From NCBI RefSeq assembly GCF_001434145.1, contig NZ_AZED01000014.1:1-64000 (forward strand): DNA of 64,000 nucleotides. The letters are read 5' to 3'. Source of the DNA: Lentilactobacillus otakiensis DSM 19908 = JCM 15040 (GTDB taxonomy: Bacteria; Bacillota; Bacilli; Lactobacillales; Lactobacillaceae). The translations under genes were made by a program, and so were the position numbers. The notes under the pieces are model-generated. The model ran no database searches. It was not told where the DNA came from and was given only the letters and a program-made list of their open reading frames with translations. This document shows, piece by piece, positions 1 to 64,000 of the stretch (position 1 is its first letter; every line of letters starts with the position of its first letter).

Positions 1-56
1 GGTAGAGCACCTGACTGTTAATCAGGTTGTCGACGGTTCGAGCCCGCCTGCCGGAG
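1..56 (+). tRNA. tRNA-Asn(GTT), 5' end cut by window
   Basis: The anticodon stem (positions 10-14 with 22-26) and a loop with GTT at 17-19 identify Asn. The T arm and 3' acceptor strand are present. The 5' acceptor strand lies before the window. It is the first visible member of a tightly packed tRNA cluster. Confidence 0.93.
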
Positions 57-70
57 TTATTATTTTTGAT

Positions 71-162
71 GGAGAGTTGTCCGAGCTGGCCGAAGGAGCA
101 TCATTGGAAATGATGTAAACGGGTAAAAGCCTGTTTCAAGGGTTCGAATCCCTTACTCTCCG
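71..162 (+). tRNA. tRNA-Ser(GGA)
   Basis: Acceptor arms ggagagt/actctcc pair fully. The anticodon loop ttggaaa gives GGA, and a long variable arm typical of class II tRNA is present. Confidence 0.96.
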
Positions 163-182
163 TAACCGAATAATAAGTTTAT

Positions 183-254
183 GACCCGTTGGTCAAGTGG
201 TTAAGACACCGCCCTTTCACGGCGGTAACATGGGTTCAAATCCCGTACGGGTCA
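183..254 (+). tRNA. tRNA-Glu(TTC)
   Basis: Acceptor arms gacccgt/acgggtc pair fully. The anticodon loop ctttcac gives TTC. CCA is not encoded. Confidence 0.96.
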
Positions 255-258
255 TTTT

Positions 259-331
259 GGAGGATTAGCTCAGCTGGGAGAGCATCTGCCTTACAAGCAG
301 GAGGTCACAGGTTCGATCCCTGTATCCTCCA
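259..331 (+). tRNA. tRNA-Val(TAC)
   Basis: Acceptor arms ggaggat/atcctcc pair fully. The anticodon loop cttacaa gives TAC. Only four bases separate it from tRNA-Glu. Confidence 0.96.
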
Positions 332-347
332 TTTCCATAGCAACATT

Positions 348-421
348 GGTTCGTTGGTCTAGCTGGTTAGGACGCCTGCCTGTCACGCAGGAGATCACGA
401 GTTCGAGTCTCGTACGAACCG
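348..421 (+). tRNA. tRNA-Asp(GTC)
   Basis: Acceptor arms ggttcgt/acgaacc pair fully with a G discriminator. The loop ctgtcac gives GTC. Confidence 0.96.
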
Positions 422-482
422 TTGTTATGTATTTGAAAATTGAATATATAACATAGGTATTATTATACTCAAGATGGTTAAT

Positions 483-555
483 GGCTCGGTAGCTCAGTCG
501 GTAGAGCAATGCATTGAAGCTGCATGTGTCGGCAGTTCGATTCTGTCCCGCGCCA
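483..555 (+). tRNA. tRNA-Phe(GAA)
   Basis: The anticodon stem atgca/tgcat encloses ttgaagc, giving GAA. The acceptor stem ggctcgg/ccgcgcc has one T-C mismatch at the fourth pair; the other arms are normal. Confidence 0.95.
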
Positions 556-560
556 TTCAT

Positions 561-643
561 GGAGGGGTAGCGAAGTCTGGCTAAACGCGGCGGACTGTAA
601 ATCCGCTCCTTCGGGTTCGGTGGTTCGAATCCACTCCCCTCCA
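561..643 (+). tRNA. tRNA-Tyr(GTA)
   Basis: Acceptor arms ggagggg/cccctcc pair fully. The anticodon is GTA in ctgtaaa, and a long variable arm is present as expected for bacterial tRNA-Tyr. Confidence 0.96.
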
Positions 644-649
644 TCTTAT

Positions 650-720
650 AGGGATATAGTTTAATGGTAGAACTACGGTCTCCAAAACCGTCGGTGTGGG
701 TTCAACTCCTACTATCCCTG
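650..720 (+). tRNA. tRNA-Trp(CCA)
   Basis: Acceptor arms agggata/tatccct pair fully with a G discriminator. The anticodon loop ctccaaa gives CCA. Confidence 0.96.
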
Positions 721-733
721 TTAATAATACTAT

Positions 734-807
734 GGCGGTATTGGTGAAGTGGTTAACACATCGGTTTGTGGATCCGACACGCGTGGGTTCGATTCCCACA
801 TACCGCC
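734..807 (+). tRNA. tRNA-His(GTG)
   Basis: The anticodon loop tttgtgg gives GTG. The extra 5' G (734) can pair with C73 (807), the hallmark of tRNA-His. Confidence 0.95.
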
Positions 808-814
808 TTTTGAT

Positions 815-886
815 TGGGTTATAGCCAAGTGGTAAGGCAACAGACTTTGACTCTGTCATGCGCTGGTTCGAATCCAGCTAACCCAG
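815..886 (+). tRNA. tRNA-Gln(TTG)
   Basis: Acceptor arms tgggtta/taaccca pair fully with a G discriminator. The loop ctttgac gives TTG. Confidence 0.96.
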
Positions 887-906
887 TTTGGGTTAGCCAA
901 AGTTAT

Positions 907-977
<71 letters not shown>

Positions 978-1010
978 TTGTCCATGTATTGGCCAATCAA
1001 ATAATATTTT

Positions 1011-1095
1011 GCCGGAGTGGCGGAATTGGCAGACGCGCTGGACTCAAAATCCAGTGATCGTTGAGATCGTGTGGGTTCGAACCCCACCTCCGGTA
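1011..1095 (+). tRNA. tRNA-Leu(CAA)
   Basis: The anticodon loop ctcaaaa gives CAA. A long variable arm is present. The first acceptor pair is G-T; the rest of gccggag/ctccggt is paired. Last tRNA of the cluster. Confidence 0.95.
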
Positions 1096-1129
1096 TCATT
1101 AGCTCACATAGAGCATTTTGCATCATTAA

Positions 1130-1159
1130 GGAACGTTGATAAATCAGCGTTCCTTTTTT
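1130..1159 (+). terminator. intrinsic terminator of the tRNA cluster
   Basis: A 10-bp stem (1130-1139 with 1144-1153, one G-T pair) with a four-base loop is followed by six T. It ends the tRNA transcription unit 35 bases after tRNA-Leu. Confidence 0.9.
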
Positions 1160-1234
1160 GTGTTCAATCATCTATTTTGATGTCTTTTCTCAATACGATT
1201 TTGAATAACTATCGGGCTCATTAAAATATATAAT

Positions 1235-1267
1235 AAAAAAGTCTGTGACTTAGATTAGTCATAGACT
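1235..1267 (-). terminator. probable terminator after the 42-aa reading frame
   Basis: On the minus strand an imperfect stem (agtct-tgact against agtca-agact) is followed by a run of T. It lies 19 bases past the stop of the small gene at 1286-1414, which supports that gene being transcribed. Confidence 0.6.
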
Positions 1268-1285
1268 ATAGAAGGATTATGCTAT

Positions 1286-1414
1286 TTATCTTCCCATCCC
1301 ACAACCACGTTCAACTCGTGGCTGGACTTGATGTGGAGTCGTGCAATAGTGGGTGACACCCACAGCACCAGTACATAACGTTACTGCGGCGACACAACCA
1401 ACAATAAACTTCAT
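1286..1414 (-). CDS. hypothetical 42-aa membrane or secreted peptide
   Basis: A 42-codon frame starts at ATG 1414, eight bases after a good ribosome-binding site (AAGGATGGTG) and is followed by its own terminator-like hairpin. Residues 3-20 are a hydrophobic segment after a single Lys. The remaining tail is polar, with Cys at 7, 14, 24 and 38, and Arg-Gly rich at the end. There is no lipobox. I do not recognise a family. The signal plus terminator plus Shine-Dalgarno combination argues for a real gene, but chance cannot be excluded at this length. Confidence 0.45.
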   Translation of the reverse strand: MKFIVGCVAAVTLCTGAVGVTHYCTTPHQVQPRVERGCGMGR

Positions 1415-1513
1415 GATTAGTTCACCATCCTTGATGAAACGAAAACAATCAAATTCTTACACCATCATTGTAACATATCAACAGTTCTATCAATTCCATT
1501 TTCAACAACATAA

Positions 1514-2638
1514 TTATGGACGAGCAAATTGGTTTCCACGCTCTGCACGCGTTGCACCGCTGGCATTTGCTTGAGAGGTGCTCTCATACTGATAATTATT
1601 TGGATTCTTGACTTCCGAGTAATATTTGCTGCTATCTGAGACAAATACCATGCCCGTTGCAGCAACGGTCCACGGACCATTAGTTGTCATTGAACCGGTT
1701 TGTTGAGGAGCTGTGGTTCCCGAATGAGAGGTGCCGTTGGAATGGGCAGAGCTTTGATTACTGTGAGTATGACGGATATATTGTTTGGCATTATTACTAC
1801 CATCACTGTAATTCAGCCGAATTCCTTCGGCGGAGTTAATCACAACAATTTGCTTGTTTAAGGTCTTATCAGATGATCGAACGTCCACGATTGAACCGCG
1901 GGGCATGGTTTCATTCGCTTTATACAGTGGGGTGGTCTGATAATAAATCACATGGTGAGTATAAATGTGGCTTTCCCAATAATTTTCAGCATTTTCTTCT
2001 GCATATCTCATCCCGCCATTTTGGTCGGCACCAACATTTTGTGGACGAGTCCCAGTTGTGAAGTTATACTCCGACGTGTACGACTTAGCTCCCAGCAGGC
2101 TATCACCAATCGAATGGCTACGATTGTACAGGTAGCCATGATAAGTCCTGCCAGTCAGACCATAGGTAATTGCCACAATTTTGTTTTCTGGCCATGCTGG
2201 CGGAGCTAATGGCTCTCCTTGACGGCTACCTTGAGAGGCTTGGTACTCTGAATATGTTAAAACCGCTCGAGCCGTTGCTGACCGGCCTTGGCTATCAGAG
2301 GTAAAACGATAATCACCAGACTTTAACCCAGAAAAGTGATTAAAATGTGCTTTACCAGTTACCCAGTAATAGTCACCAGTTGGGCCAGCCGATTCTTTGT
2401 TGGTATATCCCACTAATTTGGTCAAAATTGCGTGATGGCTGGTTGATGTACCCGTATGCACATGAGCTTTCTTGTGATGGGCCTTGGAAATCGGTTTAGC
2501 AGATGACTTGCTTGTACTACTTACCCGGGGAGATTGGTCCTGGGAGGATTTTGTATCTCCATCATCACAAGCGCTTAATGTTCCACCAGCTAACAAGAGT
2601 AGAATGGCACCTAATATAAGATTCTTACGTAACTTCAC
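1514..2638 (-). CDS. lipoprotein with DNA/RNA non-specific endonuclease domain
   Basis: This is a 374-aa protein with a lipoprotein signal: hydrophobic residues 8-22 and lipobox LSAC with Cys24. A Ser/His-rich linker follows (about 28-70). Residues 85-290 resemble the secreted DNA-entry nuclease (Endonuclease_NS) family. NRSH, near residue 173, takes the place of the catalytic DRGH, and TGTRPQNVG, near 197, carries the expected metal-binding Asn. The C-terminal 70 residues form a second conserved-looking block. The start is GTG 2638, because GAGGGGG lies eight bases upstream; the ATG at 2643 is out of frame. The likely role is extracellular nucleic acid degradation for nutrients or uptake. 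The family call rests on motif memory only. Confidence 0.75.
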   Translation of the reverse strand: MKLRKNLILGAILLLLAGGTLSACDDGDTKSSQDQSPRVSSTSKSSAKPISKAHHKKAHVHTGTSTSHHAILTKLVGYTNKESAGPTGDYYWVTGKAHFNHFSGLKSGDYRFTSDSQGRSATARAVLTYSEYQASQGSRQGEPLAPPAWPENKIVAITYGLTGRTYHGYLYNRSHSIGDSLLGAKSYTSEYNFTTGTRPQNVGADQNGGMRYAEENAENYWESHIYTHHVIYYQTTPLYKANETMPRGSIVDVRSSDKTLNKQIVVINSAEGIRLNYSDGSNNAKQYIRHTHSNQSSAHSNGTSHSGTTAPQQTGSMTTNGPWTVAATGMVFVSDSSKYYSEVKNPNNYQYESTSQANASGATRAERGNQFARP

Positions 2639-2804
2639 TTCATGATCCCCCTCATAAACAGTTGAATAACTTAAGTATCAAATCACCCGAAAAACGTAAT
2701 ATACGATAAATCTCATCAAGTTATTTATTTAATTATACATTTTCATTGAAACTCTTCACAAGGGAACAACAACCTTTTTATGTTTGTGAATGGAAAAAGT
2801 GTAC

Positions 2805-2846
2805 CAAAAAAGCGCGCTAAGGCAAATTGCCTCAACACGCTTCATT
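2805..2846 (-). terminator. terminator of glnPQ
   Basis: On the minus strand a 15-bp stem with G-T pairs is followed by six T, just past the glnQ stop at 2854. Confidence 0.85.
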
Positions 2847-2853
2847 AAAAATA

Positions 2854-3591
2854 TTAAACATTCAAAATCTTATTCAAGAAATCTTGGAGCCGTTCATTTT
2901 TTGGATGCTCGAAAATTTGTTCTGGTGTACCTTCTTCTAGGATCTGGCCATCATCAACGAAAACAACTCGGTCGGCAACCTCTTTGGCAAATCCCATTTC
3001 ATGAGTTACCACAACCATTGTCATTCCTTGTTTGGCCAGTTTCTTCATAACTTCCAGCACGTCACCAACCATTTCTGGATCCAAGGCGGAAGTCGGCTCG
3101 TCGAACAGCATAATGTCAGGGTTCATTGCCAAGGCACGGGCGATGGCAACACGTTGCTGCTGGCCACCTGATAGAGACTGAACAGTGGCATCAAACTTTT
3201 CTTGAAGGCCAACGGTTTCCAATAACTTCTTGGCTTGAGCCTCAGCTTCGTCTTTGGTTTCTTTCTTGAGTTCAACTGGTGCTAACATGATATTTTCGCC
3301 AACTGATAGGTTTTTAAATAAATTGAAGTGTTGAAATACCATTCCGATGTTTTCCCGAACGGAGTTGATATCAACATCGTTGCGGGCGATATCTACGTTA
3401 TCAATGACGATTGAACCGGAAGTGGGTTCCTCTAATTTATTCAAGTTGCGGAGGAGGGTACTTTTCCCTGATCCTGAGGGGCCGATGATAACGACTACCT
3501 CGTTGTTTTGAACAGTTAAATTAATCCCCTTGAGGACTTCATTATCACCAAAGGTTTTGACTAAATTTGTTACTTTTACTTTTTCACTCAT
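2854..3591 (-). CDS. glnQ: glutamine/polar amino acid ABC transporter ATPase GlnQ
   Basis: This 245-aa ABC ATPase powers amino acid import with GlnP. Walker A (GPSGSGKST, about 37-45), the signature [14 protein letters not shown] (about 141-154) and Walker B ([12 protein letters not shown], about 161-172) are all present, as is the switch His (VVTHEMG). Its length matches the polar amino acid transporter ATPases. The start ATG 3591 overlaps the glnP stop by four bases (ATGA), so the two are translationally coupled. Together with fused GlnP it makes a complete importer. Confidence 0.93.
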
Positions 3592-5735
3592 ACCTTAGTT
3601 CTCCTTTGTACCCAATTTGATAACCAAGTTAACAGGGTAATGATGATCAAATAGATTGCGGCAACAATTGTCCAGACTTTGAATCCTTCCAAGTTTCTCG
3701 CAATGATAATCTTACCGGTCTGGGTCAATTCAAGCAACCCGATGATTGACAGGATTGAAGTATCCTTCAGAGTAATAATAAATTGGTTGATGAATGATGG
3801 GACCATGATTCGAATCCCTTGTGGCAAAATGATCTTGCGCATTGATTTGCCAAATGGCAGTCCCAAGCTTCGTGAGGCTTCCATCTGCCCTGGATCGACG
3901 GCTTCGATACCACCCTTAACAAATGCCGCAATATACGCACCTTCGTTAAACGTCAGCGTCACAACACCGGCGACAAACGCGGGGATTTTTTGGCCCGTCA
4001 GACTCGGAATCCCGGTATAGATGAACAATGCCAAAACCAGAAGTGGCATTCCTCTAAACAGATAAATTAAAGTTGTTGATGTTCCTTGGCTAAATTTATT
4101 TGGCACAACACCCATTAAGCCAACCAAGACACCAAATATTGTGGCGAAGAAGATAGAGACAACTGTCAGCCAAAGCGTTTCTTGAAGTCCTGATAAAAGG
4201 GCACCCTTATTTTGCTTAATGAGGCCGATAAACGTTCGATCTTCTGCACTGTTACCAGAAGTCTTCGCAGCGGTTTTAATCTCGTCAGCGCCCAAATATT
4301 TGGCTTTAATGGTATCGTACGTTCCACTTGCCTTCAGATCTTCCAAACCGGTGTTGAATGCTTGCAAGAGGGCCTTGTTATGACCTTTTTTAACGGCAAA
4401 TCCATATGGGGCGTTTAAAGCCGGCTTCGTCACAATCTTCAACTTGGTTCCTTGTTTGATGGCATATTGCATGACCGGATGATCTTCAAAACAGGCAACC
4501 GAGTTTCCTGTTGAGACATCTTGATACATATTGTTGGAATCATCAAATGTGACCACTTTAAAGCCATACTTTTTCTTGATGCTGTTGGCGTAATCCGCAC
4601 CAGACGTTCCAGTTTTAACGGCGACTCGTTTGCCTTTTAACTCTGATAGCTTATGAATCTTGCTGTTGCTGGCAACCGCCATGACCACTCCAGAATTGAA
4701 GTAAGGCTTGGAAAAATCAAATTGGGCCTTCCGTTCATTGGTAATCGACATTCCGGCAATGACACCGTCAGCCTGCCCGGATTCAACTGCTTGGACAGCG
4801 GCGTTAAAGCCCAGTGCCTTGATCTTCACTTTGAAACCTTGTTCGTTGGCAATTGCCCGGATCAAATCCATATCAATTCCAACGTATTTGTTATTCTTGT
4901 TGGCAAACTCGAATGGAGGGAAGGTGACATCTGTTCCAATCACAAATGTCTTACCTTTGACTTTCGAATTGCTTGAGGTGCCCAGGTACTTCCCAACAAT
5001 TTTGTCATAAGTTCCATTCGCCTGAATCTTTTTAAGACCGGCATTGAATTTCTTAACTAAATCCTTGTGAGTGCCTTTCTTGACACCGAACCCATACCAA
5101 CCCTGGTTAGCGGGCTTCGTGGCAATTTGAAGCTTTAAACCGTGTTTAATGCCATACTGGAGCACGGGTTGATCATCAAAACAGGCAACTGAGTTTCCAG
5201 TCGTCACATCTTGATACATGTTATCCGAGTCATCAAAGGTGACTGTTTTAAACCCGTACTTCTTCTTCAAGCTGTTAGCGTAATCCGCAGCGGCAGTCCC
5301 AGTCTTCAAGGCAACCTTTTTACCTTTGAGTTGCTTTAAGCTGGTAATATCGCTGCCCTTTTTAACAGCCATGACCGCACCGGTCTTATAGTAGGGGGTT
5401 CCAAAATCGAATTTATCTTTTCGTTGCGGGGTAATGGTCATTCCGGCAATGATGCCATCGAGTTGGCCGGACTGAACGGATTGCACCGCTGCGTTAAATC
5501 CAACTGGCTTCACATTAACTTTGAAGCCTTCCTCTTTGGCAATTGCCTTCATGATGTCAATATCGATTCCAACATACTTGTTCTGTTTGTTGGCGAACTC
5601 AAACGGTGGATAGGTAACATCCGTTCCGATTTGATACGTTTTTGCCTGTGCTTTGCTGCCTGGTAATCCCAGACAGAATAAGATTGTGGCAAAAGCCACC
5701 AGCAATCCGAAAGCTGTTAACACTTTCTGCTTCAT
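3588..5735 (-). CDS. glnP: fused substrate-binding/permease protein GlnP
   Basis: This 715-aa protein has, in order, a signal peptide (1-31), two homologous solute-binding domains (about 33-255 and 263-490, both beginning IGTDVT-PPFEFAN) and a membrane permease domain (about 510-712). The permease contains the EAA-loop ATPase contact ([20 protein letters not shown]). The architecture and length match the GlnP of Lactococcus, which imports Gln, Glu and Asn. Two receptor domains per chain mean four per dimeric transporter. A strong ribosome-binding site (AGGAGG) precedes ATG 5735. The substrate range of each domain cannot be read from sequence. Confidence 0.93.
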
Positions 5736-5902
5736 GAATTATTCCTCCTAAGCATATGTAATAAAACATAACATACAATAATGAGAACATGATACCAGAA
5801 ATTTGTGATTCTGTATAGCATTCACTCATTTGTGCAAACGGTGCCAACACTGGCATGACATTGGAGAACACTGAGATTATTAATTTTAAATTAGAAAATG
5901 TG

Positions 5903-5931
5903 TTGACATTGGTTTGGCAGTTTACCATAAT
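5903..5931 (+). promoter_or_regulatory. sigma-A promoter of the aminotransferase gene
   Basis: TTGACA at 5903 and CATAAT at 5926 are separated by 17 bases. The predicted start near 5938 gives a leader of about 57 bases before the TTG start codon at 5995. It lies in the divergent region shared with glnP. Confidence 0.75.
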
Positions 5932-5994
5932 TATCTTTAAACTCTATTGGATGATTTACTTACAAAATTACATAGGATTAATGGAGGAACTAAT

Positions 5995-7164
5995 TTGAAA
6001 TTTGAAGAATCGAAAGTTTTGCAGCAATTACCAAAACAATTCTTTGCCAGCTTGGTCAAAAAGGTCAATGCCAAAGTGGCAACTGGCGCTGATGTTATCA
6101 ATTTGGGGCAGGGTAATCCTGATCAGCCAACACCTGATTTCATTATTAAGGCCATGCAGGAGCAGACTGCAATTCCAGCCAACCATAAGTATTCTCAATT
6201 CCGCGGTGATCCAGCTTTAAAGCAAGCTGCCGCGAACTTCTATCAACGTGAATATGGCGTTACCTTGGATCCTGATACAGAGATCGCCATTCTTGGTGGA
6301 TCAAAAATCGGCTTGGTGGAATTACCCTTTGCGATTCTCAATCCTGGTGACACCATGTTGCTGCCGGATCCGGGCTATCCCGATTATCTGTCGGGCGTGG
6401 CGCTTGCTCAAGTCAAATTGGAATTAATGAAATTGCGTGAAGCAGACGACTTTTTACCTGATTATGATTCAATCGATCCTCAGGTCGTCAGGGATGCTAA
6501 GCTGATGTATTTGAATTACCCGAATAATCCAACTGGTGCGGTCGCAACTTCAGACTTTTATCAAAAAACTGTCGCCTTTGCGAAAACTAATCACATCGGC
6601 GTTGTTCAAGACTTTGCCTATGGGGCGATTGGATTTGATGGCAAAAAACCGGTTAGTTTTTTACAAACACCAGGTGCCAAAGACGTCGGGATTGAAATGG
6701 ATACTTTTTCCAAGTCCTATAACATGGCCGGCTGGCGAATTGGCTTTGCGGCAGGAAACGCTGATATGATCGAAGCCATTAATTTGATTCAAGATCATCT
6801 ATTCGTCAGTGTTTTTCCAGCGATTCAAAAGGCAGCAATCACTGCCTTAAATAGTGATCAGCAATCCGTTCATGATCTGGTTGCGCTCTATGAAAAACGA
6901 CGCAATCAGTTCTTCAAGGCCGCTCGGGCGATCGGCTGGGAACCTTATCAGTCTGGCGGATCATTTTATGCCTGGATGCCGGTTCCAAAAGGTTATACCA
7001 GTGAGTCATTTGCCGACTTATTGTTGGATAAAGCCGCAGTTGCGGTCGCTCCTGGCAATGGGTTTGGCAAAGGTGGCGAAGGGTTTGTCCGTGTCGGTTT
7101 GTTAATTGACGAACCGCGGTTTACCGAAGCTTGTCAACGAATTGCCAAACTTAATTTATTTTAA
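5995..7164 (+). CDS. mtnE: MtnE-like PLP-dependent aminotransferase
   Basis: This 389-aa class I/II aminotransferase resembles Bacillus MtnE (YkrV), the methionine-forming transaminase of methionine salvage, from its start (KFEESKVLQQLPKQFFASL) through NLGQGNPDQPTP. The PLP lysine is in SKSYNMAGWRIGF (about 238-250). YLNYPNNPTGA and the C-terminal EGFVRVG arginine are also present. I choose TTG 5995 as start: GGAGGA lies six bases upstream and the homologous N-terminus begins there, although the frame stays open to 5947. No other salvage genes are nearby, so it may act as a general aromatic/methionine or diaminopimelate-type transaminase. Confidence 0.82.
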   Translation: MKFEESKVLQQLPKQFFASLVKKVNAKVATGADVINLGQGNPDQPTPDFIIKAMQEQTAIPANHKYSQFRGDPALKQAAANFYQREYGVTLDPDTEIAILGGSKIGLVELPFAILNPGDTMLLPDPGYPDYLSGVALAQVKLELMKLREADDFLPDYDSIDPQVVRDAKLMYLNYPNNPTGAVATSDFYQKTVAFAKTNHIGVVQDFAYGAIGFDGKKPVSFLQTPGAKDVGIEMDTFSKSYNMAGWRIGFAAGNADMIEAINLIQDHLFVSVFPAIQKAAITALNSDQQSVHDLVALYEKRRNQFFKAARAIGWEPYQSGGSFYAWMPVPKGYTSESFADLLLDKAAVAVAPGNGFGKGGEGFVRVGLLIDEPRFTEACQRIAKLNLF

Positions 7165-7174
7165 TCTAAACGAA

Positions 7175-7223
7175 AAGCATCGGGAATCTGGCATTCAGCC
7201 TAATTTCCGGTGCTTGTTTGTTT
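7175..7223. terminator. bidirectional terminator between convergent genes
   Basis: An imperfect hairpin (aagcatcggga against ttccggtgctt) has T-rich flanks on both strands. It serves the aminotransferase (+) and probably also the protease (-), whose stop codon it touches. Confidence 0.7.
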
Positions 7224-8253
7224 ACCAGTAACCTAATAGTTTGGTTAACTTGGCACGATTTAAATCTCGAATCGAAATTGTTGCCATCTCGGTGCCATCC
7301 AATCCATTAGCAGATTTCTCCACCGGTTTTTTCCAAATATACTTGGCGATCATGTTACCTGAGCTGGTTGCTGCGTACATCAAGTCAGCTTGATAACCAG
7401 TGTGGTCTAAGCCCAACGTGTGGCCGAGCTCATGAGCAACAACACCATCCCAATATTGGTTAATTGTAAATTTAGCAGCCAGCGTTGGCTTCATATATTC
7501 CAGTGGATACTTGGCATCGTGATAGTGTGTTTTGTCGATATAAATTTGTTTACCATTATACAGGCCATCCCAGCCTTCTTTGGTGCCATTGCCAAACGAA
7601 ATTTTTAATGTGTGATTATTTTTGGTTCCTAGTCGAAAGGCAGTTTCTCCCAGGGCATTATTCCACTTATTCATGGCGTTTTGGACGTGTTGGCGGAGTT
7701 CTGGATTAGTCACATAAACCAGTGCCTGGTGGTCCTTGAACATGGCAGTTGGTGAGAAATGAAAGACATTGTAGGCTAAATCAAATGCCGCTTCGTGGGC
7801 TTCATAATTAATTGGCTTCAAGCTTCGAATTGATTCATCAGGATCCATGTCTGGTGCGGCATTAATCAGCTTGACGAGCGATTTTTGCGACATTGCGACT
7901 TGAGTTTTGGTTAAATAACCGTGCCAAATATAACCTTTAACGGTGTTGGATTTGTTGGCAATATAATAGTAGATCGCCGTTTTGCCATTGGTTTTTTTGA
8001 CTGTGACGTGTTTGGAAGAATAAAAGATGGTTTGGGGATAATTTTTAGCGTTGTGAACCTTTTTGGTAAGAGTTGCGCTCTGATAGATAGGCCCATTGGT
8101 GGCCCGGTAGGCTGTTTTAGCTTGTGTATTGACCTTGGTTATCTTTGCTGTTCCAGTTTCAGCGGCAGCAGGTGTCGTCATCTGATTTGCCATTAGTTCG
8201 AACGAAAACATCACTGTTGCCAGCATTACTAAATTTTTCCCCAACCGTTTCAT
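7222..8253 (-). CDS. secreted matrixin-like zinc metalloprotease
   Basis: This 343-aa protein has a signal peptide (about 1-31, ending near AAAETG). An SH3-like region follows (about 50-120) with GYIWHGYL. A C-terminal zincin domain carries HELGHTLGLDH, the HExxHxxGxxH zinc site of the M10/metzincin group, followed by a Met (DLMYA) that could be the Met-turn. ATG 8253 is preferred because AGGAGG lies nine bases upstream; an upstream in-frame TTG would place the ribosome-binding site inside the gene. It lies 69 bases after the SOS-linked uvrX unit, on the same strand, with no obvious terminator between. A weak promoter-like TATATT suggests it may also have its own start. The substrate is unknown. 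Confidence 0.83.
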   Translation of the reverse strand: MKRLGKNLVMLATVMFSFELMANQMTTPAAAETGTAKITKVNTQAKTAYRATNGPIYQSATLTKKVHNAKNYPQTIFYSSKHVTVKKTNGKTAIYYYIANKSNTVKGYIWHGYLTKTQVAMSQKSLVKLINAAPDMDPDESIRSLKPINYEAHEAAFDLAYNVFHFSPTAMFKDHQALVYVTNPELRQHVQNAMNKWNNALGETAFRLGTKNNHTLKISFGNGTKEGWDGLYNGKQIYIDKTHYHDAKYPLEYMKPTLAAKFTINQYWDGVVAHELGHTLGLDHTGYQADLMYAATSSGNMIAKYIWKKPVEKSANGLDGTEMATISIRDLNRAKLTKLLGYW

Positions 8254-8322
8254 TTGAACATTCCTCCTCAACCTTTGTAAATGTTGCCATTAATATACCA
8301 TATTTGATTGATAATTTGCATC

Positions 8323-8661
8323 TTATGGCCTTGGCGCTGTTCGATAATTATGACCGTGAATCTTGTCGGTGGTAATCTCCGGTGAGGGTTCAACCAGGTG
8401 AGACGTGTCACGATATTCAATGCTGAGATGACTGATACTTTTGAGATCGGCCAGAACTTGCTGATATTTTTGCTGATCGTGAGCCAGCGCTAACAACTCA
8501 TGTGAGCGGACCAGCTGGGTTTTTAACTTACGACTATAAATGAAGAAATAATAACGATCGTTAAAATGATTATCAACAATGACCAGCCAATATTGATAGC
8601 GGGGCAGCCGTTTAAAATATTGGTGGTATTTTTCGATGAGTTCTCTAGATTCCGCAAGCAT
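8323..8661 (-). CDS. hypothetical 112-aa protein linked to uvrX
   Basis: A small protein with no signal peptide or membrane segment. It is rich in Tyr, His and Arg in the first half (KRLPRYQYWLVIVDNHFNDRYYFFIYSRKLK). It starts 25 bases after the uvrX stop with a full AAGGAGGT site and so is almost certainly cotranscribed from the LexA-type promoter. I do not recognise its family. It is not YolD-like: a YolD-like protein sits elsewhere, at 40896-41261. A role as polymerase accessory is inferred from position only. Confidence 0.7.
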   Translation of the reverse strand: MLAESRELIEKYHQYFKRLPRYQYWLVIVDNHFNDRYYFFIYSRKLKTQLVRSHELLALAHDQQKYQQVLADLKSISHLSIEYRDTSHLVEPSPEITTDKIHGHNYRTAPRP

Positions 8662-8686
8662 TGAGAATTACCTCCTTAGTTAATGA

Positions 8687-9979
8687 TTAGGCTTGATGGC
8701 CGCCAACCAGGCCTGCTCGGTCGATTGCGGTCCCACCTTTGGTCTTGGATGAAGCTCGGATCAAGGCTTTGTAGCCATACTTTTTGCGAATAATGTCGAT
8801 CGTGCGTTCCAACTTTTCTTTATCGAGGGTTGTCATTGGATCTTCAAATAAGCTGAAGCGGGTTGATCTCTTTTGGGAAATTCGATTGCAGCGAACGCCA
8901 ACGTTTCGAACGGCACTGCCATCCCATTTAGTTTCCAACAGAAAGTGAACGGCGTTGGCAATACTTTTGGTAGAGTTGGTCGGCTCGACGTGCATTTGAG
9001 CTGAAAAATGCGTGCGCCCCTGTTTATCAGTTGTCGCCATACCAATGAAAATACTGACGACTTCAGCGACGACGTTATTTTTCCGCAGCCGAGTTGCCAC
9101 TTGATCGGCAATTTCGCCAAAGACTGTTTTCAAATCACCCAATTCAGTATAATCGCGCATCAATACCTGTGAGTTGCCATAGCCCTTGTTGTCAGAGCGG
9201 GGAAGGTAGCGCTTTTCGAGGTTGGAATAATCGATCCCCCAAGCGTGGTAGTACAGCTGCTCACCCATCACACCAAATTTCTTCTTCAGTTGACGAATGT
9301 CAGCGTGGGCTAATTCCTTGATGGTATAAATGCCCATTTGATTGAGTTTATCGGCGGTGTGGCTGCCAATGCCCCACATGTCGGCGAGATCGGGAATCTG
9401 CCAAATTGTGTTGGGCACATCACTGTAGTCCCATTCAGCCTGCCAGGGTTCCTTCTTTTTGGCAGCGTTGTCGAGGGCCAGCTTTGCCAGCAGAGGATTT
9501 TGACCAATGCCAATGGTGGTGACAATGCCGGTTTCTTTGAATACTTTGTCTTGAATCATTTTGGCGATTTTGGCGTTTGAGCCAAATAATTTGTGGCTGT
9601 GACTGACGTCGATGAAACTTTCGTCAATCGAATAGGGAAACCAGTGAATGTCATCGGTAAATTGGCGGTAGATGCGGTTAATGCGGTAGTTGAGGGCAAC
9701 GTAATCGGCCATGTGCGGTTCGACCATTTCGATGTCCATCCGGTCGTTAATTTCAAAGCGGCGAGTCCCGAGTTTGACACCAAAATTCTTCTTGGTGTAG
9801 GGGCTGGCGGCCAAAATCAAGCCGCCGGAAGATTCTTCACGACTCATGACGGCAATCTTGGCGGAAAGGGGATGCTCCCCGCGTTTGATGGCTTCAGTGG
9901 AGGCAAAAAAGGATTTGCAGTCGATGCACATGATGTCGTGGCTGGGAAGAAGCTGTGGATTATCCAGAGGTGTTTGCAT
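8687..9979 (-). CDS. uvrX: Y-family DNA polymerase UvrX (UmuC/DinP type)
   Basis: This 430-aa translesion polymerase has the N-terminal metal-binding CIDCKSFFAS motif and the catalytic YSIDESFIDVS motif (about 117-127). A helix-hairpin-helix region (DMWGIGSHTADKLNQMGI) is followed by a little-finger domain. The length matches the UvrX/YqjW group, which is usually SOS-induced. I start at ATG 9979, with AGGTGA five bases upstream, rather than at GTG 9988. A promoter with an embedded LexA-type box lies at 10020-10048. The next genes on the strand are a 112-aa partner and the secreted protease. Confidence 0.92.
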   Translation of the reverse strand: MQTPLDNPQLLPSHDIMCIDCKSFFASTEAIKRGEHPLSAKIAVMSREESSGGLILAASPYTKKNFGVKLGTRRFEINDRMDIEMVEPHMADYVALNYRINRIYRQFTDDIHWFPYSIDESFIDVSHSHKLFGSNAKIAKMIQDKVFKETGIVTTIGIGQNPLLAKLALDNAAKKKEPWQAEWDYSDVPNTIWQIPDLADMWGIGSHTADKLNQMGIYTIKELAHADIRQLKKKFGVMGEQLYYHAWGIDYSNLEKRYLPRSDNKGYGNSQVLMRDYTELGDLKTVFGEIADQVATRLRKNNVVAEVVSIFIGMATTDKQGRTHFSAQMHVEPTNSTKSIANAVHFLLETKWDGSAVRNVGVRCNRISQKRSTRFSLFEDPMTTLDKEKLERTIDIIRKKYGYKALIRASSKTKGGTAIDRAGLVGGHQA

Positions 9980-10019
9980 AAGGATCACCTGCGATGTGAA
10001 AGATTTAGTGAGTACCTAT

Positions 10020-10048
10020 ATAATACGAACATTTGTTTGGGGTGTCAA
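10020..10048 (-). promoter_or_regulatory. SOS promoter of uvrX with LexA-type box
   Basis: On the minus strand TTGACA (10048-10043), a 17-base spacer and TATTAT (10025-10020) form a strong promoter. The box CGAACATTTGTTTG (10026-10039 as read on plus) fills the spacer next to the -10. It differs by one base from the Bacillus LexA consensus CGAAC-N4-GTTCG. Confidence 0.83.
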
Positions 10049-10056
10049 GAAGAACA

Positions 10057-10176
10057 GAGTGCGGACCAAACCGGTTAGCTTCTGAGCATTTATGTAATAA
10101 CGAGTGTTGGTGCGGGGTTGGCACCAATACTCGTTATTGGATAAAGCGGAAGAAGCTGGTTTGGGGAGCACGTTTC
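10057..10176 (+). repeat. palindromic intergenic element, copy A
   Basis: About 120 bp beginning gagtgcgga and ending ggagcacgtttcg. The ends pair with each other through ccaaaccggttagct and agctggtttgg. The centre holds an 18-bp near-perfect hairpin (10096-10133). It shares end motifs with copies near 14.2, 37.6, 43.4 and 51.1 kb. It borders the uvrX promoter. Confidence 0.75.
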
Positions 10177-10279
10177 GGCTAGATAGAAAGGAAGCTCAAA
10201 ATAAAATTATTAGCGAAGTAAAACCACCAAAGAGACTAGGTGGGGTTGGCACCAACACTCATTATTGGATAAAGCAGGA
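10112..10279 (+). repeat. pair of 40-bp direct repeats in the element region
   Basis: The segment at 10112-10151 recurs at 10239-10279 with three or four changes (shared core ggggttggcaccaa...actc.ttattggataaagc). The second copy lacks the left arm of the hairpin, so it looks like a partial duplicate of copy A. The rest of 10177-10286 has no gene I can support. Confidence 0.7.
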
Positions 10280-10286
10280 AAAGTGA

Positions 10287-10333
10287 TCAAAAAAAGCGCC
10301 CCTCCAGAGTTTTCCGCCTCCAGAAGAGCACTT
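10287..10333 (-). terminator. terminator of the hydratase-family gene
   Basis: On the minus strand a 14-bp stem with many G-T pairs is followed by seven T, about 90 bases past the stop at 10423. Confidence 0.75.
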
Positions 10334-10422
10334 CAATTTCATTTTTATCAATTATCATCAATTTCATCAATGTTTCCGAAAATAATTAGTATCTAATTTG
10401 TTGCTATCATTTATTTGAGTAA

Positions 10423-11235
10423 TTAATCACCTGCAACTTTCAAGAACACCGCGCCAAGTCCCATATCAAAGGTTGCTTTCCAGTTGCCATTTTTAAGTGA
10501 TTCCGGTAGTAGGAAGGTTCCACTTGAAACACGTTGGCCAGCTTGGAGCGGCATGCCTTGTGATTCCAACTTTTCAACTAACCAATGAAGCGATTTTAAC
10601 GGATTGCCTAACACTTCTGATGAGGCGCCATCCTTTAACTTCTTGCCGTCATGGAACAGTTCACATTTAACATTGGCTAAGTCGTCGACATTATCGAAAA
10701 GCATGTCGGTATCTTTTTCATCACCATAAACCACGTAGCCGCCAACTGCTGCATCGGACATAACCATATATTTTGAGAGGCTTGGGAACCAGTCACTGAA
10801 ACGTGAATCAGGTACTTCGACAGCTGGAGCAACTTTGGTCTTGTGCATGAGATCTTCTAAAGAATCTTTGCTGCTGAGATCTTCCTTGGCGGTAAATAAC
10901 ATTTCCACTTCAGCGAGTGGTTCCATTAACTCACCACGGTGAAGGGTAACCGGTGATTGTAGGAAGTGACTCTTTACTTGGGCACCATATAATGGAGAGT
11001 CCGAGTCGAACATATCCTGAGTTTGTTTGCTGGTAAGCGAAACTTTGTAGCCGCCAACGTCTTCCTTCTTGAGTTCGGTTAATCGCCTTTGAACACGGTA
11101 GGCTGCCTTTTCATCAGTCACGACACCATCGTAATCCGATTCCTTTAATGGCTTGTGTGTCTCGTAGGCGTTAAATAATTTGTTGGCTAATTCGTTTTCC
11201 TTAGTAGTTAATTCCATCGTTGCTTGTTCATCCAT
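10423..11235 (-). CDS. 2-keto-4-pentenoate hydratase family protein
   Basis: This 270-aa protein belongs to the fumarylacetoacetate-hydrolase superfamily, close to HpcG/MhpD hydratases, which add water to 2-oxo-alkenoates. Family features visible are GGYKVSLTSKQTQDMF, the acidic cluster MEPLAEVEMLF and APAVEVPDSRF, and the C-terminal SSGTFLLPE. ATG 11235 is chosen because GGAGG lies eight bases upstream; ATG 11250 would overlap that site. No aromatic catabolism genes are nearby, so the substrate is uncertain; oxaloacetate decarboxylase-like activity is an alternative for this fold. A T-box leader lies 226 bases upstream. Confidence 0.72.
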   Translation of the reverse strand: MDEQATMELTTKENELANKLFNAYETHKPLKESDYDGVVTDEKAAYRVQRRLTELKKEDVGGYKVSLTSKQTQDMFDSDSPLYGAQVKSHFLQSPVTLHRGELMEPLAEVEMLFTAKEDLSSKDSLEDLMHKTKVAPAVEVPDSRFSDWFPSLSKYMVMSDAAVGGYVVYGDEKDTDMLFDNVDDLANVKCELFHDGKKLKDGASSEVLGNPLKSLHWLVEKLESQGMPLQAGQRVSSGTFLLPESLKNGNWKATFDMGLGAVFLKVAGD

Positions 11236-11425
11236 AAGCGTTTCCTCCATAAAAGTTATTTAATCTGTGGATCCTCGCTTGTATGTAAAGTGAGGACCAT
11301 TGAGTGACGTGAAATATATGTGTTGTTATGTCAATGGCGCTATGTCGGTTAAAATTATGTGTTGTTTTTTGCAAAATCTGAATCTGACCAGGATTTTCAT
11401 TGGAGCTGCTAATCACCGATTCCAT
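11228..11425 (-). CDS. possible 65-codon leader reading frame between T-box and hydratase gene
   Basis: ATG 11425 follows a strong ribosome-binding site (AAGGTGGTGAGG) right after the T-box terminator. The frame runs 65 codons through the hydratase ribosome-binding site and ends in a TGA overlapping its start, so translation could couple the two. The peptide is polar, rich in His, Asn, Thr and Ile, with no recognised domain. It could be a leader peptide, a new small protein or a chance frame. Confidence 0.35.
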   Translation of the reverse strand: MESVISSSNENPGQIQILQKTTHNFNRHSAIDITTHIFHVTQWSSLYIQARIHRLNNFYGGNAYG

Positions 11426-11460
11426 AAGTCCTCACCACCTTAAGTAATTAATTAAATTCA

Positions 11461-11755
11461 AAAGAAAAAGGCGTCCTTCCAGCTACCCATAAATGGATAG
11501 TTAAAAGGACGCCTAATGCGCGGTACCACCTTAATTTGTAATCCTATTACTAGAATTACCTCACACGTACAGCTTTCGCGATACGCTGACACAATAATGG
11601 GTGCACCCAATGCGATCTACTAAAACTTTGATCACATAGCTCGGAGATGATAATCATCTAAGGACGTAAATTGCTTCACACCAACCAGCAACTCTCTTAT
11701 TACGAACGGTAAATGACGTTTCTCTTCATCGCTTTTTAATTTGAATTTAATGATT
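11461..11755 (-). promoter_or_regulatory. T-box riboswitch leader
   Basis: On the minus strand the leader has the AGAGAG and GGTTGGTGTGAA elements of stem I (near 11690-11670). The conserved T-box AAGGTGGTACCGCG is at 11532-11519. A terminator (ggcgtcctt/aaggacgcc with a T run) spans 11513-11461. T-boxes read uncharged tRNA and are expected to control amino acid genes. By pairing of the lower stem I, the best candidate specifier is ATC (11651-11649, Ile), with TTA a weaker option; this is tentative. The only gene downstream is the hydratase-family gene, preceded by the 65-codon frame. Confidence 0.9.
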
Positions 11756-11761
11756 GTCATT

Positions 11762-11790
11762 AATTTACACCCTGTTATTTTAATTGTCAA
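11762..11790 (-). promoter_or_regulatory. promoter of the T-box leader
   Basis: Minus-strand TTGACA (11790-11785), a 17-base spacer and TAAATT (11767-11762) place transcription start near 11755, just before stem I of the T-box. Confidence 0.7.
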
Positions 11791-11808
11791 CAGGAAATTT
11801 TAAATTAA

Positions 11809-12375
11809 TTATTCTTTATTGGGATTTTCTCGGATGACCCGTGCCGGACTGCCAGCGATGATCAAGTTATCGCCAAATGACTTGGTGACCGTAGAATTTG
11901 CACCGACGATCACATTGTTACCAAGTGTCACACCAGGAAGAATAACAGAACCGCCGCCAACCCAGACATCATTACCAAGGGTGACTGGCTTACCCATGCC
12001 GACAAAGTTTGCCCGAGCTTTAGGATCCAGGGGATGATAAGCCGCATAAATTTGAACATGTGGGGCGAGCATGCAGTGATTTCCAATCGTGACCGGCGCA
12101 ATATCTAGGATGACATTATCGTAGTTACAAATAAAGTTATCCCCAACGTGAATGTTGTAGCCAAAGTCACAACGGAAGTTTGGCTGAATCCAAGGATCTT
12201 TACCAACTGAGCCAAACAACTTGCGAATCAAGGCGTCTTTTTCGGCACTGGCGGTATCGTCAAGTTCATTCATCATCTTACATAAGCGACGCGCTTTGGT
12301 TTCGTCGCTGGTCAATTCGGGATCCATTACTAAATATGGATCGCCGGCTAAAAACTTTTCTTTTTCAGTTGCCAT
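11809..12375 (-). CDS. maa: maltose/galactoside O-acetyltransferase family
   Basis: This 188-aa left-handed beta-helix acyltransferase uses acetyl-CoA to acetylate a sugar. The Maa-type N-terminal region (EKFLAGDPYLVMDPELTSDETKARRL) precedes the hexapeptide repeats. NPNFRCDFG-like NFRCDFGYNIHVG and the catalytic-site His in YAAYHPLDP are visible, as is the C-terminal AGSPARVIRENP. ATG 12375 is chosen because GGATGG lies eight bases upstream; the upstream in-frame ATG 12387 is part of that site. It appears monocistronic. Confidence 0.85.
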   Translation of the reverse strand: MATEKEKFLAGDPYLVMDPELTSDETKARRLCKMMNELDDTASAEKDALIRKLFGSVGKDPWIQPNFRCDFGYNIHVGDNFICNYDNVILDIAPVTIGNHCMLAPHVQIYAAYHPLDPKARANFVGMGKPVTLGNDVWVGGGSVILPGVTLGNNVIVGANSTVTKSFGDNLIIAGSPARVIRENPNKE

Positions 12376-12555
12376 GTGATTATCCATCCTTTATTGTAAA
12401 TTAATTTATATTATATCATTATTTGTAAGTACCAATTGCTTTCAAATATTATTTATTAGGATAAATTAGAAATTGCCGATCCAATCAATATCGGGTATGA
12501 TTAATGCAATTAAAAGTAAATGATAAGACTCTCAGGATTTGAAAGGATGCAGACA

Positions 12556-12825
12556 ATGAAAGCAGTTATTACAGTGATTGGTCACGACCAGGTTGGAATT
12601 GTGGCGAAAGTTTCTCAACGTTTGGCAACTTTGAAGGTCAATATTACCGACATTTCTCAGACTTTGATGCACGGTGACTTCACCATGATGTTGATGGGTG
12701 AATGGAATGATCAAGATGTTCAATTCGAAGTTGTGAAGCAGGGGCTACAGGACTTGGCAAAAGAAACCGGACTTTCAATCAATATTCAGCGTCAAGAATT
12801 ATTTGATGCCATTCAAAAGCTGTAG
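12556..12825 (+). CDS. UPF0237 ACT-domain protein
   Basis: This 89-aa protein is a single ACT domain ([23 protein letters not shown]...NITDISQT), the usual size of UPF0237. ACT domains bind amino acids or similar small ligands. The frame is open to 12520, but GAAAGGA sits eight bases before ATG 12556 and the family begins at MKA. Eleven bases separate it from the UPF0210 gene, the standard neighbour in Firmicutes. A regulatory role for the pair is inferred; the function is not established. Confidence 0.88.
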
Positions 12826-12836
12826 GGGGTCGTCAA

Positions 12837-14180
12837 ATGGAAACCAAACAAATTTTAGATACCATTCAGATGATTTCTGAAGAAAAACTCGATATTCGAA
12901 CAATCACTATGGGCATTTCGCTTTTTGACTGTATTGATAGTGATGGTGAGAAAGCTCGCCAAAAGATCTACGACAAATTAACGACCAGTGCCAAAGACTT
13001 GGTCAAAGTCGCAGACCAAATTGAATCCGAATATGGGATTCCAATTGTTAATAAGCGGATCTCGGTAACACCGATTTCAATGATTGCCGCTGCTTGTCAC
13101 GATGATAACTATGTGGCGTATGCCCAGACAATGGAGAAGGCTGCTGAAACTTTGGGTGTTGATTTGATTGGCGGTTTTTCAGCCCTAGTCCAAAAAGGTT
13201 ATCAGTCCGGCGACCGTAAGTTAATTGCATCGATGCCTCAAGCATTGAGTGAAACCAAGCGGGTTTGTGGTTCTGTCAACGTCGGATCAACCCGCGCAGG
13301 AATCAACATGGATGCTGTTAAACAAATGGGACAAATTGTGAAAGATTTGTCTGAAATTGATCCTGTCAGCTGTATGAGTTTGGTAGTATTCGCCAATGCG
13401 GTTGAGGATAATCCATTCATGGCTGGTGCTTTTCATGGTGTTGGGGAAGCGGACAAAGTGATTAACGTCGGTATCAGTGGTCCAGGTGTTGTTAAACGGG
13501 CACTTGAGCAGGTCAAAGGTGAGTCCATTGATACGGTTTCTGAAACGATTAAGAAAACAGCTTTCAAAGTGACTCGAATGGGTCAATTTGTGGGCAATGT
13601 GGCTGCCAAGGCTTTGGACGTCCCGTTCGGAATTGTTGATTTGTCACTGGCACCAACTCCAAGCCAGGGAGACTCGGTAGCAGAAATCCTTGAAGAAATT
13701 GGCTTGGAAAGTGTTGGAGCACCTGGAACGACCGCTGCATTGGCATTATTGAATGATGCCGTTAAAAAAGGCGGCGTGATGGCCTGTGAACACGTTGGCG
13801 GCCTGTCAGGTGCTTTCATCCCAGTTTCAGAAGACAGCGGGATGATTAAGGCAGTTGAACATGGTAATTTGAATTTGGAAAAATTAGAGGCAATGACGGC
13901 GGTCTGCTCAGTGGGACTGGACATGGTTGCGGTTCCTGGGGACACCTCAGCTGAAACGATCAGCGGGATGATCGCCGACGAAGCAGCCATTGGTGTCATT
14001 AACAATAAGACGACCGCAGTCAGAGTTATCCCAGCTAAAGGCAAAAAAGTTGGCGAGCAAATTGATTTCGGCGGTATATTTGGCTATGCACCAGTAATGC
14101 CAGTCAATACCAACAGCCCAGCGAAGTTTGTTGCAAGAGGCGGAAGAATTCCAGCACCGATTCATTCATTCAAAAATTAG
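12837..14180 (+). CDS. UPF0210 / PFL family protein
   Basis: This 447-aa protein has the typical length and start ([25 protein letters not shown]) of UPF0210 (DUF711), distantly glycyl-radical-enzyme-like but without a radical glycine motif. It contains Gly-rich [18 protein letters not shown] and ends with [19 protein letters not shown]. The ribosome-binding site is GGGGGTC. It forms an operon with the ACT protein. Its biochemical role is unknown. The stop codon TAG lies inside a 15-bp tandem duplication that opens repeat element B. Confidence 0.9.
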
Positions 14181-14308
14181 TGTGCGACAAATTAGTGTGC
14201 GACGAGCAACGGGTGATGCGGTGTGTAAAGGGGCGGTGATTAAAATCCTGATTTTGGATTTAAATCACCGCCCCTTTACACGTTAGCATCAGTTGCGTCG
14301 GAGCATAG
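14174..14308 (+). repeat. palindromic intergenic element, copy B
   Basis: It begins with two perfect tandem copies of aaattagtgtgcgac (14174-14188, 14189-14203), the first containing the stop codon of the UPF0210 gene. The core is a 25-bp stem with one mismatch (14223-14247 with 14257-14281) and a nine-base loop. It ends gttgcgtcggagcatagc. There is no T run after the hairpin. Confidence 0.8.
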
Positions 14309-14590
14309 CTCAAAAGCAGAAGGGAGCAGTAGAAAAAATAACAAACGAAAAGTCTGTAGAGTCCAACTCATGACGGAAGAGGAAGCCGAACGTCCTTTGT
14401 TCATCGTTTATGCTTCTTGTTTATGCTGTAGGGCTCTGGGTCGTCGCCAAGTAGGCTAGGCAGGCTTTCAGCCGGTCGTCGGAGCATAGCTCAAAAGCCG
14501 AAGGGAGCAGTAGAAAAAATAACAAACGAAAAGTCTGTAGACTCTAATTCATGATGAAAGAGGCAAATGAGCGCCCTTTGTTTCATCGTT
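14296..14590 (+). repeat. two degenerate element copies as a direct repeat
   Basis: The segment 14296-14409 (cgtcggagcatagctc... to ttcatcgtt) recurs at 14477-14590 with high identity (one change in the first 65 bases). Between them lies the right half of a copy D-like element (cttcttgtttatgctg, gggtcgtcg). The whole 14181-14679 gap is repeat material and contains no gene I can support. Confidence 0.75.
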
Positions 14591-14679
14591 GAGGAGCCCT
14601 TTATTATCTCCCAATAACCAAGGCGAAAAAACTGCAGCAGAAATATTCCTTATTTCCACCGCAGCATTCACACATAATC

Positions 14680-15108
14680 CTACAAATCCTTTTCGACAAC
14701 CACACAAGGAACGCCATCCTCATAAAATACATCAGAAGTAATCTCATATCCCAGGCGTTGATAAAATTTAATGGCGTCCATTTCACTATGTATCAGCGAA
14801 TGGGTTAATCCCATTTCTTTGGCTTTAGTCTCTAAAGCACTGACCACTTTACGGCCATAACCATGACCCCGGGCTTCCTTTAGGGTTGCTACTCTGCCGA
14901 CTTTCAACGTGTGGTCGTTGTAAGTTTCGAACCGACAGGTGGCTGCCGGTACTTTACCATCGAACAAGACGGCATATACCATGCTGTCAGAATCCTTGTC
15001 ATCGAATTCATCGGTAAAAGAGATCCCGCGTTCTAGTACAAAGACTGACATTCGGATATAAGCGGCGGCAGCCCGAGCCGGTTTGGAACTTTCCACGATT
15101 AATTTCAT
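14680..15108 (-). CDS. GNAT family N-acetyltransferase (ElaA-like)
   Basis: This 142-aa single-domain acetyltransferase has the acetyl-CoA loop ARGHGYGRKV (about 91-100) and the C-terminal AIKFYQRLGYEITSDVFYEDGVPC typical of ElaA-like GNATs. The acceptor is unknown. It starts at ATG 15108 with a weak GGAG site, 58 bases after the YbaK gene on the same strand; the two probably share a transcript. Confidence 0.82.
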   Translation of the reverse strand: MKLIVESSKPARAAAAYIRMSVFVLERGISFTDEFDDKDSDSMVYAVLFDGKVPAATCRFETYNDHTLKVGRVATLKEARGHGYGRKVVSALETKAKEMGLTHSLIHSEMDAIKFYQRLGYEITSDVFYEDGVPCVVVEKDL

Positions 15109-15166
15109 AATGCTCTCCTAGAGATATAGTATTGAAGCTTGATTTTGTTTTAACTCTAAGGCTATT

Positions 15167-15655
15167 TTACAACAATTCGGGATCATCCGACCAACCATTG
15201 CAAACATCGACCCAATGATCAGGGTTGGCGTACTGCGTCAATTCATCGAGTGAGAGTTGAACCGCACTATGGGCATCTCCAGCTGCAGGATAAATAGTCT
15301 CAAAACGTTGAAGCGAGACGTCGAGATAAACTTTGACGCCATCTTTCAGCGCAAATGGGCAGACACCGCCAGGTTGGTGGCCAATATAGTCTTCAACTTG
15401 CTCTCTGGGGATCATTCTGGCACGTTTATGGAACTCTCCCTTGAATTTCTTGTTGTCGACTTTGGCATCGCCAGCCATGACAATTAGTAATGGATTTGAA
15501 TCAACTAAGAATGACATTGTTTTTGCGATATGTTCAGGTTCACAATTTAATGCCTGAGCTGCCTCTTGAACGGTTGCACTGGATTCGTCCAATATTTTGA
15601 TTCGATCTGAAAGCCCAACATCGTCAAAGTACTGCTTTACTTTTTCAAATGACAT
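15167..15655 (-). CDS. YbaK/EbsC-type aminoacyl-tRNA deacylase
   Basis: This 162-aa YbaK-domain protein hydrolyses mischarged tRNA, usually Cys-tRNA(Pro). The conserved core is visible: IAKTMSFLVDSNPLLIVMAGDAKVDNKKFK and the GGVCPFAL motif (about 114-121). ATG 15655 is preferred, with AAGGAG eight bases upstream; an in-frame GTG nine bases earlier falls in that site. It is upstream of the GNAT gene. The aminoacyl specificity is inferred from the family. Confidence 0.87.
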   Translation of the reverse strand: MSFEKVKQYFDDVGLSDRIKILDESSATVQEAAQALNCEPEHIAKTMSFLVDSNPLLIVMAGDAKVDNKKFKGEFHKRARMIPREQVEDYIGHQPGGVCPFALKDGVKVYLDVSLQRFETIYPAAGDAHSAVQLSLDELTQYANPDHWVDVCNGWSDDPELL

Positions 15656-15919
15656 ACTAACCACTCCTTGCTTAATTATTAAGACTAATATACATGATGA
15701 CTAAGAATGGGTAAATAAGAAATTGATTATTCCAGAATCAAAATAGTTCTTAATTTATAACGGGATTAATGGTAACATGGAAACCTATGGTCCAAAATTT
15801 ATGAGAAAAAGCTGAAGATTTGTTTAAGTATCGCCTTGAAGAGCGCTTTTGCTAGATTGGACTGTGAAAACTTCGTAAAATATACTTAGAGAAAGATCTA
15901 AAGGGGGTTGGCATTACAC

Positions 15920-17308
15920 ATGTCACGTAGAGAGAAGTTCGCTAAAAAGCCAAAGAAAAAGCTGTGGACGCGGATTGTAGTTGGATTCGTGTTAGTTCTT
16001 TTTGGTGGCTTCATTGGCTCTCATTTTTATTTTCAAAATCATTTTAAATTCACCAAAATTAATGACGTTGATGTTTCCGGCCTGACCGTCGCACAAGCAA
16101 CCAAGAAGTTAAACATGTCGCACATTGATGAAGATGGCAATTATTTAGTCGTTCGGGATTCCAAGATTAACGTGAACTCCCAAGATGTTAAGAAATTATT
16201 CAAACACCGAAGTTCAATGAGTGCGATGACTTCTGCAAAATTAAGTGCCAAGTCCGATGTGACCAACAAGCAACTGAATTACCGGTTGAAGACATTGTTG
16301 CCAAAGTTTGAAAATCGGATTGATCAAATCAATACTAGTCGCAAACAAACCATTGATTCCAAAGTCATTTTAAAGGATGGCAAGATTGTCGTTAAGCCTG
16401 GCCAAAAGGGGAATACTCTCGACAAGGCTAAGATGGTCAAGGCATTTAAGAACCAAGCCAAATCAAGCTTGCTGATTTCCGTTAAGATGAGTAAGGACGA
16501 TTACGTTCAACCTAATAGTTCTCAAATTGCTAAACAAAAGAAACAGTTGGCCAATATTTTGCAGAACACTGTGACCTTGAACACTTACAACAAGTCCTAT
16601 AAGTTTGTTGCTAAGCGATGGGTTAAAAATGGTTATCCAACTGCTAATGGCAACTACAAGTTTGATTCGACCAAGGTTAAAAATTGGATTGCTAAATTCT
16701 CCAAGAAAGTTGATACCCTCGGCAAGTCGGTTTGGATTACGACTCACCAAGGCAAACGTGTCCGTGTTCATGCGGGCGGAACCTATGGATGGAAAGTTAA
16801 CCAGCGGGCTTTAACCAAGAATATTTTGAAGAATCTTGGCCGCTCACATTCAGTAACTATGAATTTGAGTCATTATGCGGTCGGAACCGGATATGGTATT
16901 AAAGGTTCTGGTAAGACTTATGTTGCGATTGACTTGCAGCGACTTCATGAATATGTTTATAAAAACGGTAAGCTCATGGCCAATATTCCGATTATGTCCG
17001 GAACCTTAACCGGTGGTAACCGGACACCTCAAGGCGCATTTTACATTATGTACAAACAGCGCCACGCTACTTTGAGAGGTAAGAACAGTGATGGCTCAAA
17101 GTATGCTTCACCAGTGAGCTACTGGGAACCATTAACCAATTCCGGTGTTGGGATGCATGATTCACCATGGCAGCCGGCATCAGTCTATGGTAATCCAAGT
17201 GCCCGTGCTCAGTATCATTCACATGGCTGCTTGAACAATCCGCCTTCACGGATGGGTGAAGTTTGGAAGAATACCCATACCTTGGAACCAGTATTTATTT
17301 ACTATTAA
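15920..17308 (+). CDS. membrane-anchored L,D-transpeptidase
   Basis: This 462-aa envelope enzyme has a cytoplasmic Lys/Arg-rich tail, one transmembrane segment (about 19-41) and a long extracellular PG-binding/YoaR-like region (about 45-310). A C-terminal YkuD domain carries the active-site Cys in HSHGCLNNP (about 436) and the companion His in GVGMHDSPW. It forms 3-3 crosslinks or anchors proteins in peptidoglycan. ATG 15920 follows AAGGGGG at a longish spacing of 12; TTG 15908 would have no spacer. A strong terminator closes it. Confidence 0.9.
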   Translation: MSRREKFAKKPKKKLWTRIVVGFVLVLFGGFIGSHFYFQNHFKFTKINDVDVSGLTVAQATKKLNMSHIDEDGNYLVVRDSKINVNSQDVKKLFKHRSSMSAMTSAKLSAKSDVTNKQLNYRLKTLLPKFENRIDQINTSRKQTIDSKVILKDGKIVVKPGQKGNTLDKAKMVKAFKNQAKSSLLISVKMSKDDYVQPNSSQIAKQKKQLANILQNTVTLNTYNKSYKFVAKRWVKNGYPTANGNYKFDSTKVKNWIAKFSKKVDTLGKSVWITTHQGKRVRVHAGGTYGWKVNQRALTKNILKNLGRSHSVTMNLSHYAVGTGYGIKGSGKTYVAIDLQRLHEYVYKNGKLMANIPIMSGTLTGGNRTPQGAFYIMYKQRHATLRGKNSDGSKYASPVSYWEPLTNSGVGMHDSPWQPASVYGNPSARAQYHSHGCLNNPPSRMGEVWKNTHTLEPVFIYY

Positions 17309-17312
17309 AATC

Positions 17313-17354
17313 AAAAATGACTGTTAACGAAACTTTCGTTAGCAGTCATTTTTT
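17313..17354 (+). terminator. terminator of the L,D-transpeptidase gene
   Basis: A near-perfect stem (aatgactgttaacga with ttcgttagcagtcatt) is followed by seven T, starting five bases past the stop. Confidence 0.92.
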
Positions 17355-17405
17355 TGATGTTGATATGTTAATATGAGGATAACTAGCAAAATGGGGTGAA
17401 CGATT

Positions 17406-17936
17406 GTGCATTTATATAAACACATTGATATTACGAATAACCGTAATTTAGTTTATGGCTTAAACGTAGCTGCCGTGATTGCCTTCTTAATCTTCCTGTG
17501 GGTGTTTGGAGCGATGGCCGGATCAATTACCGTCAAGTTCACGAAGAGCTACTTTATTTGGCTGATAGTTGCCTTATTGGTGGTTGTAACGATCCATGAG
17601 GTGATCCATGGCGTTTTGTACAAAGCTTTTAAGCCGAATGGCAAAATAAAGATTGGCTTCAAAAATGGGCTGCTGTCCGTGTCCAGTCCCAAGTCACTTT
17701 ATACCAAGCAACAATTTTTGTGGATTGGTGCAACGCCGTTTGTTGCGATTTCATTGGTGCTGATGGCCATGTTTTTTGTTGGTTGGCTACCTGGTGATAT
17801 TTTCCTCGCATTGGCCTCACTGCATGGGGCAGGGTGTGTTGGTGACTTTTATTTGCTGTGTTTGGTCATGACTTCCCCGAAGTATTATTACATTAGCGAT
17901 CGAGAAGATGGCATTGATATTTATTCGAATAGTTAA
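17406..17936 (+). CDS. DUF3267 putative membrane zinc peptidase
   Basis: This 176-aa protein has four predicted membrane segments (about 15-37, 48-66, 100-122, 128-150). HEVIHG, at about 60-65 and at the end of the second segment, is the HExxHG metal-site signature of DUF3267 proteins, thought to be intramembrane metallopeptidases. The start GTG 17406 has GGGGTG seven bases upstream. Its substrate is unknown and its neighbours give no clue. Confidence 0.8.
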   Translation: MHLYKHIDITNNRNLVYGLNVAAVIAFLIFLWVFGAMAGSITVKFTKSYFIWLIVALLVVVTIHEVIHGVLYKAFKPNGKIKIGFKNGLLSVSSPKSLYTKQQFLWIGATPFVAISLVLMAMFFVGWLPGDIFLALASLHGAGCVGDFYLLCLVMTSPKYYYISDREDGIDIYSNS

Positions 17937-17972
17937 AAAAGATCCGAGACAATTTTGTCTCGGACCTTTTTG
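17936..17972. terminator. terminator after the DUF3267 gene
   Basis: The stem gatccgagaca/tgtctcggacc has A and T runs on the two sides, so it can serve both this gene and the convergent DUF4870 gene at 17986. Confidence 0.88.
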
Positions 17973-17985
17973 TCTAGATACGTCA

Positions 17986-18309
17986 TTAATCTTGTACCAG
18001 GATTTTAATTCCCAAATATAAACTATAAATAAACATTCCCAAATCGACCAAGCCAACCAACGCAATTAAAGCCAGAAAGAGGAAGCCGGTGAATGCAGCC
18101 TTCTCCGTGACAATGCCACTGATGCCGACAATCAGGAAAGTTAAGATTGTCAGGACAACCGGAATTAAATGTAGCATGAATGCATGCTTGGCTGTGTCAT
18201 GCATATCTTTGTTATTGTCGCTGATAAGCCAAACAATGAACGGAAAGATGAATGGCGCAAATACAATTGAGAGATATGATAATGCATTAACGATTCTATT
18301 TTTGGACAT
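17986..18309 (-). CDS. DUF4870 / Tic20-like membrane protein
   Basis: This 107-aa protein has three or four hydrophobic segments. The N-terminal LSYLSIVFAPFIFPFIVWLI followed by a polar DNNKDMHDTAKHAFMLHL stretch is the usual DUF4870 pattern. The function is unknown. It starts at ATG 18309 with a TAAGGAG site and follows the secreted 155-aa gene by 18 bases, so the two are probably cotranscribed. Confidence 0.82.
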   Translation of the reverse strand: MSKNRIVNALSYLSIVFAPFIFPFIVWLISDNNKDMHDTAKHAFMLHLIPVVLTILTFLIVGISGIVTEKAAFTGFLFLALIALVGLVDLGMFIYSLYLGIKILVQD

Positions 18310-18327
18310 GCTGAATTACTCCTTAAG

Positions 18328-18795
18328 TTAGTTCGTATAAGATTTGTAAACCGGCGAACGGAAAAGATCAACATAAGCGCCACCGCCCGAATAATCTCTC
18401 AGGACGGTAATCTTTTGATTTTCAACAGTTCGGTGGGTAATCCGCCAGCCACGGTCACTTTGGTAGGCTTTGGTTGCATAGGCGTTAAATGTGTATCGGT
18501 TGGTGCCGGAAATTTTAGCGAATGCCAATTTACGGTAGCCTTTCCAACTTGATTTGAACAAGGTGTGTTTCTTGCCCTTGTATTTTTGGGTCACAGAATA
18601 CTTGTTGACTTGAGTCAAGCAAAACTTACCGTTAACGTAAGAGTACCAGTTACCACGCCAGCTGGTGGGAGTAGTTGTATGAATCTTTCCCACTTTGTAG
18701 TAAGTATCGGCAGCTTGGACTGACTGATCATTGACAAAAATGGTCATTGTTAAACTGGCTGCCGCAATGACAACCGCTTTAAGTAATCTATTCAT
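18328..18795 (-). CDS. small secreted protein, 155 aa
   Basis: It has a signal peptide (1-28, cleavage likely after VQA). The mature part of about 127 residues is basic and rich in Tyr, Lys and Trp. It opens with YKVGKIHTTTPTSWRGNWYS. That opening resembles the secreted proteins at 40124 and 63126, which carry WH-GTP--L-G near the same place. There is no anchor motif. It may be a surface-associated or released protein of a Lactobacillaceae family; the role is unknown. Confidence 0.8.
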   Translation of the reverse strand: MNRLLKAVVIAAASLTMTIFVNDQSVQAADTYYKVGKIHTTTPTSWRGNWYSYVNGKFCLTQVNKYSVTQKYKGKKHTLFKSSWKGYRKLAFAKISGTNRYTFNAYATKAYQSDRGWRITHRTVENQKITVLRDYSGGGAYVDLFRSPVYKSYTN

Positions 18796-18918
18796 TCGAA
18801 TTCTCCTAAAAGTTGCGGGTCAAAAAATGAATCATTTTGACCGAGTGAGTTAATTCTTTATATTATACTAAAAAAGGATAGCCTATATCACATGGGGTTG
18901 TCAAATGATCGTATCAAT

Positions 18919-18953
18919 AAAGGCCCACAAACATCGCTGTTTGTGGGCCTTTA
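18919..18953 (-). terminator. terminator of the MMPL transporter gene
   Basis: A perfect 15-bp stem (aaaggcccacaaaca) with a five-base loop sits ten bases past the stop at 18963. Confidence 0.85.
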
Positions 18954-18962
18954 GCTTACAGA

Positions 18963-21914
18963 TTAATCTTTATCTTTACTCCGACGGATCGGGTGATCTT
19001 TTTCTTCTTGGTCAACTTGTTTTTGATACATCTTATCTTTGACGTAAGGGTAGGTCCATTTAACCATTGCTGACATGATAATTGGTAAGGTCAATACCAG
19101 AATGATCAAACCGACGATAACGGTCATCGCAACTTGAATCAGGGTCAAAACGTTTGATGGAATCAATGCCGCAAATGTTCCGCCTAAAATGATGGCAGCG
19201 GAGATAACGACCGTTCCGATAATAGTTGCTGAATTTAAAATTCGGCGACGAACATCCGGAATGGCACCTGCATCACCCCGATACCTCATCATGAGGAAGA
19301 TACTGTAGTCGACTCCCAACGCAACCAGCATAATAAAGCTGAAGAATGGTGTGTTCCAAGTTAACATGTTCTGGAACAACAGGTAACTTGAAAGCCACTT
19401 GGTGATTTGAAGGGAACCCAGATAGGTGATGAGCAATGTGCCAATAATCGTAATTGCTTGAACTAACGATCGGGTAACCACCATCAAGGCTAAACCGATC
19501 CCGACTAACATAATGACAACGGTTCGGAAGAAGTCTCCATTTGCAATCTTTTGTAGATCAGAAGTTTGCGAGCTTTGACCGCCGATTGCAACTTTGGCAT
19601 TCTTCAAGCTGGTGTCTTTCATCTTGGCATTCACATCACGAGTAATGGTTCGGATGCGGTTGGCGGACTTGGTAGTACTTGGGTCTGAATTCAAGATCAC
19701 AGTGATTTTAGTGATCTTGCGGTCCTTTGACATAAACGCATCAAGTGAAGGTGTAAATGAGGCACTCTTGATACTCTCTGCTGGCATGTAGAAAGTATTG
19801 CCCAAGTATGATTTTTGCATTTCTTTAAGATACTTGTTCACAGTGGTGGTTCCATTGGATACTTGATCCAAGCCGGAATTGGCAGAAGTCAAACCAGTTT
19901 GTAATTCCTGCATTTGGCTCTGAAGTTCTTTCATCTTGGAGTTCAAAGTCTGGACGCCGGAATTCACTTGCGAGCTGCCACTGGCAACACTTTGAGCACC
20001 TGAAACTAATGCGCCGCTATTGGCACTTAATCGACTGGCACCACTACTAATACGGTTAAGGCCACTGGAGAATGGTGAGACCTGTGAGTTCAAACGGCCA
20101 AGACCGGATGATAATTGTCTTGAACCTGATTGAAGGGCGGTCATCCGTGCGCGGAGGGCCCTTAGCTTAGCAGTTTGGCTTCTGACTTGTGAAATGCCGG
20201 TATTTAATCGTTGACTACCAGCAGACAGACGGCCAACGCCAGATTGAAGACGTGATGAACCGGAACTGAGTTGTTGGGACCCGCTGGCCAGGCTGCTGAC
20301 ACCGGCAGTATAAGTGGTGACTCCTTGACTCAATTGTTGAGCACCGGATTCCAACTTGCTGGCACCAGCTGCCAATTTTTCAACTTGAGCAATGCTTTCA
20401 GAGGTGTTCGAACTGGCTAATTTTTCATTAGCACTCTTCAAGCCCTTTTGAACTTTCTTGATTCCTTGGTTGGCTTGATTCAAACCAGTTGTCAAACTTT
20501 CCAGCTGGCTTCTCAAGTAAAGTGAATCAATTTTAGTACCACCAGGACGGGTAACGGAGGCAACGCTCTTAACGCCCGGCTCCGAGTTCAGATAGCCGGT
20601 TAATTGATCAATTTCAGCTAAGTGTTCCTGAGTGTTTAATGGTTTCTTATTTTGAATATAAACGGTTGTTGGGCCGGACATTCCAGCGGGGTAGTGGTCT
20701 TGGATGACGTTATACCCGGCTTTGGACTGGACAGTGTTTGGCAGTTCATCTGCGCTATTGAAATTCAACTTCTGGTTACCAACAAGTAATAATGGCAAGG
20801 CAGCAATTATCAAAATGCCCACCATAATAAAGCTGTGTGAGAGGGTAAATTTTGAAAGGAAGTTCCACAAGAAGCTGCGATCATGTGCATCGAGGTTCTT
20901 GCTTGGCCAGAATAGCCGTTCACCTAGAGTTGACATGAAGAACATGTTAAGGGTGAGCAATATCATTAATAAAATGGCAACGCCGACGGCAACCGCAACT
21001 CCTGAACGATAGAATGAGAATTTGGCTAATGCTAAGGCGGCAAATCCAATCAGAACGGACGAGCCACTATACAGAATTGTTCGACCGGCGTGCCGTTGAG
21101 CAGCCTGGGCGGCAGCTGTCGCAGCTTGGCCCTTTCTCATCTCTTCTTTAAACCTGTCATACAGCAGAATGTTGTAGTCGGTTCCAATTCCAAACAGCAC
21201 GACGACTAGGAAGACTTGGGTAAAGTTGGAAATTGGGAAATTCCAGCGTTCGGCTAAGTTCATCACTAAATCAAGTGACAGCAGGTAAGAAATCCCAACT
21301 GTCAATAATGAGATAACCGGAATTAAGAAGGATCGGAAGACGATGATTAACACGATAAAGATAAAGATTGCTGCAATAATTTCAGTTTTTTGCAGTCCCT
21401 TTTCAGTTACGGTTGAGAAATCTTCGTTTAAGATATCACTACCAGTCACGTAGGTACGCATTCCGGGGGTTTTAATCTTATTCAAGATTTTGTCTGTCTG
21501 GCCGCGAACCTTATCTTTCTTAGGCACGGTGATCATGACCATCTGTGTGGTATTATCTTTTGACTGCAGTTGTTGTTTGGCAGCTTCATTATCGCTAGGG
21601 GCAGTGACTGAAACAATATGCAGGTCGGGATCACTTTTAACGGCGTTAGTGGCGTCTTGAATCTGCAAGGTTTGTTCGTCGCTTAACTTACCGTGTTTAT
21701 TATTGAACACCGCAATCAGCGTTCGGACATTTTTGCCGCCCTCATACTTTTTCTCAATTGTATTCGCCACTTCACTTTGCACCGAAGAAGGGAGCTGAAC
21801 GGTTCCCTTTTCGTGGACTAATTGGGAAATATTGGGTAGCGTAAATAACGCTACTAAAATTAACCCAATCCAAATGATCAGCGATAACATGTGCTTTTCT
21901 TTGAACTTCTGCAT
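18963..21914 (-). CDS. MMPL/RND-family exporter
   Basis: This 983-aa inner-membrane exporter has two MMPL halves, each with a membrane bundle (about 180-370 and 770-960). The repeated VLFGIGTDYNILLYDRF and MLVALGVDYSIFLMMRYR motifs are signatures of the family. The extracellular linker (about 470-700) is dominated by heptad-like S/A-G-x-x-L-S-S-G repeats, as in Pip/YhgE-like proteins, and should form a long coiled coil. The start is ATG 21914 after AGAGGAAG; the six codons upstream lie in the ribosome-binding region. It is divergent from a TetR gene that probably controls it. Drugs or lipids are likely cargo. Confidence 0.88.
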   Translation of the reverse strand: MQKFKEKHMLSLIIWIGLILVALFTLPNISQLVHEKGTVQLPSSVQSEVANTIEKKYEGGKNVRTLIAVFNNKHGKLSDEQTLQIQDATNAVKSDPDLHIVSVTAPSDNEAAKQQLQSKDNTTQMVMITVPKKDKVRGQTDKILNKIKTPGMRTYVTGSDILNEDFSTVTEKGLQKTEIIAAIFIFIVLIIVFRSFLIPVISLLTVGISYLLSLDLVMNLAERWNFPISNFTQVFLVVVLFGIGTDYNILLYDRFKEEMRKGQAATAAAQAAQRHAGRTILYSGSSVLIGFAALALAKFSFYRSGVAVAVGVAILLMILLTLNMFFMSTLGERLFWPSKNLDAHDRSFLWNFLSKFTLSHSFIMVGILIIAALPLLLVGNQKLNFNSADELPNTVQSKAGYNVIQDHYPAGMSGPTTVYIQNKKPLNTQEHLAEIDQLTGYLNSEPGVKSVASVTRPGGTKIDSLYLRSQLESLTTGLNQANQGIKKVQKGLKSANEKLASSNTSESIAQVEKLAAGASKLESGAQQLSQGVTTYTAGVSSLASGSQQLSSGSSRLQSGVGRLSAGSQRLNTGISQVRSQTAKLRALRARMTALQSGSRQLSSGLGRLNSQVSPFSSGLNRISSGASRLSANSGALVSGAQSVASGSSQVNSGVQTLNSKMKELQSQMQELQTGLTSANSGLDQVSNGTTTVNKYLKEMQKSYLGNTFYMPAESIKSASFTPSLDAFMSKDRKITKITVILNSDPSTTKSANRIRTITRDVNAKMKDTSLKNAKVAIGGQSSQTSDLQKIANGDFFRTVVIMLVGIGLALMVVTRSLVQAITIIGTLLITYLGSLQITKWLSSYLLFQNMLTWNTPFFSFIMLVALGVDYSIFLMMRYRGDAGAIPDVRRRILNSATIIGTVVISAAIILGGTFAALIPSNVLTLIQVAMTVIVGLIILVLTLPIIMSAMVKWTYPYVKDKMYQKQVDQEEKDHPIRRSKDKD

Positions 21915-22088
21915 TAAAATTCTTCCTCTCATTACCTAGTGATTAATATTATTCTCTTGTTCAGATTTAGACACTTGTATAAGCAATAGTAAGATGATAA
22001 ACTCAGCATGGATATGACGCAAGGGACAATTAGATGCGTTAGTTCAAAGTTAGACAGAATTCAATAAATGCAAAATCGAGGTCTGATC

Positions 22089-22667
22089 ATGAAATATGAT
22101 TTAACGAAAAAGCCAACGCGAGGTGCACAACGAACCTTAGCATCATTTTCCACTACAATGATTAATCTTCTCTCTAAGGAGCCGTTTGAGAAAATCAGTG
22201 TCAATAAAATTTGCAATATCAGCAATTTTCCGCGGGCAACTTTTTATAATTACTTTGACGATAAATTCGACTTGGTAGATTATTGTTGGTATGTAATTGC
22301 TCAGGAGATTGAAGTGGACAAAGTAACTGAGTTAAAGTCCAATAAGACTTTGATCATTTACTTCGACCGTTTATACGATGTTTTCAAAGATAATCAGCCG
22401 TTGCTAGACAATATCCTTCTATATAATGACTTCTCGGGGCAACTCGTCAACAGCTTCGTTAACTATTTTAAAAATACAGTTCAGGAAATCTTGGAACAAT
22501 CAATCGATTATTCCAAGACTGGGCTGCCAGTTGAATTAATGGCTGATCATTGTAGCGAAACGGTGATTCTGGTATTGAAATGGATCTTTTTGAAACGTCA
22601 CGATGCTGATAAAAAGCTTGCTCATGAATATCTGGAGAAGTTGTTAAATCTCGATCAATTCATTTAA
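22089..22667 (+). CDS. TetR family transcriptional regulator
   Basis: This 192-aa protein has an N-terminal helix-turn-helix (INLLSKEPFEKISVNKICNISNFPRATFYNYFDDKFDLVDYCW, about 20-65), the classic TetR pattern with FYNYF. The C-terminal ligand domain is of the length seen in the TetR_C regulators. ATG 22089 has GAGGT six bases upstream; seven upstream codons are excluded. It is transcribed away from the MMPL exporter across a 174-base shared region, the usual arrangement for a local repressor. TTAGACA occurs twice there (21967 and 22051) and is a candidate operator half-site. Confidence 0.87.
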   Translation: MKYDLTKKPTRGAQRTLASFSTTMINLLSKEPFEKISVNKICNISNFPRATFYNYFDDKFDLVDYCWYVIAQEIEVDKVTELKSNKTLIIYFDRLYDVFKDNQPLLDNILLYNDFSGQLVNSFVNYFKNTVQEILEQSIDYSKTGLPVELMADHCSETVILVLKWIFLKRHDADKKLAHEYLEKLLNLDQFI

Positions 22668-22801
22668 GGCGCAGCTTTTTACACATTGCTCAATGACTAT
22701 ATATTACCATGATCTCGGTCGGCATGAACCCAACTTTCATGAAAATATTTAAGCGAAGCACAATCTATTATATCAAATTTGAGATTCATTTGTGAGTCAA
22801 C

Positions 22802-22858
22802 TTGGAATGTGTTAGCATGCTACTTAAGTATTCCAAAAGGATACTTATAACATTCCAA
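22802..22858 (+). promoter_or_regulatory. nested palindromes upstream of the DUF2316 gene
   Basis: TTGGAATGT (22802-22810) and ACATTCCAA (22850-22858) form outer arms. An inner palindrome pairs 22825-22833 with 22839-22847. ATTCCAA half-sites occur three times in total. The last overlaps TATAAC, a possible -10. This looks like an operator; the regulator is unknown. The rest of 22668-22877 shows nothing else. Confidence 0.55.
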
Positions 22859-22877
22859 ATGATGAGGAAGTGACAGA

Positions 22878-23177
22878 ATGGTCTTAACCGGAGATGAAGC
22901 AGCTGCAATCAAGCAGGAATTACAAGGTAACTTTGACTTGTCGGGCATTACTTTAGCAATGGCAGCTGTTGATTTGAAATCCACACCTGAGCACATCCAG
23001 GACGTGATGAATTTGAAAAATTGTAGAAAAGAAGAACCTTGGATACTTCGAAACTACTTAATTAAAATTATTTTATTCCAAGAAAAGGAACCATACTCAT
23101 TCTCAAAATTGATGGGTAATCCTAAGAGATTTGGCTTTCTAAACGAGCAGTTTATTGATCGCGGAGAATTAGCGTAA
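22878..23177 (+). CDS. DUF2316 family protein
   Basis: This 99-aa protein matches DUF2316 along its length: an N-terminal helix-turn-helix-like region (FDLSGITLAMAAVDLKSTPEHIQDVMNL), the conserved EEPWILRNYL and a C-terminal FGFLNEQFIDRGEL. The fold suggests a small DNA-binding protein. The ribosome-binding site GAGGAAG lies ahead of ATG 22878. It stands alone between terminators, behind a palindromic region that it might itself bind. Confidence 0.85.
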   Translation: MVLTGDEAAAIKQELQGNFDLSGITLAMAAVDLKSTPEHIQDVMNLKNCRKEEPWILRNYLIKIILFQEKEPYSFSKLMGNPKRFGFLNEQFIDRGELA

Positions 23178-23179
23178 TA

Positions 23180-23229
23180 AAAAATGGTCGCAGACAAAAT
23201 AATTTCATTTTGTCTGCGACCATTTTTTA
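23180..23229. terminator. bidirectional terminator
   Basis: A perfect stem of about 20 bp (aaatggtcgcagacaaaat) with A and T runs on each side separates the convergent DUF2316 and secreted-protein genes. Confidence 0.92.
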
Positions 23230-23239
23230 ATGATTTTTA

Positions 23240-23959
23240 CTAATTTGCTGGTGACGTAGCAACATCACTTTGTTTTACCCAACCATTGACTTGAGGGTGG
23301 GCGCTATCAGTTACATAATAGTAGGTTGCGTTTGCATCACGATTGTTTTGTTTGGTGCCAATTTTGGTGACGGTAAGTGGATCTTTGTAAAATTCGGTTG
23401 TTGAATTCAAATTACGGCCGACTTTATATTGCGTGTAGTCGGGGGCAGTGTCAGTTAAGGTAGAGGCTTTCGGCGTTGTAAAGTATACAGGTGTATTGGC
23501 AAAGTAAGTCGGCAGTGGTTGTTCTTTAAAAGTTTCAGCAGTTTTTAAGCCACCAGAAACCGCTGTGGAATCTGTAGTTGGATCGTTGGTGCCAACGTAA
23601 ATCCATCCACGATATGTTTTATCAAACGAGACGACTTTTAAGTACCAGTCACCGTTAGATGTTTGGGCAGCCCGATAGCCGCGGAAATAGGTTTGCCCGG
23701 CATCAGCCGTGGTTGCAAGTGTTTTAAGAGCGGCGGCCTTCGTAACTACCTTGGCGCTCTTATACACCGGCACTTTTGAGTATAAAGGAGCAGAACCGGT
23801 TGTGAGGTAGTTCCGCGTGATCCCATCTGTGGTTAATGCTTGGTTACTTGTGACTGAGATGGTGCTCTTAGCAGCTGCTTGATTGGATACTTGTGTGAAG
23901 GCGACGGCCATAACTGCAAATGTCACTCCCGCCAAAATGTGATGTGTCATTTTTCTCAA
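23240..23959 (-). CDS. secreted protein with SH3-like cell-wall repeats
   Basis: This 239-aa protein has a signal peptide (about 1-30, ending QAAA-KS). The mature region contains repeated SH3/GW-like blocks, seen in APLYSKVPVYKSAKVV, WYLKVVSFDKTYRGWIYVG and ATYYYVTDSAHPQVNGWVKQSDV. Such repeats bind the cell wall. I choose TTG 23959, because AGGAGG lies seven bases upstream; ATG 23950 would have a spacing of 16. No catalytic domain is visible. Confidence 0.8.
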   Translation of the reverse strand: MRKMTHHILAGVTFAVMAVAFTQVSNQAAAKSTISVTSNQALTTDGITRNYLTTGSAPLYSKVPVYKSAKVVTKAAALKTLATTADAGQTYFRGYRAAQTSNGDWYLKVVSFDKTYRGWIYVGTNDPTTDSTAVSGGLKTAETFKEQPLPTYFANTPVYFTTPKASTLTDTAPDYTQYKVGRNLNSTTEFYKDPLTVTKIGTKQNNRDANATYYYVTDSAHPQVNGWVKQSDVATSPAN

Positions 23960-24237
23960 TATGATCCCTCCTGCCACAATCTTTATTCAGAAAGTATACA
24001 CCATTCTGTGAATGATTAACATATTTGAATGAGGAAACATTAAAAACAAATTAGTAGACGCACATACATTGCGAGCCAAAAATCCTTTGATGCTAACAAT
24101 CATCTACACATGATCGATCTGAGATCCTCCTAAAAATTAGAAATAATATAATCTTCAGTATATTTTTGTTGGCATTCGTTGTATCCTAGTTGTAAATATT
24201 ATTTAAAATAGTGGATATTCATACAAGGAGTGACGAC

Positions 24238-26094
24238 ATGAAAAAGTATAAGGGGTTATTCTCACATGTTCGATGGCTAGTGATCGCGATTTTATTTGGC
24301 AGCCTGATGATTGGATTGAGTACCAATCAGGTGCATGCGAAAACAAGTTCGTTGGAAACCGCATTCCAGCAGGCTGCGAACAAGTATCAAGTTCCAGTCA
24401 ACTTGCTGAAAGCCGTTTCCTATAATGAAAGTTCATTCGAAAGTCATGGTGGCCAACCCAGTGTTGCTGGTGGGTATGGCGTGATGCATTTAACTGATAC
24501 CACCGGTTTAATACCTAATGGGGCCAATTCAAAAGCTGAGAAAGTTCCCAATGCCGCTTCCCTGCATACGTTGCAGAAAGCAGCCAAATTAACCGGCATT
24601 AGTGTCAGCAAACTCAAATCCAATACAACCGCCAATATTCAAGGTGGTGCCGCTTTATTGGCTGCCTATCAAAAGTCTTTAGGCAAACCACTGACAACGA
24701 ATTCGGCTTCATGGTATTCTGCAGTTAAGAAATATAGTCAATCTGATTCCAAACCGGCAGCTGAATTTTTTGCCGCCAATGTGTATCAGATTTTGGCTAA
24801 GGGAGTTCATAAAGACGGGGTCACCATTACCCCTCAGAAGGTGAATGCATTGAAGGATGAAGCGGTCGATTCCACCAAGGGCGAATCTGCTGAAACGGAT
24901 GGACCAGCTGGCCTACCAATCCAGTGGATTCCAGCCTTATACAAAGAATTTGATGATCAAGGCGATTATGGGAATTATGATTTGGCAGACCGCCCCAATG
25001 ATCAAAAAATCAATTATATTGTCATTCATAATACTGAGACTAGTTTCCAAGACGCGTTGTCACTCTTTTCAACGCCAACCTATTCGACTGCGAATTACGT
25101 TGTGAGTTCAGTTGAAGGAACTGTCGCCGAATTGGTTCGTCCTCAAAACGTCGCTTGGCATGCAGGTAACTGGTACATTAATTCCCATTCGATCGGTATC
25201 GAACACGAAGGATATGCTGCGGTCGGCGGCTTCTGGTATACCGAAAACATGTACAAGTCATCTGCGGCTCTTGTTAAATATTTAGCTGCCAAATATGGTA
25301 TTCCACTTGATCGTCAGCACATTATTGGCCATGATAACGTTCCTGGCCTGAACCCAACCGCTCAAAAGGGGATGCATTGGGATCCTGGAACATACTGGAA
25401 TTGGAACCACTATTTTGATTTGATGGGCGTTGATTTGTCACAAAGCCAAGGTGATGGCAGTTCAAGTGTTATTACAATTACGCCCAACGAGAAATATAAC
25501 CTGACTGCCGCTTCTGGTCAGAAAGTGACAGATGATGGCGTGACATTGCCATTAGCAGGCTCCAACTTTGTTTATCTATACAAGCAGCCAAGCTTTTCAG
25601 CAGATTTAATTGCTGATAAGGACTTCTCAACGGGCCAGTCAGGGACGACCGAAAAGAATGACTGGAGCGACAAAGCAGTATACGGCCAACAGTTCAGTAA
25701 AATTGGCGATAATGGCGATTGGACAGAAATTAATTATGGCGGCCAGTCAGCCTGGTTCTACAATCCGGGCGGTGCCAACTCCACCAACGCAACCGGCAAA
25801 TTGGTTACGGTTAAGGGCACCAAAGCGGTTCCTGTATATGGAAGTGCTTATCCAAGCGAAAGCATCCTTAAGAAAAACAAAGTGACTGGCGTTAAGCCAA
25901 CCCCAATTTATCAATTACAACCGGGACAGAAATACGTCTATGGCGGCACGGTTCCGGCAGAGTATTTCAATTCACACTTTAATTCCAATTCAGCAAAGAA
26001 CGTGATTCACGGTAACAATGATTATTATCAAATTCAGTTCAATCATCGAATTGCTTTTGTGAAGGCATCAGACACAATGATTGTGACGCATTAA
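24238..26094 (+). CDS. bifunctional-looking autolysin: lysozyme-like plus amidase
   Basis: This 618-aa secreted peptidoglycan hydrolase has a signal peptide (1-35). A lytic transglycosylase-like domain follows (about 40-190), with Glu in AVSYNESSFE and GYGVMHLTD. An Amidase_2 domain (about 225-400) has zinc ligands in IVIHNTE, the His of IIGHDNVPG and HWDPG. C-terminal SH3-like wall-binding repeats run from about 425 to 618. It would cleave glycan strands and the muramoyl-L-alanine bond. ATG 24238 has AAGGAG seven bases upstream; nine earlier codons are excluded. It is single-gene, with its own terminator. Confidence 0.9.
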   Translation: MKKYKGLFSHVRWLVIAILFGSLMIGLSTNQVHAKTSSLETAFQQAANKYQVPVNLLKAVSYNESSFESHGGQPSVAGGYGVMHLTDTTGLIPNGANSKAEKVPNAASLHTLQKAAKLTGISVSKLKSNTTANIQGGAALLAAYQKSLGKPLTTNSASWYSAVKKYSQSDSKPAAEFFAANVYQILAKGVHKDGVTITPQKVNALKDEAVDSTKGESAETDGPAGLPIQWIPALYKEFDDQGDYGNYDLADRPNDQKINYIVIHNTETSFQDALSLFSTPTYSTANYVVSSVEGTVAELVRPQNVAWHAGNWYINSHSIGIEHEGYAAVGGFWYTENMYKSSAALVKYLAAKYGIPLDRQHIIGHDNVPGLNPTAQKGMHWDPGTYWNWNHYFDLMGVDLSQSQGDGSSSVITITPNEKYNLTAASGQKVTDDGVTLPLAGSNFVYLYKQPSFSADLIADKDFSTGQSGTTEKNDWSDKAVYGQQFSKIGDNGDWTEINYGGQSAWFYNPGGANSTNATGKLVTVKGTKAVPVYGSAYPSESILKKNKVTGVKPTPIYQLQPGQKYVYGGTVPAEYFNSHFNSNSAKNVIHGNNDYYQIQFNHRIAFVKASDTMIVTH

Positions 26095-26100
26095 TAATTA

Positions 26101-26139
26101 AAAGGAATCAGCATTGATTAAAATGTTGATTCCTTTTTG
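26101..26139 (+). terminator. terminator of the amidase gene
   Basis: The stem aaggaatcagcatt/aatgttgattcctt is followed by five T. Confidence 0.88.
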
Positions 26140-26270
26140 TGCTGAATGCATGATATAAAATCTCACATCGTCATTGGTCAATAAATAGAAGCTTCAAAAT
26201 GATTAGAAGATATCATGGTGATGTTAGGTATTGGTATATATGGAAAATTGACAATATTTTCAGGTTTTTG

Positions 26271-26298
26271 TTGACTTTCTCGAAAATGGGTATATATT
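26271..26298 (+). promoter_or_regulatory. promoter of the aspartase gene
   Basis: TTGACT (26271) and TATATT (26293) are separated by 16 bases. A weak cre-like AATAAACGTAAACA follows at 26299 and is not strong enough to call. Confidence 0.6.
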
Positions 26299-26348
26299 AA
26301 TAAACGTAAACAGATGTCATAAAACATTACATGAAGTGAGGGAATAAA

Positions 26349-27770
26349 ATGAGAATTGAGAGAGATTGCATCGGAGAAATGTTTGTACCTGATAATGTGT
26401 TGTACGGAATTCACTCATTGCGAGCAAAGCATAACTTTCCAATTACAGATGAAAAAGTTGATCATGCGATCATCCAAAGCTATTTGCAAATTAAGAAAGC
26501 AGCCGCTTTAGCCAATGAGCAAGCAGGTACTTTAGACAAGGAAAAAAGTACGCTGATTATGTCTGCCTGCAATCAATTATTATTCTCAAACGATTACACT
26601 GCCTTTATTGTTCCGGCGATCCAGGGCGGTGCTGGTACTTCAACTAACATGAACGTTAACGAAGTCGTTGCCCAGCTTGCCATGCGATTGAGTGCCCAGG
26701 GTGGTAAAGAGCCAATCACCATCAAGCCAAACGATGACGTCAACCAATCTCAGTCGACCAACGATACATATCCAACCGCTGGTAAAATGGCAATGTTGAA
26801 GCGATTGTCACCATTGATGACATCGATTTCCAGCTTAGTGGCTGCCTTAACTGACAAGGCTGACAAATATGCCACTGCCATCAAAGTAGGACGAACTCAG
26901 CTTCAGGATGCTGTCCCAACCACATTTGGCCGAACCTTTACTGCCTATGCCTCAATGTTCAAACGGGATCTCTCAAGATTAAAGCATGCTCAAAAAGTGC
27001 TTTCAGAAGTCAACCTTGGGGGGACCGCAATTGGAACCGGCATTAATGCCACTGCTGAATATGAAGAATCAGTTGTGCCAATCCTAAATAAATATTCTCA
27101 TCTTTCATTGCACCAAGCCAGTGATTTGGTGGATGCCACTCAGAATAGCGATGCCTACACAACTATTTCCGGGGCAATGAAGTCTCTAGCCGCCAATTTA
27201 TCAAAATTCAGTAATGATCTTCGGCTATTATCAAGTGGCCCCCAAGCCGGCTTGAATGAATTAGCCTTGCCAAAGAAGGCTGCCGGTTCATCCATCATGC
27301 CTGGCAAGGTCAACCCCGTAATTCCAGAAGTGGTTAATCAGGTTGCATTTGAAGCCATTGGTAATGATGTCACTGTGACGATGGCAGCCGAGAGTGGCCA
27401 ACTGGAACTGAATGCGTTTGAGCCAATCATGTTCAAGAGCATTTTGACCAGCGAGCAGCACTTGACCAAAGCAATTGACACGTTAGTTGAAAACTGTGTG
27501 AGTGGGATTCAGGTCAACGAAGCATATTGCCGAGATGAAGTTGAACACTCATCGATTGCGGCAACCGTGCTTTCGCCATTATTGGGGTATGAGAAGACAA
27601 CTGCACTGATCAAGGAAGCCTTGGCCACCAAGCAATCAGTTAAAGAAATTGTGAAGCAAAAACAACTTTTGCCAGATTCGTTGGTTGATAGCTTGTTCAC
27701 ACCAGAAGTCTTGACCAATGTTCGACGGGTGAAGGATGAAAAATCAGTTGCCGGTTCGCGTTCAAATTAA
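26349..27770 (+). CDS. aspA: aspartate ammonia-lyase (aspartase)
   Basis: This 473-aa enzyme of the fumarase/aspartase superfamily interconverts L-aspartate with fumarate and ammonia. The superfamily signature GSSIMPGKVNP is near 316-326; GAGTSTNMNVNEVVAQLA and the catalytic-loop region are intact. The N-terminal IGEMFVPDNVLYGIHSLRA fits aspartase better than class II fumarase, as does the length. Ribosome-binding site GTGAGGG. Monocistronic between a clear promoter and terminator. It could feed fumarate to reduction as an electron sink. Confidence 0.88.
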   Translation: MRIERDCIGEMFVPDNVLYGIHSLRAKHNFPITDEKVDHAIIQSYLQIKKAAALANEQAGTLDKEKSTLIMSACNQLLFSNDYTAFIVPAIQGGAGTSTNMNVNEVVAQLAMRLSAQGGKEPITIKPNDDVNQSQSTNDTYPTAGKMAMLKRLSPLMTSISSLVAALTDKADKYATAIKVGRTQLQDAVPTTFGRTFTAYASMFKRDLSRLKHAQKVLSEVNLGGTAIGTGINATAEYEESVVPILNKYSHLSLHQASDLVDATQNSDAYTTISGAMKSLAANLSKFSNDLRLLSSGPQAGLNELALPKKAAGSSIMPGKVNPVIPEVVNQVAFEAIGNDVTVTMAAESGQLELNAFEPIMFKSILTSEQHLTKAIDTLVENCVSGIQVNEAYCRDEVEHSSIAATVLSPLLGYEKTTALIKEALATKQSVKEIVKQKQLLPDSLVDSLFTPEVLTNVRRVKDEKSVAGSRSN

Positions 27771-27785
27771 TCTATAAATCGCAGT

Positions 27786-27818
27786 AAGTCAGCCTGATAA
27801 GGGCTGGCTTTTTCTTTT
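27786..27818 (+). terminator. terminator of aspA
   Basis: The stem aagtcagcc/ggctggctt is followed by a T-rich run. Confidence 0.8.
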
Positions 27819-27911
27819 GCCAAATTAGACAGAATCATCGCTACTATTTTCAATCGCGATATAATTGAGGTGGTTAAATCAACGATTTTTAAAAAAATGG
27901 GGTGATTTACG

Positions 27912-30710
27912 ATGCAAAAGAATCAATCAACGCTGATTGACGATGATGCCAAGGCGGACCCAACCGATTTGATGAAACAATACCAAACCAGCAATGGCGG
28001 GCTCTCTCAAGCAGAGGCCGATAAGCGCCTGGAAAAATACGGCGCCAACACGATTCGACAGGGCAAACGCAAATCCGAGCTATTAATCTTCTTGGAAAAC
28101 TTTACATCACTGATGGCGATCCTGTTGTGGGTTTCAGGTCTGATTGCAATGTTTGCGGGGATGCTTGAACTGGGGATTGCGATTTGGGCAGTCAATGTCA
28201 TTAATGGCTGCTTTTCCTATTGGCAGCAGCACGCTGCTCAAAAGGCAACCGATTCGCTGAAGAAAATGCTGCCGTCTTACGTTAAAGTTCGCCGGGATGG
28301 TAAGTCTCAACAGATTAAGGTCGAACAACTGGTACCGGGGGATATATTTGACATCCAAGCCGGAGATTCAATTCCAGCTGATGCCAGAGTCTTTAATGCA
28401 GCTAATTTGCAAGTTGATGAATCATCATTGACTGGAGAATCGGTGCCAGTTGAAAAAGTTGACGCTTATGAGCATGGTGATGGTGAATTTGCTCAGCAAA
28501 ACATTGTCTTTGCGGGGACTATTTGCACCAGTGGGACCGCATCGGCACTGGCCCTAGCAACCGGAATGAACACGGAATTTGGTCGGATTGCCACTTTGAC
28601 TGAATCTCAGAAGAAGACGGTTTACCCACTGGAACGGGAGTTAAATCACTTAACCCGGCAGCTCACAATTATCGCGATCTTGATCGGGATTGCCTTTTTC
28701 CTATTAGCAATTTTCTTTGTTAAATATCCTGTCACCAAGTCATTTATATTTGCTTTGGGGATGATTGTTGCCTTTATTCCCGAGGGCTTACTGCCAACGG
28801 TGACCTTGTCATTGGCACAAGGTACCCAGCGGATGGCCAAAAAGCATGCGTTATTGAAAAATCTGAGTAGTGTTGAAACCCTTGGCCAAACGACGGTGAT
28901 CTGTTCTGATAAGACTGGTACTTTGACTCAAAACCAAATGACAATTAATCATCTTTGGCTGCCAGGCAAACAGTACGATGTCACCGGAACCGGGTATGTT
29001 ACTAACGGGAAAATTCAGACAGATGGGCGAGACGTTGATCTGTCAAAAGAGTCAGATCTCAACAAACTACTGATTAATGCAACGATTAATAATGATACTG
29101 AAGTAACCGAAGGCAAAGCTGGTGAAAAATCAAAAATTTTAGGTACCCCAACGGAAGCCGGGTTAGTCATTTTGTCTCGGAAAGCAGGGATTGATGCCAA
29201 ATTTGAGCGGGCAAAGTTCCCCCGGTTAAAAGAGTTGCCGTTTGATTCCGGCAGAAAATTAATGTCAGTCATTACCAAAAACGCTGAAGGGCAGCTGGTC
29301 ATTTATACCAAGGGTGCCTTGGGCAGTGAATTAAATGTCTGTGACCGAATTTTGGAAAACGGTCAGATTCGGCCAATCACCGAGGTTGACCGTAGTCACA
29401 TCATGCAGGTTAACGAAGACTATTCCAAACAAGGATTAAGAACGCTGGCATTTTCTTATCGCGTTGTTGATGGGGATGACCCGTTAATCCACAAAGCACT
29501 GGAAAGCTGTACGATTCAAAGCGCAGAAACCCACATGGTCTTTATCGGGCTGGCAATGATGTCTGATCCACCACGCCCAGAAATCTTTGAAGCCGTTAAG
29601 AATTGCAAGCGGGCCAACATCCGCATCATCATGGTTACTGGTGATAGCCCAATCACCGCTAAAAGCATTGCGACTCGCATCGGGATTACTTCGGATCAAG
29701 TTAGGGTAATATCCGGGGATGAGTTAGATAAAATGTCTGACGCGCAGCTGCAGGCAGCCGTTAAAGGTGAGGTGATCTTTGCTCGAGTGGCACCGGAACA
29801 CAAATTTAGAATTGTTTCTATGTGTCAGAAAAACGGTGAAGTGGTTGCATCCACTGGTGATGGCGTGAATGATGCCCCTGCTCTTAAACGAGCGGATATT
29901 GGCATTGCCATGGGGGTCACTGGAACTGATGTTGCCAAAGATGCTGCCGATATGATTTTGACTGATGATAACTTTGCTTCAATTGTTAGCGCAATTGAGG
30001 AAGGTCGGACCGTCTACAGTAATTTGCAAAAGTTCTTACTATATATACTGACCAGTAATGTTCCTGAAGCAGCACCATCAGTTATTTTTCTGCTGACCCG
30101 CGGACTGGTGCCACTGCCACTCACCGTTATGCAAATTTTGACAGTTGATCTGGGAACTGATTTATTGCCCGCACTGGGCTTGGGTACCGAGAAGGCCGAA
30201 CCGGGGATTATGGATCAGCCACCGCGTCCGTTAAATAGCCATTTGTTGAATCGATCAATCATCTGGAAGGCTTTTGGCTGGTATGGCCTCATTGCCTCAA
30301 TCATTTCTACCTGTGCCTACTTCTTTGTCAACCACGTCAATGGTTGGCCGCAGGTACCATTAGCCGGATCTGGGTTAGTCTACGCTGAAGCAACGACGAT
30401 CACCCTGGGTGCCATCGTGTTCTCACAAATCGCTGCTGCAATGAACTGCCGAACCCAGATCTCGTCAGTCTTTTCCATCGGTCTCTTCAGTAATCATCGT
30501 ATTTTGATGGGGATTGGCGTTGAAGTTTTCCTGGTAGCACTGTTGATGTACGTGCCATTCCTGCAAGGGGTCTTCAACACTGGACCACTGAATGTCACTG
30601 AATGGATTTTCCTGTTCTGCATTCCACTGCCGATTTTCTTGGTTGAAGAATTACGGAAATATATCGTTCGTAAAATTGATGCTGGCAGGAATCACGTAAA
30701 CGCGAGATAA
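27912..30710 (+). CDS. P-type cation ATPase with type IIC-like signature
   Basis: This 932-aa type II P-type ATPase has ten predicted membrane segments and an N-terminal cation_ATPase_N region. TGES lies in the actuator loop (about 176-179). The phosphorylated Asp is in SDKTGTLTQNQ (about 333), with KGA and TGDGVNDAPAL following. Membrane segment 4 reads PEGLLPTVTLSLAQGTQRMAK and segment 6 reads DLGTDLLPALGLGTEKAE. These look more like the Na+,K+/H+,K+ pumps (PEGLLATVT; DLGTDM-PA--L--E-AE) than the calcium pumps. The transported ion is not proven. It is 33 bases upstream of a GNAT gene. Confidence 0.9.
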   Translation: MQKNQSTLIDDDAKADPTDLMKQYQTSNGGLSQAEADKRLEKYGANTIRQGKRKSELLIFLENFTSLMAILLWVSGLIAMFAGMLELGIAIWAVNVINGCFSYWQQHAAQKATDSLKKMLPSYVKVRRDGKSQQIKVEQLVPGDIFDIQAGDSIPADARVFNAANLQVDESSLTGESVPVEKVDAYEHGDGEFAQQNIVFAGTICTSGTASALALATGMNTEFGRIATLTESQKKTVYPLERELNHLTRQLTIIAILIGIAFFLLAIFFVKYPVTKSFIFALGMIVAFIPEGLLPTVTLSLAQGTQRMAKKHALLKNLSSVETLGQTTVICSDKTGTLTQNQMTINHLWLPGKQYDVTGTGYVTNGKIQTDGRDVDLSKESDLNKLLINATINNDTEVTEGKAGEKSKILGTPTEAGLVILSRKAGIDAKFERAKFPRLKELPFDSGRKLMSVITKNAEGQLVIYTKGALGSELNVCDRILENGQIRPITEVDRSHIMQVNEDYSKQGLRTLAFSYRVVDGDDPLIHKALESCTIQSAETHMVFIGLAMMSDPPRPEIFEAVKNCKRANIRIIMVTGDSPITAKSIATRIGITSDQVRVISGDELDKMSDAQLQAAVKGEVIFARVAPEHKFRIVSMCQKNGEVVASTGDGVNDAPALKRADIGIAMGVTGTDVAKDAADMILTDDNFASIVSAIEEGRTVYSNLQKFLLYILTSNVPEAAPSVIFLLTRGLVPLPLTVMQILTVDLGTDLLPALGLGTEKAEPGIMDQPPRPLNSHLLNRSIIWKAFGWYGLIASIISTCAYFFVNHVNGWPQVPLAGSGLVYAEATTITLGAIVFSQIAAAMNCRTQISSVFSIGLFSNHRILMGIGVEVFLVALLMYVPFLQGVFNTGPLNVTEWIFLFCIPLPIFLVEELRKYIVRKIDAGRNHVNAR

Positions 30711-30742
30711 TGGGATTATTGAAACGCGTTAAGGAGTTAGTT

Positions 30743-31258
30743 GTGAAAATTATCGTTAGAAAATGCACGCCTGCTGATATTATTGACTTGCAGCAAATTA
30801 GCGGAGAAACTTTCAGAGATACTTTCGGTCCTGTGAACAGTTCAGAGAATGTTGAAAAATATATCAAAGAATCTTACAGTTTTGATCGGCTGACACAGGA
30901 GATTAACAATCCTGATTCAGATTTCTACTTCGCCCTGGCAAACGGCAAAATAGCCGGGTATTTAAAGGTTAATGTTGGCGATGCCCAGACCGAAGATACG
31001 GGGCCGACCTCCTTTGAAATCCAACGTATTTATGTTAGGAAAGCCTTTAAACGTCATGGAATTGGTTCGAAAATGATGGATAAAGCTTTGACAATTGCCA
31101 AAGAAAAACACTGCTCCCCAGTTTGGCTAGGCGTTTGGGAGCACAATTTTCCCGCACAGGCACTTTATCAGAAATTTGGGTTTAAACAAACCGGCGATCA
31201 TGCGTTTATTTTGGGAAAAAGTCGACAACGTGATCTTATTATGAGCAAAAAAATTTAA
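30743..31258 (+). CDS. GNAT family N-acetyltransferase (PaiA-like)
   Basis: This 171-aa acetyltransferase has the acetyl-CoA motif FKRHGIGSKMMDKAL and the C-terminal WEHNFPAQALYQKFGFKQTGDHAFILG of PaiA-like GNATs, some of which acetylate polyamines. GTG 30743 is preferred, with AAGGAG six bases upstream. The frame runs back to 30710, but those codons have no ribosome-binding site. It follows the ATPase gene closely and is likely cotranscribed with it and with the B3/B4 gene. Confidence 0.82.
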   Translation: MKIIVRKCTPADIIDLQQISGETFRDTFGPVNSSENVEKYIKESYSFDRLTQEINNPDSDFYFALANGKIAGYLKVNVGDAQTEDTGPTSFEIQRIYVRKAFKRHGIGSKMMDKALTIAKEKHCSPVWLGVWEHNFPAQALYQKFGFKQTGDHAFILGKSRQRDLIMSKKI

Positions 31259-31268
31259 GGAGAAATAC

Positions 31269-31985
31269 ATGAAAAAATTTATTTTGGATCCAAAAACGAT
31301 TGAGTTATTTCCAGACATTCAAATTGATGTCATGACACTGCATGGGATTGATAATCAGGTTCATGAGGCAGATGATCCATATTTTCAGAAATTATTGGAT
31401 CAAGGGACTGCATCGGCCGAACAATTCATTACCGTTGAACCATTTAGAGACAATCCAGTCGTGGCTGAGTGGCGTGAGGCTTTTCGCAAGTTTAAAACCA
31501 AGAAGGGCGCTCGTTCGACAGTTGAAGCCCTTTTAAAGCGAGTTAGTCACGGAAAGAAGTTTTCACCAATTGCACCATTGGTTGATATTTATAATAGTCA
31601 GTCTCTTAAGTATGGGGTCTCTGTTGGCGGAGAAAATGTCGACGCAATTGCCGGCGATATGCATCTTGGTGAGGCAAAAGGCGGTGAATCATTTTTGCCA
31701 TATGGTGAAGATGAGGATATGCCCGCTTTACCCGGGGAAATCTGTTACATGGATGATAAGGGAGCGATTTGCCGTTGCTTTAACTGGCGTGAAAATCAGC
31801 GAACCGAACTAACTGAGGAGACTACCAATCCCATAATAGATATTGAATCAATTAACCATGACCAAGCAGAACGCTCAGCCGTTGCGATTAGAGAAATTCA
31901 GCGCCTTTGCAAAGAATACTTTGGGGTCGAAGGTAAGCTTCAGCAACTAAATGCTGAGAATCCTGAAATTGTGATTGCAGAATAA
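31269..31985 (+). CDS. B3/B4 tRNA-binding domain protein
   Basis: This 238-aa free-standing B3/B4 domain is related to the editing domain of the phenylalanyl-tRNA synthetase beta chain. It has the family core ARSTVEALLKRVSHGKKFSPIAPLVDIYNSQSLKY and a later LPGEICYMDDKGAICRCFNWRE. Stand-alone members may deacylate or bind tRNA or amino acids. The ribosome-binding site AAGGAG is 11 bases after the GNAT gene. A bidirectional terminator follows. Confidence 0.85.
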   Translation: MKKFILDPKTIELFPDIQIDVMTLHGIDNQVHEADDPYFQKLLDQGTASAEQFITVEPFRDNPVVAEWREAFRKFKTKKGARSTVEALLKRVSHGKKFSPIAPLVDIYNSQSLKYGVSVGGENVDAIAGDMHLGEAKGGESFLPYGEDEDMPALPGEICYMDDKGAICRCFNWRENQRTELTEETTNPIIDIESINHDQAERSAVAIREIQRLCKEYFGVEGKLQQLNAENPEIVIAE

Positions 31986-31990
31986 ATTCA

Positions 31991-32034
31991 AAAAAAGGAG
32001 GTTGACGGCCAAAAGCCATCAATCTCCTATTTGT
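31991..32034. terminator. bidirectional terminator
   Basis: The stem aggaggttgacggc/gccatcaatctcct (two G-T pairs) has A and T runs on the two sides. It separates the B3/B4 gene from the convergent zinc-ribbon gene. Confidence 0.8.
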
Positions 32035-32611
32035 TATACTTGTCCGCAATATTATATTTAATATCGCCGCTATCAATCTTCAGCAACACTTTCTTCTTAT
32101 CATGTTTGTCGACAACCTTGAATTTAGCGTATTCAGGGTTGGCATAAACCTTGTGGAAAGCTTTTGAACGACTACGTGAGCGGTTCACCAGGTAATTCCA
32201 TTTGTCAGGCTTGCCAGCTTTCAATTCTTTTATTGCTTGGCTGTCTTGACTGATCTTGATCGTCACACCCTTATTCTTATCGGCCTTTACAGATGGCTTC
32301 TTGCCGTAAGGGGTCTTGTCTTGGGCGTTAAACAAATACTCATTAATCTCTCGAGCAACTGTGTTGTGGCCAGGCCCGTCTTGCAGGGTAAACATGCTGC
32401 CGACAAAATAGATCATGGCTGCAGCAACCACCAGGGAAACAAACTTACCAACCGGCTTCTGATACCACTTCATAAATTGTTCAACGTCTTTATTTTGAAC
32501 TTCATCTTCATCAAGCCATGGCTGCTTAGCACCACAGTATGGACAAAAGTTTGAGTATGCGGGGATTTTCTTCCCACACATGACACAGGACTTAGTCTTT
32601 TCTTCAGACAT
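32027..32611 (-). CDS. zinc-ribbon membrane protein, 194 aa
   Basis: The N-terminal zinc ribbon (CVMCGKKIPAYSNFCPYCG, about 9-27, two CxxC pairs) is followed by a linker and one transmembrane segment (about 55-77). The extracellular domain is basic (about 80-194), with no recognised fold. The same layout recurs in the gene at 53913. Such proteins are often envelope stress or regulatory membrane proteins, but the function is unknown. Confidence 0.8.
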   Translation of the reverse strand: MSEEKTKSCVMCGKKIPAYSNFCPYCGAKQPWLDEDEVQNKDVEQFMKWYQKPVGKFVSLVVAAAMIYFVGSMFTLQDGPGHNTVAREINEYLFNAQDKTPYGKKPSVKADKNKGVTIKISQDSQAIKELKAGKPDKWNYLVNRSRSRSKAFHKVYANPEYAKFKVVDKHDKKKVLLKIDSGDIKYNIADKYNK

Positions 32612-32704
32612 TCTTTTTGCTCCTCCAATATGGACCTTTGCGAATATACCAATTAATTATAGCAAAGATTTGCCTGGTGGGAACAAGTAAGTGAAAAATT
32701 ATCG

Positions 32705-33331
32705 TTAATTATGCAGGTGTTTAGCAACAAATTCTTTAACTGGCAGGCGGAAATCCAAATAATACTTTTCGAGATCTTCTCTAGACCAATTCCACCAGGC
32801 AATTTTTTCCATGTCGGTTTTGATTTCGTCGGGGAAACGGTCCTTGATTGGTTTGGCAGGGATGCCACCCACAATTGTATAAGGCGCCACGTCTTTGGTC
32901 ACCACGGCACCGGATCCAATCACAGCACCATCTCCGACCGTGACGCCAGCTTGGATAATGACACCATGGCCAATCCAGACATCGTTACCGATTGTGGTCC
33001 GTAAATGGGTCCGCTTTTCCAGGAATTCCGTATCTGGATGATCAAAACCATATGCACCACCGTTATAAGCAAAAATATGTTGAGCAGGCCGATCGTATGG
33101 GTGGTTGGTTGGTCCAATTCGGATCATCGCGGCCATACTGATGAATTTTCCCAGGTCACTATTTTGAATGAAACAATACTGCCCAGTGTAGGTATAATCA
33201 CCGATGGTACTATTATCGATTAAATTACTGCTTCCTATTTCCACCCATTCCCCGAATGTAGTATTCTTGGTTTGAGTCATTTTCCCAATCGTTGGTTTAT
33301 CCTTTGATAGTTTTACAAAATCAATATGCAT
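32705..33331 (-). CDS. hexapeptide-repeat acetyltransferase, PhnO/XAT-like
   Basis: This 208-aa left-handed beta-helix acyltransferase has an order of motifs ([78 protein letters not shown]) matching the phosphonate-metabolism hexapeptide transferases (TIGR03308 type) and xenobiotic acetyltransferases. No phosphonate genes are present, so the acceptor is probably different. The start ATG 33331 has AGAGG eight bases upstream. It is divergent from the SerA-like gene. Confidence 0.82.
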
Positions 33332-33412
33332 ACGACCAACCTCTTTCTCAAAGTAATTTCTACCAACTATTATAATATGTTTTTAAAAACTTTAGTTAAA
33401 AGGAGCTTACAA

Positions 33413-34591
33413 ATGTTTGAAGTCAAGACAATTGATCGGTTTGATCTAACCGATTTTGCGGGAGATGTCTTTCGCACCTCCAACACTGATACGCCGGATG
33501 CCATTTTGGTTCGCAGCTCGAAAGTCGATGACAGCCTGATTTCTAAGAGATTGTTACTGATTGCCCGTTCCGGAACCGGGACCAACACCATTAATGTTGA
33601 TGCCGCAACTGCCAATGGGACGGCCGTGTTTAACACCCCAGGAATCAACGCCAATGCAGTCAAGGAACTGATTATTCAGAACTTGTTTCGCTGTTTGCGG
33701 CCGTTAAATGGGGCAGTGGAAATGATGAAACAGCTCAAAGCGGCTCCCGGAGAAGACTTGCAGGCGCTTGCCGAAACCAAACGAGGAGACTTTATTGGTG
33801 AAGAACTCTATGGTCGCACCCTGGGGATTCTTGGATTGGGCACCATCGGGCAGCGGTTGGCGGATGCTTGTTATCACATGGGGATGCAGATTATTGGTTA
33901 TAACCGCAGCTTTAAAAATCTACGTCACGTTCAGCAATTAGACACAATTGATGAAGTCTTGGAACAGGCAGATTTTGTTGTCATCCTGTTACCGTTGACT
34001 GATCAAACCAACCAATTGTTGACCACCAAGCACTTCGAGATGATGAAGGATAGTGCCTATCTTTTGAATTTTGGGCGAGGGGAAATTGTTGACAATCAAG
34101 CGGTTGTGTCAGCGCTGAACCATAATGAGTTTGCGGGATATGTTTGTGACTTTCCAAAAACTGAATTACAGGATCATCCTAAAATTACGTTATTGCCACA
34201 TCTTGGCGGGAATACGATTGAAGCCTTGACGCATTCGGCTAATTTAATCTTACAAAATTTGTTGGACTTCCTGGAATATGGGACTGTCAGAAGTTCAGTT
34301 AACTTTCCTCGGGTTGATTTACCATTCATGAGTAATCAGCGGCTAACTTTCTTTTTCCATGCCAGAGATAATTTCTGGGTTGATGTCGCCGGGATCATGA
34401 GTCAATATGACTTGCCGGTGCAAGAGATGATGGGCAACACCATGGACGGTTATGGCTATACAATCGTCAATACCGACTTGGCAACCATTGATAAGAAACA
34501 AACCCAATCATTACTTAGTGAACTCAACGATGTTGAAGGGATGATTCGAGTTCGCTTGCTGAATAACCCAACTCAAGGAGAATGGCAGTAA
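33413..34591 (+). CDS. serA: D-3-phosphoglycerate dehydrogenase-like (SerA family)
   Basis: This 392-aa NAD-dependent 2-hydroxyacid dehydrogenase has a Rossmann motif GLGTIGQRL (about 145-153). Active-site residues are Arg in NFGRGEIVD, Glu in FPKTEL and His in LPHLGG. A C-terminal ACT-type domain occupies the last 75 residues. The order and length fit short SerA proteins that make phosphohydroxypyruvate for serine. ATG 33413 is chosen, with AAGGAG eight bases upstream; the longer frame to 33326 overlaps the divergent gene. No serC or serB lies beside it. Confidence 0.82.
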   Translation: MFEVKTIDRFDLTDFAGDVFRTSNTDTPDAILVRSSKVDDSLISKRLLLIARSGTGTNTINVDAATANGTAVFNTPGINANAVKELIIQNLFRCLRPLNGAVEMMKQLKAAPGEDLQALAETKRGDFIGEELYGRTLGILGLGTIGQRLADACYHMGMQIIGYNRSFKNLRHVQQLDTIDEVLEQADFVVILLPLTDQTNQLLTTKHFEMMKDSAYLLNFGRGEIVDNQAVVSALNHNEFAGYVCDFPKTELQDHPKITLLPHLGGNTIEALTHSANLILQNLLDFLEYGTVRSSVNFPRVDLPFMSNQRLTFFFHARDNFWVDVAGIMSQYDLPVQEMMGNTMDGYGYTIVNTDLATIDKKQTQSLLSELNDVEGMIRVRLLNNPTQGEWQ

Positions 34592-34706
34592 ACTTTAGTA
34601 AGTGTTTCACAACCTTCAAACTTTTTTGAAATTGTGAGAGTGAAAGTAAGAGTATGGATCTCGTGATTTTTTGAAGGTGTTTCATAAATAAAATATGGCA
34701 TAACTA

Positions 34707-34734
34707 TTGAATTTGATTACCAACCGCCTATAAT
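34707..34734 (+). promoter_or_regulatory. promoter of the alcohol dehydrogenase gene
   Basis: TTGAAT (34707) and a consensus TATAAT (34729) are separated by 16 bases. The predicted start near 34741 leaves a leader of about 135 bases. Confidence 0.65.
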
Positions 34735-34740
34735 AAGCAT

Positions 34741-34754
34741 TGTAAGCGGTTGTT
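34741..34754 (+). promoter_or_regulatory. cre-like site at the alcohol dehydrogenase start
   Basis: TGTAAGCGGTTGTT matches 11 of 14 positions of the CcpA consensus TGWAANCGNTNWCA, all mismatches being at the right end. Its location on the transcription start would fit repression. Weak call. Confidence 0.4.
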
Positions 34755-34761
34755 AGTTGAA

Positions 34762-34823
34762 AAAAGCAAATGATTAATTCACATGTTTGCGCTTATGTAA
34801 GCGCCGAATGATCATTTGCTTTT
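34762..34823 (+). other. structured leader hairpin upstream of the alcohol dehydrogenase gene
   Basis: A perfect 13-bp outer stem (aaaagcaaatgat with atcatttgctttt) encloses a perfect 7-bp inner hairpin (gcgctta/taagcgc, 34789-34804). It lies in the leader between promoter and start codon. It may be an attenuator, mRNA stabiliser or protein site. Confidence 0.65.
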
Positions 34824-34877
34824 CTGTTGTTTGCAATTGCTCACTAAATAACAAATAAAATATTTGGAGATGTGATT

Positions 34878-35999
34878 ATGCGAATTAAAGCAGCTGTTGT
34901 TAACAAAAAAGGCGGAGACTTCGAAATGAAGGATGACGTCGAGTTAGCAGATATGCAGGCTGACGACTTACAAGTTCATATGGTTGCCAGTGGTATTTGC
35001 CATTCTGACGAAGCTTTACGTAAAGGTACCGCCGAAATTGGTTACCCAATCGTTCTTGGTCACGAAGGATCAGGAATTGTTGAAAAAGTTGGTCCAGAAG
35101 TTAAAGACTTCAAGCCCGGTGACCATGTTGTCCTGTCATTTTATGGCTGTGGCAATTGTATCAACTGTTTAAAGGGTGTTCCTACCCAATGCTTGAATTA
35201 CGCAGCAAACAACTTGTCAGGTGTTCGTCCTGATGGCAGTGCCCACTTTACTGAAAATGGCCACCAAGTTGCCGACATGTTTGACCAATCATCATTCACA
35301 ACCACAACGGTTGTCCGCGAACGTAACGCCGTTAAAGTCGATAAAGACTTGGATTTGCGTCAACTTGGACCTCTTGGCTGTGGCTATGTCACAGGTAGTG
35401 GGACCGTCTTCAACACATTGAAGCCGGAACCAGGCTCAACAATTGCGGTATTTGGTACCGGTGCCGTTGGTTTGGCTGCTATGATGGCCGGCCGGATTTC
35501 CGGATGCACCAAGGTTATCGCTGTTGATATCGTTCCTGACCGTTTGAAGTTGGCTAAGGAATTAGGTGCCACTGATACCATCAACAGTAAAGACACTGAT
35601 CCAGTTAAAGCAATTCAAGATTTGACTGATGGTTATGGTGTTGATTATGCCGTTGATACAACTGGTGTTAAATCAGTAATGGAAGCATCAATCAAGGCAT
35701 TGGCACAAGGTGGAACGACCGCAACCATTGCCGTTACCGACCAACACGTTGACTTGGATACTTGGAACGACCTCTGCGTCAGCGACCGTAAAGTCGTTGG
35801 TGTTAACATGGGTGATTCAATTCCTCAAGTTGATATTCCTCGTTTGATCAAGTTCTACAAGATGGGATTGTTTGACTTCGACAAGACTGAAAAATTCTAC
35901 AAGTTTGATGATATTAATCAAGCTAACGCAGACTCTGTTAGTGGTAAGACAATCAAACCTGTACTTGTCATTGATGAGGACTACAAGCCGGGAAAGTAA
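34878..35999 (+). CDS. zinc-dependent alcohol dehydrogenase
   Basis: This 373-aa medium-chain dehydrogenase has the catalytic-zinc ligands in SGICHSDE and GHEGSGIVEKVG. The four-Cys structural zinc lobe lies near CGNCINCLKGVPTQC, and the NAD-binding motif is GTGAVGLAAM (about 194-203). It resembles class III-type/aryl-alcohol dehydrogenases. ATG 34878 has GGAGA seven bases upstream; GTG 34872 is rejected. Codon choice is strongly biased, suggesting high expression. It is followed 97 bases later by an aldehyde dehydrogenase, so the pair could interconvert an alcohol, aldehyde and acid. Confidence 0.87.
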   Translation: MRIKAAVVNKKGGDFEMKDDVELADMQADDLQVHMVASGICHSDEALRKGTAEIGYPIVLGHEGSGIVEKVGPEVKDFKPGDHVVLSFYGCGNCINCLKGVPTQCLNYAANNLSGVRPDGSAHFTENGHQVADMFDQSSFTTTTVVRERNAVKVDKDLDLRQLGPLGCGYVTGSGTVFNTLKPEPGSTIAVFGTGAVGLAAMMAGRISGCTKVIAVDIVPDRLKLAKELGATDTINSKDTDPVKAIQDLTDGYGVDYAVDTTGVKSVMEASIKALAQGGTTATIAVTDQHVDLDTWNDLCVSDRKVVGVNMGDSIPQVDIPRLIKFYKMGLFDFDKTEKFYKFDDINQANADSVSGKTIKPVLVIDEDYKPGK

Positions 36000-36096
36000 T
36001 ATTAATTAGGATTTAAAAACTAAAAATATTTGTTCCTGCCAGATGGCGTTCAATTGCACTGTTGCCGACAGGTATCTTGAAGGGGAGCAAAATATT

Positions 36097-37572
36097 ATGG
36101 CACAAAATGCTGTTGCATTAAAACATTATCAAATGTACATTAACGGTAAGTTCATGGATTCAAAGTCAGGTAACGAAATTACTGTTCTTAATCCATCAAC
36201 TGGTGAAAAGATCTCAACAGTTCCAGCTGCAACTCGTGAAGAGGCTCAAGAAGCTATCGATGCTGCATATGAAGCTGAAAAGTCATGGAAGAAAGTTCCA
36301 GCTGCAACCCGTGGTCAATATTTGCACGACGTTGCTACTGAAGTTCGTAACGAAAAAGATCACTTGGTAGAAATGCTCCAAGAGGAACAAGGTAAGATCA
36401 AGTCATTAGCAACAACTGAAATTATGTTCTCAGCCGATTACTTCGACTACATGGCAAGTGCCGCTCGAACATACGAAGGTGAAATCCTTCAATCTGACAA
36501 CAAGAATGAAAACATCATGATTGCTAAACAACCAATTGGTGTCGCTGCCGGAATCTTACCATGGAACTTCCCATTCTTCCTGATTGCTCGTAAAATGGGT
36601 CCAGCTTTGGTAACTGGTAACACCATCGTTATGAAGCCTTCTTCAGACACACCAAACTTGGGTCTTGAATTTGCTAAGATCTGCGAAAAAGTTGGTATTC
36701 CAAAGGGTGTTGTTAACATTATCTCAGGACGTGGCTCAGTTGTTGGTGATGAACTCACTAAGAACAAGAAGGTCGGCATTATCAGTTTGACTGGTTCTGT
36801 TGATTCTGGTAAACGTGTCATGGCAGGCGCTGCAACTCACATGGCTAAGGTATCACTTGAATTAGGTGGTAAAGCACCAGCCATTGTCTGCAAAGATGCT
36901 GACATTGATTTGGCTGTTCAATCAATCATTGACTCACGTGTTGATAACAATGGACAACTTTGCAACAACTGTGAACGGGTATACGTTCAAGAAGATGTTG
37001 CTGATGAATTCATCAAGAAATTATCAGACAAGATGTCCAAGATCACTGTTGGTAACGTCATGAAAGATGAAAACGTTGGCATGGGTCCACTGATCAACCA
37101 AGAAGCTTTGGACAAGGTTGCCGGAATGGTTGACCGTGCTGTTCAAGCTGGTGGCAAGGTCACAGCCGGTGGTCACAAGTTGAACATCGAAAATGGCTTC
37201 TACTACGAACCAACTGTTATCACGAACGTAAAACAAGATTCAGAAATCGTTCAAGACGAAATCTTTGGCCCAGTACTTCCAGTATTGACCTTTAAGACTT
37301 TGGACGATGCAATTGAAATGGCTAACGATTCTGACTTCGGTTTGACTTCATCAATCTTCACGGAGAACTTGGATAACGCAATGCGTGCTGCCAATGAACT
37401 CGAAGATGGTGAAACTTACATCAACCGATTCAACTTCGAAGCTATGAATGGTTCGCACTCAGGCTGGAAAGAATCAGGTATTGGTGGAGACGATGGTCGT
37501 CACGGTATCGAAGAATTCTTGAATACTCATGTTATCTACCTTCAAGGACATCCGGAGAAGGCACAAGGATAG
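36097..37572 (+). CDS. aldehyde dehydrogenase (AldA/lactaldehyde type)
   Basis: This 491-aa NAD(P)-dependent aldehyde dehydrogenase has the catalytic Cys in NNGQLCNNCERV, Glu in VSLELGGKAP and the NAD motif GSVDSGKRVM. It reads like lactaldehyde (AldA) or succinate-semialdehyde enzymes. ATG 36097 is chosen, with AAGGGGAG nine bases upstream; 18 earlier in-frame codons lack a site. Highly biased codons match the preceding alcohol dehydrogenase. A link to 1,2-propanediol or lactaldehyde metabolism is an inference. Its TAG stop abuts repeat element C. Confidence 0.88.
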   Translation: MAQNAVALKHYQMYINGKFMDSKSGNEITVLNPSTGEKISTVPAATREEAQEAIDAAYEAEKSWKKVPAATRGQYLHDVATEVRNEKDHLVEMLQEEQGKIKSLATTEIMFSADYFDYMASAARTYEGEILQSDNKNENIMIAKQPIGVAAGILPWNFPFFLIARKMGPALVTGNTIVMKPSSDTPNLGLEFAKICEKVGIPKGVVNIISGRGSVVGDELTKNKKVGIISLTGSVDSGKRVMAGAATHMAKVSLELGGKAPAIVCKDADIDLAVQSIIDSRVDNNGQLCNNCERVYVQEDVADEFIKKLSDKMSKITVGNVMKDENVGMGPLINQEALDKVAGMVDRAVQAGGKVTAGGHKLNIENGFYYEPTVITNVKQDSEIVQDEIFGPVLPVLTFKTLDDAIEMANDSDFGLTSSIFTENLDNAMRAANELEDGETYINRFNFEAMNGSHSGWKESGIGGDDGRHGIEEFLNTHVIYLQGHPEKAQG

Positions 37573-37696
37573 AGAGTGCGACAAAGCCCGGTTAACCCCG
37601 GTGTATAAGTAAGAAGGACGAATTGATGAACGCAGTTTGTTCATTGATTTGTCCTTCTTACTTATACGTTAGGGGTTAGGCTGTCGGAGCACGTTT
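37573..37696 (+). repeat. palindromic intergenic element, copy C
   Basis: About 124 bp from gagagtgcgac, directly after the aldehyde dehydrogenase TAG, to gtcggagcacgttt. The central arms gtataagtaagaaggac...tgaac and gttca...gtccttcttacttatac form a stem of about 29 bp with few mismatches. No T run follows. Confidence 0.82.
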
Positions 37697-37728
37697 AATC
37701 CAAATAACAGTGAACCCACCACAAACAA

Positions 37729-37782
37729 AAAGAGGCATCCACCAACAAAGCTCAAACAGAACTTTGTTGGTGGATGCCTCTT
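37729..37782 (-). terminator. terminator of the TauE/MFS operon
   Basis: A perfect 21-bp stem (agaggcatccaccaacaaag core) with an 11-base loop is followed on the minus strand by a T run. It lies 21 bases past the stop at 37803. Confidence 0.92.
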
Positions 37783-37802
37783 GCGTATACAAACTGGTGT
37801 AT

Positions 37803-38522
37803 CTACTGAAACAAATAAAACAACCCACTAACCCCAATCAGCACAAACACACATTTTTGAATCATTGTGATATTCATATGTACCGTAATTCGGTTGGCAA
37901 TCATAGTGCCAATGACCCCGCCAACAATTCCCAATAAAATGAGGGGGATGTCATTGACACCAAGAATGCCATTATAGAACCGAATACTTGTGATATACAA
38001 TTGATCGATCAGGAAGAATGCTTGGATGCTTGCCAAGTATTCTTCTTTTGTATTGGCCAAAGATAAGAAGTATAGCGCCATGAGCGGACCGCCGATCCCA
38101 AATAGACCGTTGAAGAAGCCGGAAACGATCATAAAGATAATGGCAACATAGATTGGATAATGCTTTTTACCTTCCGATTTTACAAATAGAAAGTATAACG
38201 ATAAGGCAACCAACAAGCCGCCGAGCAGTGCTTTTAGCAAATGCACATTGATTGAATTGACCAGTTGTAATGCCATAAAGGCCACACTGGCATAGACAAT
38301 AAACGGCCAAATAATTCGTTTGATCTTAATGTTGCGACGGTAGCGCCACGCTAACATAATGTTGGAGACGGACATGATCAACGAGGCCACTCCAGCACTT
38401 TGGGGAATGGGCAGGATGGTTGGCAGGAAAACCATGAGAACGATCGCTGAACCAAAGCCAGTCACCCCTTGAACGATTCCGGCAAGGATGGCAGGTAGGA
38501 GAACAAATATAAAATTGGTCAT
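37803..38522 (-). CDS. TSUP family (TauE/SafE) permease
   Basis: This 239-aa membrane protein has about eight segments and the duplicated TSUP motifs GVTGFGSAIV near the start and GFFNGLFGIGGPLMALYF in the middle. TSUP proteins export or import sulfite, sulfonates or other organic anions. ATG 38522 has AAAGGAGG. It follows the MFS gene by 30 bases and shares its terminator, so the two form an operon. The cargo is unknown. Confidence 0.87.
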   Translation of the reverse strand: MTNFIFVLLPAILAGIVQGVTGFGSAIVLMVFLPTILPIPQSAGVASLIMSVSNIMLAWRYRRNIKIKRIIWPFIVYASVAFMALQLVNSINVHLLKALLGGLLVALSLYFLFVKSEGKKHYPIYVAIIFMIVSGFFNGLFGIGGPLMALYFLSLANTKEEYLASIQAFFLIDQLYITSIRFYNGILGVNDIPLILLGIVGGVIGTMIANRITVHMNITMIQKCVFVLIGVSGLFYLFQ

Positions 38523-38552
38523 GACAAGCCTCCTTTCATGTCAAAGCATCAA

Positions 38553-39974
38553 TTATTGTGAACTGTGCGATAAATTTGTTGCAGACTTACGGTTAATTTG
38601 ACGAGTTGCGGGGTGCCTGGTATACAGTTTTCGTGACATAAATAATGCGACAACCAGGAAGACTAGGCACATGGTAAATCCGGCTTGAATGCCCATTTGC
38701 TGGTTGTTGGAATGGCCAGTAAAAAAGTGACTGGCAATATTAATCGTTGCGACGATAATGGCAGTTCCAAAGGATGCGGCAATCTGGCGCAACGTGTTGA
38801 AAGCAGCCACTCCATCGGCAATCATTTCATTTGGCAAATAAGATAACGCCTGGGTTTGAATTGGGATCAAAATCAGAACTAAGCCCAACTGACGGATGGT
38901 TTGGCCTACCGTCAGCATGGTTACAGAAGCGTTGACGTCGATAAATGCTTGCATCATGGTTCCAAAACAATCAATCAAAATTCCAGTTGTGACAATAATC
39001 CTGACAGGGTAGCGGTCAAATAAACGACCGCTGACTGGCGACATGAAGCCGGTCAACACCGCTCCTGGAAGTAGGGCTAATCCGGAAATAATCGGGCTCT
39101 TGCCCATTATGGTTTGGATTAATAGTGGCAGCAGGATCGTGTTGCCATACATGGTGGAAACGATCAGTGAGTTGACGATGGTAGCTGTCGTAAACTGAGG
39201 ATTTTTGAAAACGTTCAAGTTAACGAATGGATGATCCGAATTTTTCTGAGTGAGGACAAAGAGGGTAATCAGCCCGGCATCGATGACAAACGGCAGCCAA
39301 ACGGTCACTGATCCGATTGAATACTGGCTGACATTTGAAAAACTCCACAATAATCCAAGTAAGCCAAAACTGATAGTCAGCATTCCTTCAACATTGAACT
39401 GTGGCTCCTGGCTGGTTGGAACTTTAGGCAAAGCCACAATCGCCATGATGAGGTCGATGACAATGAATGGCAGCACTAAAATGAATAGGTAACGCCAAGA
39501 GAAGAAATCCAAAATAATTCCGGAAAGCGTGGGTCCAATGATTGGCGAGAAGTTGAATGCCAGCCCGACAATCCCCATGACAGCACCTTTCTTGCCGGGT
39601 TCTGCATAGCGCATAGCTAGCGTATTAACCAGTGGCATCATCATCCCGGAACCGATGGCTTGAATCATGCGCGCAATAATCAACGTGAAGAAATTGGGCG
39701 CCACCGCACCGACCAGTGTTCCGAGCAAAAATACCCCGCTAAAGGTAATAAATAATGAACGGAAAGTAAACTTCTTGGTGAAGTATGCACTGACAGGAAT
39801 CATAATTGCATTGACCAACATGTAGCCGTTACTGATCCATTGAACAGTTGCGGATGGGACGTTGAACACTTTCATAAAAGTTGGCAGAGCAACATTCATC
39901 AGTGTTGAACAGAGGATTCCGAAGAAGGCGCCGAACACCATGATGAAGAGTGAATATTTATTTTTTTTGGACAT
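38553..39974 (-). CDS. MFS transporter, DHA2 (14-TMS) family
   Basis: This 473-aa drug:proton antiporter-type protein has the DHA2 features MNVALPTFMKVFNVPSATVQWISNGYML at the N-terminus, RMIQAIGSGMMMPLVNTLA in segment 4 and FSPIIGPTLSGIIL (antiporter motif C). ATG 39974 is preferred, after GGAAGTG; the longer frame to 39989 begins in the ribosome-binding site. It is first gene of an operon with the TSUP permease. Substrates are unknown. Confidence 0.88.
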   Translation of the reverse strand: MSKKNKYSLFIMVFGAFFGILCSTLMNVALPTFMKVFNVPSATVQWISNGYMLVNAIMIPVSAYFTKKFTFRSLFITFSGVFLLGTLVGAVAPNFFTLIIARMIQAIGSGMMMPLVNTLAMRYAEPGKKGAVMGIVGLAFNFSPIIGPTLSGIILDFFSWRYLFILVLPFIVIDLIMAIVALPKVPTSQEPQFNVEGMLTISFGLLGLLWSFSNVSQYSIGSVTVWLPFVIDAGLITLFVLTQKNSDHPFVNLNVFKNPQFTTATIVNSLIVSTMYGNTILLPLLIQTIMGKSPIISGLALLPGAVLTGFMSPVSGRLFDRYPVRIIVTTGILIDCFGTMMQAFIDVNASVTMLTVGQTIRQLGLVLILIPIQTQALSYLPNEMIADGVAAFNTLRQIAASFGTAIIVATINIASHFFTGHSNNQQMGIQAGFTMCLVFLVVALFMSRKLYTRHPATRQINRKSATNLSHSSQ

Positions 39975-40083
39975 TAATCGCACTTCCAAGTATGTATTCT
40001 AAAATAAGCAACTCTAAATAGTGTAATTTTAAAAGTGGATAATTGCAACCAGTTTATAGGTGTTCACTAATTGTAAAATAATC

Positions 40084-40119
40084 AAAAATGGAATTGCGTG
40101 ATGGCAATTCCATTTTTTA
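40084..40119. terminator. bidirectional terminator
   Basis: A 13-bp perfect stem (aaaatggaattgc/gcaattccatttt) with A and T runs. It closes the SOS operon on the minus strand. Confidence 0.88.
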
Positions 40120-40123
40120 AATT

Positions 40124-40570
40124 TTATGCGTTTTTTGAAACTCGATAGAAATACGGGGAAAATGGCGTTGCTTTGGCAATATTGCGTCCATTGTAGTAAA
40201 CATGGACATAGCCGTGGCCGACTCGTTTGAAAGTGAATCGCGCTTTTCGAAGTTCATTCAGTTCGTTCGTGCCCACAATTGTGTAAGCTTTTGAACCAAC
40301 GTGTTTCCATTTGGTATTCTTGATGTGCCAGCCTGCTGATTGGGTTAGGTAAGCATTCACACTATTCTTTCGAACCCGCACAGATTCATAGCTATAGAAT
40401 TTCTTCATACCAAAATATTTACCGATATTAATCGTCTTATCCTTCCAGTGACCATGCAATGCGGTTGGCGTTCCCTGGTGCCAAGTTGCGGCTTGAGTGC
40501 TTGTTGTGGCCGCTCCCAGAAATCCCAGCGACGCAACCGCCGTCATCATCAATTGGATACCCTTATTCAT
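40124..40570 (-). CDS. small secreted protein, 148 aa, last gene of an SOS-type operon
   Basis: It has a signal peptide (1-27, ending TQA-ATW). The mature part of about 120 basic residues begins ATWHQGTPTALHGHWKDK. This WH-GTP--L-G opening recurs in the secreted protein at 63126 and loosely at 18328. The start ATG 40570 follows GGAGATG, and only 14 bases separate it from the preceding 104-aa gene. No terminator intervenes, so the LexA-type promoter at 41283 should read into it. The function is unknown. Confidence 0.8.
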   Translation of the reverse strand: MNKGIQLMMTAVASLGFLGAATTSTQAATWHQGTPTALHGHWKDKTINIGKYFGMKKFYSYESVRVRKNSVNAYLTQSAGWHIKNTKWKHVGSKAYTIVGTNELNELRKARFTFKRVGHGYVHVYYNGRNIAKATPFSPYFYRVSKNA

Positions 40571-40584
40571 GCAATCATCTCCGA

Positions 40585-40899
40585 TTAATTTGCCTGATCA
40601 AATTTATGAACCAGCTGAATCACCATGCTTGGCTCACTGCCGGGAATGGCGCGATAGACCACATAATCTCCTGGTATCAGATCAACGGATTCCAGCTGGG
40701 CTTTCTGGGCAACGCTGAAGCCGGCAACTTCATAATAGGCGTGGCCGTCAACGTCTTCATCGGTCAAGGTCACGTTGACTTGCTCGAGTGGGGCAACGTC
40801 TAGTGACGCCCGGCGCAATGCCAGATACTGGTAGTTGATCGAATCAACCATAATCGTAATTTCATTGTTGGTGCAGGGGACACTCATGGTCTGTTTCAA
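40585..40899 (-). CDS. hypothetical 104-aa protein, partner of the YolD-like protein
   Basis: This small acidic cytoplasmic protein has no signal or membrane segment (DSINYQYLALRRASLDVAPLEQVNVTLTDEDVDGHAYYEVAG). It starts at TTG 40899, overlapping the TGA stop of the YolD-like gene; ATG 40887 is an alternative start. It lies in the middle of a three-gene SOS-type operon. I do not recognise the family. Confidence 0.72.
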   Translation of the reverse strand: MKQTMSVPCTNNEITIMVDSINYQYLALRRASLDVAPLEQVNVTLTDEDVDGHAYYEVAGFSVAQKAQLESVDLIPGDYVVYRAIPGSEPSMVIQLVHKFDQAN

Positions 40900-41261
40900 A
40901 TTGGTTTACTTCCTTCTTTGAGTTTCGCGTGGCGAATATCGTTTACATTTATTGTAACCATCTTATCGGTTTGAAGATAGATAAAATTATCATTGGCGCC
41001 AATCACGATGCCACTTATATTATAAACGTTTAGGTAGCCGTCATCATTTAATTGCAGCGTAATTTGTTTGGAATTCTGCCAACTGTCCTGTAAAACGCGG
41101 TCGATGACTTCCGGGTCTTGCTCTGGTAGTCGGTGAGTTGGGACTTCGTCGACTTTCTTGTCAGCCATATCCTGAGTGTGGTCACTCAAAAAGTAACCCA
41201 GCCACTTCACCATGCCACGGTCATTGTAGAGCCATTGGTCGCGTGGAACGTCTCGAATCAT
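40896..41261 (-). CDS. YolD-like SOS-regulated protein
   Basis: This 121-aa protein has the YolD-type element YNDRGMVKWLGYFLSDHTQDM (about 12-32), followed by a beta-rich half with LQLNDDGYLNVYNISGIVIGANDNFIYLQ. YolD-like proteins normally pair with UvrX-type polymerases (YqjX/YqjW in Bacillus). ATG 41261 is chosen: GGGGGTG lies six bases upstream, and the earlier ATG 41276 would sit on the transcription start. Its own LexA-type promoter is directly upstream. The polymerase gene is 31 kb away at 8687. Confidence 0.8.
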   Translation of the reverse strand: MIRDVPRDQWLYNDRGMVKWLGYFLSDHTQDMADKKVDEVPTHRLPEQDPEVIDRVLQDSWQNSKQITLQLNDDGYLNVYNISGIVIGANDNFIYLQTDKMVTINVNDIRHAKLKEGSKPI

Positions 41262-41282
41262 GTTTAACACCCCCATGGCTAT

Positions 41283-41311
41283 AATATACGAACATACGTT
41301 CTAATCGTCAA
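41283..41311 (-). promoter_or_regulatory. SOS promoter of the YolD-like operon with LexA-type box
   Basis: Minus-strand TTGACG (41311-41306), a 17-base spacer and TATATT (41288-41283). The box CGAACATACGTTCT at 41289-41302 differs by one base from CGAAC-N4-GTTCG. It occupies exactly the same place relative to the -10 as in the uvrX promoter. Confidence 0.85.
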
Positions 41312-41326
41312 GGGGAACAATTCAAA

Positions 41327-41368
41327 TAAAAAAATCCCAGGTCCAAAATGATTGTCGGCCTTGGGATT
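41327..41368 (-). terminator. terminator of the old yellow enzyme gene
   Basis: The stem aatcccaaggcc/ggacctgggatt on the minus strand is followed by seven T, 17 bases past the stop at 41386. Confidence 0.82.
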
Positions 41369-41385
41369 GGGGGAATGTTACAGTT

Positions 41386-42528
41386 TTAAATTCGAATCTG
41401 TTTCTCATCAGTTGAAATTGGGAAGCCCTTCTTAAACGCAGTCCGCAAGAAATTCAGTAGTGGGGGAGTCACTTTTAGTTCATCCAAATCTCGGAGTGAG
41501 AAGGTATAGCGAATCGCCTTTTCATCATCCGCTTCAACTTTTTGGACCCACTTCGGTTCGCGGATTAACTCCCGACCCATGGCGGCGAATTGAACACCTG
41601 CGTCGATTAATTTTTCGACTTGGGCAGGGGATGCCAAGTGGCCAACGGCCATTAGCGGCAAATCGTCAGCGAGCACTTGCTGGACTTTTTCGAACAGTGG
41701 CTTTTTATCGTCGCGATCGACAATCGAACCCTGCCAAGCATCGGCTAATGACATGTGCAGGTAATCAATTGGCTGCTTGTTTAATTCTTGAATCAACGCC
41801 AATGTGTCAGCCATTCTAATCCCAGGGTCTTCAATTTCTTCAGGTGAAATTCGGTAACCCAGAATGAAGGAAGGGTTATCAGAGTGCTTAATAACGTCTG
41901 CACAGGCGGCAACGACTGCCAAGGGGAAATGCATCCGCTTTTCCAATGATCCACCCCAGTCGTCCGTTCTGCGGTTAGAGTGGGGGCTGAAGAATTGCTG
42001 GATCAAATAGGTGTTGGCACCGTGGAGTTCGACGCCATCAAAGCCGGCATCGATTGCCAGTTGGGTGGCATTGGCGAAATCTTGAATGGTTTGTTCCACT
42101 TCTTCGCTTGAAAGCGCACGAGGTGTTTCGGCACCCAAACGTTCAGGAGCGACTGCACTGGCAGAAATAGTCTGGCGACCGCGAAGGACATGCGAGTTAC
42201 TCATGCGTCCGGCACTGAAGATCTGGAGAATCGCTTTAGTGTGGTTGATCTTAATTGCGTTGGCCAAGCGAGATAGGCCAGGTAACATCTTCTCGTGAGC
42301 AACGCTGAGTTCGCCTTCGAAGCCTTTGCCCAAATCATTGACGTTGGCACATCCAGTAATGATCATGCCGGGGCCACCAGCCCGTAGCCGAAAGTAGTCG
42401 ATTTCGTCGTTGGTAATTGAACCATCTTCAAAGCTCGACATTTCAGTCATTGGGGACATGGCGATTCGATTTTTGATAGTGACGCCATTTCGTAATTTGG
42501 TTGGCTGTAAGAAATTATAGTTAGTCAT
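41386..42528 (-). CDS. NADH:flavin oxidoreductase (old yellow enzyme family)
   Basis: This 380-aa FMN TIM-barrel enzyme has the expected motifs: NRIAMSPMTEMSS, GADGVELH-type DAGFDGVELHGANTYLIQQFFSPHSNRRTDDWGGS, and the late VGHLASPAQVEKLIDAG and AAMGRELI. These reduce enones, nitroesters or similar electrophiles. ATG 42528 follows AGGAGG; 25 upstream codons are discarded. It is divergent from a nitroreductase gene across 136 bases, a redox-related pairing. Confidence 0.88.
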   Translation of the reverse strand: MTNYNFLQPTKLRNGVTIKNRIAMSPMTEMSSFEDGSITNDEIDYFRLRAGGPGMIITGCANVNDLGKGFEGELSVAHEKMLPGLSRLANAIKINHTKAILQIFSAGRMSNSHVLRGRQTISASAVAPERLGAETPRALSSEEVEQTIQDFANATQLAIDAGFDGVELHGANTYLIQQFFSPHSNRRTDDWGGSLEKRMHFPLAVVAACADVIKHSDNPSFILGYRISPEEIEDPGIRMADTLALIQELNKQPIDYLHMSLADAWQGSIVDRDDKKPLFEKVQQVLADDLPLMAVGHLASPAQVEKLIDAGVQFAAMGRELIREPKWVQKVEADDEKAIRYTFSLRDLDELKVTPPLLNFLRTAFKKGFPISTDEKQIRI

Positions 42529-42614
42529 GGGAAACCTCCTGATTGTTATTAATACATTGAGTGTACCAAATAAAAGTAAATTTTCCAGGTGAAGAGAAGC
42601 CATTCCTTTTCCAA

Positions 42615-42628
42615 TAAAAGCGGTTACA
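42615..42628 (+). promoter_or_regulatory. cre site over the nitroreductase promoter
   Basis: TAAAAGCGGTTACA matches 13 of 14 positions of TGWAANCGNTNWCA and overlaps the likely -10 TACAAT (42625-42630). This placement fits CcpA repression. Confidence 0.65.
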
Positions 42629-42664
42629 ATAGAAGCGGAAGCAAAATTGAAGGAGGAATTATTA

Positions 42665-43123
42665 ATGGAAACATTGAAAATGATTCAATCTCGTAAAGCA
42701 ATTCGTGAATATTCAGGCCAAGTCAGTGATGATCAGCTGCATGAAATCTTAGTAGCTGCAAATGCCAGCCCAGTTGGCATGGGTCGATACGATGATTATC
42801 GACTTACGGTCATTCAAGATCCAGCTGTTTTGTCAAAGATGACTGGAATTTATGAAGCCCCAACTGTCATTGTCGTTTCAATTAAAGATGATAGTGCCTC
42901 AGATGAGGTTTCTGCAGGTGCCATCGTGCATAACATGGAGTTGGCTGCTGAGGATCAGGGCTTAGGTGCCAACTACAATATGGCCAGCTTGGGATCAATT
43001 CCAAGTGAAGTCATTCCTGATGGGTTTAAACCAGCATTTGCGTTGACCTTAGGGCAGACCAGTGATGAATTTACACCGCGGGAGATTCCTTTGGATCGGA
43101 TTAAGACGAATATGGTTAAGTGA
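42665..43123 (+). CDS. small nitroreductase-family protein
   Basis: This 152-aa FMN-dependent nitroreductase-fold protein has an N-terminal IQSRKAIREYSGQVSDDQLHEILVAANASPVGMGRYDDYRL (FMN phosphate site Arg/Ser). A mid-region follows, AGAIVHNMELAAEDQGLGANY, and a C-terminal FALTLGQTSDEFTPREIPLDRI. It belongs to the short subgroup lacking part of the usual 200-aa fold. ATG 42665 has GGAGGAAT ahead. The substrate is unknown; an oxidoreductase role is inferred from the family. Confidence 0.85.
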   Translation: METLKMIQSRKAIREYSGQVSDDQLHEILVAANASPVGMGRYDDYRLTVIQDPAVLSKMTGIYEAPTVIVVSIKDDSASDEVSAGAIVHNMELAAEDQGLGANYNMASLGSIPSEVIPDGFKPAFALTLGQTSDEFTPREIPLDRIKTNMVK

Positions 43124-43134
43124 TTAGTGAAAGA

Positions 43135-43187
43135 AAATGGATCGGCTTTCTCAACGGTTTCGTTGGGAGGCTGATCCATTTTTTTGT
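43135..43187 (+). terminator. terminator of the nitroreductase gene
   Basis: A long stem (aaaatggatcggcttt...cgttgggaggctgatccatttt) is followed by seven T. Confidence 0.88.
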
Positions 43188-43313
43188 GGAGAAATCGCCA
43201 TTTAATTTGCTGTTCATCTAGGTCTTCGAATTATGGTTTCTGGATGCACTTTCTTTATTTGGTGGAATTGCTTTGATAATGATTGTGCTTTGAACGAGCC
43301 TTTTACCTAGCAG

Positions 43314-43437
43314 AAACGTGCTTCGACGACCCTGACCCCTACTGCATAAACAAGAAGCATCAACGATGAACAAAGTGCGTTCATCATTGGTGCTTCTTGC
43401 TTATGCTCCGGGGCCACCCGGGGCTCGTCACACTCTA
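43314..43437 (-). repeat. palindromic intergenic element, copy D
   Basis: On the minus strand it begins tagagtgtgacgag, using the PepD stop codon, and ends gtcgtcgaagcacgttt. The arms gcataagcaagaagcacc and gatgcttcttgtttatgc pair around gatgaacgcactttgttcatc. It shares arm sequence with copy C and with the relic at 14380-14430. Bases 43188-43313 hold nothing I can name. Confidence 0.82.
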
Positions 43438-44874
43438 CAATTCTCCGCCCTTCTCAAACGTAGGAACCATCTTCTCAGCTCTCATTAGCAGCAGCTGATG
43501 AAGCAAATCTTTTACATTCTCAGTAATTGCATTGGCAATCTTGTCATTAACCTGATTATGCCAATCAGTCACTTTATCTGCGGCAATATTTTTAAATTCA
43601 GCATCAGCCGTTGCGACGGCTGCTCGGCCGTTGGCAAAGCCAAACTTGCGACTTTCTGACACGGCGGTCATTGCTTCCAAGTCGTGCTCTGCGAAGAACG
43701 GATCTGCGAGCATGGCAACTAATTTGTTCAACCAATAGAAGCTCTCAGTTGTGGTACGCAAGGGGGTGTTCTTGAAGTTTGTTGGCGTATCCGTGCAGTT
43801 CGCAAAGAATGGCACTGGCGCGTTAAATTCGTTGACGCCTTCAGCCAACCAATGAATGGCCGCATGTTCGGCAGGGAAGTCGGGACGGATTTGCAGGATA
43901 TGCATCTCTTGGTTCCGGTTCATACCGATCGGGCGATAACGCAGTCGTGATTCTTCGGTACCGGTTTTGCCATATGGGTCAAAATCGGTGCCCTGATAAT
44001 GGCTGCTCAAGAAGAAGGCAATGTCTTCAACTGAGATCAAATGATCGGCAATTCTGGTAAATGGCATGGTCCGACTTTCTGGATCCTGCTCAATTTCAGG
44101 GTTAAACATCTTTTGGCCGTACCAAACACGAGGGGTGTTGTAGTAATGATCAGCCTGAGTGTCCTCACCAAAAATATCACGGAAGTTAAAGCCGGAACGG
44201 GCCTTGTTCAAATGATTCTTTTCAGCGAATTCTTTCAAGTCGGTGCTATACATATAGTGGTCATGATCGTTGAAATCAATTTCTTGGATGCCGGTTTGGT
44301 TAGGTGCTACCGCATATGAATCGTCAGGGATGCGTTCAGCCGCCCAATGATGGCCGCCAACTGTTTCAAAGTACCAGACTTCATCAGAGTCTGAAAAAGC
44401 AATGCCGTTACTTTCACAGGTCCCAAATTTGGTGACCAGTTCGCCCAAGCGTTTAACGCCTTCGCGGGCATTGTGAATATAGGGCAGAACACATGTCAGC
44501 ATGGCTTCTTCGCCGATACCTTCCATGACCAGTGGATCAAGGCCCAGCATGGTTGTGTTGGTAAATTCGGTTTCGGTTGAACTCATGGCAACATTATCAG
44601 TGTTGATTCCCGATTCACCCCAGAGCCCATCGCTGACATCAGCGTTGGGAGTCTCAGTATAGCGAAGTGGATGATCCGGCAATTTTACCCGAAATTGGTT
44701 AAAAGTCGAAATATATTCACTGGGTTGTTCTTCGGGATTGACGACAACAAAACGTTTGGCGTTAATACCGCCACCAGCGTCTTCGTTACGAGCAATCATG
44801 GTGGAACCGTCGACAGTTGCGTTTTTACCAGCTAAAAATGCGGTACAGCTGGAGACATTCTGAAATTCATTCAA
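43435..44874 (-). CDS. pepD: C69 family dipeptidase PepD
   Basis: This 479-aa N-terminal-nucleophile dipeptidase has a nucleophile Cys in SSCTAFLAGKNATVDGSTMIARNEDAG (Cys10), probably exposed by propeptide removal. The family WGESGINTDNVAMSSTET and GVKRLGELVTKFGTCESNGIAFSD regions are intact. TTG 44874 is taken as start, because AAGGA lies eight bases upstream and the nearby ATG is out of frame. PepD enzymes cut a broad range of dipeptides in the cytoplasm. Its stop codon is the first base triplet of repeat D. Confidence 0.9.
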   Translation of the reverse strand: MNEFQNVSSCTAFLAGKNATVDGSTMIARNEDAGGGINAKRFVVVNPEEQPSEYISTFNQFRVKLPDHPLRYTETPNADVSDGLWGESGINTDNVAMSSTETEFTNTTMLGLDPLVMEGIGEEAMLTCVLPYIHNAREGVKRLGELVTKFGTCESNGIAFSDSDEVWYFETVGGHHWAAERIPDDSYAVAPNQTGIQEIDFNDHDHYMYSTDLKEFAEKNHLNKARSGFNFRDIFGEDTQADHYYNTPRVWYGQKMFNPEIEQDPESRTMPFTRIADHLISVEDIAFFLSSHYQGTDFDPYGKTGTEESRLRYRPIGMNRNQEMHILQIRPDFPAEHAAIHWLAEGVNEFNAPVPFFANCTDTPTNFKNTPLRTTTESFYWLNKLVAMLADPFFAEHDLEAMTAVSESRKFGFANGRAAVATADAEFKNIAADKVTDWHNQVNDKIANAITENVKDLLHQLLLMRAEKMVPTFEKGGEL

Positions 44875-44943
44875 TCAAATCATTCCTTCTCAATTTTTTA
44901 CATCGGATCGATTAGGAAGCGGTGCTTGGTGCATGGCTGAAGC

Positions 44944-45363
44944 TTAATAACTGAATACTAGTTGGTTGGTGATTGATTTAGGAAGGACCAAAGCTTCACC
45001 ATAAATCCAGTACTTTTGTACTTTGGTGTGCTTAGTGGCTTTCTTGGTCGAGTACTTGGAGATGCGGTACCAGTTGTATTGCAGTCCCTGGCTGGCGAAC
45101 ATGTCAACGTGAACCTTGGTTCCTTTTTTGAAGCCACTCTTAGCCCAAGAAGTCGTTTCCTTGTTCTTGTAATTACTATTCGGCACGTGATTGGTCAACT
45201 TAAATGACTTATAGTTGGCACCAATTTTTGCTGTAAAATTAGCCTTGTGATAGCTCAGTGATCCAGTCCTTGAAGCTGCACTTGAAGCAGGGGATTGGGC
45301 CACGGATACAAAGCCACCAAAACTCAATGCAGTTACAGCCAACAAAATACTTTTTTTAAACAT
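44944..45363 (-). CDS. small secreted protein, 139 aa
   Basis: It has a signal peptide (1-28, cleavage near SSAA-SR) and a basic mature part. An SH3-like end (LQYNWYRISKYSTKKATKHTKVQKYWIYGEALVLPK) suggests wall association. ATG 45363 has AAAGGAG ahead; an in-frame ATG six codons earlier is excluded. It lies between PepD and PEP carboxylase, all on the minus strand, but the PEP carboxylase terminator separates it from the upstream gene. The function is unknown. Confidence 0.78.
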   Translation of the reverse strand: MFKKSILLAVTALSFGGFVSVAQSPASSAASRTGSLSYHKANFTAKIGANYKSFKLTNHVPNSNYKNKETTSWAKSGFKKGTKVHVDMFASQGLQYNWYRISKYSTKKATKHTKVQKYWIYGEALVLPKSITNQLVFSY

Positions 45364-45413
45364 ACAATGATCTCCTTTCAATGTTCAATTAATTTCAGTA
45401 TAAAAGTCTATGC

Positions 45414-45444
45414 AAAAAAATTCCAGCTGGTTCGCTGGAATTTC
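45414..45444 (-). terminator. terminator of the PEP carboxylase gene
   Basis: The stem aattccagc/gctggaatt on the minus strand is followed by seven T. Confidence 0.85.
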
Positions 45445-45449
45445 AGTGA

Positions 45450-46958
45450 TTATCCTAAGAACTTACGCAGGATTGCTTGGCGACTGATTAATGTGGTCTT
45501 AGTTTCCTTATCAGAAATCTTAACCAAGTCGGCAGCTAATTGCGCATGTTTTTCTTGTTCAGGCGTTTGTGGACCGGCTTTAATATCAAAAAGTCGTTCG
45601 ATGGCTTCGATATCTTCGTCGACAGCTTTCCAAGCAGAATTCTTAGCTTGAAGGGCTTCTAAAGCGTCCTTACTGAAGTATTTGGCAACGTGTTCGTAAT
45701 CATGCTTGATGTTTGGATAGTACTTCATCAAAGTGTTTAATTCTTTTTCGCTTAATTTGTTCAAGATTCGGCCGGTACCAAGAAATTCTGGTGGGACACC
45801 GACTGAGTAAAGCGCACCGGTAAAGGTAATCGCACGAGGCATCTTGTAGCCATCGACATCACGTGAGTAACCGATAATCCCAACGTGTTGGTGACGGTCC
45901 CGACGCTTAGGGAATGAATCAAAGACTGGTTGTAAGTCGTTGATCAGCGGATCCAAAGTTTCGTGATATTCTGCAGCAGCTTTTTTAGCAATTTCCAACA
46001 AAATGTCTTGATCATCATGATCGATAATGTCGAACTCGCTCTTTTGTAAGCCATCGCGAAGCTTGATAATCGCTGGTTCAACGACGTCTAATGGATAATC
46101 GTAACGGAAGGCTGATTGAATCGTGGCTGTCTTTAAACCAGGGAATTCTTCGAGGTAACGGTCGATCATCATTGGTGACAAGCCGCCACGGAAGATGGTG
46201 CTTCCAGTTCCGGCGATTGGGTAAATTGGCATACCAGTTTCCTGTTCGAATTCAGCCAAACCAGTCAATGCTAACTTATTACCAATGATACTGTTCAAGA
46301 ATCCATTGGAAAGAGCGGAATCAGATCCGGCTAAGAAGACCCGCATGTAGCTTAATTCACGGCCAAAGTGGTCTTTGTACATTTCAAGATACTTTTTCAA
46401 AATCTGAGGTGCGTGTAATTGAGATTCGAATCCTTCAAACAATGGGATCATTTGCAGGGTATCTGAATCTTTGTGTCCGGTATTAAACTCAGTTGACTTG
46501 TAGTGTGAAAGGCTGGCAAACTTGTCTTCCATCGAGATCAGCTGATCGGCTGATTGGGTCATTGGCAAAATTGCTTCGAATAACGGGCGTTCCTTGAAGC
46601 CGAGGTCGTAAGAGAAATCTTCGGCAGACAAGATAGTGGTCATGGCCTGCATCAAACTGTAACCTTTTTCTTCCCAAATGTTTGGCAGACGGAAGGTTAA
46701 GAATTTATCTTTGCCAAGGGGATGCTTCTGAAAGTATTCATAGTGCTCGGAGTATAAACGGTCAATGACAGATGCATCGGCATGCTTACCTTCCCAGTCC
46801 CACATGTATTCATCGGCGTCTAGCTTAGAAAAGTTTTGGTAAGCCTCGTCAATTTCACGGAATGCAGAAACAAATGCGCTATCGTTGTGCTTGAAGAACG
46901 GAACTCCTGCGTTATCTGGATGTTGAGTACCCATAATATTAGGGATTTTTCTATCCAT
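45450..46958 (-). CDS. ppcA: archaeal-type phosphoenolpyruvate carboxylase
   Basis: This 502-aa enzyme is about half the length of the classical bacterial form and matches the PpcA family of archaea, clostridia and some lactic acid bacteria. Visible family stretches are PNIMGTQHPDNAGVPFF, FRLPNIWEEKGYSLMQA, AGTGSTIFRGGLSPMMIDRY and HQHVGIIGYSRDV. It makes oxaloacetate from PEP and bicarbonate, feeding aspartate and the fumarate branch, and could work with the aspartase at 26349. The ribosome-binding site AGGAGG precedes ATG 46958. Confidence 0.92.
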   Translation of the reverse strand: MDRKIPNIMGTQHPDNAGVPFFKHNDSAFVSAFREIDEAYQNFSKLDADEYMWDWEGKHADASVIDRLYSEHYEYFQKHPLGKDKFLTFRLPNIWEEKGYSLMQAMTTILSAEDFSYDLGFKERPLFEAILPMTQSADQLISMEDKFASLSHYKSTEFNTGHKDSDTLQMIPLFEGFESQLHAPQILKKYLEMYKDHFGRELSYMRVFLAGSDSALSNGFLNSIIGNKLALTGLAEFEQETGMPIYPIAGTGSTIFRGGLSPMMIDRYLEEFPGLKTATIQSAFRYDYPLDVVEPAIIKLRDGLQKSEFDIIDHDDQDILLEIAKKAAAEYHETLDPLINDLQPVFDSFPKRRDRHQHVGIIGYSRDVDGYKMPRAITFTGALYSVGVPPEFLGTGRILNKLSEKELNTLMKYYPNIKHDYEHVAKYFSKDALEALQAKNSAWKAVDEDIEAIERLFDIKAGPQTPEQEKHAQLAADLVKISDKETKTTLISRQAILRKFLG

Positions 46959-47186
46959 AAAAGAATGCCTCCTGAGATTTAATTAAGTTCATTTAGAATG
47001 ATTATACAGTAAAACATGGTGAACTGAAAATAATATTAACAAATCGGCCAAATTCATAAAATGTTGAAATATCCGAATATTCATGAATAATTTAATCAGT
47101 TAATTAATTATTTCAATTAAATATTACAGCTTATTTAGGAACTTTACCAGCTTTTTAGGTCAAATTAAGAACATTGCCGCAAATGA

Positions 47187-47219
47187 AAACGCCTGACTCC
47201 GTGGAGGAGTGGCGTTTAA
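47187..47219 (-). terminator. terminator of ohr
   Basis: The stem aaacgccactcc/gga-tcaggcgttt on the minus strand is followed by a T-rich stretch, right after the stop at 47223. Bases 46959-47186 hold only the PEP carboxylase upstream region, with a TATAAT-like -10 at 47001-47006. Confidence 0.78.
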
Positions 47220-47222
47220 AAT

Positions 47223-47648
47223 TTAACCAAAGCTGGTCACTGTTTCGGCTGTGTAGTTACCACTATTCTTAAGTAACTTTGAAACTGGGCAGCGGTTTTC
47301 AGCTTCCTGTGCAAATTTGTCAGCTGTTTCAAAGTCGACGCCCTTGACCATGATCTGAGCGTGAACCAGGAATTGATATTCAGCACGCTCACCAATGTAG
47401 GCGACTTTGACATGAACTTCTGCAGTGTGGGGAACACCATGCTCACGTTCAACTGCCTGCAGGGTTGCTTCCAAACAGGTTGCTAATGACATCCCCAGTA
47501 GTTGTTCTGGATTGGTGCCAGGCTTCGAATTAAGTGGGCTGCTGGTTTCAACTTTGATGCCATCAGGGACATAAGCGTGGCCGTTTAAGCCTTCATCATT
47601 GACAGCTTCAGTTTGATACAGTGGGTTATTCCATCTTTCGTCTTGCAT
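47223..47648 (-). CDS. ohr: organic hydroperoxide resistance protein (OsmC/Ohr)
   Basis: This 141-aa thiol peroxidase has the two redox Cys in SLATCLEATL (about 58) and NRCPVSKLL (about 122). It has the family start LYQTEAVNDEGLNGHAYVPDG and the expected length. It reduces organic hydroperoxides in the cytoplasm. The start ATG 47648 has AGGAGG ahead. A cre site overlaps its promoter region. Confidence 0.9.
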   Translation of the reverse strand: MQDERWNNPLYQTEAVNDEGLNGHAYVPDGIKVETSSPLNSKPGTNPEQLLGMSLATCLEATLQAVEREHGVPHTAEVHVKVAYIGERAEYQFLVHAQIMVKGVDFETADKFAQEAENRCPVSKLLKNSGNYTAETVTSFG

Positions 47649-47678
47649 TATGAATGCCTCCTAGTTTTTTTATAGTTG

Positions 47679-47694
47679 ATTATAAGCGCTTTCA
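47679..47694 (-). promoter_or_regulatory. ohr -10 with overlapping cre site
   Basis: TATAAAG-type cre TATAAGCGCTTTCA (47681-47694) matches 13 of 14 consensus positions. It overlaps a minus-strand TATAAT (47684-47679). No convincing -35 is seen. Confidence 0.6.
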
Positions 47695-47703
47695 TGGAAA
47701 ATG

Positions 47704-47736
47704 AAAGAAACTGGGACAAAATGTTTTTGCCCCAGT
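47704..47736 (-). terminator. terminator of the ABM-domain gene
   Basis: The stem actgggacaaaa/tttttgccccagt on the minus strand precedes a T-rich run. Confidence 0.78.
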
Positions 47737-47744
47737 CACATTAT

Positions 47745-48032
47745 CTACTCGTTATAATCCATTCGAATAATCACGGGATCTTTGGTCAAAAAGTCGCCAA
47801 CCCCTGCCAAAAATTTCTGGAAGTGCGGCGTGTGGTTGTGAAAATCAACTGCATCGGCATCCTGCCAGTGTTCGATAATCTCATATTCGGTATCGCTGTG
47901 TAGTTTCTTGAAGTGATCATAACTGACGTTGCCAGTTTCACCACGAGAGCCGTCGACCAGCTCATCGATAAATGCTTCGTAATCCTTCTGCATTCCCGGT
48001 TTAACGGACAATTCAACGTTAATGACTTTCAT
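47745..48032 (-). CDS. antibiotic biosynthesis monooxygenase (ABM) domain protein
   Basis: This 95-aa single ABM domain has an N-terminal VELSVKPGMQKDYEAFIDELVDGSRGETGNVSYDHFK and a core EIIEHWQDADAVDFHNHTPHFQKFL. Such dimeric ferredoxin-fold proteins include quinone monooxygenases and heme-degrading enzymes. The ribosome-binding site GGAGG precedes ATG 48032. It lies on the same strand upstream of ohr but has its own terminator. The activity is not predictable. Confidence 0.86.
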   Translation of the reverse strand: MKVINVELSVKPGMQKDYEAFIDELVDGSRGETGNVSYDHFKKLHSDTEYEIIEHWQDADAVDFHNHTPHFQKFLAGVGDFLTKDPVIIRMDYNE

Positions 48033-48071
48033 CTTTGTAGCCTCCTATAAAATGTTAGGGCATGTACACCA

Positions 48072-48704
48072 TTAGTATATCGAAGTTTTGAACTTATTGT
48101 TCAATTTATCATCTGTAAATGTGAGATCGTACGCGGTCCCTTTGCTGTCAGTCACATAAAGTAAGTATTTACCTGACATTGGACCCTGGCCCGTGATGGA
48201 TTCGCCATTTGGAGATCCCAAAGCATCGATAGCAGCCTGATATGTAGTTCCGAGACCTAATTTGTCAATTTTTGATTTGGAGATGATGCGCTGTTTGCGT
48301 TTGGCAGCGGGTGTATAAGATTTGCCGACCGCTTTGTGATTCAGAAACTGAACCTTGACCTTGGAAACAGGGAAGGTGGCCGACACATCTTTCCAAGTAT
48401 ACTGAGTGGTCTTTTTAGTGACACCACTCACCGTCACACTATCAACTCTGGAAGGGGTACCAAATAACTTGATGACCTGATCTTCAGAGGAACCATAGGC
48501 AGCGTCGGTAATGTCACCGATGTTAATGCGATTGAAATTATCTAGATTAATGCCTTCAGCTTCACGGTCATGCTTATATTGTGCAGCCGTTTTCTGACTG
48601 TCAAAATGATGATCCACTGGCTTTTTTGTCGAATTTGACGTACCACACGCTGACAGTAGCAGTGTGCTCATTAATGCGAGTGTAACAGTGATTGGTTTTA
48701 CCAT
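48072..48704 (-). CDS. lipoprotein with two BLIP-like (DUF3862-type) repeats
   Basis: This 210-aa lipoprotein has the lipobox LLSAC (Cys20). The mature part has a polar linker and then two similar beta-lactamase-inhibitor-like modules: INIGDITDAAYGSSEDQVIKLFGTPSRV (about 60) and LGLGTTYQAAIDALGSPNGES (about 147). These are SmpA/OmlA-fold modules common in Firmicutes lipoproteins. The role is unknown; surface sensing or protein interaction is possible. Confidence 0.8.
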   Translation of the reverse strand: MVKPITVTLALMSTLLLSACGTSNSTKKPVDHHFDSQKTAAQYKHDREAEGINLDNFNRINIGDITDAAYGSSEDQVIKLFGTPSRVDSVTVSGVTKKTTQYTWKDVSATFPVSKVKVQFLNHKAVGKSYTPAAKRKQRIISKSKIDKLGLGTTYQAAIDALGSPNGESITGQGPMSGKYLLYVTDSKGTAYDLTFTDDKLNNKFKTSIY

Positions 48705-48791
48705 AGAATTCCCCCTGACGACGTTGGTTATGTATGTTGATGAATTGTGAACATTATATACTTATTCCGCCGCAGACAATAGAACAATTTA

Positions 48792-48836
48792 GAAAAAAAG
48801 AGGCTGATCAAAAGTGTTAACTTTTGTCTCAGTCTC
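48792..48836 (-). terminator. terminator of the 399-aa secreted protein gene
   Basis: The stem gagactgagacaaaag/cttttgatcagcctc on the minus strand is followed by seven T. Confidence 0.85.
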
Positions 48837-48842
48837 ACAAAG

Positions 48843-50042
48843 TTATTCATTTGTCGAAGAATCGTCAGTCTTACCAAGAATGAGTGCATATACACTGGCA
48901 TGCCCGTAGGCACCATCTTGGATAATCGAGCCGTACTTGTCTGGAATGTTGTTAACGATATAAATGCCAAGTTTGTATCCTGATAGTGCTGCCCTTTTGG
49001 AAGCGGGGTAGCCAGTTTTGTCGAGAGCAGATTTAACGCCAGCTAGCTTGACCGCATTACTTGCTGTCTTGTGTTTGTAGAGATAATTGCTGGCCAATTT
49101 CAGTGAAATAATATCGGTGTATCCCTTGGTTGAAACGGTATTTTTATCCTCATACCATAGTACGCCTTCATCGTCACTGGCATAGTTGTATGCCGCAATC
49201 TTTGAAAGTCCAAGATCAACTGGTGTATTCGGGAACAGCTTGACAATTTCTCGGGCCAACTTCTGGTAGTGGCCGGTCTGAATGTAATTTAAATAGTTTG
49301 AGCTATTCAGGAAGTCATTTGGATAAACAATGTTTTGGCCGGTGTGAATTGGGTTGGTGCCTTCAGTGAGATTGCCAGTGTAAACATAACCACTGATGTA
49401 TTTACCATTTCCTCTTAGATAGCCACCGAGGTAGTCGTAATAAGAAATTTTGCCGTTGTGTTTGACGGTCGCAATGTGAGCCCGACTCCAAGTCATTCCA
49501 GGATAATCTTTGAGGTTCAACCGTTTCTTGGTATGAGTCCAATCCCACATGTAAACATTTTGGGATGGATTTTTGATGTAAAATGAACCGCGATTTTTGG
49601 TGCCATACTTCTTTTGGAGAATCTGATAACCATAAGGGCTATAACCCTTTTGCAGTGCGCTGGCTTTGACATAGCCTTGTCTGCCACGTGAAAAATTGGT
49701 GACATAGTAATAAGTCCCGCTCTTTAAGTGGTGATAAACGCGAACTTTTTGTTGAACAAACCATGTGGTCGAACGATAATTTGATAGTTTATAAAGTTTC
49801 TTTTGAAAATCCTTGTAATTGAAATTTTTATCCTCACTACCGCCAAAATACTTACTCCATACATAAGCTTGAGTTTTAGGTTTTGCATGGTAAGCGTTAG
49901 CAATGCTGGCTTCTGAATCGTAAGTCTTGAGGACTTTGATTCGGTAGCCATTGTGAGCCGCTTGAGCTGGCGCACTTGGGGCCGTCAGCATGAACAGTAG
50001 TGATGCAATGAAAATGCCAATAATTTGAATTACTTTTTTCAT
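48843..50042 (-). CDS. large secreted protein, 399 aa, function unknown
   Basis: It has a signal peptide (1-28, ending AQA-AHN). The mature part is rich in Tyr and Lys. It contains SH3-like wall-binding strings (KVRVYHHLKSGTYYYVTNFSRGRQGYVKASALQ; RGNGKYISGYVYTGNL), with about 130 residues of unrecognised C-terminal domain after them (LAREIVKLFPNTPVDLGLSKIAAYNYASDDEGVLWYED). No catalytic motif is obvious. ATG 50042 has GAGGAGAG ahead. It is divergent from the DUF4931 gene and single-gene by its terminator. Confidence 0.78.
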   Translation of the reverse strand: MKKVIQIIGIFIASLLFMLTAPSAPAQAAHNGYRIKVLKTYDSEASIANAYHAKPKTQAYVWSKYFGGSEDKNFNYKDFQKKLYKLSNYRSTTWFVQQKVRVYHHLKSGTYYYVTNFSRGRQGYVKASALQKGYSPYGYQILQKKYGTKNRGSFYIKNPSQNVYMWDWTHTKKRLNLKDYPGMTWSRAHIATVKHNGKISYYDYLGGYLRGNGKYISGYVYTGNLTEGTNPIHTGQNIVYPNDFLNSSNYLNYIQTGHYQKLAREIVKLFPNTPVDLGLSKIAAYNYASDDEGVLWYEDKNTVSTKGYTDIISLKLASNYLYKHKTASNAVKLAGVKSALDKTGYPASKRAALSGYKLGIYIVNNIPDKYGSIIQDGAYGHASVYALILGKTDDSSTNE

Positions 50043-50219
50043 TTAATTTCTCTCCTCAAATGCAAAAATGTTTCTGAATAAATCTGTCAACCAAAATTGT
50101 ATCCTTGAAAGAACCGATTAGTCAAACTTTCTCGATTAAACGGGGATTATTTACCAGTCGAATCTTATTTTCGAATATAATGTCTATAGAAGGTTAAAAA
50201 CGAAAGACAGGTGAATCAC

Positions 50220-50984
50220 TTGGCAAATCAACCCTTAGTATTTGATTATCAAGCCGCCAAAGGCAAGCCGGAAAATATTCGGCATCCGGAAGGGTACTGT
50301 CCGTTTTGCGATGTTGCCCATTTAACGAATATTCTTGCCCAAGATGAAGATCGAATTTGGCTGGTCAACAAATTTAGAACCCTTGAAGATACGCTGCAAA
50401 CTGTTGTGATTGAATCCAGCGACCATCTTGGTGGTCCCTCAACATATTCAATCGAACAGAATCGTAACGTATTTGAATTTGCTTTCAAGTGCTGGCATCA
50501 GATGATCATTTCCAATAAGTATCGAAGCACCATCATGTACAAGAATTATGGCCCACTGTCTGGCGGCAGTTTGCGTCATCCACATTTTCAAATTGTTGGT
50601 CTCAACGATTACGATGTCTATGAAAATGTCGACATCAGCAATTTTACCGGTGTCGAGGTAATCAATGATGATCATTGTGAAATCACGCTCTCAACCCACC
50701 CAATTATCGGTTTTGTAGAAATTAATATTGCCATTGCCGAGGTCGGTCACATTAATGACTTGGCCGATGCAGTGCGGGTAATCGTCAAATACCTGTTGAA
50801 TGATTATATGGGCGGCCGACTATCTTCGTACAACTTATTTTTCTACGAAATGGCTGACAAATTCTATTGCAAAATTGTGCCGCGTTACGCGACTTCGCCG
50901 TATTTTGTTGGCTACAAAATTGCCCAAGTGCAAAATGATGCTCGGTTGGAAAAAATTGCCGCTGATATTCGTGAAAGACTATAA
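50220..50984 (+). CDS. DUF4931 GalT-like protein
   Basis: This 254-aa HIT/GalT-superfamily protein has a CPFC zinc pair (about 28-31), the catalytic-type SLRHPHFQIVG (about 119-129, cf. HPHGQ in GalT) and the late CKIVPRYATSPYFVGYKI typical of DUF4931. It may transfer nucleotides or phosphates, but the true substrate is unknown. I take TTG 50220, with AGGTGA five bases upstream; GTG 50211 overlaps that site. Repeat element E follows it by about 30 bases. Confidence 0.83.
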   Translation: MANQPLVFDYQAAKGKPENIRHPEGYCPFCDVAHLTNILAQDEDRIWLVNKFRTLEDTLQTVVIESSDHLGGPSTYSIEQNRNVFEFAFKCWHQMIISNKYRSTIMYKNYGPLSGGSLRHPHFQIVGLNDYDVYENVDISNFTGVEVINDDHCEITLSTHPIIGFVEINIAIAEVGHINDLADAVRVIVKYLLNDYMGGRLSSYNLFFYEMADKFYCKIVPRYATSPYFVGYKIAQVQNDARLEKIAADIRERL

Positions 50985-51014
50985 AAACATGACTCTAATT
51001 TATGTAATCCAAAA

Positions 51015-51135
51015 GAGAGTGCGAAAAAAGGCGTTTTGATCCCAGAATTTAAGGGACTAAACCAATTATTCCTGATTCTGGAATGGTTGGTTTAGTCCCT
51101 TAAATGGCTGGGATCAGCCGATTTGAGCACGTTTT
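51015..51135 (+). repeat. palindromic intergenic element, copy E
   Basis: About 121 bp from gagagtgcga to gagcacgttttgg. The core pairs atcccag..tttaagggactaaacca with tggtttagtcccttaaa..ctgggat. The ends match copies A-D, but the arms are unrelated to theirs. Confidence 0.8.
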
Positions 51136-51158
51136 GGCTACGTAATAATGAAACCACT

Positions 51159-51198
51159 AAAAAGGCTGAGATAAAAGTTTGCACTTTTGTCCCAGCCT
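51159..51198 (-). terminator. terminator of the baeRF gene
   Basis: The stem aggctgggacaaaagtg/cttttatctcagcct on the minus strand is followed by five T. Confidence 0.85.
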
Positions 51199-51226
51199 CC
51201 TTATTCAGGCAGAATTTGATCGTTGT

Positions 51227-52261
51227 TTAAACTGCACTCACCAGTGGAACTGATGGATCATCGTTGACCACTGTGACGCTGGTATCTTGTGCCAATGCCT
51301 GTTTGATCATCTGATTGATTTCAGTGTAGATCTTTGGATCAGCCGCCTTGATTTCGTTACGGGAAGCAACGAATAGATGACGGATATCCTTGGAATTTAA
51401 TAAGTTTTCAATATTCTTGAAGTCGGTGAACAACTGATCTTTAAACGTTTTGGTAATCGCTTCAGCAGTGTTTTGACGATTGCTGGTTTCAATTGCCGTA
51501 TTGACTAAGGTCGCAATTTCAGTAGGCGTGTCATTTTGAACCGATTGATCGACCTCAAAGTTTGCCAAATGTAAGCCATTATTAATCTTTTTGAATAAGT
51601 TAATATTTTGAGATAAGCCCATCAAGACAAATTGATGTTCAGACAATTCCTGGTTGTTCTTCAAAAAGTCCATCAATACTCGGTAATAACGTTCCTGGTC
51701 AATTTTCTTTTCCTGAGTGGTTTCATTATGACCATGGTATTGGGCATTGCCACCACGGGCACTGAAGTTCAACTCACCGCCACGCAATTCATCACCCAGG
51801 GCTTCCTTAACGGTAGTCGGGTAATCTTTGACTTCCAGTGCGGTCACTCGTTTGTTGGCAAGCTTGTATAATTTACTGTTATCACGGTTTAATTCGATTA
51901 ATGTGTAATCCATATTTGGTGCTTCGCTCAGTAGCAGCAGGAAATCGATCGCATTTTCAATTCGATAGTCCGCTTCACCAACGCTGGTTCTGATCAAATG
52001 GTAAACGTTTTTACCGAGATGATCAGCAATTACCGTCATGCCTTCATAGGGCAGTTGCTCACGGGTAAGGTCGTTAACATCGGAAATAAATGGTTCGATT
52101 CCGGCACCAATTTCTTTTTGAATCTTTTTAAGCATGTTCTTAACTCGGAGTTGTTCACTTTGGTCAAACGACAGCTTACGTAAGTTAAGATTCAAAGTAA
52201 TCACCGGTGCTTGCAGATCAGGTAACTTCGCCAAATCAGATACAGAAATAATAGTTGCCAT
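51227..52261 (-). CDS. bacterial archaeo-eukaryotic release factor family (baeRF) protein
   Basis: This 344-aa protein has the layout of baeRF proteins: an N-terminal region, a central LIELNRDNSKLYKLANKRVTALEV strand set, the signature YHGHNETTQEKKIDQERYYRVLMDFL (about 176-201) and a C-terminal NLLNSKDIRHLFVASRNEIK. The family is related to eRF1 and the ribosome-rescue factor pelota. A role in translation or ribosome rescue is an inference. A cre-like TTGCAAGCGCTTCACAA lies upstream (about 52350-52366) but contains an extra base. Confidence 0.8.
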   Translation of the reverse strand: MATIISVSDLAKLPDLQAPVITLNLNLRKLSFDQSEQLRVKNMLKKIQKEIGAGIEPFISDVNDLTREQLPYEGMTVIADHLGKNVYHLIRTSVGEADYRIENAIDFLLLLSEAPNMDYTLIELNRDNSKLYKLANKRVTALEVKDYPTTVKEALGDELRGGELNFSARGGNAQYHGHNETTQEKKIDQERYYRVLMDFLKNNQELSEHQFVLMGLSQNINLFKKINNGLHLANFEVDQSVQNDTPTEIATLVNTAIETSNRQNTAEAITKTFKDQLFTDFKNIENLLNSKDIRHLFVASRNEIKAADPKIYTEINQMIKQALAQDTSVTVVNDDPSVPLVSAV

Positions 52262-52406
52262 AAGTAGGACACTCCTTCGTTATCAATATTAGTTATAACT
52301 GTTTATTTATATAACCTACTTCTATTATATCAGATTGGGCAGGGGAAGTCTTGTGAAGCGCTTGCAAAGAATTCTTCAGTGTCCTTTCAGCTGATTAGAA
52401 CAGATT

Positions 52407-52436
52407 AAAAAAGAACGCCAATTATTAAGGCGTTCC
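52407..52436 (-). terminator. terminator containing the stop codon of the 72-aa gene
   Basis: The stem gaacgcc/ggcgttc on the minus strand encloses the TAA stop (52427-52425) in its loop and is followed by six T. Confidence 0.82.
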
Positions 52437-52643
52437 ATACTGTAAATTTGTGATAATCGAGATCAAGCCACCAAAAAGTGTAAATAAAACGCTCAACACA
52501 GCAAGAGCCACGAATAAGTGCCGCCACTTAAAGGGTGCCGGTTCACCCCGAGCGTTTTTATAAATTAGATAAAATGCGCCAGCAACAATTGTGAAAACTG
52601 CTGCCGCAAGTAAGATCCAGACAATTGCAAAAACGATGTCCAT
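52425..52643 (-). CDS. two-TM hypothetical protein, 72 aa
   Basis: Two membrane segments (about 5-27 and 42-66) are joined by a short basic loop (YKNARGEPAPFKWRH). The upstream site is GGAGG with a close ATG 52643. No family is recognised. Its stop lies in the loop of its own terminator, leaving no 3' untranslated region, which also suggests it is single-gene. Confidence 0.72.
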   Translation of the reverse strand: MDIVFAIVWILLAAAVFTIVAGAFYLIYKNARGEPAPFKWRHLFVALAVLSVLFTLFGGLISIITNLQYGTP

Positions 52644-52837
52644 GATGTGCCTCCGTCATTAATGATACTTGTAAACATAGCATTAGGAGCCGCAATGCGC
52701 AACTATGCGATAAGCATTATGTTTACCTTAAGTTGATTATGATGTCTTAAGATTTAAGTTTCAGTTAATCGCGCCTTTCTAAAATGAATTTAACGAATGA
52801 AAGTCATCCGCAAATTTGATCGAAAGAAAGGTGGGAA

Positions 52838-53398
52838 ATGATGATTAAATGGCTTCCGTACCTATTAAATATTACAGGCGTTCTGGTGTGGCTAAAGATG
52901 CAGTCCGGCAATTTGAGACGATTGTCGTGGTGTCAATTGTTCACGATTGGCTCGGCAATTCTTTACATCTTGTTTGTCAGCTACTTAACCTTAGCACCAA
53001 CTTCATATGCATTTGTCGGACCACAGCACGTGTCACCGATGATGATTGGATCGGCACCGATTAATCTGATCCCATTTTGGAGCACCACTGCAGATTTTTA
53101 TCAAAACGTCTTGATGATGCTGCCGATGGGTGTGTATCTCGGATTATTGCTGCCAAAATTCAATTTCAAGAAAGTCTTACTGACTGGTTTGGGCGTCAGT
53201 TTAACAATTGAAGGCCTGCAGTTTGTGCTCGATTTGTCGGTTGGACTCTCGAGATGGGTTGATATTAATGATGTTTTGACAAACACGTTTGGCGTATTAG
53301 TCGGCTGGGGTGTGTTAAAGGTTTTAAGGCATACAATCTTGGCAAGCCTTCTAAACGATTTTTCAATCACAGCGTTTTCACAACCCAAGGGTAAATGA
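52838..53398 (+). CDS. VanZ-like membrane protein
   Basis: This 186-aa protein has about five membrane segments. The VanZ-family core is visible: INLIPFWSTTADFYQNVLMMLPMGVYLG, SLTIEGLQFVLDLSVGLSRWVDINDVLTNTFGVLVGW. VanZ proteins confer low-level teicoplanin resistance in some settings, but most members have unknown roles. The ribosome-binding site AAGGTGGG precedes ATG 52838. The oxidase-fold gene follows after 58 bases. Confidence 0.87.
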   Translation: MMIKWLPYLLNITGVLVWLKMQSGNLRRLSWCQLFTIGSAILYILFVSYLTLAPTSYAFVGPQHVSPMMIGSAPINLIPFWSTTADFYQNVLMMLPMGVYLGLLLPKFNFKKVLLTGLGVSLTIEGLQFVLDLSVGLSRWVDINDVLTNTFGVLVGWGVLKVLRHTILASLLNDFSITAFSQPKGK

Positions 53399-53456
53399 TT
53401 GCCCTTTGAATCGGCAGGCTCTAAAATAAACTTACTTAAAGTTAATAGGAGATGTT

Positions 53457-53858
53457 ATGATGGCTAAATTGAACCAGGCAATGAAAGATATGATTGCCGG
53501 AGAATTATCGTATATTTCAACTGTTGATGCAGATGGTAATCCAGATGTTGGCCCAAAGATTTCGATGCGGGTTCTGGATGATGAACATCTGATTTATAAC
53601 GAAATGACGGGCGGTCAAACCCAAGCTAACATTAATGATAATGGTAAAGCAATCGTTGCTGTCGCAAATGCAAAAGCTTTGAAGGGCTTCAGATTTGGCG
53701 GCACTGCCAAGCTTTATACGGATGGTCCATATTATGATCAAGCAGCCAAATGGGCAGAGGGCAAGTTCCCAGTTCCTAAGGGCGCTGGCGTCATTACGAT
53801 TGAAAAGATTTGGACATTGGATCCAGGTCCTAAAGCAGGAAAGATTTTTGAAGAGTAA
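53457..53858 (+). CDS. pyridoxamine 5'-phosphate oxidase-fold flavoprotein
   Basis: This 133-aa split-barrel FMN-binding protein has the start LNQAMKDMIAGELSYISTVDADGNPDVGPK, then MTGGQTQANINDNGKAIVAVANA and GFRFGGTAKLY. This short type occurs widely in lactic acid bacteria as a putative oxidoreductase. ATG 53457 follows AGGAGATG; ATG 53460 is equally possible. It may be cotranscribed with VanZ. The physiological substrate is unknown. Confidence 0.82.
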   Translation: MMAKLNQAMKDMIAGELSYISTVDADGNPDVGPKISMRVLDDEHLIYNEMTGGQTQANINDNGKAIVAVANAKALKGFRFGGTAKLYTDGPYYDQAAKWAEGKFPVPKGAGVITIEKIWTLDPGPKAGKIFEE

Positions 53859-53867
53859 TTGATAGTA

Positions 53868-53907
53868 AAATTGCCAGCTTATCAAATTTTGATGAGCTGG
53901 CAATTTG
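53868..53907. terminator. bidirectional terminator
   Basis: A 19-bp stem (aaattgccagcttatcaaa) with A and T flanks lies between the flavoprotein gene and the convergent zinc-ribbon gene. Confidence 0.88.
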
Positions 53908-53912
53908 TTTAT

Positions 53913-54815
53913 CTAAGCTTGGTAACTGATGCTTTCTGAGAAAGTGATGCCATCTGCAACCGTATCAAACGATTTTGCATCATCCGATTCGTCAGTCAAT
54001 ATTTTGATTGAGGCTGGTTTTAAACCAGAAGTTGATTTTCCAAGGAGAATCAAAGCATACTCAACTCTCTTGGCATTTGGCGCAATTTCATCAACTGAAC
54101 CAGTATCGCTGAGGGAATCATCATCAGAACTTGTCTGATAACCATTAGAATAAATTACTTGTTTGATTCCGCCGAATTGAATCGCACGACTTGAATTATT
54201 TTTGACAGTGTATTCAATTTTAATCCGACTATAATCTTTTGGGAGATTATCTTTACTAAATGTGTCAATGGCTTCATCTAGTTGATCTTGAGTGTTTGCA
54301 TGGATTTTATCAACTTCGGCATGCTTAAACTTTATTGATAGAGGTCCACTTTTGACGGTGGTGTTGGGCTTTGCACCTAAGCCAATCAAGGTTGCTTTTC
54401 CAATAATTGGACTGTTTTTCCATTGCCCAACCTTCGAGGGGTGGGTGAGTGAATCTGATGGGATCTCATTAGGATCCTTTTCTTTCGGCTTCGCTTTCGC
54501 CTTCGTCGTTTTGGAGCTTGCTGCCGGCTGCATCACAACCGTTGTTCTGGCACTATTCAACAATGCGATACACGTTACCATGCCAACACCCAAAACAATG
54601 ATTGCCCAAATCATCCAATTTTTGTACCAAAGCTGTTTGGGCGTTGATAACTGACGAGTCGGTGTCGGAATTTCGGCCTTTTGTTTTTCAGTGTGTGGTT
54701 GGGCAGGTTGTTGATCCCCCAAAGCAACCTGTTCTTTACCACAATATGGACAGTACTGCGCCGCAAGCGGAATGGCTTTGCCGCAACTTAGACAAAATTT
54801 TGTTTCTTCATTCAT
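53913..54815 (-). CDS. zinc-ribbon membrane protein with extracellular domain, 300 aa
   Basis: The N-terminal zinc ribbon (CLSCGKAIPLAAQYCPYCG, about 7-25) is followed by a linker, one membrane segment (about 66-88) and a Lys-rich spacer. A DUF4352-like beta domain fills the C-terminal half (IGKATLIGLGAKPNTTV...KIEYTVKNNSSRAIQFG). ATG 54815 has GGAGG ahead; 13 upstream codons are excluded. Its leader carries a terminator-like hairpin downstream of a strong promoter, suggesting attenuation. It shares its layout with the gene at 32027. Confidence 0.82.
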   Translation of the reverse strand: MNEETKFCLSCGKAIPLAAQYCPYCGKEQVALGDQQPAQPHTEKQKAEIPTPTRQLSTPKQLWYKNWMIWAIIVLGVGMVTCIALLNSARTTVVMQPAASSKTTKAKAKPKEKDPNEIPSDSLTHPSKVGQWKNSPIIGKATLIGLGAKPNTTVKSGPLSIKFKHAEVDKIHANTQDQLDEAIDTFSKDNLPKDYSRIKIEYTVKNNSSRAIQFGGIKQVIYSNGYQTSSDDDSLSDTGSVDEIAPNAKRVEYALILLGKSTSGLKPASIKILTDESDDAKSFDTVADGITFSESISYQA

Positions 54816-54865
54816 GATGATCCTCCAGAATATGTATTCAGCTTTTATAGTCATCAGGTTTGGAC

Positions 54866-54902
54866 AAAAAATAACTTAGGAGCGTTCGGTTGCCCCTAAG
54901 TT
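54866..54902 (-). terminator. terminator-like hairpin in the zinc-ribbon gene leader
   Basis: On the minus strand the stem aacttagggg-c/g-tcctaagtt is followed by six T. It lies about 35 bases after the predicted transcription start and 50 bases before the start codon. It could be an attenuator, or the end of a separate RNA of about 70 bases. Confidence 0.6.
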
Positions 54903-54940
54903 GCGAATACTTTGTAGTTAATCGTTTTACAAGCCATCTA

Positions 54941-54970
54941 ACTATACCTAACTAATAGTACGCTCGTCAA
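54941..54970 (-). promoter_or_regulatory. promoter upstream of the leader hairpin
   Basis: Minus-strand TTGACG (54970-54965), an 18-base spacer and TATAGT (54946-54941). The region 54855-55158 otherwise holds the pyruvate oxidase promoter and cre site. Confidence 0.6.
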
Positions 54971-55051
54971 TCATTTTTAAAACTTTGTTTAATCTTTTTA
55001 TAGACATAAATTTATAATTTACACATCCGAGAAACCCTTACATATCAAATA

Positions 55052-55065
55052 ATTAACCGCTTTCA
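55052..55065 (-). promoter_or_regulatory. cre site upstream of pyruvate oxidase
   Basis: On the minus strand TGAAAGCGGTTAAT matches 12 of 14 positions of the CcpA consensus. It lies about 20 bases upstream of the -35, a position compatible with activation or repression. Confidence 0.55.
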
Positions 55066-55083
55066 ATCAAAAAGTCGTTTTAA

Positions 55084-55112
55084 TTGTATTTTCGGTTGTA
55101 CAAAACTAATAT
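55084..55112 (+). promoter_or_regulatory. promoter of pyruvate oxidase
   Basis: TTGTAT (55084) and TAATAT (55107) are 17 bases apart. The start codon lies 47 bases downstream of the -10. Confidence 0.6.
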
Positions 55113-55158
55113 GATCTTGATCAGCAAATAGTCATTCACTCACAGGGAGGTTTTTATT

Positions 55159-56913
55159 ATGGCAGATACAATTAATTCTGGTATTGCTGCATTACGAACA
55201 CTCGAAAGTTGGGGTGTTGATCACATCTACGGTATCCCAGGTGGTACGATTAACAACTTAATGTATGCATTAGACGCTGAAAAAGACAAAATTAAATATG
55301 TTCATGTCCGTCACGAGGAAGTTGGGGCACTGGCTGCCGTTGCCGATACAAAGCTGACCGGTCACATCGGAGTTGCCTTTGGCTCAGCCGGACCTGGTGC
55401 AACTCATTTGTATCAGGGGGCTTATGATGCGATGGCTGACAAAGTGCCGGTTCTGTTGATTGTCGGTCAAAACCCACAAGCATTAATGAACCAAGACTTC
55501 TTCCAAGAGTTTGACGAAAACCCATGGTTCAAAGACGCCGGGGTTTATGCACGGACCGTCATGACGGCCGAGAGTTTGCCACACATTTTGGATGAAGCAA
55601 TTCGTCGCGCATTCGCTCAACACGGGCCCGCAATTGTCACGATTCCAAATGACTTGGCCAACAAGGAAATACCAGCTGATGGCTACTATAGTTCAGCTGC
55701 CAACTTTGCCAAACCTGAATTAGGCGCCGGCTCAGATGAGCAGATTAACCAGGCGCTGGATTTGATTTACCAAGCTAAAAAGCCAATCTTATATGTTGGT
55801 CAAGGGACCTATGGTGCGGCAGATGAGGTCATGGAATTCGCCAAGAAGTTCCAAATTCCAGTCATCAACACTGCTTTGGGTAAGGAAATTATTCCATATG
55901 ACTTTGAGTCCTTACTTGGATCAGCTGCCCGTGTGGCATCCAAACCCGCTAATGAAGCCTTGCAACAAACTGATTTGATGCTATTTGTTGGGTCGAACTA
56001 TCCATTTGCAGAAGCAATGTTCAAACCTGGCATCAAGTTCATTCAAGTCGATAATAATCCACAAGTTCTTGGCAAACGTCACAAGACCGATGTTGCGATT
56101 CTCGCTGACGCCAAGAAGACGTTGCAGAAGTTTATCGACATGGGTAAGACCGCAGAACCTTCTGATTGGTATGCTGCTAATGTTGACAACGTCACTAATT
56201 GGCATGCTTACAACGACCATATGATGAATCGGACGGAAGGTAAATTACGATTCGAACCAGCTTTTAAAGAGATCAATCGAATTGCTGAAAAGGATGCCAT
56301 TTTCTCAATTGATGTTGGGGATGTCACTCAAAATGCCGTTCGTCTGTTAAAGACCAATGGCCATCAACCATGGATTACTTCCGGATTGTTCGCAACCATG
56401 GGCGTTGGTTTGCCAGGTTCAATCGCTGCCAAATTAAGTTATCCTGATCGTCAGGTATTTAACTTAACTGGTGATGGTGCCGCAGCGATGGTCATGCAAG
56501 ATTTGAGCACCCAAGTTGGTTACAAGCTGCCAATTATCAATGTGGTCTTCTCTAACGAGGCGCTAGGCTTCATTGAAGATGAGCAGGAAGACGATAGTCA
56601 TGAGTGGTTTGGAATCAGTTTGCCTCAAACTGATTTCGCCAAGGTCGCTGAAGCACAAGGCATGTTAGGCATCACGGTTACTTCAGTTGATCAAATGAAA
56701 TCGGCATTTGACAAGGCGGTTGAAGAGACCAAAGCCGGCAAACCGGTTTTGATCGACGTTAAGATTACCAACGAACGGCCAATTCCAGTTGAGAAATTGA
56801 CTTTGGATCCAGATAAATTTGATCAAAAGACCATCGACGACTTCAAGAAACGTTATTACGCAGAGGACTTGGTTCCACTGAGTGAATTCCTGAAGAAGCA
56901 TGGTGTTAAATAA
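55159..56913 (+). CDS. pox: pyruvate oxidase
   Basis: This 584-aa thiamine-diphosphate flavoenzyme has the N-terminal GVDHIYGIPGGTINNLMYALD and glutamate-bearing VRHEEVGALAA (the TPP-activating Glu). The FAD-binding middle domain is followed by the TPP motif GDGAAAMVMQDLSTQVGYKLPIINVVFSN. The sequence follows lactobacillar pyruvate oxidases, which turn pyruvate, phosphate and oxygen into acetyl phosphate, CO2 and hydrogen peroxide. The ribosome-binding site is AGGGAGG. The cre site fits carbon control. Acetolactate synthase-like enzymes are relatives, but the sequence fits Pox better. Confidence 0.92.
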   Translation: MADTINSGIAALRTLESWGVDHIYGIPGGTINNLMYALDAEKDKIKYVHVRHEEVGALAAVADTKLTGHIGVAFGSAGPGATHLYQGAYDAMADKVPVLLIVGQNPQALMNQDFFQEFDENPWFKDAGVYARTVMTAESLPHILDEAIRRAFAQHGPAIVTIPNDLANKEIPADGYYSSAANFAKPELGAGSDEQINQALDLIYQAKKPILYVGQGTYGAADEVMEFAKKFQIPVINTALGKEIIPYDFESLLGSAARVASKPANEALQQTDLMLFVGSNYPFAEAMFKPGIKFIQVDNNPQVLGKRHKTDVAILADAKKTLQKFIDMGKTAEPSDWYAANVDNVTNWHAYNDHMMNRTEGKLRFEPAFKEINRIAEKDAIFSIDVGDVTQNAVRLLKTNGHQPWITSGLFATMGVGLPGSIAAKLSYPDRQVFNLTGDGAAAMVMQDLSTQVGYKLPIINVVFSNEALGFIEDEQEDDSHEWFGISLPQTDFAKVAEAQGMLGITVTSVDQMKSAFDKAVEETKAGKPVLIDVKITNERPIPVEKLTLDPDKFDQKTIDDFKKRYYAEDLVPLSEFLKKHGVK

Positions 56914-56924
56914 AAAGTAATGAT

Positions 56925-56972
56925 AAGCCTTTAGTTATCAGCTTTTCGGAGTTGATGACTAAAGGCTTTTCG
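56925..56972 (+). terminator. terminator of pyruvate oxidase
   Basis: The stem aagcctttagttatca/tgatgactaaaggctt (one mismatch) is followed by four T. Confidence 0.85.
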
Positions 56973-57060
56973 TCTGTCTTAAATTAAAAGCACTTCAATC
57001 ATGCATGTTGTGTGTAATTTGATTATAATAAATTGTATATACATGAGGGGAGCATTACAT

Positions 57061-58905
57061 ATGAAAAGATTAAGGAAATTTCGAATCGCACTGCTTAGTT
57101 TGACTGCCTTTGCAGTCGTCAGTGGCGCATCACAGACGACTCAAGCCAAATCAAAGACCAGTCCAACAACCGTCAGTGTTGTCTTAAAACCGAGGGATCA
57201 TTCGCAGATGTTGACGTACATCAATCAGACGGTTGATCCAAGTTCACCGTATTTCCATAAATACTTGACACCAGCTGATGTTGAGTCGAAGTACGGCCAG
57301 TCAGATTCTCAAGTCGATCAGTTTCAAAAGTACTTTAGTGGCTATAAGCTTAAGACATCTGCTTATCCCGGGAATTTGATTTTGAAGGTGACCGGTTCAA
57401 AGAAGAACATTATCAAAGCATTTAAAGCCACACCATCAAGTAAGAATAAAAAAGACTTTATTGCTAAGACTAAGTTGCCAGGTAAATTATCTGATAAAGT
57501 CGCTTCAGTTGTCGGAATTTATCTCCCTGCCACCAAGTCAGGCAAATCTGCATCCAAGAATACAATCAAACCACACACAAATTTTGAAAAATCAGACCAA
57601 ACCGTTGACGCGGCTGCTGGAAAGGCTTTTTCAAAGAAGTATGGTGTTTTGAAATTTGCTGATCACTATGGTCTGAACAAATTGTATGATAAGAAATTGG
57701 ATGGAACCGGTCAACGGATTGGCATTATTGATTTGGCTGATTTTCCGATGGACAGTGTCAGTAAATACCTTGAGCAAAATGGCATGAATGGCGACACCAG
57801 TCGGGTCCATAAGATTTATACCAACGATGGGGCATATAATCAGAAACTCTCAGTTGACATTTTGGTCAGTCAGACTGAATCTTCTCTTGATGCTCAGCAG
57901 GCAGCTTCGGTTGCCCCAGGTGCTCAAGTTGACAACTATATTGCCATCTCTAAGGGTGATACTACAATTGCGGATGCCTTATTCTTGAACGCCTTCGCCC
58001 ATGCTGTTGGTGATAACCAGGATAAACAGTTGTCAACCAGTTTTAACGTTGGCTACGAAGTGCGTAAGTTGATCCAACCTGGTATGAGTGAAACTGCTAA
58101 ACAATATAGTGATGCGATGAACCTCGTGTTTGAACAAGCTGCTATCCAAGGAATTTCGATTTTTAATGCGAGTGGTGATTATGGTCCTCACGAGGTCTTT
58201 AATAAGAAGCCCAATCTCTCAATTCCGACTTCCGCATACGTTGTTCAAGTTGGTGGGACATCGCTACCATTAGCAAGTATCATCAAGGGCCAAAAGGTTG
58301 ATTTCCCTAAAGAACGGGCTTGGAACGATTTGTATTGGCGAGCATCTACCAAACCAACTTTGTATCAAGGCAGCGGTGGCGGTTTTGCTAAATTCAATGC
58401 CACCCCCGATTATCAACTTGGCTTCTCGGGCGTAAACACCTTCCGAGCAATCGAATGGCTGAAGTATAATCCTAAAGGCTACTTGGTCAATCTCCATCCC
58501 AAGACGATCACAGGAACCGGCACTGGTCGGAACGTGCCCGATGTCTCAGCTAACTCAGATAGTAAAACCGGCTACGCAACATATATGAATTATGGTCCAG
58601 GCAATAAAAGCACCGGTAATTGGGTCGTTTCTGGTGGTACCAGTTATGCAGCCCCACAGATGGCCGCAGCCAATGCAGTTATCAATAGTGGCTTATCTGA
58701 ATCGGTTGGCTTCTGGAATCCACAAATTTACAAGTGGGCTGCTGAACCCGACACGCCGTTCACGGTGTTGGATGATGCTGATAACAACAGCAACTTGTAC
58801 TATACAGGTCAACCAGGAAAGCTCTATAACCAGGCAACTGGCTTAGGAACGGTTAACTTTGAGAAGCTCTATAATAAATTTGAGACTCAAAACAGCTCGA
58901 ATTAA
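57061..58905 (+). CDS. secreted sedolisin-like (S53) serine protease 1
   Basis: This 614-aa secreted protein has a signal peptide (1-28), a pro-kumamolisin activation domain (about 35-170) and an S53 catalytic domain. The sedolisin triad is complete: Glu273 and Asp277 (ESSLD), Asp373 (ASGDYG, oxyanion), Ser528 (GGTSYAAP). The C-terminal calcium-site region LDDADNNSNLYYTGQPGKLYNQATGLGTVNF follows. S53 proteases act at acid pH, fitting a lactic habitat. ATG 57061 follows GGGGAG; the longer frame to 57001 overlaps the promoter region (TATAAT at 57024). A paralogue follows directly. Confidence 0.88.
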   Translation: MKRLRKFRIALLSLTAFAVVSGASQTTQAKSKTSPTTVSVVLKPRDHSQMLTYINQTVDPSSPYFHKYLTPADVESKYGQSDSQVDQFQKYFSGYKLKTSAYPGNLILKVTGSKKNIIKAFKATPSSKNKKDFIAKTKLPGKLSDKVASVVGIYLPATKSGKSASKNTIKPHTNFEKSDQTVDAAAGKAFSKKYGVLKFADHYGLNKLYDKKLDGTGQRIGIIDLADFPMDSVSKYLEQNGMNGDTSRVHKIYTNDGAYNQKLSVDILVSQTESSLDAQQAASVAPGAQVDNYIAISKGDTTIADALFLNAFAHAVGDNQDKQLSTSFNVGYEVRKLIQPGMSETAKQYSDAMNLVFEQAAIQGISIFNASGDYGPHEVFNKKPNLSIPTSAYVVQVGGTSLPLASIIKGQKVDFPKERAWNDLYWRASTKPTLYQGSGGGFAKFNATPDYQLGFSGVNTFRAIEWLKYNPKGYLVNLHPKTITGTGTGRNVPDVSANSDSKTGYATYMNYGPGNKSTGNWVVSGGTSYAAPQMAAANAVINSGLSESVGFWNPQIYKWAAEPDTPFTVLDDADNNSNLYYTGQPGKLYNQATGLGTVNFEKLYNKFETQNSSN

Positions 58906-58925
58906 TCTGAGGGGAGTCATTGATT

Positions 58926-60749
58926 ATGGTAAAATGGAAAATCGCATTACTTAGTTTGACTGGGTTCTTAACTTTGGGGGCAGCATCGACAACCGCTTCT
59001 GCCAAGACATCTAAAACGCCGGTGACGGTCAATCTTGTTTTTAATGTGCGTGATCAAAATGGCATGAACGATTATGTTAATCAAACAGTGGATCCAACTT
59101 CGCCGAATTATCATCAATATTTAACACCGGATCAGGTTGCTGATAAATATGGAAGAAGTAGTTCCCAAATTTCAGAATTCACGAAGTATTTTAGCAAGTA
59201 TCATTTGAAATCAGCTGCTTATCCCGGCAACTTTGTCATGAAGGTTCAGGGTTCTCAAACTAATTTGGTGAAGGCGTTTAAAGCCAAGCCTGCTAAAACC
59301 GATAAGAATGGGGATGTGTCTCGAACTAGATTGCCCGGCAAATTATCCAGTCAGGTAGCGTCAGTTCTTGGACTGTATATAGAGAACAAAAAAACCAGTA
59401 GCAAGACTGATAAAAAAGCACTCAAGTTTACCCATCACTTGGTCAAGGATGACGCACCAATCGTTGCAAACACTAAAAATCAGTTTGCCAAGAAATATGG
59501 GTCAGTCAAGTTTTCTGATGCATATGGCGTCAACAAACTATATGACCAGAATTTGCATGGGCAAGGGCAACGCATTGGGGTCATTGTGACCTATGAATTC
59601 AATCCAAAGGATGTCGCTGAGTACTGGAAACAAATGGGTGTCAACAGTGATGTTTCAAGAATTCATAAGATTTACACGACTGATAAAACCGATGGCCCAA
59701 ATCCAAAGACCAATGATGATGTGACTTCACAAGAAGAAGCCAGCTTGGATGTTGAACAAGCTGGTAGCGTTGCGGACCAAGCACATATTGATGCTTACGT
59801 TGGGGTTTCCAAAGATGACGTTTCAACCCCAGATGTCCAATATTTGGATGCTTTCGCGACAGCGGTTGGTGACAATCAAGATAAGCAACTCACTACCAGT
59901 TCCTCATTTGGGAATGAGTTAACCGGTTTTGGAGCCGGTGGCTTGAGTGAAACGCCAGCTGAATTTAACGATGCAATTAATTTGGTGTTTGAACAAGCTG
60001 CGATTCAAGGAACCGTTATTTTCAACGCTGCCGGGGATGCCGGCCCTTACGAAATTCCCAGCAAGACTCGCAGCTTATCATTCCCAACTTCCCCATATGC
60101 GGTTCAAGTCGGTGGGACGACATTACCGTATACTAAGATTATTGGTTCTCGATTGGTTCAAATTCCTAAAGAACGAACTTGGGGCGATTCCTACTCACAA
60201 GGGATCGTTAAAAAGCCAACCATCTTCCCTGGTGGCGGTGGCGGATTCTCCAATCTTAATCCAACTCCTTCATATCAACTCGGTGTTCCAGGTGTGAACA
60301 CATATAATGCGTTTAACATGGTTAAATACACGAAGGGCGGCTACTTGAACAATCCAAATCCTGGAATGGTTTCTGGAACTGCTTCTGGTAGAAATCTTCC
60401 TGATATTTCCGGAAACGCTGATGAGAAGACTGGTTATGCTGCTTACATGTCATACAAGAACTCTTCAATTTGGGTCAATGCTGGTGGTACCAGCTTTGTG
60501 GCCCCTCAAATGGCGGGTGCCAGTGCCGTGATCAATAGTGGCTTAAAGACTTCAGCTGGATTCTGGAACCCACAATTGTATAAGTTCGCGGTTCAACCCG
60601 ATACACCATTCCATGTTTTGGATGATGCGACGGTTAATAACACCAATTTGTATTACACGGGTCAACCGGGTAAGGTTTACAACCAGGCTAGTGGTTTGGG
60701 AACCGTTGATTTTAGTAAATTGTTTAACAAGTTCAATACACAGGGATAA
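58926..60749 (+). CDS. secreted sedolisin-like (S53) serine protease 2
   Basis: This 607-aa paralogue of the preceding gene has the same order: signal peptide (1-25), activation domain and catalytic domain with Glu271 and Asp275 (EASLD), Asp371 (AAGDAG) and Ser523 (GGTSFVAP). The two are clearly related over their full length (for example QTVDPTSPNYHQYLTPDQV and WNPQLYKFAVQPDTPFHVLDD) but have diverged, so this is an old tandem duplication. ATG 58926 follows GAGGGGAG 20 bases after the first gene; one transcript is expected. Confidence 0.88.
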   Translation: MVKWKIALLSLTGFLTLGAASTTASAKTSKTPVTVNLVFNVRDQNGMNDYVNQTVDPTSPNYHQYLTPDQVADKYGRSSSQISEFTKYFSKYHLKSAAYPGNFVMKVQGSQTNLVKAFKAKPAKTDKNGDVSRTRLPGKLSSQVASVLGLYIENKKTSSKTDKKALKFTHHLVKDDAPIVANTKNQFAKKYGSVKFSDAYGVNKLYDQNLHGQGQRIGVIVTYEFNPKDVAEYWKQMGVNSDVSRIHKIYTTDKTDGPNPKTNDDVTSQEEASLDVEQAGSVADQAHIDAYVGVSKDDVSTPDVQYLDAFATAVGDNQDKQLTTSSSFGNELTGFGAGGLSETPAEFNDAINLVFEQAAIQGTVIFNAAGDAGPYEIPSKTRSLSFPTSPYAVQVGGTTLPYTKIIGSRLVQIPKERTWGDSYSQGIVKKPTIFPGGGGGFSNLNPTPSYQLGVPGVNTYNAFNMVKYTKGGYLNNPNPGMVSGTASGRNLPDISGNADEKTGYAAYMSYKNSSIWVNAGGTSFVAPQMAGASAVINSGLKTSAGFWNPQLYKFAVQPDTPFHVLDDATVNNTNLYYTGQPGKVYNQASGLGTVDFSKLFNKFNTQG

Positions 60750-60756
60750 ACTCTGA

Positions 60757-60817
60757 TAAAAAATAGCAGGACTCATACATGCGATGATAAATGCATGTGT
60801 GGGCTCTGCTATTTTTT
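60757..60817. terminator. bidirectional terminator
   Basis: A long stem (aaaaatagcag...catacatgc with gcatgtgtg...ctgctatttttt) has T runs on both strands. It ends the protease operon and the convergent lipoprotein gene. Confidence 0.88.
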
Positions 60818-60820
60818 GAC

Positions 60821-61318
60821 TTATTTGATACTATATGTTTGGACGCCGATGGTTTGGTTGGTCCCATATTTGACACCATGAATTTTGATTGATGACTTGG
60901 TGTCATAGAGATTCCAGGCCATCGATCCTTTGGCTGATTGATTTTTCTTAATATTGATTTTGTATTTGGCAGCTAGGCTTTGATCAGGGAGTGGAGCGGC
61001 AACCAACTGCTTTTTTGATTTGGCAGGTTGGTAAGCCCTCAACACTGACGCGGCACTGACCGGTGAAACCTTTTTGCCACTGGTGTTTGTAATTGTGTAC
61101 CAAATTGCAAAAATTGGCTTCTTACCAAACTCATTCCCACTTGTCCCAGCAGGAATCACGGCTGTTTTGGTGATTTTGAGATGAAAGTTTTTCACTTTGA
61201 GTGAATTCTTGCTGAAGTTTTGCGAGTTTGCTGAATTTTTGCTCTGTCCCAGCATGCCACAACCTGACAAAGAAATGAGGGCGGTTAAGGTCAGTAGAAA
61301 TAACAATGTTTTTTTCAT
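60821..61318 (-). CDS. lipoprotein with DUF5067-like domain
   Basis: This 165-aa protein has the lipobox LSGC (Cys20). A polar linker is followed by a beta-rich domain (LKVKNFHLKITKTAVIPAG...PIFAIWYTITNTSGKKVSPVSA) that reads like DUF5067/DUF4352 immunoglobulin-like lipoproteins of lactic acid bacteria. The ribosome-binding site is GGAGACC. The function is unknown. Confidence 0.8.
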   Translation of the reverse strand: MKKTLLFLLTLTALISLSGCGMLGQSKNSANSQNFSKNSLKVKNFHLKITKTAVIPAGTSGNEFGKKPIFAIWYTITNTSGKKVSPVSAASVLRAYQPAKSKKQLVAAPLPDQSLAAKYKINIKKNQSAKGSMAWNLYDTKSSIKIHGVKYGTNQTIGVQTYSIK

Positions 61319-61457
61319 TTTCCGGTCTCCAATATTTATGTATTGAGTAAAAATGATACTTGGTTAATATTTTACATGATTATTGCAGAAAAGGAACATA
61401 AAAGTATTTGTGTGAGTGGCGATAGTTCAATTTTCTCAGGATTGGATTTCAATATAC

Positions 61458-61486
61458 AAAAAGCAGCGCCATGAGTCGGCTCTGCT
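61458..61486 (-). terminator. probable terminator of the 160-aa membrane protein gene
   Basis: The stem agcagagcc/ggcgctgct on the minus strand is followed by five T, 69 bases past the stop at 61555. Confidence 0.65.
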
Positions 61487-61554
61487 CGAAATTTGATTTG
61501 GATGAATTATCTTTTGTCAGTTGGCACTCAATGCGTTTGAGTTCCACAAGCAAA

Positions 61555-62037
61555 CTATTGATCGGAATTACTCAACGCCCGCAACTCTGAAATAATATCC
61601 ATCAACTTGGCATGATAAATGTCTGATCTCAAAGCATTATTTTGCTGGCTGAACCAGTATTGTTTAGCAGGGGCCACATAACTTTCCGGCACTTGATATT
61701 TATTGGCGATTTGCTGGAACAGTGCTGGATTATCCGCTGCTTGCTGAATCCGATAGAGCGGTTCCTCTTGGATAATCTTGACGACTTGCGGCCGGACTTC
61801 TTCAGGTAATTTTGGCTGAACAATTTTGACGACAGTATTTTTGATTGGTTTATCCAAAATGGTGTTGGTCTGGCGTTGTGCATCAGTTAGTTCATGAACT
61901 TGGTGGCCAACATATAAAAAGCCACCCAAGACAATGACAAGGATACTGATCCAGACAATTAGTTTGGTGTGCTTCGATTTCTTTTGTTCATGTTTAGTTT
62001 GTTTTTGTTCCACCCGCGATGGTGTTTGATTTTGCAT
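61555..62037 (-). CDS. single-TM hypothetical protein, 160 aa
   Basis: A Gln/Lys-rich cytoplasmic head (1-25) is followed by one membrane segment (about 28-46) and an extracellular region of about 110 residues (ADNPALFQQIANKYQVPESYVAPAKQYWF). ATG 62037 is preferred, with GAGGGGG eight bases upstream; 14 earlier codons are excluded. I do not recognise the family. No partner genes are adjacent. Confidence 0.72.
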   Translation of the reverse strand: MQNQTPSRVEQKQTKHEQKKSKHTKLIVWISILVIVLGGFLYVGHQVHELTDAQRQTNTILDKPIKNTVVKIVQPKLPEEVRPQVVKIIQEEPLYRIQQAADNPALFQQIANKYQVPESYVAPAKQYWFSQQNNALRSDIYHAKLMDIISELRALSNSDQ

Positions 62038-62351
62038 TATCTGTTCCCCCTCGAACAATTTACGAGACGAGTATAACATTTCTGATTATGAATCAGTGCA
62101 GGGGACGCGCGAAGAACAGCATTTTAAAAGTTTCTTTAAACAAAAAAATGGCAAGCAGCTTCGACCTTCTGAACGCTTGCGCGCCGATCGTTACTTACTC
62201 ACCGTGGTTTGGCACCAAAAAGAATTGTAGCATGAAAACTGAAATGCAGCAAGTTTCAGCAAATCTTTTCCATGTTCGTTCACTCTATGACAGAAAGCCA
62301 GACTAATGTATAATCATTTTTCATGAATTTTTTTGACTGTAGGAGAAAATA

Positions 62352-62644
62352 ATGAGATCACTTAAAGCTCAAAGCTTTATCCTAATTTCAATTGGATTTA
62401 TTTTGGGGATGAACGAATTTATTATCGTCGGTATTATTAATGATTCGGCAGGCACGTTTCAAATATTGGCTTTTGGGTGACCGTGTTTACAATTTCCAAC
62501 GTGATGACGGCGGTGACTGCAACTGGTGGCATTTTGGTTAATCACTTAGGGTTGAAATCTTTGGGGTATAGCGGCGCTGTTTATACGGCCGTTGCCTTGG
62601 GAATATTATTGGTTTTGAACAAGGTACGAAAAGGGTTTGATTGA
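62352..62644 (+). pseudogene. MFS transporter relic (internally deleted and frameshifted)
   Basis: ATG 62352 has a good AGGAG site. It starts a 42-codon frame (residues SFILISIGFILGMNEFIIVG) typical of a DHA1-type MFS first helix, ending at TGA 62478. A different frame then gives the transporter C-terminus (ATGGILVNHLGLKSLGYSGA to KVRKGFD, stop 62644). Roughly 300 residues between are missing. A TATAAT box near 62311 and a terminator after 62644 remain, so this is the decayed remnant of a former gene. Confidence 0.78.
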
Positions 62645-62679
62645 TATTTGACTACGAATTTTTGAATTGTAATTAAAAT

Positions 62680-62736
62680 AAAGAAGACAGTCACCACAAC
62701 GGTTATAAAAGTTGTAGTGACTGTCTTCTTTTTTAC
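62680..62736 (+). terminator. terminator of the MFS relic
   Basis: A long stem (aagaagacagtcac..acaac with gttgtagtgactgtcttctt) is followed by six T. Confidence 0.88.
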
Positions 62737-62861
62737 TTGATTTTGCGTTGAAAGTAATGAAATCGATAAGGCAATAAAGTAATGCCGCTCTGGGATTGGG
62801 CAGAATTTAAAGAACGAAAGAAGCCAACCAGCAGATTGCCCAATGGTTAACTTCTTAATAA

Positions 62862-63097
62862 CTAACTTAGGTTAGCGAACGATCGAATCGTTCTTTCCTT
62901 ACTCCCAAGCTTTCCTGCTAATACGCGAAGCCTGGGCTCTGATACTGACTGTTTACTTTTGAAAAATTCTTTCGATAAGATGTCAACTCGAAATAATAGT
63001 TCTTTTGTTAAAGTGTCAGCTTAGGTTGTTGTTCACTGGCGATTTTAAATGTAAAGCCCTTTTCTTTCATGAGTGATCCAAACAGCATGCTAGCTTT
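62862..63097 (-). pseudogene. degenerate helix-turn-helix gene fragment
   Basis: Two minus-strand frames follow each other. The first is a 31-codon piece (MLKASMLFGSLMKEKGFTFK..., ending near 63010). The second is shifted and open from 63020 to the TAG at 62862 without a start codon. The second ends in LRVLAGKLGSKERTIRSFANL, which resembles the DNA-binding helix of DeoR/BglG/Mga-type regulators. It may be one decayed regulator. The remaining bases 62737-63125 show nothing else. Confidence 0.3.
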
Positions 63098-63125
63098 TAA
63101 CATCCTTTAGGAATGGGCGGAATGT

Positions 63126-63539
63126 TTAACGATAGTACACTCTGGAGAAATGTTTATCTGCATAGTTTGGAGTAATGATACGTTCTTTTAATTTGTAATG
63201 AGTTGCTCTTAATTTAACGTAATTCCATTTATGTGAGTACACATACTCCACTCCCCGCAATAGGTAGGTATAACGTCCGTAGTGTTTATAACTAACTCGA
63301 TTCATGGAAAACGGATCGCCTAACCCGAAAGCTGTGTATGTTCTTCGAGTCATTTGCACGCCTTCTTTATAATTGAAGGCATATTTACCTCCGACATGTC
63401 GAGTCACTTTGTAAGTTCCTCTCAGTATCTTTGGTGTGCCATAGTGCCAGACGGCTGCGTGACTTTGGACTGTGTTTGCAGTTGTCGCAAATGTGATGCT
63501 AGATAATGCTAATAAACCATATTTTGTAATTCTGTTCAT
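63126..63539 (-). CDS. small secreted protein, 137 aa
   Basis: It has a signal peptide (1-29, ending SHA-AVW). The mature part of about 108 basic, Tyr-rich residues opens with AVWHYGTPKILRGTYKV, the same WH-GTP--L-G opening as the 148-aa protein at 40124. ATG 63539 follows GAGGGGATG. It lies next to ssrA. No anchor or catalytic motif is visible. It belongs to the same small secreted family, function unknown. Confidence 0.78.
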   Translation of the reverse strand: MNRITKYGLLALSSITFATTANTVQSHAAVWHYGTPKILRGTYKVTRHVGGKYAFNYKEGVQMTRRTYTAFGLGDPFSMNRVSYKHYGRYTYLLRGVEYVYSHKWNYVKLRATHYKLKERIITPNYADKHFSRVYYR

Positions 63540-63593
63540 AGTTACATCCCCTCAAAAGACTGAATACCAATCAGTGAAATTTGCGAACTGATT

Positions 63594-63639
63594 GTAAAAA
63601 AATCAGTCATATCATCGCGTTAAGCGATAACATGACTAA
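63594..63639 (-). terminator. terminator of ssrA
   Basis: The stem agtcat-ttatcgc/gcgatgat-tgact on the minus strand is followed by a T run, about 15 bases past the mature tmRNA end. Confidence 0.82.
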
Positions 63640-63653
63640 ATATTTGTTACTAA

Positions 63654-64000
63654 TGGAGTCGGCGGGAGTTGAACCCGCGTCCGAGCATATCGCCACCTAG
63701 ATATCTACGTTCATAGATCTATTATTTAAATTTCACCAACTGAAACGCCATAAATCAAGGCACCCACAGCAGGCTAACCTGATTAGTCTCTTCAGTCCGC
63801 TTCAGGTGGGAGCAAACTGCGTGAGCCCATTAAATTTAAGACCCAGATCTAACCCATGGGCGAAGTTAGGAGGATCTACGTTAAGCGCTTATTAGGCAGC
63901 TAAAGCGTAAGAATTGTTATTATTTTTTGCAGTTATAATAAACTGGGCGGTTTTACGTGGCGCTGCACGAAACGCAATCCAGACTCAACCTATACCCGTC
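63654..64000 (-). ncRNA. ssrA: tmRNA, 5' end beyond the window
   Basis: On the minus strand the 3' end is tRNA-like (GGTTCAACTCCCGCC then GACTCCA with encoded CCA at 63654-63656). The tag frame runs from 63930 to 63892 and reads AKNNNNSYALAA, with resume codon GCA and tandem TAA stops. The ALAA end is the usual protease signal. The pseudoknot region lies between. The 5' acceptor half is outside the window. tmRNA with SmpB rescues stalled ribosomes. Confidence 0.96.

Follow-up and report, generated by a model that had tools for sequence, protein, structure and literature searches.

Dispersed structured RNAs of Lentilactobacillus and related lactobacilli with long helices that change on both sides

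In the window, the whole 64,000-nucleotide stretch of Lentilactobacillus otakiensis DNA that was analysed, five elements of about 120 bases have conserved ends and enclose a long hairpin, the arms of which are complementary within a copy and differ from one copy to the next. How long RNA stems can drift in sequence while staying paired is an old question. On balance we favour, by a little, the reading that these are dispersed, probably mobile-derived structured RNAs, shaped by arm-to-arm template switching together with RNA-level selection, which would have a role at mRNA 3′ ends.

The window copies and the family to which they belong

The five copies described in the earlier note are all real, and its placement of them holds apart from the left limit of copy B, which lies at 14194 rather than 14174. 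Each folds into one long hairpin, as had been described (A, B, C and E as the sense strand, D as the other strand). All five are among the 13 sequences from which the covariance model was built, so that the model matches listed here hold by construction.

10056..10186, + strand: copy A, P1 subtype GTGCGGA../..GGGAGCAC (covariance-model match and fold)
14194..14321, + strand: copy B, subtype AGTGTGCGAC ... GGAGCATAGCTC, with a tail of another kind (covariance-model match)
37573..37707, + strand: copy C including its tail (covariance-model match)
37576..37582, + strand: copy C, 5′ strand of P1, GTGCGAC
37602..37632, + strand: copy C, 5′ arm of P4, a helix of 31 bp
37638..37668, + strand: copy C, 3′ arm of P4 (fold)
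37672..37682, + strand: copy C, 3′ strands of P3 and P2 (covariation alignment)
37683..37692, + strand: copy C, 3′ strand of P1, GTC GGA GCAC, including a 3-nt bulge
43303..43436, − strand: copy D (covariance-model match)
51016..51145, + strand: copy E, E-type subfamily (covariance-model match)

The first base of copy C abuts the TAG stop of the ORF at 36043-37572, a putative aldehyde-dehydrogenase-like gene (ALDH), and the TAG stop of the ORF at 43435-44874, putatively dipeptidase-like and labelled pepD here, includes the first bases of copy D; both gene assignments are judged from reading alone. The 5′ end of copy B lies 13 nt after the stop of the ORF at 12837-14180, with a 15-nt duplication of its left end in the 20 bases 5′ of it, and copy E starts 31 nt past the stop of the ORF at 50211-50984. 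Copy E is followed, at 51146-51220, by a further hairpin (GGCTGNGRCAAAAG...CTTTTGTCCCAGCC type), which is also found behind many other E-type copies; several E-type copies stand before a divergent ORF, and E-type copies may be separate small RNAs. The window also contains a tRNA gene cluster (1-1097), a T-box leader (11502-11738, − strand) and a tmRNA that is cut by the window end (63651-64000, − strand).

The right end that the copies had been said to share, GTCGNAGCACGTTT, is present with at most two mismatches in C and D, and A, B and E depart from it. The count in the window (2 found against 1.13 expected by chance) is at chance level, and proof of a family comes from the genome rather than from the window by itself. 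Genome-wide, the exact two-ended pattern, the search of which the earlier note had proposed, occurs 10 times against 0 for a reversed-pattern control, and the covariance model (13 copies) identifies at least 123 copies in the 2.35 Mb genome at E ≤0.01, a lower bound obtained by scoring the best 150 of 760 candidates. With the best 150 candidates scored in each, the full genomes of L. rapi and L. dabitei contain at least 142 and at least 136 copies, giving more than 100 in each of three Lentilactobacillus genomes.

The family is thus a large one, consisting of repeats of about 120 bases distributed across lactobacilli and often situated right behind stop codons. Extension of the search to related Lactobacillaceae, also suggested at the outset, yielded matches at 1e-4 in 124 of 251 genomes and 23 of 40 genera. 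In a sample of 60 genomes that included the genome of the window, 26 match, all of them in Lactobacillaceae, and the 23 genomes of other families in that sample gave 0 matches. Among 118 genomes sampled from the order, 10 match at 1e-6 (2 in Lactobacillaceae and 8 in other families); the ends of the 18 matches in those 8 genomes are identical or alike (AGAGTGYGAC ... GGAGCACGTTT), and most of these matches have a different interior. Two blast matches with such ends were inspected in an Aerococcus tenax record, and neither sits behind an annotated co-oriented CDS. One genome from another family of the order (G331) carries seven copies (L315-L321), six with nearly the same core and one (L316) that differs, as after a recent expansion, in contrast to the diverged Lentilactobacillus cores. 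A protein search with the window pepD returned 46 loci, the closest being from Lentilactobacillus (93% identity in L. sunkii and L. kefiri), and named loci with matches to the element also come from Secundilactobacillus, Companilactobacillus, Lacticaseibacillus and Liquorilactobacillus.

Copies also reside on plasmids. In Levilactobacillus brevis, one copy is found on six plasmid records, 4 nt after an MgtC-family gene in all six, and is identical in five of these and altered by 2 base differences in the sixth. Another query matched 18 plasmid records from six genera, so that the family occurs on plasmids in several genera from breweries; the match overlaps an ABC transporter ATP-binding protein in 14 of these records and an ABC permease in 1. 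On two brewery-associated plasmids (L307, 2012-2034; L309, 1512-1534), the annotated ABC transporter CDS stops 23 nt inside the element, which therefore supplies the final residues of the annotated protein. A copy in an L. buchneri record immediately follows the TAA of a hypothetical gene. Copy A and one rapi copy, each used as a query against plasmids, gave 0 matches. A phage origin was rejected, there being no match for one copy in 50,697 phage records.

The earlier note knew of no named family of this kind, and this holds for Rfam 15, in which the whole window and 9 further loci match no family at gathering score (the copies give only sub-threshold matches of animal microRNA type), and for the papers listed in literature searches on lactobacillus repeats, palindromes, hairpins and RNA motifs, of which none describes the family in its title or abstract. 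The family is apparently unnamed, and is compared here with BOX and YPAL by description rather than by sequence. EFAR of Enterococcus faecalis, a possible relative from the same order of bacteria, is a group of modular mini-elements that are rich in stem-loops and lie near gene 3′ ends. REP elements were rejected as a match, being described as palindromes of 20-40 bp (PMC3733652), versus 120-135 here. The relevant passage of a systematic stem-loop survey names L. johnsonii as its sole lactobacillus (PMC2267715).

BOX, RUP and SPRITE of Streptococcus pneumoniae are small dispersed repeats with low current mobility; some BOX copies are transcribed, and in 36 instances the gene upstream ends on a stop codon that BOX provides (PMC3049150). 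By description, the Lentilactobacillus element resembles BOX and RUP in being dispersed and in its paired ends, and BOX in its contact with stop codons; BOX, however, is composed of boxA/B/C modules, whereas the present element has a variable but paired core and lies mostly in the sense direction behind stops (PMC3049150). Also comparable by description is YPAL/RU-2 of Yersinia, a palindromic repeat of about 168 bp with internal inverted repeats, which is reported to be expressed with upstream genes (“co-translated” in that source), with a presumed effect on the stability of their RNA (PMC2229807). The host group of YPAL differs, and YPAL has target duplications of 3-26 bp, unlike the present element, for which none is established (PMC2229807).

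Anatomy, covariation and the strand under selection

The element is approximately 120-135 nt long and comprises four nested helices, P1-P4. In the consensus, P1, formed by GTGYGAC pairing with GTC-NNA-GCAC and including a 3-nt bulge, is followed by an AA bulge, P2, a CGGNT stretch, P3, a second internal loop and the long hairpin P4, which measures 26-31 bp in 72 of 103 copies when G·U pairs are allowed. The 5′ boundary is sharp, and a weaker tail extends some 20 nt beyond GTTT, with tails differing along with the type of P1. About a dozen copies harbour a second small module, CCAAGTAGGCTAGGC...GGCCGTCG, which frequently interrupts P1 at its GTCG (for example G000:C4:189617, C4:247305, C15:43201, C15:100731 and C4:229219).

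P1-P4 covary beyond controls. In a MAFFT alignment of the 13 copies, the very sequences on which the structure was drawn, 83.4% of 529 cells are paired, versus 65.1% when shuffled and 33.6-43.0% with slid partners; 30 of 41 pairs change on both sides, and the covariation score is 0.503 against 0.206 in shuffles (0 of 500 shuffles). P1 is nearly invariant in this set, its four outer pairs having 0 two-sided changes, and varies in the larger one. There, in an alignment of 86 distinct rows that was fitted to the model and is thus biased toward structure, 95.1% of cells are paired versus 63.2% in the control.

For the hairpin tests, 103 of the 123 copies in the genome were used, with 20 left out for length or score. 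The identity of each hairpin to its nearest neighbour has a median of 0.85 and a range of 0.60-0.97, which rules out wholly unrelated arms. The earlier proposal that arms are mostly unrelated between copies survives only in part: the arms group into diverged subfamilies, several of which are sampled by the five window copies.

These hairpins were located by Watson-Crick matches only, with G·T and A·C mismatches scored alike. Because a G·T on one strand is an A·C on the other, correction of, or selection on, double-stranded DNA should treat the two alike. On the sense strand, the long helices of the 103 copies from the genome of the window contain 253 G·T and 15 A·C mismatches (binomial P 3e-57). 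The corresponding counts are 160 and 7 in rapi (110 copies, P 3e-39) and 138 and 4 in dabitei (80 copies, P 3e-36), for which 110 of 128 and 80 of 91 model matches were used after removal of weak, opposite-strand, duplicated and cut ones. The asymmetry is weaker in other genera (26 G·T and 9 A·C, 18 copies, P 0.003). The great excess of G·T over A·C indicates that the sense RNA is what selection sees, and the sense-strand RNA is most likely the molecule that is kept paired. With both covariation and one-strand tolerance of G·U observed, the element is a structured sense-strand RNA. Selection for structure, which had been raised from the window alone, thus receives strong support, the one-sided tolerance being found in 103, 110 and 80 copies of three genomes.

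Placement behind stop codons

Gene positions were taken from a crude ORF caller. By this measure, the upstream ORF is co-oriented with the element in 93 of 123 copies and on the opposite strand in 30. In the genome of the window, 74 of 123 copies have the stop of a same-strand ORF between −10 and +12 nt from their 5′ end, as do 46 of 108 in rapi and 34 of 78 in dabitei; the antisense control gives 1, 5 and 4, respectively. Most frequent are distances of −2 and −1 in rapi and dabitei and of −2 in the genome of the window; at these, the stop codon includes the first bases of the element. The 49 of 123 copies without such a stop include many of the 19 that were picked as E-type by sequence.

A stable hairpin behind genes is what an unusual transcription terminator might look like, but we regard this reading as very improbable. 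The sense strand continues with GTTT and then mostly C, in keeping with the earlier remark that no T run follows the hairpins, and 46 of 123 copies are flanked by same-strand ORFs on both sides. An intrinsic terminator in particular was rejected on inspection of 79 copies holding C[AG]TTT, in which the next base is C in 66% and there is no U run. Terminator-like signals behind copies are in no clear excess either (12 of 107, versus 7 in the reversed control and 1 in the shuffled one).

From its position after the stop codon, the long helix may influence the mRNA 3′ end, either by impeding 3′-exonucleases or by offering a double-strand-specific RNase a place to cut. Such a role in mRNA stability is suggested by the place and form of the element, and accords with what is described for other hairpin repeats (PMC2229807, PMC3049150). 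In addition, translation termination may compete with the folding of P1, which lies where the terminating ribosome sits. Given at least 123 copies in a 2.35 Mb genome, and others on plasmids of several brewery genera, any effect on mRNA stability would be broad.

That the copies once spread as a non-autonomous element, their insertions behind stop codons being either tolerated or targeted, is suggested by the copy number, the plasmid copies and the occupancy of sites, which differs between species. The unusual amplification route that the earlier note offered as the other option may likewise have played a part. Behind the pepD stop, where presence and absence were compared between species as the earlier note had advised, 4 of 14 species (that of the window, sunkii, kefiri and parabuchneri) have copies, which differ from one another; the ten others have no sense-direction copy, and in parakefiri an opposite-strand copy follows the convergent gene. 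Of 44 rapi copies with an upstream flank found in the compared dabitei DNA, 36 are matched by a dabitei copy at the corresponding position, and up to 8 may lack one. Filled and empty pepD and ALDH sites were compared by eye; the flanks are too diverged, the element tail is not separable from the target, and no target-site duplication is established. A candidate TA/TAA duplication at the pepD stop codon was dropped, as unrelated copies show these letters in their conserved tail.

The high copy number, the plasmid copies, the filled and empty orthologous sites and the paired ends would also befit a plain, MITE-like transposable element that is non-autonomous and has no host role, its place at stop codons reflecting merely what selection tolerates. 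We give this a real but minority chance: the peak at −2..−1 and the prevalence of the sense orientation (74 versus 1) are not easily ascribed to tolerance alone, and RNA pairing is kept at sites common to two species.

Change of the long helix at orthologous sites

Sites compared between rapi and dabitei are mostly conserved in position but altered in the long helix, both sides of which change together. From the 36 orthologous pairs, 2 were removed for flank alignments below 200 nt, leaving 34, and a further 18 for arms identity ≤0.75; some of the changed sites are tandem arrays that gain or lose units, and the strict count was accordingly limited to the 16 pairs above 0.75. The upstream flanks of these 16 have a mean identity of 0.95, and their 392 stem pairs divide into 354 without change, 15 with a change on one side and 23 with changes on both. 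When the changes of one arm are shuffled within each pair, two-sided changes average 3.99, with a maximum of 11 in 10,000. At an identity threshold of 0.70 there are 39 two-sided and 22 one-sided changes (shuffled mean 8.69); at 0.85, the strictest threshold, the two are equal at 13 (shuffled mean 1.93). One pair, L288/L271, has three double changes and zero single ones.

The explanation that we prefer would run as follows. The hairpin would form in single-stranded DNA during replication, allowing a mutation or short tract of one arm to be copied into the other, and RNA-level selection would remove unmatched states, such that sequence drifts while pairing and length stay. Template switching can create and maintain RNA hairpins (PMC8794818), and the multi-base compensatory stem changes described there resemble those seen here. 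That study reconstructs ancestral histories of RNA genes, whereas here more than 100 parallel loci per genome permit orthologous and paralogous comparison (PMC8794818). A bolder form of the idea, which we put forward only tentatively, is that the long helix lacks a sequence identity, the letters of one arm being repeatedly rewritten from the other, so that each locus would hold a private, matched duplex of near-fixed length behind a stop. If true, the family would document arm-to-arm template switching in bacteria naturally and on a massively parallel scale, and might also give each mRNA a 3′ tag of its own.

Template switching is read from its outcome, and rapid compensation under strong selection could account for part of that outcome. 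Ordinary compensatory evolution, proceeding by single point mutations through G·U intermediates under strong selection for an RNA helix, would fit the strong one-sided tolerance of G·U, and the 16 transitions among the 23 double changes could pass through G·U. The remaining 7 are transversion pairs, however, which cannot take that route, and two-sided changes outnumber one-sided ones (23 versus 15) at an upstream divergence of about 5%. As a full explanation we consider it rather doubtful.

The arms differ more at other sites, identity being ≤0.75 in 18 of the 34 pairs; it is below 0.9 in 25 of the 34 overall. Some sites, L222:129 and L242:10918 among them, keep the end helix around a wholly different core. 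L. sunkii and L. kefiri have a common 3′ flank and differing cores at the pepD site, and at the ALDH site, the genome of the window and L. sunkii have common flanks and differ in the middle of the hairpin. These whole-core differences, some of which arise by gain or loss of tandem units, point to recombination too. They would be expected from ectopic gene conversion, in which copies overwrite each other by way of their conserved ends and the core is swapped as a cassette with its pairing ready-made. Mosaics between paralogues point the same way: C8:43303 and C4:134256 are 0.94 identical in their outer parts but 0.65 in the hairpin, and the reverse is seen for C6:204539 and C8:263966 (hairpin 0.92, outer parts 0.74). 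A donor, on the other hand, did not emerge. When six changed dabitei cores were searched as one joined query in both genomes, the best 40 of 48 and the best 40 of 55 candidates included no second close full-length copy; the matches were the cores themselves, the orthologous sites (85-88%) and partial 3′ copies, with nothing else above 83% over 52 nt. Since dabitei is a draft genome of more than 220 contigs and only the best candidates were scored, a donor may have been missed. Moreover, for several cores the orthologue is a closer match than any compared paralogue, even though 3-5 compensated pairs separate core and orthologue. Gene conversion may well add to wholesale core exchange, although it seems unlikely to be the general explanation.

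Each genome holds more than 100 copies, many of them with a counterpart in a sister species, and two-sided changes exceed one-sided ones, so that the resequencing of strains should separate template switching from gene conversion and from stepwise compensation.

Partial and tandem copies occur as well. At the site of L288/L271, tandem 3′-half copies lie downstream in rapi and dabitei (L202 and L197, respectively), starting near the hairpin loop, as if truncated at the 5′ side; the dabitei 3′-half copy retains the rapi arm letters, unlike the adjacent full copy. Among eight tandem arrays inspected, at least four (L014, L023, L034 and L044) share one P1 letter type across both copies, and L052 does not. 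There are also copies of about 50 nt that have no long hairpin (G000:C15:36690-36738, C4:121480-121528 and C19:4614-4663; L147, 11441-11489).
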